IMG/VR virus record: IMGVR_UViG_3300028925_011137
Coordinates: 1-20,664 of that record
Length of the DNA stretch: 20,664 nucleotides
Source: a virus
Reading direction: 5' to 3' (one strand)
Position numbers and translations under genes: made by a program. The notes beneath the pieces are model-generated. The model saw nothing but the letters and a program-made list of their open reading frames with translations. It made no database searches and was not told the DNA's origin. Shown here in pieces: positions 1-20,664 of this stretch (position 1 is the stretch's first letter; the number at the start of each line of letters is the position of its first letter).

Positions 1-135
1 AATGGATATATTGACTTAAATGGTCTACGATATGCAAAAAACGACTATGGCGAGATCGTGAACATAGGATCTACCCCTGGTAGAGATACGGGAGGATTAG
101 GATATATTAGACCAATGGGTCCAGGGGAGTTTTGA
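1..135 (+). CDS. 3' end of an upstream virion gene (portal protein possible)
   Basis: The first reading frame is open from base 1 and ends at TGA 133-135, giving the last 44 residues of a protein whose start lies outside the window. The tail is rich in Gly, Tyr and Asn and ends in GPGEF. No domain can be recognised in so short a piece. In this type of phage operon the gene upstream of the small genes and the scaffold is usually the portal protein, so portal is the best guess by position only. Its stop overlaps the TTG start of the next gene (TTGA), which supports it being a real gene end. Confidence 0.6.
   Translation, partial: NGYIDLNGLRYAKNDYGEIVNIGSTPGRDTGGLGYIRPMGPGEF
124..134 (+). promoter_or_regulatory. 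Purine-rich ribosome binding site with TTG start
   Basis: GGGGAG at 124-129 lies just before a TTG codon at 132. There is no in-frame ATG or GTG near the 5' end of this open frame; the first internal Met is about 30 residues in. The TTG gives a 4-base TTGA overlap with the upstream stop, the same style of coupling seen at other junctions here. The spacer is very short (2 bases), so initiation may rely on coupling to the upstream gene. Confidence 0.4.
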
Positions 136-419
136 ATCAAGAGCAGCAGGATAGGAACCTACGCTACCAACGCGACTTCTTTACCAACCCGACCTTTGAT
201 GAGGTAATCGTGCTATTACGCGAGATGGAGCAGAAGGAAGTCGTATCGGTCAGGGGTGCTGGACAAGGAGGTGACATCTCCAAGGTCAACTACCATACCG
301 GTATTGCTGAAGGGGTACGTAGGGCTATACTGCGGCTGGAGAATGAGGCCGGAGCAGCAATGGGACTGCACGATGGTGATGGCGTTACCCAGGAACAATT
401 AGAAGAGATGATGGCATGA
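132..419 (+). CDS. Small unknown protein, 95 aa
   Basis: The function is not recognised. The product is a hydrophilic 95-residue protein, with a central Gly-rich loop (residues about 42-48) and two likely helices, one around residues 24-37 and one around 58-75. The C-terminus is acidic and Met-rich. It has no signal peptide or membrane segment. It starts at TTG, overlapping the upstream stop by 4 bases, and its own stop overlaps the next start (ATGA at 416-419). Its place between the putative portal and the scaffold suggests a minor head-assembly role, but that is only positional. A small terminase subunit is conceivable by size, but I see no helix-turn-helix to support it. Confidence 0.7.
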   Translation: MNQEQQDRNLRYQRDFFTNPTFDEVIVLLREMEQKEVVSVRGAGQGGDISKVNYHTGIAEGVRRAILRLENEAGAAMGLHDGDGVTQEQLEEMMA

Positions 420-658
420 ACGAAGACGTTAAACATCAAGTCGTTCGCAACATGGTAGGGCAGGGTAAATATGCCTTTATATCGTTGAAGAATGGCGATC
501 CCACCACCATCGTCAGTGGTGGCATAAAACCCATGCAGTATCTAACCCTGTTTCATGGATTATGCAAGGTAGCAGGGTTAAACCTACCGGACACCGTGTC
601 ACGGAGTTTGCGTAAGCAAGCGGAAGCTAATCACAACCAACAGGAGCAATCCCCATGA
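416..658 (+). CDS. Small unknown protein, 80 aa
   Basis: The function is not recognised. The product has 80 residues, a mixed alpha/beta-looking core (residues about 8-60) with two Cys/Gly-containing stretches and a polar Gln/Asn-rich tail. It has no membrane segment. It is coupled on both sides by ATGA overlaps (416-419 with the gene before, 655-658 with the gene after), which argues that this is a genuine operon member rather than a chance frame. It probably acts in head assembly or is a minor virion component, judged by location alone. Confidence 0.7.
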   Translation: MNEDVKHQVVRNMVGQGKYAFISLKNGDPTTIVSGGIKPMQYLTLFHGLCKVAGLNLPDTVSRSLRKQAEANHNQQEQSP

Positions 659-795
659 AGGATTGGACTGGTAATAAGGCGCATGGATCTTGGGCACCAA
701 AGAAAGCATCTAGCAAAGGTGCTACGGGTGGCAAGAAATCCAAGAGCAAAGGCGGTAGTACGCCGACGACTAAACCTGCTAATAAGCAGTACTAA
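655..795 (+). CDS. Very small Lys/Ser/Gly-rich basic protein, 46 aa
   Basis: A 46-residue frame begins with ATG inside the stop of the previous gene (ATGA overlap) and ends at TAA 793-795. After an N-terminal MKDWTGNKAHGSW segment the protein is almost entirely Lys, Ser, Gly, Thr and Pro, with no acidic residue beyond Asp3. Such composition means it is unstructured and highly basic, so binding to DNA or to an acidic partner is plausible. It fills what would otherwise be a gap between two coupled genes, and the next gene begins 18 bases later behind an AAGGAAG ribosome binding site. The function is unknown; the coding assignment rests on coupling and position. Confidence 0.6.
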   Translation: MKDWTGNKAHGSWAPKKASSKGATGGKKSKSKGGSTPTTKPANKQY

Positions 796-813
796 CCAAG
801 GAAGACCACTCTA

Positions 814-1668
814 ATGAGTGAAGTAACTCCAGACGTTAATTCTTCACCAAGCTCGTCTAATGGTGGAACGACTTCGCAATCGGGTGCCTCCCCGTCAGCG
901 GGGCAGGAGTCGCAAGCCGTACCGTATGACCGGTTTAAACAGGTCAACGATAAGGCCAAGCAAGCTGAACACCAGGTGCAAAACTTGATGCAGCGTGATG
1001 CTCAATGGGCAGCACGTGATCAAGCGTTGCAACAGCAACTCCAACAAGTGCAGAATCGTTCCGCGCCTGTTGATCAAAGCGAACAGGGTCGTAAGATCCC
1101 AGACGCAACCGAACAATTAATACGCCAGCAGTTAGGCAACGATGAGGCCGGTACTCAGGCTTATGATACGTTAGAGACTCATTTTGATCATAAGTTTCAG
1201 CAGAAAGCCGGTGACTTAGCTACTAAGCAAGATATGGCTGCGGTAGCAAGTCAGGTCAAGGGAGAGATCATGGGGGAGTTAAACTCCACGTTCTCGACCA
1301 GCAACCGTTTCTCGGAATGGGTGCAAAAGGGTATGATTACGCCGGAACAGTCTGGGAATTTGCAAGCACGTTTGAATCAAGACTTGCAGCAATATCCTGA
1401 ACTGGCGAAGCGTCCTCGTGATGTAGCCGCCCGAACTAAAGAACTTTTAGTCGATGCTATGGAAGCGGGGGAAGTCAAACCGTTTTCGCAACCACGCCCA
1501 AGAAATCCACTCGCCGCTACGCCTAACGGTCAGGCACCACAACAGGGGATACCTGCTTTTGATCCTACTGCGACTCGTTTTGATCGTCTTCGCACAATTA
1601 CTGCTGATACAGCAAAGCAATTAGATACGTTGTCTATGTCCCGTCATAACGGAGCGAACAATGGCTAA
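814..1668 (+). CDS. Capsid scaffolding-like protein
   Basis: This is probably the internal scaffold that guides procapsid assembly and leaves before DNA packaging. The 284-residue protein starts with a Ser/Gly/Pro-rich disordered segment (residues 1-35). A VPYDRFKQVNDKAKQAE motif follows, of a kind typical of phage scaffold proteins, and leads into a long Gln-rich coiled coil (residues about 37-80). A middle helical part and a basic Pro-rich stretch (around 225-245) come next. The C-terminal helix is short. Absence of hydrophobic core, high Gln/Asp content and location upstream of the decoration and capsid genes all fit. An AAGGAAG ribosome binding site lies about 10 bases before the ATG. The next gene overlaps its 3' end by 8 bases. 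No protease motif is seen. Confidence 0.75.
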   Translation: MSEVTPDVNSSPSSSNGGTTSQSGASPSAGQESQAVPYDRFKQVNDKAKQAEHQVQNLMQRDAQWAARDQALQQQLQQVQNRSAPVDQSEQGRKIPDATEQLIRQQLGNDEAGTQAYDTLETHFDHKFQQKAGDLATKQDMAAVASQVKGEIMGELNSTFSTSNRFSEWVQKGMITPEQSGNLQARLNQDLQQYPELAKRPRDVAARTKELLVDAMEAGEVKPFSQPRPRNPLAATPNGQAPQQGIPAFDPTATRFDRLRTITADTAKQLDTLSMSRHNGANNG

Positions 1669-2422
1669 TGACACTAAGGACCCGAAAGAAGATGCAATCG
1701 TTCAGGCCGGTGTTGATTATGTCTTTGAACATTCCGATGGTAAGGACTGTCCCTTCTGCGGTGCGCGATTAGGCATAGGAGAAGAGATAGACCCCAAAGC
1801 ATTAAAGGGACATATCAAATCGAAGCACCCTCATCAGTGCATCATGGCAATGCAGCAGGATACGCTCAGTCCCGACTTGAGGGGGCCTGACGATCCTACG
1901 CCACATGACATTGCCGGTCTTACGATGCAAGATGAATATGACCGTTTTGACGCATTGTATATTCCAGATCGTTTACGCGAAGATTGCCGTAAGGCTGGCG
2001 ATAAACTGATTTGGAAAAGCCCTGAGAAGATCAAGCGATTGATTGACCAGGGTGGACAGGTCGTCAAGATGACCAAAGAGGAATTAGCGGATATGCCCAT
2101 GCAAGGTTCGTCAGAAACGGGTGATGTAAAGGCTAATGAGTTAATTCTTGTCAGGGTGCCAGAACGCCTTGCTACGGCTCGACAGGCACAGAAAAGATCA
2201 CGTGTCACACAAGGTTTGGCCGCTAGTAAGGAAGCACTTGCACAGAATCGTGAAGGTGTTGAGCGACTTATCTATGACAGTTTGAAATCAAAGAATTACT
2301 CGTCTACTCAAGCCGGACAAGTGGCAAGGGCTGTGGCGGGTAAAGTAGAACGCGAAGATGGTCATAACTTTCAATATGGTGATTCAAGAGCTAGAGATGG
2401 TATCTCGGTTACAAGAGGATAA
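1661..2422 (+). CDS. Unknown capsid-module protein with C2H2-type zinc-finger motif
   Basis: The 253-residue product is not a family I recognise. Near the N-terminus it has Cys30-Pro-Phe-Cys33 followed by His51 and His56 in a GHIKSKHP context, that is C-X2-C-X17-H-X4-H, with spacing close to a classical C2H2 zinc finger. The rest is charged and mostly helical: residues 90-125 (DEYDRF onward), 125-145, and a basic Gln/Ala-rich helix about 170-215. The Gly/Arg-rich tail lacks Cys. It overlaps the scaffold gene by 8 bases and precedes the decoration gene by 6, so it is made with the head proteins. It could bind nucleic acid or act as a structural clip in head assembly or packaging; neither is shown by the sequence. 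Confidence 0.65.
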   Translation: MANDTKDPKEDAIVQAGVDYVFEHSDGKDCPFCGARLGIGEEIDPKALKGHIKSKHPHQCIMAMQQDTLSPDLRGPDDPTPHDIAGLTMQDEYDRFDALYIPDRLREDCRKAGDKLIWKSPEKIKRLIDQGGQVVKMTKEELADMPMQGSSETGDVKANELILVRVPERLATARQAQKRSRVTQGLAASKEALAQNREGVERLIYDSLKSKNYSSTQAGQVARAVAGKVEREDGHNFQYGDSRARDGISVTRG

Positions 2423-2428
2423 ATAGTT

Positions 2429-2980
2429 ATGGCTGCTGCAAGTCCAGCCAATGCAGACACCCCGCATGGCTTCAACGCTACGGGTGTTATGTATGGGCTA
2501 AACGCATATGCTAATGGTAACGATAACTTGGCTGTCTTCAAAGGCGATATGATGGCCCTTGAAGCGGATGGTCTTGTTACGGAAAGTACTGGATCAGAAA
2601 CGCATAATGTGGGTGCTGCTGAATCAGCTACGTCAGTATCATCGTCACAAAAAGCTCTCGTTGCTGCTACTACGGCAGGAACAATTCTTGTTCATTATCA
2701 TCCGGCTCAGATGTACTACGCTCAAGTAGATGCGAGTGGTACACCTGCTGTTGCTATGTATGGTAATAATACAGAGATTGCTGTTACTCATGCCGGTAGC
2801 ACTACTACGGGTATCAGTGGCATGGAATTGTCTGCAACCGATGCGGCTGTTACTGCTGCTTTGGTGATGCGTATACACGGTCTTCTAAATCGTTCCGACA
2901 ATCTGATTGGCGATCACGCTGAGTTGATTTGTTCGGTCAATGAGCATTTCATGGAAACTAATGTCGGTGTCGGCGTTTAA
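2429..2980 (+). CDS. Head decoration-like protein
   Basis: This is probably a capsid-surface decoration (stabilising) protein. The 183-residue product opens with ADTPHGFNATG followed by a Gly/Asn-rich segment and LAVFKGDMMALEADGLV, a pattern I associate with decoration proteins encoded just before the capsid gene in many environmental phages. The second half shows the matching features of that group: YYAQVDASGTPAVAMYGNN, then GSTTTGISGMEL, then an IHGLLNRSDNLIG stretch and a final VNEHF. It is Ala/Thr/Ser-rich and beta-rich with no signal peptide. It lies 15 bases upstream of the major capsid gene. The assignment rests on recalled family pattern plus position. Confidence 0.7.
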   Translation: MAAASPANADTPHGFNATGVMYGLNAYANGNDNLAVFKGDMMALEADGLVTESTGSETHNVGAAESATSVSSSQKALVAATTAGTILVHYHPAQMYYAQVDASGTPAVAMYGNNTEIAVTHAGSTTTGISGMELSATDAAVTAALVMRIHGLLNRSDNLIGDHAELICSVNEHFMETNVGVGV

Positions 2981-2995
2981 GAAAGGAATCATACT

Positions 2996-3901
2996 ATGGC
3001 TTCAATACATACAATCGGTGCGTTTCCTTTCTCGGCAACGCTTAGAGACATTGACAGGGTTATTTTCCATGAATGGATGGAACGCTCGGTCATTGGCCGG
3101 AGTATCTTTAACGTAAGGTCCTCCAGCCAGTACCAAGAAGATACGTTGACCATCGGCGGCGTGGGTATTATGACGCAGAAGCTGGAAGGTCAACCTATTG
3201 ATTACGTGACGAACAATGAAGGGTTCCGTAATACCTACACGCATCTGGACTATGGTTCGGGTATGCGGGTGACGCGCAACATGCTCCGTGATGATCTGTA
3301 TGCGTCGATGGAGAAGTTGGCGGTGGAACTTGCACGTTCGGCACGAGCAACGGAAGAAACGATCCTTGCTAATCATTTCAACAATGGGTTCGATTCCAGT
3401 TATACCGGCGCGGATGGTGTTGAGTTGTTTTCTACGGCTCATGTTCGTGAAGATGGATCGACCTACGCTAATGAGTTGTCTTCTGCGGCTGATCTGTCGC
3501 AGACCTCGCTGGAGCAAGCGTTGATCGACTTTAGTGACTTCCGTGATGGTGGTGGTAAGCGTGTGGCTATTGAGCCTAAGTGCTTGCTGGTGCCGAAGGA
3601 GTTGCGCTTTGAAGCGGATCGACTGCTGCGCTCGACGCTACAGTCTGAGGACAATAGCAATGCCATCAATGCGGTCAACGGGTTGCTCGACTCACAGGTG
3701 TGGAACTACCTGACGGATACGGATGGATGGTTTATTCTTGCTGATAAAGGAGACCATGAACTCTTGCTGTATGATCGTGAAGAGTTCTGGACTGATTATG
3801 AGTATGATTTCGATACCAAGGATTATAAGATCACGGGCTTGTTTGCTCAGTCGAGTGGCTGGAGTGATCCTCGTGGTATCTTTGGTAGTCCTGGCGTATA
3901 G
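2996..3901 (+). CDS. Major capsid protein (HK97-fold, Mu gpT-like group)
   Basis: This is the main shell subunit. The 301-residue protein has an N-terminal region with a long helix (GMRVTRNMLRDDLYASMEKLAVELARSA, about residues 80-110) like the spine helix of the HK97 fold. An ELFSTAHVREDG motif, a conserved LLVPKELRFEADRLL segment and a WFILADKGDHELLLYDREEF C-terminal domain follow, all typical of the Mu gpT-like capsid group. Its size is normal for the group. An AGGA ribosome binding site precedes the ATG (TAAGAAAGGAATCATACT). It follows the decoration gene and is followed by the longest gap in the window, which contains hairpins. No N-terminal delta domain is evident, consistent with a separate scaffold. 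Confidence 0.85.
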   Translation: MASIHTIGAFPFSATLRDIDRVIFHEWMERSVIGRSIFNVRSSSQYQEDTLTIGGVGIMTQKLEGQPIDYVTNNEGFRNTYTHLDYGSGMRVTRNMLRDDLYASMEKLAVELARSARATEETILANHFNNGFDSSYTGADGVELFSTAHVREDGSTYANELSSAADLSQTSLEQALIDFSDFRDGGGKRVAIEPKCLLVPKELRFEADRLLRSTLQSEDNSNAINAVNGLLDSQVWNYLTDTDGWFILADKGDHELLLYDREEFWTDYEYDFDTKDYKITGLFAQSSGWSDPRGIFGSPGV

Positions 3902-3913
3902 GTAAAAATCTCG

Positions 3914-3941
3914 CCTGTGGCGTGAACGAGTTGTCCACAGG
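3914..3941 (+). other. Hairpin after the major capsid gene
   Basis: CCTGTGG (3914-3920) pairs with CCACAGG (3935-3941) around a 14-base loop, 13 bases after the capsid stop. There is no run of T afterwards, so it is not a classical intrinsic terminator. It may protect or process the abundant capsid mRNA, or partly attenuate transcription into the next genes. The right arm includes TTGTCCACA, one base away from the DnaA-box consensus. Confidence 0.45.
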
Positions 3942-3956
3942 AGAATCACAGTGAGA

Positions 3957-3983
3957 GGGGGGATTAGCTACGGCGAAACCCCC
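3957..3983 (+). other. G5/C5 inverted repeat before the beta-helix gene
   Basis: A run of six G (3957-3962) can pair with five C (3979-3983) across about 16 bases, just after the 3914-3941 hairpin. It lacks a T tract. Together the two structures fill most of the 108-base gap, which otherwise shows only a weak purine-rich site (AGAAAGCAAAG) before the next ATG. A role in separating capsid from downstream expression is possible but unproven. Confidence 0.3.
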
Positions 3984-4009
3984 ACTTATCTAACTTAGAA
4001 AGCAAAGTA

Positions 4010-4900
4010 ATGGCTAATCTTAATTTTGTTAATGGACGATGGATCAATGTTGAAAAACCAGGGGGTGCTGTATTTTTCGTAGGTGGCGGCACGGTAGCGT
4101 ATAAAGGTAAAGGTGCTTCCGATACCAATACGGGAAGCACTCCTGGACAGCCCCTCTCTACGATTTCGCAGGGTGTGACTCAGTGTGTTAATGGTCGTGG
4201 TGATACGGTGGTCATACTACCTGGGACCATAACGATCACTTCATCTACTGCGCTGGATAAGACGGATATGACCCTTGCTGGTTTTAAGAGTCAAGGCAAT
4301 ATCAATGCTTCAACGATCACGGGCACCTTGGGATCGACGGGTGATATTCTATCCCATCAGGCGGCTAATGTGGTAATTGAGGATCTGCAATTCAATGCTT
4401 CCGGTGCGGCTAATACCTCGCGTATTGATGTAGGGGCGGCAGGACTTACTGTCCGCAACTGCACCTTCCAGTGCGGTGCAAATGACTTGGAGACGATCAC
4501 GGTAGCTGCGGCAGGGGATAACTTGCTGGTAGACAACTGCCGATTCCAGATTACCGCCAATGGTCCTGATGCAGCGATTGAAATTGAAGCGGCAGGAGTA
4601 GATGGTTTGGCAGTACGTAATTGCACTTTCCACGGTGGCAATGGAAGTAATCAGTGGGATGTGGGCGCAATCAATAGCGGTGTAGCCCATACGGACTGTT
4701 TGATTGATAATAATGTATCAACCTTCGGTCCTGCTATTATTTTTTCGGCGGCGGCACTGGGTATGATTTCGCGCAATATCATGGGCGAAGGAACCTTGGG
4801 CAGTATGCTGGACCCTGGCTCTTGCATGGCGGCAGAGAACTATGAGGCCGATGCTATTGATCAGTCGGGCCGACTCTTTCCAGGCACAGTAGCTAGCTAG
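4010..4900 (+). CDS. Right-handed parallel beta-helix protein
   Basis: The 296-residue product has the look of a pectate-lyase-type beta-helix. Turns recur with Asn- or Asp-containing steps such as VVIEDLQFN (about residue 120), LTVRNCTFQ, LLVDNCRFQ, LAVRNCTFH and CLIDNNVST. Each is separated by about 25-30 residues rich in Gly and Ala, giving at least five coils between residues about 65 and 265. The N-terminus (residues 1-50) with KGKGASDTNTGSTPGQP, then LSTISQGV, is typical of the entry coil of such folds. No catalytic residues of a known lyase or hydrolase stand out. It lies directly after the capsid gene, so it may be a head fibre or surface decoration that binds carbohydrate, or an enzyme of the virion surface. 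Confidence 0.75.
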   Translation: MANLNFVNGRWINVEKPGGAVFFVGGGTVAYKGKGASDTNTGSTPGQPLSTISQGVTQCVNGRGDTVVILPGTITITSSTALDKTDMTLAGFKSQGNINASTITGTLGSTGDILSHQAANVVIEDLQFNASGAANTSRIDVGAAGLTVRNCTFQCGANDLETITVAAAGDNLLVDNCRFQITANGPDAAIEIEAAGVDGLAVRNCTFHGGNGSNQWDVGAINSGVAHTDCLIDNNVSTFGPAIIFSAAALGMISRNIMGEGTLGSMLDPGSCMAAENYEADAIDQSGRLFPGTVAS

Positions 4901-4902
4901 TC

Positions 4903-5109
4903 ATGGCTGAGTTGAAAAAGGTAATAGATGACACCCTCGCATCAGGTTTAGAGCGGCCTGATGCGTGGGTTGCCGTCCAGGATGCGGGCATAGACTGTGA
5001 TGTAAATGAGTTTAGATCGGTCTATCGTCGCGCACAACATGCGTATAACAACAAGCAACAGGCTAAAGCACAGCCCAAAGTAAAGATCAAAGCAAAAGCT
5101 AAGAAGTAG
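4903..5109 (+). CDS. Small protein with Lys-rich tail, 68 aa
   Basis: The function is unknown. The 68-residue product has an amphipathic helical N-terminal part (residues 1-45, including VDDT-like and RPDAWVAVQDAGI segments). Its C-terminal tail (about residues 50-68) alternates Lys with Ala, Gln, Pro, Val and Ile and ends in two Lys. The tail suggests binding to DNA or to an acidic surface. The gene begins 2 bases after the stop of the beta-helix gene, so it is likely translationally coupled to it. It may be a minor head component. Confidence 0.65.
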   Translation: MAELKKVIDDTLASGLERPDAWVAVQDAGIDCDVNEFRSVYRRAQHAYNNKQQAKAQPKVKIKAKAKK

Positions 5110-5142
5110 CTCAACCGGAAGTAATCAGCATACTCACTACCC

Positions 5143-5163
5143 TCGGACCCTATATGGGGCCGA
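5143..5163 (+). other. Intergenic hairpin upstream of a small beta-rich gene
   Basis: TCGG/CCGA (5143-5146 with 5160-5163) and CCC/GGG (5148-5150 with 5156-5158) form a stem with one A-G mismatch and a TATAT loop. It lies in a 76-base gap and is not followed by a T tract, so it does not look like a classical terminator. A processing or mRNA-stability role is possible. Confidence 0.4.
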
Positions 5164-5185
5164 TCCAGGCGAAAGGTAACATTTT

Positions 5186-5593
5186 ATGGCCGCACCAACT
5201 CCAGTAACTAATCTCTATAAAAATGGAAAAGCCTTTGTCTCGTCATGGCGTGGCGTATGGGCCGGAACGGGTGAGTTCACTGATACGATTATTGTTAATC
5301 TATCGGATCTGAACTATACCAACCGTATCCGTATCCTAAATATCGCCATAACAGCTACTACAGGTATTTCTGCTGAGTTAGAGTTTGATGGTACTGTTGT
5401 AGATGGAAGTGATACAGATGGACTAATCTATCATCATCCGATTGGCATAGGGGAAACCGCCTACTTGGACTTTACGCCTATCGGTGGACTGATCTGGGAT
5501 GGGCAGACTGCCACGGGTGATATCGTCCTTACTACTCTATCAGCCGCTTCAGCCGATGTCGTAAGTATCGTAGTTACTGGCCGGTGTTCGTAG
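5186..5593 (+). CDS. Small beta-rich virion protein, 135 aa, unknown
   Basis: The function is not recognised. The 135-residue product is Thr/Gly/Ile-rich and appears to be a single beta-sandwich-like domain with alternating hydrophobic strands (for example IRILNIAITA about residues 48-57, AELEFDGTVV about 63-72, DIVLTTLSA and VVSIVVTG near the end). It has a single Cys two residues from the C-terminus and no signal peptide or membrane helix. A GAAAGG site lies about 9 bases before the ATG. Gaps on both sides carry hairpins. By position it could be a head-surface protein or a head-tail joining protein. Confidence 0.65.
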   Translation: MAAPTPVTNLYKNGKAFVSSWRGVWAGTGEFTDTIIVNLSDLNYTNRIRILNIAITATTGISAELEFDGTVVDGSDTDGLIYHHPIGIGETAYLDFTPIGGLIWDGQTATGDIVLTTLSAASADVVSIVVTGRCS

Positions 5594-5618
5594 CATAGAC
5601 TGTTTGGTATGAGTGAGG

Positions 5619-5642
5619 TTATCCACATTCGTATGTGAATAA
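5619..5642 (+). promoter_or_regulatory. Hairpin containing a perfect DnaA-box-like nonamer
   Basis: TTATCCACAT pairs with ATGTGAATAA around a TCGT loop, with a single C-A mismatch, giving a 10-position stem in the 75-base gap before the adaptor gene. The left arm contains TTATCCACA (5619-5627), identical to the consensus E. coli DnaA box. The hairpin is followed by an AT-rich stretch, not a T run, so termination is doubtful. The DnaA match could be chance in a window of this size. Confidence 0.4.
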
Positions 5643-5668
5643 ATATTGAATTTACTAACTGAGGTATC

Positions 5669-6931
5669 ATGGCTTCAAGAAGTTTGGGCTACTGTGTTAA
5701 TTCAGCTTTAAAAGAGATTGGTGATCCGGCGATAAGTTCGTTCACGACCACCAATATACTTCAGTCTATACTCATAGAAGAGGTCAATGAGTGCGTTGAA
5801 GAGATAATGACGTATGGTGAGTTTCGATGGGCGTTGAAGCATAGTAACTTTGTAACGACTGCTGATATCACCACAGGACAAGTCGCTATTACTAATGGAT
5901 CACCTACCGTCAATAGTGTCGATGCCGATGACGTAAGTGCTAACAACTTCGGCTCAGTGACTACCGACATGTGGATCAGGCGCACTCAGGACAGTGAGTC
6001 GTATCCCATTGCAAAGGTAGTCACCAGTGGATCACCTGATACGTTGACATTGGGGGTATCGGCGGGGGCAGGGTCGCGTAACTACGTAGGCACGACCACC
6101 ACAGGTAGCGGATATCGCATCTTCCAAGACACTTACCCCTTACCCATCTTAGGGACCGTAACATTAGTCGCATCGTCAGCATCCGGCACGTATACCACGG
6201 GTGAGACTATTACGGGTGGTTCCAGTGGCTCTACGGCAACAATAGTGCTACATGACACAAGCCAATCTATTGTATATTTAAGTGGAGCAAGTGCTGCTTT
6301 TACGGTAGGTGAAACAGTTACAGGCGGCACGAGTAGCGTCACCTCTACCGTGACCAGTACTAATACGACAAGGGTGATGGATGAGATCAAGCATATTACC
6401 TATGGTCAGTCGGCTACATGGGCGCAGGGTCTGTCGGGGCAAATGGGTGATAATTCGATTAATATGGTGAATATGACCCGCATCATGTCAGAGTCGGGTG
6501 GTGATCTTCACCGCAACACCAGTGGTCGTCCTCACCTCGCTACGATAGTAAGTAATGCAGTAAATGAAGACCCGCGCCTTTTACTTTGGCCGTTTCCAAC
6601 GAAAGCGTATTTAGTTGATATCTGGTATAAGGAATTATTCAACGATGCCAGTGTTTTCGATACCGATATCTTTGGCGGCAATGCCCCTGGAATCGCCTAT
6701 CAAGCCGTGCAAGCTCGGTGCAAGGTAAGAGCCGCCATGTTCAATGAAGACAGAGGTAGGGCGCAGATGTGGGAGCAACGGTATCAGTCGTCTATAGGTC
6801 ATCTTATGCGGCGTGAGAATAGGGAAGAGATTGATGCTGCTTTTGATCTTCAGACCTACCGCAGAGATTACGGAGTAACGATACCCACTCGTAGCGGTAT
6901 ATACTTCGATATTAAAGGCGCACAACGATGA
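5669..6931 (+). CDS. Head-tail adaptor / tail tubular protein A-like
   Basis: This is probably the ring that joins the portal to the tail (T7 gp11-like role). The 420-residue protein has a helical N-terminus (LGYCVNSALKEIGDPAISSF, then ILIEEVNECVEEIM, residues about 7-47) as in such adaptors, then beta-rich segments. The C-terminal part runs from PRLLLWPFPTKAYLVDIWY (about residue 305 on) to helices (QAVQARCKVRAAMFNEDRGRAQ and RYQSSIGHLMRRENREEID). Between them, residues about 162-235 form a Thr/Gly/Ser-rich insertion with two related repeats (GETITGGSSGSTATIV and GETVTGGTSSVTSTV). It precedes the transpeptidase-domain gene with a 4-base overlap. An AGGT ribosome site lies close to the ATG. 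Confidence 0.65.
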   Translation: MASRSLGYCVNSALKEIGDPAISSFTTTNILQSILIEEVNECVEEIMTYGEFRWALKHSNFVTTADITTGQVAITNGSPTVNSVDADDVSANNFGSVTTDMWIRRTQDSESYPIAKVVTSGSPDTLTLGVSAGAGSRNYVGTTTTGSGYRIFQDTYPLPILGTVTLVASSASGTYTTGETITGGSSGSTATIVLHDTSQSIVYLSGASAAFTVGETVTGGTSSVTSTVTSTNTTRVMDEIKHITYGQSATWAQGLSGQMGDNSINMVNMTRIMSESGGDLHRNTSGRPHLATIVSNAVNEDPRLLLWPFPTKAYLVDIWYKELFNDASVFDTDIFGGNAPGIAYQAVQARCKVRAAMFNEDRGRAQMWEQRYQSSIGHLMRRENREEIDAAFDLQTYRRDYGVTIPTRSGIYFDIKGAQR

Positions 6932-8259
6932 ACTATAAAGACGTAGGGTTAGGCGATCCAGGTACAAATAGAGAATGGATACTTACGGAAAGAGACGATG
7001 GTCGTATTGATGCTGTTCTCTTTGATAGAGACAGCTATACGAGCGTTACTCGTCGTGTAGTAGATAATCCTGAGTCAAATAAGCGCGAATCGGCAGGACG
7101 TTCTCAAGACGATCCAATAGTAATGAACGAAACGGTGGTGACGACAAAAAGGGACATAGTTGATAGGGCTGATGTAGACGATGCGCTTTCCCCGCCTATA
7201 GCCAGATTCCAAGGTAAAGAACCTACGTTACCTTCTTCTCCATTAGAGCGTATAGAGGGACCATCTCTTCCACCCGAATTAGATATCCAACTATCACGTT
7301 CAGGGGTGCCGCCGGTAAGACCCAAAGAGCCAATCGGTTTCGCATCAGATGATATGAGTCTTGATGACGTAGACCTTATGGATGTTGATATAGATGATTT
7401 AGAGCCACCATCGCTTCCATCGACAAAGAGATTTCAAGGAGAAGAGTTTACCTCTCCGTCATCGCAATTAGAGCGTATAGATCGACAAACTCCTTTTGAT
7501 GGTCCGTTACCAGAACCGGTGAAGTACCCATCGGCCATTATAGATCAACCCGCAGAACTACCCATGCCCGTAGAAGAGGAGAGTGTCGATATCAAGAAGG
7601 TCGAGATATCACCGACTATTACGGATGCAGTAATACGTAGTCAGAAGGCGATAGGGTCCTATGAATCACCCCCTGGTGAAGTGGTGGTTACGGGAGATGC
7701 CTTGGAAGAAGTGGCTGATCCTTCGCCGCAAGCACCGTATAAGTTGGTAATAGATCCAAATAACAATACAGCAGAGATATTAGATGCGATAGGTACTTCT
7801 ATAGAGCAGTTTCAGGTAGGGACCGGTGATACTACTGGTACACGGTATGGGAAAAAGTATTTCTCACCTACCGGCTTTTTTAAAGTTAAAGATGAAGTGC
7901 CTATGGCAGGGGGCAGTGGGTATGAGCCGTTATGGATGGGATTGACTCAAGCATCTAATTTAGATCAGTTTACTGGCGCACCTATCACTAGTGAAGATCA
8001 GCCGTACGATGTAAGATATACCTACCCAAAACTTGGTGAGGATGCAGGGAAAGGATATGGGCTACACGGACCTCATAAGCAGGGCGATAAGGCTGAAGGT
8101 GGTGGATTTGAGAATGAGGGGTTTATATCGCATGGGTGCTTGCGTTTTACAGAGGACGATATATTAAGAGTAGGTGAGTATTTGGATGTAGGGTCATCTG
8201 TCGAGATATTACCTTATGATACTCGTCCATTGCATCGTGGGGCATTGAGAATAAAATGA
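6928..8259 (+). CDS. Tail-locus protein with C-terminal YkuD L,D-transpeptidase domain
   Basis: The C-terminal part (residues about 271-430) matches the YkuD (L,D-transpeptidase) catalytic domain: a starting YKLVIDPNNNTAEIL strand, FQVGTGDT, SPTGFFKV, a GLHGP motif with His380, and the SHGCLRF motif (Ser401 to Phe407) with the nucleophile Cys404 and Arg406. In this family the Cys attacks the third residue of a peptide stem and makes 3-3 cross-links, attaches proteins to peptidoglycan or trims the stem. The first 265 residues are hydrophilic, Pro/Asp-rich and probably disordered, with a duplicated segment (residues 93-117 and 168-192) and an acidic run (141-160). No signal peptide exists, so delivery to the wall would have to be by the virion or after lysis. 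It overlaps the genes on both sides by 4 bases (adaptor and nozzle), strongly implying a tail-linked role. The last residue is Lys. Confidence 0.85.
   Translation: MNYKDVGLGDPGTNREWILTERDDGRIDAVLFDRDSYTSVTRRVVDNPESNKRESAGRSQDDPIVMNETVVTTKRDIVDRADVDDALSPPIARFQGKEPTLPSSPLERIEGPSLPPELDIQLSRSGVPPVRPKEPIGFASDDMSLDDVDLMDVDIDDLEPPSLPSTKRFQGEEFTSPSSQLERIDRQTPFDGPLPEPVKYPSAIIDQPAELPMPVEEESVDIKKVEISPTITDAVIRSQKAIGSYESPPGEVVVTGDALEEVADPSPQAPYKLVIDPNNNTAEILDAIGTSIEQFQVGTGDTTGTRYGKKYFSPTGFFKVKDEVPMAGGSGYEPLWMGLTQASNLDQFTGAPITSEDQPYDVRYTYPKLGEDAGKGYGLHGPHKQGDKAEGGGFENEGFISHGCLRFTEDDILRVGEYLDVGSSVEILPYDTRPLHRGALRIK
7204..7278 (+). repeat. Internal repeat copy 1 (RFQG...LERI) in the transpeptidase gene
   Basis: Encodes residues 93-117, with the core RFQGKEPTLPSSPLERIEG. 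A related copy lies 225 bases later. The two share RFQG-E--(T/S)PSS-LERI. The segment sits in the disordered N-terminal half, so it may be a duplicated short binding motif. Confidence 0.55.
7429..7503 (+). repeat. Internal repeat copy 2 (RFQG...LERI) in the transpeptidase gene
   Basis: Encodes residues 168-192, with the core RFQGEEFTSPSSQLERID, matching the copy at residues 93-117 with an offset of 75 residues. The conserved pieces are RFQG, PSS and LERI. Confidence 0.55.
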
Positions 8260-9794
8260 GCCAATGGAATCACGACACACACTATCGCTTGGGCAACGGC
8301 ATAGATCGCCGTCTTCATGCTGGAAACCCTGAGTTTGATCCTCGTGCCGTATGGGATGCGCTTAATATGGTTTATCTGCGGGATACAGAGGAACCGGAAA
8401 AGATGCGCGGTGCTTCACAAATTGGCACCACGACGACAGGCGATAGTAAGGTGACGGGTCTATTTGATTACAGCGAAGGATCACGCCTTATTGCCGCAGC
8501 CGCAGACGGTAAGATTTACGAACGCAATGCTGGTAATTTTGCACAGTCTACTAACGGCACGGGTTTCAATACGGGTACAGATGTTCGATGGTCTGGCGGT
8601 ATGTTTTACGGTGCTACTACTGCCGCTAATCTATTACTGATTTCCAATGGTGTGGATAGTCCTAAAAAGTATACGAGCAGTGCAGGGGTCAGTGCCTTGG
8701 GTGGCAGTCCTCCTTCTACCGGTAAGTTTGGCACCAGTTGGGGTGGACGATGGTGGCTTTTTAGTGGCGATACCGCCAGTTATTCTGCGGTAAATGATGC
8801 AGAGACATGGACGGGTGCCGATGCGGGTTCGATACAGATAGATCGTGGTTCAGGCGATGTGACCGGCGTAACCGTTTTTATGGGCAATCTCTTCATATTT
8901 AAGCGGCGTAAGATATTCCGTATGTTGCCTACCAACAATTTAAGTGAAACGGCTGTACGTGAGGTATCGCATATTATAGGCACCGCAGGGCATTTCACTG
9001 TCGCAGAGGCGCGGGGTGGTTTCTTGATGTTTGAATCAGATAACGGCATTGCCGGTGCCGTAGCGACAAGCTCTACTGGTGGCTTTTATGTAGATAACGT
9101 ATCGGATCGGGTGAAGCCCCTGCTTGATCGGCGCGAAAAAGGACTTCAAGCGACGAATTGGGCTACTTACAACGAAGACAGAGATGAGTATTGGTTTCAA
9201 TATGGAACGGCTACTTCCACCCCTTCTGAGGGCATCATATGCAATACCGCGAGGGGTAGGAGCAGTCTACGCTTTACGCGCCATAACAGAGCTAATTTAA
9301 CCGCAGGATGTATCTATCGCTCAAGTGGAACGGACCTACAAGTAGTAGGTAATTCGACAGGCGAAATATACGAATTGCACTCTGGCGATGATTGGGATGG
9401 CACCAACTATACCGGACGATTACAGACTTCGGAACATTCTCAAAGTCGGTTAGGGTATATGAAGAATTACGGACGTATATTTGCTGACTTTCAAACAAAT
9501 GGTGCGTATCCTTTAACGCTTAAAACCAAATTAGGGCGTAAGGATCTACCTAGTCCTGGTGGGCAGACCATGACCTCTACAGCCGGTGGGGTGAGTGATG
9601 GATGGGGCGTAGGTGAGTGGGGTGCCGCCTTATGGGGGGGTGGTGAGCAACGTGGTGACTATTTCCGCTTCACCGATGTGCGAAGAGGCTATAACTGTCG
9701 TTTGACGTTTGAGACGACAGGGGCCGATCAGTGGTTTAGAGTCAATGGATATCATATAGAGTTCAAACAACGCGCTGAACAAGTCGCAGCATAG
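8256..9794 (+). CDS. Tail nozzle / tail tubular protein B-like structural protein
   Basis: This is probably the tail tube or nozzle component downstream of the adaptor (T7 gp12-like position). The 512-residue protein is beta-rich throughout, with repeated Gly/Thr-Trp turns and short strands such as GRWWLFSGDT, VTVFMGNLFIFKRRKIFRML, GGFLMFESDNGIAGA and ATYNEDRDEYWFQYG that suggest a propeller-like core. A barrel-like C-terminal region follows (from about residue 395), with WGVGEWGAALWGGG near residue 450. No enzyme motif is visible. It starts with a 4-base overlap onto the transpeptidase gene and ends 9 bases before the next gene. It could instead be a stabiliser or tail hub; the general role as a tail structural protein is more secure than the exact name. 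Confidence 0.6.
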   Translation: MSQWNHDTHYRLGNGIDRRLHAGNPEFDPRAVWDALNMVYLRDTEEPEKMRGASQIGTTTTGDSKVTGLFDYSEGSRLIAAAADGKIYERNAGNFAQSTNGTGFNTGTDVRWSGGMFYGATTAANLLLISNGVDSPKKYTSSAGVSALGGSPPSTGKFGTSWGGRWWLFSGDTASYSAVNDAETWTGADAGSIQIDRGSGDVTGVTVFMGNLFIFKRRKIFRMLPTNNLSETAVREVSHIIGTAGHFTVAEARGGFLMFESDNGIAGAVATSSTGGFYVDNVSDRVKPLLDRREKGLQATNWATYNEDRDEYWFQYGTATSTPSEGIICNTARGRSSLRFTRHNRANLTAGCIYRSSGTDLQVVGNSTGEIYELHSGDDWDGTNYTGRLQTSEHSQSRLGYMKNYGRIFADFQTNGAYPLTLKTKLGRKDLPSPGGQTMTSTAGGVSDGWGVGEWGAALWGGGEQRGDYFRFTDVRRGYNCRLTFETTGADQWFRVNGYHIEFKQRAEQVAA

Positions 9795-9803
9795 GAGATT
9801 ATT

Positions 9804-11228
9804 ATGGCAGCAGATTTTGAAGATAGTCAAGAAAGAATAGCGGCTGCGGCAGCACGTTCGGCAGAGTTCCAGAATATGGTGCGAGATTGGAACATGCGGA
9901 ATCAGGTAGCTTTTCTGCCAGGGATCTTGGGCCAAGGTAAGGCTACTGCTGATTTTTATACTAACCAACCAAGAACGATGTTTGTATCAGATCGCTTTCA
10001 GCCTCAAGGTGTACAGGAGTATCAGGGGGGGAATCTGGCTGATATAATCCCTTGGACCGGTTCGCCGGAAGAGGGGGATGGTAGGGACGATGGACTAGCG
10101 GTTGAAGAAGTAGCTCCGACAGATCCGGTTATTCTCGTAGATCCTGGAGGAACATCTACTGAGGATGGTGGTAATAACTTTATTACCACTCCAGAAGATT
10201 TGGTGCCTATTGTAAGTGAAGATGGTACAGTTGATTCAAAGGTTGTTGATACTATAGCGGGAAGAGGAGGAGGGTTTGATCCTCGAACCGATATTGGTCA
10301 GTTTTTACGTGGTCTTGATCTTAATCCTACAATAGATATTGATTTCTTGACGGAAGCGATTGCTAATTCTACGGCTGGTATGGGAGGTCCTGACGATTGG
10401 ATGTATTTGGCTAATAAGATTATGGGCGAAGAGCTATATAAAGGCGAAGAGAACCCAACTTTAGTGGATGACGATATGCGAGGCTTAGTCACCAATCCAA
10501 CTTTAGTGGACGAGGGCATGCGAGGCTTAGTCACCAATCCAACTTTAGTGGACGAGGGCATGCGAGGCTTAGTCACCAATCCAACCTTAGTGGATGAGGG
10601 CATGCGAGGCTTAGTCACTAATCCGACCTTGTTAGATGAGGGCATGCGAGGCTTAGTCACTAATCCAACTTTATTAGATGAGGGCATGCGGGGCTTAGCG
10701 ACTAACCCAACTTTATTAGATGAGGGCATGCGGGGCTTGGTCACTAACCCAACTTTATTAGATGAGGGCATGCGGGGCTTGGTCACTAACCCAACCTTGT
10801 TAGATGAGGGCATGCGGGGCTTAGTCACTGACCCAACTATGATAGGTGATGATTTACGGGGAGTAGTCACTGACCCAACCTTGTTAGAGGGGATGAGGGG
10901 GCCGGTATCGAAAGCAGACTTCGGGGTACCCAACTTAGAAGGTTTAATGGGACAATATGCGGGAGACTACACACCACCGGTACCATTGGCACAATTCGAT
11001 GAAGAAACCTTAGATAGATTGACAAGGCAACAAGGTGAGGGTGGGGCGGATGTTCTGGCAGAATCACCAGTAGAGCAAATTTTGAGGGATGTACGAGATG
11101 GTGTCCTACCAGCAGACGATGCAGTAACAGAGCTAACAAATATTGGTCTACCGAAGACAGATGCGATTGATATTATTATATCGCACACGGAAGGTCTTAC
11201 TCCAGGTATAGCCGGAGTAATAGGCTAA
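9804..11228 (+). CDS. Repeat-containing putative virion/ejection protein
   Basis: The function is not recognised. The 474-residue protein has an amphipathic N-terminus (ADFEDSQERIAAAAARSAEF, then FQNMVRDWNM), an acidic middle with many Asp/Glu, and then a striking array of about eleven 14-residue repeats (residues 217-369, core NPTLLDEGMRGLVT). After the repeats come a linker and a short helical C-terminal domain (about residues 415-474) with VEQILRDVRDGVLPADDA and LTNIGLPKTDAIDIIISH, which resembles a small helical bundle. It has no signal peptide or membrane helix. It begins 9 bases after the nozzle gene, with a GGAG ribosome site. Placement between the tail tube and the ejection proteins suggests a tail-tip, internal or host-contact role. 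Confidence 0.65.
   Translation: MAADFEDSQERIAAAAARSAEFQNMVRDWNMRNQVAFLPGILGQGKATADFYTNQPRTMFVSDRFQPQGVQEYQGGNLADIIPWTGSPEEGDGRDDGLAVEEVAPTDPVILVDPGGTSTEDGGNNFITTPEDLVPIVSEDGTVDSKVVDTIAGRGGGFDPRTDIGQFLRGLDLNPTIDIDFLTEAIANSTAGMGGPDDWMYLANKIMGEELYKGEENPTLVDDDMRGLVTNPTLVDEGMRGLVTNPTLVDEGMRGLVTNPTLVDEGMRGLVTNPTLLDEGMRGLVTNPTLLDEGMRGLATNPTLLDEGMRGLVTNPTLLDEGMRGLVTNPTLLDEGMRGLVTDPTMIGDDLRGVVTDPTLLEGMRGPVSKADFGVPNLEGLMGQYAGDYTPPVPLAQFDEETLDRLTRQQGEGGADVLAESPVEQILRDVRDGVLPADDAVTELTNIGLPKTDAIDIIISHTEGLTPGIAGVIG
10452..10910 (+). repeat. Tandem 42-base repeat array, about 11 units
   Basis: Nine 42-base units (10452-10829) each encode NPTL(V/L)D(E/D)(G/D)MRGL(V/A)T. A tenth diverged 42-base unit (10830-10871) and an eleventh shortened 39-base unit (10872-10910) follow. 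Units 2 and 3 (10494-10577) are identical in DNA, as are units 7 and 8, while the outer units differ mostly at third positions. The copies form a gradient from an early GTGGAC-type to a late TTAGAT-type sequence, as expected from repeated local unequal crossing over or slippage under protein-level constraint. Confidence 0.9.
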
Positions 11229-11233
11229 TTACT

Positions 11234-12904
11234 ATGGCGTTGACTGATCCTATACGCTACGACTATTGGAGTGGAACATTAGCAGATGATAGGTCTGCTA
11301 TTGGTAGTAAGTTTACCGATAAGTTCGGGTATGAATTAACCGATGATGACCTCACTACTGCTTTTAGTGGGGGTGAGATTTCGGTTAATTCGGATATGAT
11401 ACCTAGCGATTGGACAGGCAATGTGTCTAATCAAAGTGGAACGAATCAAAAGTGGCTTGAAGACAACGATCCTGATTATGAATCAGACGCAACAAAATGG
11501 GGTAATATGGTAGGAAACGCATGGGAAACCTTTATGGGGAATAATCCCGAACAACCGGGTGGCACTAAGTACACAGGAGCAGGATTTGAGTCCAGTTTTG
11601 ACCCTCAAGCCAGTGCCACGAAAGCAACAGCCTTCACACCTGGAACGACTGCTACAGGGGCTACTCCGTTTAGTCCTACAGCGACAACTCAAACCGCTAC
11701 GCCAGCACTTACAACTCAAGGTGCTTTTAATCCCACCGCTACAAACCAAGGTGTGTTTTCCCCTACGACAACGTCTGCTACTTCTGCAACGAACTTAAAT
11801 CCATATACTAATGCTCAGGCAGGTGTACCGGCCTTAAATGCACTTGGGGGAGGAACATCTAATGCCGCATTATCGGGTCTACAAAATGCTCCAACTACGG
11901 GTGCATACGATATATCCGGTATACAAAATACATTAGCGAACGCAATGACAGGCGCGATGACACCGGCTGGTACGCCTTCTGTCTTGCCTCAGATACAACC
12001 GCTACTGGATGAGTTGGCACGGCAACAGGGAACAGAACGGAACTACCAACAAGAGCAAATGACCAATAGAGGACTTGGTAACTCAACGATTAATGATACA
12101 GCACGATCTGACCTACAGGCTCAACAGCAGAATCAAATGATGAACATGGCAACCAATGCCAATCTGCAAATGATGCCGATGCAAGCACAGATGATGAACG
12201 CGCTACAGCAGTCCGGCCTGACGCAGCGCAATCAAGAGATTAATGAGTTGATGCAATCGACGCAGATGCTTGAGGGGTTAGAACAGGGTCAGTATGGTAG
12301 GGACCTTGGCACACGGCAGCAAGGGTTCAATGAGATGACGGGTGGATTAGGTCTACAGGAAGCATTAACGCAGGGTCAATACGGTAGAGAGGCTCAAGGG
12401 GCGCAGTTAGAAGAAGCACTGACGCAAGGAAAGTTTGGTAGAGAAGCTACAGAGACACAATTAGGTGAAGCATTGACGCAAGGACAATTCGGTAGAGACG
12501 CTGGAAGAGCGCAGTTGACGGAAGATTTGACACAAGGGCAATACGGTAGAGACGCTGGAACGGCTCAATTAAATGAAGCCTTGAATCAAGGAGCATTTGG
12601 TCGTCAGGCGGCTACCTCGCAACTACAAGATCAGTTGACCGGATCTCAGTTTGATAGAACACAACAAGGTCGTCAAGGTGACTTTAATGAGTTCTCACGC
12701 CTTGCTGACTTATTCAATCAAAACCGCCAGATTGATTTTGACCAACGTATTGGGTCAGTAGACGCATTTTCTAATCTCTTAGGTCGTATGCCTGGTGGAC
12801 AGGTGGCTGGATCTGGGCAAGGCTCTTCTGGAGCCGATGGTTGGGAGGCTGGAATGTCGGCTCTTATGAAGTTCTTAGGGAGTGCTGCCGGTAGTGCAGC
12901 TTAA
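11234..12904 (+). CDS. Gln-rich ejection-type internal virion protein with 18-residue repeats
   Basis: The 556-residue protein has an acidic N-terminus and a Thr/Ala/Pro-rich low-complexity segment (residues about 130-195). A Gln/Met-rich helical region follows (about 255-370, with RGLGNSTINDTARSDLQAQQ). Next comes a set of five 18-residue repeats (residues 375-464, core EALTQGQYGREAQGAQL) with a partial copy after. The C-terminus is Gly/Ser-rich. Long helical Gln-rich proteins with GLGNS-type segments are typical of internal or ejected proteins of podovirus-like phages. The 18-residue period equals five helical turns, so the repeat could form a long straight helix. No classical ribosome site is strong before the ATG, so coupling to the previous gene 5 bases away is likely. 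Confidence 0.6.
   Translation: MALTDPIRYDYWSGTLADDRSAIGSKFTDKFGYELTDDDLTTAFSGGEISVNSDMIPSDWTGNVSNQSGTNQKWLEDNDPDYESDATKWGNMVGNAWETFMGNNPEQPGGTKYTGAGFESSFDPQASATKATAFTPGTTATGATPFSPTATTQTATPALTTQGAFNPTATNQGVFSPTTTSATSATNLNPYTNAQAGVPALNALGGGTSNAALSGLQNAPTTGAYDISGIQNTLANAMTGAMTPAGTPSVLPQIQPLLDELARQQGTERNYQQEQMTNRGLGNSTINDTARSDLQAQQQNQMMNMATNANLQMMPMQAQMMNALQQSGLTQRNQEINELMQSTQMLEGLEQGQYGRDLGTRQQGFNEMTGGLGLQEALTQGQYGREAQGAQLEEALTQGKFGREATETQLGEALTQGQFGRDAGRAQLTEDLTQGQYGRDAGTAQLNEALNQGAFGRQAATSQLQDQLTGSQFDRTQQGRQGDFNEFSRLADLFNQNRQIDFDQRIGSVDAFSNLLGRMPGGQVAGSGQGSSGADGWEAGMSALMKFLGSAAGSAA
12356..12625 (+). repeat. Tandem 54-base repeats (18 residues), five units
   Basis: Five units of 54 bases encode (Q/E/G/T/N)EALTQGQ(Y/F)GR(E/D)A---QL with several substitutions. 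A sixth degenerate unit (QDQLTGSQFDRTQQGRQ) continues to about 12676, and a related EQGQYGRDLG segment occurs earlier, near residue 350. DNA copies differ at many positions, so the array is older than the 42-base array in the preceding gene. Confidence 0.85.
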
Positions 12905-12916
12905 GGAGAAAATATA

Positions 12917-14551
12917 ATGCCGATATTGCGTAGTTTAGCACGTGGTCTTGACACTGGCATGGACAGTTATGTCCGTCAACGCTTACTCAATCGTGAACGT
13001 GAAGATAAGCAGGATATAATTGACAAAGAGCAGAAACGCTATGAAGCGCAACGAGAATTAGAAGCAAACAAATATGCCGAACAAAGACTTACACAGCAAC
13101 TTGAGTTGGCAATAGGCGCGAATAATGCTCCAGCTATAGAGACTGTCATGGGGCAGATGGGGGAGATAGGTATGCTACCTCCTCACCCTGGACCTATCAC
13201 AGTGCCAGGACTTCCTTCATTTCCCATGAGAGGCGATCCTAAAAGTCCGACTAATCTTCTTATGGCTCGTGCCTCAGAAGACCCAGAAATGGCACAGTTA
13301 ATACAAGGAAGAGGCGCAACGGAACCGACAGTGGATAATCGCCATCCGTTGACTCGTGGTTTGACTGAAAAAGCTAAAATTTACCAACAGAATCAAGAGC
13401 TACAAAGCCGGTCTGGTGAAATAACTCTGGAACAACAGGAAATGGAGTTACGGGACGCAATTAATCGCACTGGTTCTGGTGAGATTAAAATGTTTGGTAA
13501 AGCACCGTATGTAGTTTATCCACCGACCGAACCTGGTGGTCAAGAACGCATAGAACCAGTTAGCGACGAACTGTTAGCTATTTTCAAACAAAACAGTCCG
13601 AGTAGTAAACGTATTTTTGTTAATACAACTACTGGAGCAATGGTATCAGTTGATCCTCTTACGGGTAAAACAACGACTACCATTATTCCAGATGTAGTAA
13701 AAGCTAGAGAAACCTTCGAAAAAAGAGGGGCAGACCTTTATAAAGAAAGACAAGAACTACATGACGAGCTTGTAACAGGACGACAAAAGCTACGATACAC
13801 AAATAAATTACAATTTGCGGGTATACAAAATGCGGTCGAGCTAACTACATTATTACCTGCACGAATTATGAAAGGGGAGTTGACACCAGAAGATGCGATA
13901 ACTGTAATCAACGCAGCTTTTTCCATATATGGCCCTAGTCAAGTATCGTCAGCAAGTAGAGAAGCATTATTGGCAATGGTAAATGATTTTGATCGTTTAC
14001 CATTAAGGTTTAGTGCAACAGAAAATAATAAATTAACTGGTGCTTACTACATACAAACGGCTTCTGACCGTCTGTTAAAGCTACTAAAGAAGCCAGAAGT
14101 AAGAGAGTATGTGGGTCGTATCGAAGGCTCAATACAGTCCATAGAGAATATTCTTACGGGTGAAGCTACGGCCCCTGATGACTTGGTTGAGTTTGATGCT
14201 CTTCTTCAAGATTTAAAGAAAGGCATTATTTACGCTCGTTCCGGCGCACAGGTTAGTGAGTTAGAGTTTGCAAGTTACGACAGGATGTTAGGTACGAATT
14301 TTAAAGATCCTAATGCGTTAGAAATTCGTATCATGGAAGCAGCAAAAAAGTCTCAAATAGATCGGGAAGCAATATACCGCACCGAGTTAAATCGTATACA
14401 TCGTGAAGATCCAGTTGCGATAGCAAAAGATTGGAGTCGTGTACCTACTCTTTTTTCAACGGCTGCTCCTCAACAAATCATAGTTGAAGAAGAAGGTGGG
14501 GATGATACAAATGAATGGTCATTCGGAAATGAAGACGTAACAGAGGATTAG
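12917..14551 (+). CDS. Putative internal virion protein, 544 aa, unknown
   Basis: The function is not recognised. The N-terminus (residues about 1-75) is a highly charged coiled coil (QRLLNREREDKQDIIDKEQK, then a run of Glu, Arg and Gln). A Pro-rich loop follows at about 88-110. The C-terminal two thirds are mixed, mostly helical, with an ADLYKERQELHDEL stretch near residue 275 and a long helical part from about 370. The protein ends with an acidic Glu/Asp-rich tail. It has no signal peptide or strong membrane helix. A GGAG ribosome site lies 9 bases before the ATG. The position between two other ejection-type genes suggests a protein that leaves the capsid with the DNA, as do the internal proteins of T7-like phages; this is inferred from position and composition only. 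Confidence 0.6.
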   Translation: MPILRSLARGLDTGMDSYVRQRLLNREREDKQDIIDKEQKRYEAQRELEANKYAEQRLTQQLELAIGANNAPAIETVMGQMGEIGMLPPHPGPITVPGLPSFPMRGDPKSPTNLLMARASEDPEMAQLIQGRGATEPTVDNRHPLTRGLTEKAKIYQQNQELQSRSGEITLEQQEMELRDAINRTGSGEIKMFGKAPYVVYPPTEPGGQERIEPVSDELLAIFKQNSPSSKRIFVNTTTGAMVSVDPLTGKTTTTIIPDVVKARETFEKRGADLYKERQELHDELVTGRQKLRYTNKLQFAGIQNAVELTTLLPARIMKGELTPEDAITVINAAFSIYGPSQVSSASREALLAMVNDFDRLPLRFSATENNKLTGAYYIQTASDRLLKLLKKPEVREYVGRIEGSIQSIENILTGEATAPDDLVEFDALLQDLKKGIIYARSGAQVSELEFASYDRMLGTNFKDPNALEIRIMEAAKKSQIDREAIYRTELNRIHREDPVAIAKDWSRVPTLFSTAAPQQIIVEEEGGDDTNEWSFGNEDVTED

Positions 14552-14576
14552 GAAGAAGGGGTTGAAATAGATTAAC

Positions 14577-17222
14577 ATGGCTGATATTAGCACATATAAT
14601 CGTGTCCGTGATGACTATAAGGTTCAGACCTTTGAGACTTATGCGGAAGCAGGGGCATATCTCAAGGATAGAAATCCCAATCTAACGATCAACACAGAAC
14701 GAGCGGCACGTAGCTTTGAAAAGAAAAACCCTCATCTGATGAAGGTGCTGGAAGGTATGCCTTTCGCAGATAAAGCGTTGGACTTTGCAATGAAAGCCCC
14801 TGGCGCAGCACGTAACGCCCTAAATTTAATACCTGGCTTGGGTGCTATGAGTCGTGTAGTGGATAATCCTATTGATCCTTCAACGGGTGAAGCCAGGAGG
14901 GGAAGTGAAAGTCCCAACAATGCTTTAACTAAACTTTTTGGAGGGGTGTCTGCTCTAGATGACAAAGTAAAAGAGGTAGGTGATGTCGGAAGTAATTTCA
15001 TGTCCGGTATCAGTTCGGGAATGACGTTAGGCGGCACAGAACAGTTGTCTCAAGCTATAGGCAATAAACCAGAATCTGGTATGGCTTTTGGTGCTGGTGA
15101 GCTTATCGGTGAGATGATAATGCCGTATAAGGCTGCTCGTCTTGTATTGGGTATGACTAAGATGGGTGGACGTATGATGGGGCAAGAAGGGCTAAAAGGT
15201 ATATTAGGTCGTGCGGCAATGGGGGGGGCTGAGTCTGCTATGGTAGAAATGCCTAAGTCTATTATAAGAGGTGAGGATTTAGATGAAGCTGCCAAACATG
15301 GTGCTATAGCCTTTGGTGTAGGTACTGCATTTCCACTGCTTCTACGTGGATCGTATGTAGCGGGTAAGAAAGGGATAGAACGATGGTTAGGTCCTGGTAA
15401 GGGCGAGATTGATGACGATTTGGTGAGGTTTCTGCGTGAAGAAGACTTATTGGATGAGGCTCCAGCTTCTATATTACGTCCTACTTCTGATATGATATCG
15501 TTTGTACAACAGCGTACAATGGCAAGTGCAGCAACACGTAAGATATATACTAAATCAAGAGAGAAATTAACCACTGTAGTTGATAAGATGCGCGATAGGA
15601 TATCTCTTAGATTGGGAGATAATGTCACGGCACAACATCCGTCTGAGGTAGGTACCGTAGTCGTTAATGACATAACCAAATCGTTAGAGTTTTTGAAAGA
15701 TTCTAAAAATGCGGCCTATGATAAAGTTTCATTATCTATTATAGGGAAAACGCCTATTAAGCCTAATTTGAAAATGGAAATAGTGTATCCTGATGCCAAT
15801 GGTGATCCAGGCAGGACGGAGAAAGTTTCTCTTTTTGAAGGCTTAGAAGATATCATTGGTCTAGATGTCCTTGCAGGAGCATCACCGGCAATTTCACCGG
15901 CAAGGCGTAAATTAATGGCTACTTATAAGTGGGCGAAAAAAAATGCCACAAAAGTAGAAACGACAACGGATGATGTGCATATTCGGGATCTTGAACCTTC
16001 GGGTAGCAAGCTCTTTGCTGATGTTAACATCAATCCCGCTACCGGAAAACCATTACCTTCACCTGGAAGGAGACCTAGGGAGACAGCAGAACAAGCTAAT
16101 GTCAGGCAGGATATACAGGGTGTGCAGCCGGTTGAGTCTTTAGCTGAACAAAATGTGCGCCTGGATCTTCAAGGTAGGCCCATTGCAAAACGCACGACGA
16201 CTGAGGTGGTATACAAAGATTATAATTGGTGGTGGAATAGAGCTAAAGAAATTGGCAGTTTATTAGATCAAAAAGCAGTCGTTGAATCGCCAGCAGACCG
16301 TCAGATGGTAGGTAGGGCATATCATCTTATTAGAGATGTAATTGATCGTCATGGCGAAGAGATGAGCATCATATCGGGCGATGGTAGTTATAAAACCGCG
16401 ATAGATGCAGCAAGGGCATCTCATATAAATTATACTACATTCCAGCACCACCCGTTAGTGAACAAGTTCCTTGTATTGGGTAGTTTAGATAATAAGAGCA
16501 TTGCTGAACCTGAAAAGATCATGCCGTTGATTTTTAATAATACTTCAGCAGTACGGGAAGTAAAGCATATACTTGGTCCCGATGCTTTTAATCAAGTCAG
16601 GCAGTCATGGCTTCATTCTTTACTTATTGATGCGATAGAATTAGAGTCTAATGGGACCATCCAAGGCATCAATGCTAAGAAATTGATGGCGCAGTTACGT
16701 AAATATGGATGGATGGATGAAAGTCCTTCTTCTTTAATAATAGAGATGTTTAGTGATGAAGGGTTTGTTACGCCGGATGGTGCGCCTATAAGTGGCGTGA
16801 CAGAAGCACCCATTAAATTAGAGGACTTCAAAAAGTTCGTTCATAATGTAGGACTTCTTAGTGAAGCAACAGAGCTTATGAAGACCGCAGGACGACCTGA
16901 TGCTATGGGGGGTAGTTCTCAGGAACGGTTTAGTGGTGGTCGATTTTCTTCTCCCAGATCCTTGCTTGATAATGTTAAGACAATGGCATTGTCTATGATA
17001 GTAGCAAAGAAAGGTGCCGAAGAACTACAAAAAGGATATGGTAAAAGTATATTCTTAGGTGGTTCAGGTCCCGAAGCTGCTTCTATAGATGCCGATTTAA
17101 GTCGTGTGCCTTTTACATCTCGTAAGGAATCACCGTTAAGTCGTAATCCCAATATAAAACTTACGGAAGAGACAATGGTACAGGGTGCCTCCGCAGTCCT
17201 TAATAGGATAATGAATAGATGA
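14577..17222 (+). CDS. Large ejection / internal virion protein-like, 881 aa
   Basis: This is the longest complete gene in the window. An amphipathic, basic N-terminus (about residues 1-50) precedes a Gly/Met/Ala-rich, moderately hydrophobic region from about 139 to 275. That region includes FMSGISSGMTLGGTEQL, FGAGELIGEMIMPYKAARLV and GAIAFGVGTAFPLLLRGSY, the sort of segment that could enter a membrane during DNA ejection. The rest is mainly helical, with a short duplicated motif AEQANVRQDIQG / AEQNVRLDLQG around residues 504-535. No lytic transglycosylase or other enzyme motif is recognised. It ends with a 4-base ATGA overlap onto the terminase gene. A tape-measure role is possible by size, but the gene neighbourhood favours a podovirus-type ejection protein. 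Confidence 0.6.
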   Translation: MADISTYNRVRDDYKVQTFETYAEAGAYLKDRNPNLTINTERAARSFEKKNPHLMKVLEGMPFADKALDFAMKAPGAARNALNLIPGLGAMSRVVDNPIDPSTGEARRGSESPNNALTKLFGGVSALDDKVKEVGDVGSNFMSGISSGMTLGGTEQLSQAIGNKPESGMAFGAGELIGEMIMPYKAARLVLGMTKMGGRMMGQEGLKGILGRAAMGGAESAMVEMPKSIIRGEDLDEAAKHGAIAFGVGTAFPLLLRGSYVAGKKGIERWLGPGKGEIDDDLVRFLREEDLLDEAPASILRPTSDMISFVQQRTMASAATRKIYTKSREKLTTVVDKMRDRISLRLGDNVTAQHPSEVGTVVVNDITKSLEFLKDSKNAAYDKVSLSIIGKTPIKPNLKMEIVYPDANGDPGRTEKVSLFEGLEDIIGLDVLAGASPAISPARRKLMATYKWAKKNATKVETTTDDVHIRDLEPSGSKLFADVNINPATGKPLPSPGRRPRETAEQANVRQDIQGVQPVESLAEQNVRLDLQGRPIAKRTTTEVVYKDYNWWWNRAKEIGSLLDQKAVVESPADRQMVGRAYHLIRDVIDRHGEEMSIISGDGSYKTAIDAARASHINYTTFQHHPLVNKFLVLGSLDNKSIAEPEKIMPLIFNNTSAVREVKHILGPDAFNQVRQSWLHSLLIDAIELESNGTIQGINAKKLMAQLRKYGWMDESPSSLIIEMFSDEGFVTPDGAPISGVTEAPIKLEDFKKFVHNVGLLSEATELMKTAGRPDAMGGSSQERFSGGRFSSPRSLLDNVKTMALSMIVAKKGAEELQKGYGKSIFLGGSGPEAASIDADLSRVPFTSRKESPLSRNPNIKLTEETMVQGASAVLNRIMNR

Positions 17223-18211
17223 CGGAGCCTTCTACAGACTGTCCTTTTGTCGAGTTGATGGAACGGGAATATTATTTAGACGACACCAAAGTGCTGGTTG
17301 AGTTTCAGCCCCATCAACGCCGGATCTTGAATAAGGCGTTTACAGCCAATGAAGAGGGTAAGCTGCCCTATGAAACGGTGGTATGGTCAACGCCTAAGAA
17401 AGAGGGTAAGACGGCCATAGGAGGGGCTATAGCCTACGGGTGGTGTCGTCATTACGGTGGTAATGCGTTTAGCCTTGCTAACGACAAAGATCAAGCCGGT
17501 GAACGTATGTTTGATCGGGTGGTTAAAAACTTGCAGATAATGAAGGAGAAGAATGAGTCCCTTTTTCTGCAAATTGTCGATGAAGGATACCATGATCGAA
17601 TAACGAAAAACAACATGATAGAATTTGCGGAAGGCGGCCAGATTAATCCTTCACCGCACTGGCTTAAGTTTGTACCGGCTGATTATGCGGGTGAGGCGGG
17701 TGGTCGTCAGGCGTTTACCTGCTTTGATGAGATGTGGGCGTATAAGGGCGATGCGATGTCGAGGTTTTGGGATGAGTTCGTTCCCCTCTCTATCATGCCA
17801 GCCTCTCTACGCTTTATCACAACGTATGCGGGGTGGTATGGGGAGAGTGAACTGCTGTGGAGTATTTACGAAACTGTAGTCAAGCCTGATCCACACGATC
17901 CGCATGTTAAGCACGGTACACCGGTTCCTGAGTTAGAAGATTTACCGGTCTATCAATACGGGACAGCTTATCAACCAGGCAGTTATTTAGTATATTGGGA
18001 CCATGAGAACAGGATGCCCTGGAAGACTCCAGCGTATATAGAGGGGCGGCGTAATGATCCAGCCGTTAAAGGTCGAGAGAGTGAGTGGCGTAGAATGTGG
18101 AAAAATGAATGGACCACCGGCCAAGAGGCATTTCTACCCGCTGAATTAATAGATGAACTTATGGATATGGCTGAGTCTAAAGGCTTAGTCAATCATATGA
18201 AACACTGGTAA
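17219..18211 (+). CDS. terL: Terminase large subunit, ATPase domain only
   Basis: This is the DNA-packaging motor ATPase. The 330-residue protein has an adenine-contact FQPHQRRIL segment (29-37), a Walker A STPKKEGKT (57-65) and a Walker B AFTCFDE with Asp170-Glu171. The coupling motif TTYAG follows (201-205). After a WRRMWKNEWTTGQEAFLP segment (near 290-305), which in related proteins leads into the nuclease domain, it stops at residue 330 (TAA 18209-18211). The first nuclease strand and its catalytic Asp are therefore missing. Typical full large subunits are about 450-600 residues. The following DNA encodes a new protein in another frame with its own ribosome site, so no frameshift remnant is seen. 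It overlaps the upstream gene by ATGA. Confidence 0.85.
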   Translation: MTEPSTDCPFVELMEREYYLDDTKVLVEFQPHQRRILNKAFTANEEGKLPYETVVWSTPKKEGKTAIGGAIAYGWCRHYGGNAFSLANDKDQAGERMFDRVVKNLQIMKEKNESLFLQIVDEGYHDRITKNNMIEFAEGGQINPSPHWLKFVPADYAGEAGGRQAFTCFDEMWAYKGDAMSRFWDEFVPLSIMPASLRFITTYAGWYGESELLWSIYETVVKPDPHDPHVKHGTPVPELEDLPVYQYGTAYQPGSYLVYWDHENRMPWKTPAYIEGRRNDPAVKGRESEWRRMWKNEWTTGQEAFLPAELIDELMDMAESKGLVNHMKHW

Positions 18212-18226
18212 GGAGATTAGGGTATG
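18211..18226 (+). promoter_or_regulatory. Ribosome binding site and start of tail-fibre-like gene
   Basis: AGGAG lies directly after the terminase stop, and the ATG at 18224 follows at a normal spacing of 8 to 9 bases. This supports 18224 as the real start of a separate gene rather than a continuation of the terminase. Confidence 0.55.
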
Positions 18227-20664
18227 TCTACCGCAATACGTTCAAGCCTCACCGATCACTCTACCTTAGACGGTACAGGCGATGAGATCAATGGCAGTGA
18301 GGTCGATGAGAATGGCTTTACTGTAGCCGATATCTTAGACGGCACGACCAGTACCGATCTTGCCGGTGCCGGAACGGTAGACTTTGTCTTTACTACAAGC
18401 CGGTCTGGTTTACGTCTTATAGACCTTGATAATGCCGCAAGTGCTATACATACCGCTTTGACGGTAGAATGGGACCCTGGTGATGGGGGCAATCTAACCG
18501 ACAATGGATCGGGTATCGGTATTGATTTTATCATGCCGGATGATGCGGATAACCAAGATACCTATGCTTCAATTAATACGATGGTGGTGTCTGATGCGAC
18601 AACGGCAGAAGAAGGTGAACTGTCGTTCAAGGTAGCTAAAGCCGGTACTAACACCGAAGTGCTTACCATAGGAAGCGGCGTATCTACCTTTTCACAAAAA
18701 GTTACCGTAGGTGTAAACGACACCGGACACGATGTTAAGTTTTTCGGTGCCACTGCGGGTGCTTATATGGAGTGGGACGAGAGTGCCGATCAGCTTCGTA
18801 TTATGGGGGCCTCTGCGGATGCGACTACGAGTACGGGTAAACTGCTGCTGGCTACTTCGCTTGACAATATCAATGCCAATGATGTACTGGGCAAGATAGA
18901 CTTTCAAGCTCCTCATGAGGACACGGGAACAGATGCAATCGCAATAGCGGCCTCAATAGAGGCTATTGCACAAGCTACCTTTACTGCTACCGTCAATGCC
19001 ACTGATCTAATCTTTTCTACCGGCTCTTCTGGTGCGGCCTCAGAGAAATTCAGGTTCACTAGCGATGGTGAGCTAGGGGTAGGCGGGGCGAATTATGGCA
19101 CGGATGGTCAAGTTCTAACCTCTACCGGTGCAGGGACCGCTCCGGCGTGGGAAGATGCTACTGCGGGTGATATTACCAGTGTTGTAGCGGGTAACGGTTT
19201 AACGGGAGGTGCTACCTCTGGGGCTGCTACGGTTACTATCGCGGCTGCTCAGACAACGATAACTTCTATCTACGCTACGGATTTGATAATCGGTGAAGAT
19301 TCAGAAACTGCGATTGATTTCGGTACAGCGGACGAAATTGATTTCAAAATAAATAACACAGCGGAGTTGACTCTAAGTGCCACTGCGTTATACCCCATTG
19401 CTGATGCTGGGCTGGACTTAGGAACTTCGGCTCTTGGATATAACGACCTACACTTAGGGGCTTCTGGTGTTATCAACTTCGATAATGCCAATGTCACGAT
19501 CACCCATACCACTGGGGCTTTGACCGTAGGTGGTGGAACCTTGACAGTAGGGGCAAACACTGATGGACATGATGTAAAGTTCTTTGGCAACGCTTCTGGT
19601 GCCTATATGGAGTGGGACGAAAGTGCCGATCAGTTGAGGATTATGGGAGCCTCTGCTGATGCCGTGACAAGCACGGGTAAGCTGCTACTGGCTACTTCGC
19701 TTATCGATATCAATGCCAATGATGTCTTAGGCAAGATAGACTTTCAAGCTCCGCACGAGGACACAGGGACAGATGCAATCGCAATAGCGGCTTCTATTCA
19801 GGCTGTTGCTCAAGCCACTTTTACCGCTACAGTCAATGCCACTGATCTGATATTCTACACCGGACATTCAGAAGCGGCCACTGAGAAGTTCCGCATGACC
19901 TCGCAGGGTGAGTTAGGCGTGGGTGGAGCTAACTACGGCACGGACGGACAAGTCTTGACAAGCGCGGGAGCCGGAGCGGCTGCTGCGTGGGAAGATGCTG
20001 GTGCGGGTACATCGCTGAGTGGTACGACCAATAATACCGTGGCAACGGTCACAGGGGCCAATGCGCTGATAGGCGAAGCTGAACTGACGTTCGACGGCAC
20101 CGATCTCGCAATTGGCAATACCGCACCATCGTCGTATATAAACAGCGTTCATGGTGTGGTCGTTGGCGAATCGGATGACGCTACCAGTGAGATCGTTATC
20201 GCCGGTACTGTGGGTGAACTGAACTTCACCGATACGGCAGATACGACGAATCAAGCCAGTATTAGCCACAGTCACAGCACAAACAAACTGACGTATGACT
20301 GCATTAGTGGTTTGCACGAGTTCTCGTTCAATGGGGCTGTAAACGCTCGTATAGACCAAGCCAAGTTGTTTATGTATGAGACTGCAAACGCCCACCAATC
20401 CATTGGCGCAACGCTTAATCAGGCCACCGCAGACAACGAGATCCTCACCCTCAAGTCCAGCGATGTCGCGCACGGGATGACGGACCTCGCGGAGACTGAT
20501 ACGTATGGCAACTGGCAAAAGCACGATTCCACTGGGGGTGGATGTACGTGGGTCGGGTATACCGAAACTACTGCCGCGATCAATATCATAGGGCGCACCT
20601 CCGACAATAGCACTTTAAAAAGCACATCAGCACGGGGTTGTATTGAAACATATAGTCAGACCAA
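18224..20664 (+). CDS. Tail fibre / receptor-contact-like structural protein, 3' end outside window
   Basis: Open from ATG 18224 to the end of the window (813 codons plus 2 bases), with no stop. It is Thr/Ala/Gly/Asp-rich, poor in Cys, Lys and Arg, with many short beta strands and repeated phrases such as HDVKFFG, GAYMEWDESADQLRIMGA and GKIDFQAPHEDTGTDAIAIA. These are typical of repeat-rich fibre or surface proteins from environmental phages. The N-terminal part (about residues 1-155) is not repeated. Residues 161-312 and 441-592 are a duplicated block, and the visible C-terminal part is more mixed, with Ser/Thr-rich sequence. An intramolecular chaperone domain or receptor-binding tip would be expected past the window. 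It follows the terminase by 12 bases. Confidence 0.7.
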   Translation, partial: MSTAIRSSLTDHSTLDGTGDEINGSEVDENGFTVADILDGTTSTDLAGAGTVDFVFTTSRSGLRLIDLDNAASAIHTALTVEWDPGDGGNLTDNGSGIGIDFIMPDDADNQDTYASINTMVVSDATTAEEGELSFKVAKAGTNTEVLTIGSGVSTFSQKVTVGVNDTGHDVKFFGATAGAYMEWDESADQLRIMGASADATTSTGKLLLATSLDNINANDVLGKIDFQAPHEDTGTDAIAIAASIEAIAQATFTATVNATDLIFSTGSSGAASEKFRFTSDGELGVGGANYGTDGQVLTSTGAGTAPAWEDATAGDITSVVAGNGLTGGATSGAATVTIAAAQTTITSIYATDLIIGEDSETAIDFGTADEIDFKINNTAELTLSATALYPIADAGLDLGTSALGYNDLHLGASGVINFDNANVTITHTTGALTVGGGTLTVGANTDGHDVKFFGNASGAYMEWDESADQLRIMGASADAVTSTGKLLLATSLIDINANDVLGKIDFQAPHEDTGTDAIAIAASIQAVAQATFTATVNATDLIFYTGHSEAATEKFRMTSQGELGVGGANYGTDGQVLTSAGAGAAAAWEDAGAGTSLSGTTNNTVATVTGANALIGEAELTFDGTDLAIGNTAPSSYINSVHGVVVGESDDATSEIVIAGTVGELNFTDTADTTNQASISHSHSTNKLTYDCISGLHEFSFNGAVNARIDQAKLFMYETANAHQSIGATLNQATADNEILTLKSSDVAHGMTDLAETDTYGNWQKHDSTGGGCTWVGYTETTAAINIIGRTSDNSTLKSTSARGCIETYSQT
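18704..19159 (+). repeat. Fibre-gene duplication, copy 1 (456 bases)
   Basis: Encodes residues 161-312. It matches the copy 840 bases downstream without any indel, starting at TVGVN(D)TGHDVKFFG and ending at AWEDA. Differences are many but mostly at third codon positions, for example in the IDFQAPHEDTG segment. Confidence 0.85.
19544..19999 (+). repeat. Fibre-gene duplication, copy 2 (456 bases)
   Basis: Encodes residues 441-592 and aligns with copy 1 at a constant offset of 840 bases (280 codons). Protein identity is high in ESADQLRIMGASADA and DTGTDAIAIAASI, and lower near LIF(S/Y)TG(S/H)S. The spacer between copies (residues 313-440) is not repeated. Confidence 0.85.

What the first reader, a model, noticed from the sequence alone, without database searches (positions are those of the whole stretch)
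7738..8259. L,D-transpeptidase (YkuD) domain built into a tail-locus virion gene
The C-terminal half of the 443-residue protein has the diagnostic YkuD features in the right order: VIDPNN and FQVGTGDT strands, SPTGFFKV, GLHGP with His380, and SHGCLRF with Cys404 and Arg406. No catalytic residue appears lost. The gene is locked between adaptor and nozzle genes by 4-base overlaps. Phages usually break peptidoglycan with lysozymes, amidases or peptidases; a transpeptidase chemistry carried by the tail would be unusual. It might cleave or exchange stem peptides to open a hole for DNA, tether the particle or an ejected protein to the wall, or seal the wall after entry. Which of these is not visible in the sequence. 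The absence of a signal peptide argues against simple cytoplasmic expression and export.
Basis: partly seen in the sequence, partly recalled or inferred. Interest (0 to 1): 0.88.

Follow-up and report, generated by a model that had tools for sequence, protein, structure and literature searches.

The report
Transpeptidase-like domain in phage structural locus
A group of uncultured viruses of bacteria carries, among the genes that build the virus particle, an intact-looking enzyme domain of a kind that bacteria use to cross-link or trim their cell wall; no close relative turned up in the bacterial genomes searched, and it may be a wall-modifying enzyme packed into the particle, which has not been shown.

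Summary
Window ORF 6928-8259 (443 aa) matches Pfam YkuD (PF03734) at 42.9 bits, cut-off 23.4. His380, Ser401, Cys404 and Arg406 are in place. The predicted domain of a close relative resembles B. subtilis YkuD (Z 15.9, rmsd 2.1 over 113 residues). The gene is under purifying selection.

'Built into the tail' is only partly right. In 24 of 28 related loci holding adaptor and nozzle nothing YkuD-like lies between them. In 19 records (window plus 18) the gene sits at several places, each among structural or packaging genes so far as these could be named. It behaves like relocatable cargo: small N-terminal domain in most members, disordered tether, enzyme. An active-site signature occurs in 18 viral contigs and was not found in 84,980 prokaryote species genomes.

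Best guess: a virion-carried peptidoglycan modifier acting at entry. Whether it cuts, exchanges or joins is open; 11 of 18 distinct members end in Lys (control 9 of 341), which suits self-attachment to the wall. Phage YkuD domains are already in print; this family matches no PHROG. New variant of a known kind.

The parts
6928..8259 (+). 443-aa YkuD-domain gene, overlapping its neighbours by 4 bases on both sides; protein ends in Lys
6928..7062 (+). N-terminal block (residues 1-45), predicted three-stranded beta element; pattern LGxPGxxREW...DG...A.LFD in most relatives; proposed docking domain (inference)
   Evidence: AF2 pLDDT block means 79-89; alignments A3 and A5; found by a loose pattern in 14 of 18 distinct members, L079 by eye, not in L075, L086, L087
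7063..7611 (+). predicted disordered acidic, Pro-rich linker (residues 46-228; 40 D+E, 19 K+R, 26 P); length varies widely between relatives
   Evidence: pLDDT under 50 for 53-230; composition; whole members range from 216 aa (L086) to 782 aa (L070)
7612..7737 (+). conserved lead-in to the catalytic domain (residues 229-270), two predicted helices
7738..8208 (+). YkuD (L,D-transpeptidase) catalytic domain, residues 271-427; His380, Ser401, His402, Cys404, Arg406
7951..8049 (+). 33-residue insertion (about residues 342-374; borders depend on the alignment) just before the catalytic His; absent from L004, L005, L068, L069, L070, L077, L079, only about 5-8 residues in the other aligned members
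   Evidence: alignment A6; sequence
8107..8145 (+). family signature F-x-N-x-G-[FY]-[IV]-S-H-[GA]-C-x-R (residues 394-406)
   Evidence: DNA pattern for it found in 18 viral contigs and 0 genome contigs
5669..6931 (+). SU10-type adaptor gene (neighbour)
   Evidence: Pfam PF24175, 32.9 bits
8256..9794 (+). probable nozzle/hub protein gene (neighbour)
   Evidence: phrog_3287 E 2.3e-8; remote matches in HMO-2011 and HTVC103P

Best explanation
The gene encodes a three-part protein: an N-terminal beta domain that most likely docks to a virion or scaffold component, a long flexible tether, and a C-terminal YkuD-fold cysteine enzyme. It is made with the structural proteins, carried in or on the short-tailed particle as exchangeable cargo, and released into the periplasm at infection. 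There Cys404, with His380, would attack the L,D bond of a peptidoglycan stem peptide, form an acyl-enzyme, and hand it to water or to another amine, so loosening or remodelling the wall at the entry site. Shown by computation: fold family by sequence and by the predicted structure of a relative, intact residues, purifying selection, placement among structural and packaging genes. Inferred: presence in the virion, docking role of the N-terminus, delivery to the periplasm, activity on peptidoglycan, and which of the possible reactions dominates.
For: YkuD family by profile and predicted fold: L005 domain model, Z 15.9 to 4a1i (a second look at Foldseek's own matches). Catalytic His, Ser, Cys and the transpeptidase-type Arg invariant in 13 of 13 aligned members. 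dN/dS 0.22 and 0.27 over the gene, 0.18 and 0.21 over residues 229-443. Placement in 19 records: 5 between adaptor and nozzle, 1 between two small genes before the scaffold gene, 3 directly before the portal gene, 8 after a ~700-aa protein near the terminase with none or one small ORF between, 2 among large proteins (portal models matched in L068 and L087; in several records the neighbours are named only by similarity to another record or by position). In G010 the protein begins with a 22-residue peptide that also begins 5 other proteins of the same region (two body types, neither like YkuD); 6 hits at E <= 0.01 (one internal, in L024) against 0 of 300 shuffles, as expected for a cargo-targeting peptide. 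4 of 15 YkuD-carrying records searched also have a Peptidase_M15_3 gene, so YkuD need not be the endolysin. Precedents: T7 gp16 transglycosylase domain, exchangeable between ejection proteins (PMC8954989, passages); TM4 tape measure (PMC1796659, abstract).
Against: No proteomics or structure of any such virion. The N-terminal block is not seen in L075, L086 and L087, and the 22-residue tag is found only in G010 and relatives, not in the window protein. The ~700-aa neighbours tested (L070, L072) match no portal model and their family shows no profile similarity to the portals. The active-site loop has pLDDT below 50 in both models, so the Cys-His geometry was not tested. The His-to-Ser spacing is 20 residues, longer than the spacing printed for the LD-transpeptidase motif (HXX14-17-(S/T)HGCh, PMC9638812). 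41 of 46 capsid relatives, many of them fragments, show no YkuD, so the gene is dispensable. N-terminal block dN/dS against L005 is 0.40, so the proposed docking part is the least constrained in that pair.
Confidence: 0.47

Rival explanations
1. Lysis-stage enzyme: it accumulates in the cytoplasm like an endolysin without signal peptide, is released by a holin, and helps to break or weaken the wall at the end of infection.
For: YkuD is counted among phage lytic proteins in PhaLP (PMC8310338) and occurs in a gut-phage endolysin (PMC13284279, passage). Mic1 gp80, annotated L,D-transpeptidase, was tied to lysis by its late expression (PMC11237433, passage). A structure search gives a weak match to a Nodularia phage protein named endolysin. 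PF00959 lysozyme in 0 of 11 carriers searched; no M15 gene found in 11 of 15 carriers searched, most of them fragments.
Against: 4 of 15 carriers searched have a separate M15 peptidase gene. Recognised neighbours are structural or packaging genes, not a lysis cassette. The long tether and N-terminal block are odd for an endolysin (judgement).
Confidence: 0.19
2. Wall hardener: delivered with the virion, or released late, it adds L,D cross-links, sealing the entry hole or making the cell resistant to transglycosylase-armed competitor phages, while the phage's own lysis uses an endopeptidase that such links do not block.
For: Arg at Cys+2, typical of transpeptidases, is kept in 13 of 13. LdtE overexpression in E. 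coli cut plaques of transglycosylase phages lambda and P2 but not of P1, T4 or T5 (PMC11390936, one section read). M15 peptidase gene in 4 of 15 carriers, PF00959 in 0 of 11.
Against: No direct evidence of cross-linking; a few molecules per virion could alter only a small patch of wall. YkuD folds also hydrolyse (PMC12729407, passages).
Confidence: 0.12
3. Tether: the enzyme joins itself or another virion protein to peptidoglycan, as E. coli LdtA-C join Lpp by its terminal Lys, and so anchors the particle or conduit to the wall during DNA transfer. Its own C-terminal Lys could be the acceptor.
For: 11 of 18 distinct members end in Lys, against 9 of 341 other ORFs of 150 aa or more from the same loci; by eye this is 5 of 11 lineages, with differing last residues before it. 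Lpp is linked through its terminal Lys (PMC8263019, passages); another protein is anchored likewise in Dickeya (PMC12274547, passages). The linker could give reach.
Against: 7 of 18 members do not end in Lys. The lineages share ancestry, so the count of independent events is small, and the control ORFs were called mechanically. In several members the Lys lies within a few residues of the domain end, so the same molecule may not reach its own site.
Confidence: 0.12
4. It does not act on peptidoglycan but on a virion or host protein, for instance as a cysteine transpeptidase that cross-links particle proteins during assembly.
For: Gene sits with assembly genes; Pfam reports no peptidoglycan-binding domain in the protein.
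Against: No YkuD enzyme with such a substrate is known to me; the gene is missing in most related records, which still carry capsid, adaptor and nozzle genes.
Confidence: 0.04

Closest known systems
Bacillus subtilis YkuD and bacterial L,D-transpeptidases (PF03734)
   Same: Same family by profile and predicted structure; same His, Ser, Cys, Arg set
   Different: No signal peptide or membrane anchor seen and no second Pfam domain; among phage structural genes; 20 residues between His and Ser with an invariant FxNxG; the window member has a further 33-residue insertion
T6SS effector Tlde1 (LD-carboxypeptidase/exchange)
   Same: YkuD-type enzyme delivered into a target cell by a phage-tail-like machine (tail likeness recalled); LD-transpeptidase motif (PMC9638812, passages)
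   Different: Longer His-Ser spacing; no immunity gene was sought; carried by a phage
T7 gp16 transglycosylase and TM4 tape-measure hydrolase motif
   Same: Works like, as proposed: peptidoglycan enzyme carried by the virion for entry; gp16 domain exchangeable
   Different: Different fold and chemistry; those are established virion proteins, this is not
Microcystis phage Mic1 gp80 and other annotated phage YkuD proteins
   Same: Phage-encoded YkuD/L,D-transpeptidase annotation; 6 viral models match at E <= 0.001 in BFVD, TM-score by query 0.37-0.50
   Different: No tblastn match of the window domain in 50,697 phage records at E <= 0.01; Mic1 gp80 was proposed as a lysis protein; their gene contexts were not examined here
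DpaA/LdtF, Csd6, Pgp2 (YkuD-fold hydrolases)
   Same: YkuD fold; Csd6 and Pgp2 structures are among the matches
   Different: They lack the Arg two places after Cys (PMC8263019, passages); the phage proteins keep it in 13 of 13

Membership tests
YkuD / L,D-transpeptidase catalytic domain (PF03734) | Score above Pfam's curated cut-off | tested here: met
   42.9 bits against 23.4
YkuD / L,D-transpeptidase catalytic domain (PF03734) | Catalytic His and (S/T)HGC with catalytic Cys | tested here: met
   H380, S401-C404; His, Ser, His and Cys invariant in 13 of 13, L087 has SHAC
YkuD / L,D-transpeptidase catalytic domain (PF03734) | YkuD fold | tested here: met
   Model of relative L005, which lacks the insertion: Z 15.9 to 4a1i. 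The window's own model (mean pLDDT 49) also ranks LD-transpeptidases first but is too weak to count alone. Active-site loop poorly predicted
Transpeptidase-type (as against carboxypeptidase/DpaA-type) YkuD enzyme | Arg two residues after catalytic Cys | tested here: met
   R406; invariant in 13 of 13; criterion from PMC8263019
Transpeptidase-type (as against carboxypeptidase/DpaA-type) YkuD enzyme | LD-transpeptidase activity in vitro | not testable with these tools
   needs purified protein
Tlde1 effector family | Match to its own domain model (PF10908; that this number is the Tlde1 model is recalled) | tested here: inconclusive
   only PF03734 was reported at E <= 0.1; whether PF10908 is in the copy was not checked
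Tlde1 effector family | Spacing in HXX14-17-(S/T)HGCh | tested here: not met
   20 residues between H380 and S401; not filed here
Virion-associated peptidoglycan enzyme | Encoded among structural or packaging genes | tested here: met
   19 records, neighbours partly named only by similarity or position
Virion-associated peptidoglycan enzyme | Present in purified virions | not testable with these tools
   no proteomics; uncultured phages
Canonical endolysin | Lies in a lysis cassette as the phage's sole lytic enzyme | tested here: inconclusive
   no lysis neighbour recognised; separate M15 gene in 4 of 15 carriers searched, most records fragments

The most novel reading that the evidence does not exclude
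A branch of L,D-transpeptidases known here only from phages is packed into podovirus particles as swappable cargo and acts at entry by joining, not cutting: it staples a virion protein, perhaps itself through its C-terminal Lys, to the host wall, or adds L,D cross-links that seal the entry site and harden the cell against transglycosylase-armed rival phages, while lysis later relies on an endopeptidase.
Probability: 0.18. Interest if true: 0.88.

Novelty: new variant of a known kind. Interest (0 to 1): 0.6.

Why it matters
The virion cell-wall enzymes whose chemistry I recall are hydrolases or transglycosylases; a transpeptidase-type enzyme carried by particles would add a chemistry that can join as well as cut. 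Published work shows that L,D cross-links protect E. coli against some phages (PMC11390936), so a phage that carries such an enzyme raises a directly testable question about competition between phages. The family has a clear signature, and in one lineage a shared N-terminal tag that may show how podoviruses load cargo.

Tried and rejected
Fixed tail part: rejected, since the gene is absent from the adaptor-nozzle gap in 24 of 28 related loci and lies elsewhere in others. Several of the 28 look near-duplicate by layout (L014/L015, L022/L036, L031/L034, L037/L038, L045/L046).

Host or prophage origin: profile A2 scan of genome contigs, 91 stretches matched, none confirmed; signature scan, 0 matches. 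That scan used the TCN serine codons only; the AGY form was tried in viral contigs alone (0). Metagenome contigs were not searched. Absence from these collections is not absence from nature, and the host is unknown; the 23 phage records with a related capsid have Gram-negative hosts where one I know is shown.

Named phages: no match for the window domain at E <= 0.01, one at E 0.5 for the G010 domain, and only E 3-4 rows shown for the window N-terminus. HMO-2011 and HTVC103P have no PF03734 match. PHROGs (E <= 0.1) and NCBIfam (E <= 0.01): 0 families for 11 members.

Decay: rejected (dN/dS). DpaA/carboxypeptidase type: not favoured, Arg kept. A scan for the N-terminal block alone could not be built. 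~700-aa protein as portal: not confirmed. Ten ORFs chosen from relatives, mostly from the adaptor-nozzle gap and nearby slots: no lytic domain by Pfam at E <= 0.01. The insertion as a capping loop like those of YcbB and Tlde1a is a guess from position only.

Literature: searches (open-licence PubMed Central texts; several listings were cut, e.g. 25 of 841). 13 papers were opened, mostly for passages, outlines or abstracts; the rest were seen as titles and abstract starts. I saw no virion-borne L,D-transpeptidase there; some listed papers that hold the term were not opened (e.g. PMC9239132, PMC10269750, PMC13053645).

Changed on re-checking: I had first written that the lack of a common C-terminal Lys speaks against the tether. 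Counting it showed an excess of C-terminal Lys, so the tether went from 0.07 to 0.12, the best explanation from 0.50 to 0.47, and the novel reading was widened to joining in general.

Full report
What was checked. The window is a 20,664-base virus record with a run of genes on the + strand: among them a capsid gene (Pfam PF10124 and PF25209), an SU10-type adaptor, the gene in question, a probable nozzle, several large proteins without a Pfam name, a terminase-like ORF and an ORF that runs off the end. The 443-aa ORF 6928-8259 overlaps both neighbours by 4 bases. Pfam gives YkuD over residues 271-427, 42.9 bits against a cut-off of 23.4. Cys404 is the only cysteine, and no stretch is hydrophobic enough for a membrane span (best 19-residue mean 0.6).

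Fold. AlphaFold on the full protein with 10 relatives gave mean pLDDT 49, with a confident N-terminal three-stranded beta element (residues 1-45), a disordered middle (53-230) and a partly resolved C-terminal domain. Foldseek's first four PDB matches for it are L,D-transpeptidases (8da2, 5bmq, 4z7a, 3zqd), but with low TM-scores, as expected from so weak a model. The domain of close relative L005, which lacks the window's 33-residue insertion, gave mean pLDDT 70.7 and pTM 0.64, and Z 15.9, rmsd 2.1 over 113 residues to B. subtilis YkuD 4a1i. Most of the 50 rows there are titled L,D-transpeptidase; a few (Bd1075, Csd6, Pgp2, 1zat, 4xxt) bear other titles. The loop between catalytic His and Cys is below pLDDT 50 in both models, so active-site geometry is not established.

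Relatives. The protein itself found 4 close loci. Profiles of the domain found more distant phage members. A DNA pattern for the signature F-x-N-x-G-[FY]-[IV]-S-H-[GA]-C-x-R then found 18 viral contigs, all already known from the earlier scans; the variant with AGY serine found none, and the genome collection (84,980 species) none with the TCN form. With the window this makes 19 records. Alignment of 13 members shows His, Ser, His, Cys and Arg invariant, with Gly before Cys replaced by Ala in L087. No PHROG or NCBIfam model matches any of 11 members. In 50,697 phage records the window domain has no match at E <= 0.01. So it is a YkuD subfamily seen here only in uncultured phages.

Position. 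The capsid of the window found 46 loci. Of these 46 records 5 have a YkuD match; a sixth, L052, ends inside the gene before the domain. Among 28 loci holding adaptor and nozzle, 4 have the gene between them, all in the window's own clade; 24 do not, although the nearest (L014, L015) share 85% capsid identity with the window. In G010 (about 65% capsid identity) the gene sits between two small genes before the scaffold gene. Over the 19 records: 5 adaptor-nozzle; 1 scaffold-side slot; 3 directly before the portal (models matched in L068 and L087; L067 has the same start of the next gene as L068); 8 after a ~700-aa protein near the terminase, with none or one small ORF between (terminase model matched in L072; others by similarity or position; the ~700-aa proteins of L070 and L072 matched no model and their family did not align to the portals); 2 among large proteins (in L075 downstream of a nozzle-type protein; L086 by a neighbour shared with L075). 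The gene is relocatable, and the neighbours that could be named are structural or packaging genes.

Cargo hints. Most members share the N-terminal block LGxPGxxREW...DG...A.LFD (14 of 18 distinct members by a loose pattern). In G010 this is preceded by a 22-residue peptide that also begins four proteins from two related phages (L022, L027) and another G010 protein. The bodies fall into two further types, neither similar to the YkuD protein; the three ~200-aa ones share about 50-70 residues behind the tag. With L024, where a similar stretch is internal, 6 hits reach E <= 0.01, against 0 of 300 shuffled tags. The slot that holds YkuD in G010 holds a tagged ~200-aa protein in L022. This looks like a targeting peptide for exchangeable cargo; T4 internal proteins offer a parallel (recalled). 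The window protein lacks the peptide.

C-terminus. 11 of 18 distinct complete members end in Lys, against 9 of 341 other + strand ORFs of 150 aa or more in the same loci. By eye these are 5 of 11 lineages: the window clade, L070/L071/L079, L069, L072/L073 and L087. L,D-transpeptidases join the terminal Lys of Lpp to the wall (PMC8263019, passages), so self-attachment is a fair idea. The lineages share ancestry and the control ORFs were called mechanically, so I give it modest weight.

Selection. Against L004 and L005, dN/dS is 0.22 and 0.27 over the gene; by part 0.20 and 0.40 (residues 1-45), 0.26 and 0.27 (linker), 0.18 and 0.21 (229-443). For comparison against L004: adaptor 0.11, nozzle 0.06. 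The gene is kept functional but evolves faster than its neighbours.

Other wall enzymes. None of the nine other window proteins scanned matched a lytic domain (8 further ORFs were not scanned). PF00959 lysozyme: 0 of 11 carriers searched. Peptidase_M15_3: 6 of 30 records, including carriers G010, G053, G054 and G056, that is 4 of the 15 carriers in that call. Pfam scans of 136 further ORFs from five larger records showed no other lytic family in the lists printed (3 families were not shown). Most records are fragments, so absences carry little weight; the presences show that in four records the YkuD protein is not the only candidate wall enzyme.

Mechanism. [quoted passage not shown] The Arg after Cys, missing in DpaA and LD-carboxypeptidases (PMC8263019, passages), is kept. 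With the gene position and tether, I favour a virion-borne enzyme acting on the wall at entry, analogous in role to the T7 gp16 transglycosylase domain, which is needed with highly cross-linked walls and can swap to the gp15 homologue (PMC8954989, passages). Whether it loosens, caps or joins is undecided. Raised LD cross-linking protects E. coli from phages lambda and P2 but not P1, T4 or T5 (PMC11390936, abstract and one section read), which makes wall hardening against rivals a real possibility.

Novelty. YkuD in phages is not new: 10 entries in PhaLP (PMC8310338), one gut endolysin (PMC13284279), Mic1 gp80 (PMC11237433), and 6 viral models at E <= 0.001 in BFVD. New, so far as my searches show, are a subfamily with its own signature, its placement among structural genes with a tether and N-terminal domain, and its behaviour as relocatable cargo. 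I rate it a new variant of a known kind.

Noticed in passing
9804-11228: 474-aa protein with about ten tandem copies of a 14-residue unit (NPTLVDEGMRGLVT-like); the gene is 502 aa in the otherwise near-identical phage L011.
   Followed up: no
L019:78-1025, L019:4234-5436, L022:188-823, L022:4751-5338, L027:1209-2237, L027:4594-5199: A 22-residue N-terminal tag (MTMMPNxDPxxLRxIAxxMSTG-like) shared by proteins of three body types in the portal-scaffold region; possible capsid-targeting peptide.
   Followed up: partly
7951-8049: 33-residue in-frame insertion before the catalytic His, absent or much shorter in the other aligned members; possible capping loop.
   Followed up: partly
8254-8256 and C-termini of relatives: 11 of 18 distinct YkuD members end in Lys against 9 of 341 other ORFs from the same loci.
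   Followed up: partly
L012:7319-7687, L013:9024-9392: 122-aa ORF between adaptor and YkuD gene in two relatives, missing in the window; no Pfam match for the L012 copy.
   Followed up: partly
17219-18211: 330-aa ORF matching part of terminase large subunit profiles (phrog_9), downstream of the structural genes; may be incomplete.
   Followed up: no
L087:339-1388: Member with SHAC instead of SHGC at the active site, just before a P22-type portal gene.
   Followed up: no
L072:7865-8299, L070:8928-9386: Small Cys-rich, zinc-ribbon-like proteins (by eye; PF09723 matched one ORF of the L070 genome) one or two genes downstream of the YkuD gene.
   Followed up: no
L070:12343-14465: Glycosyltransferase-type genes near the structural genes of the L070 phage (two glycosyltransferase families matched in that genome; placed by eye).
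   Followed up: no
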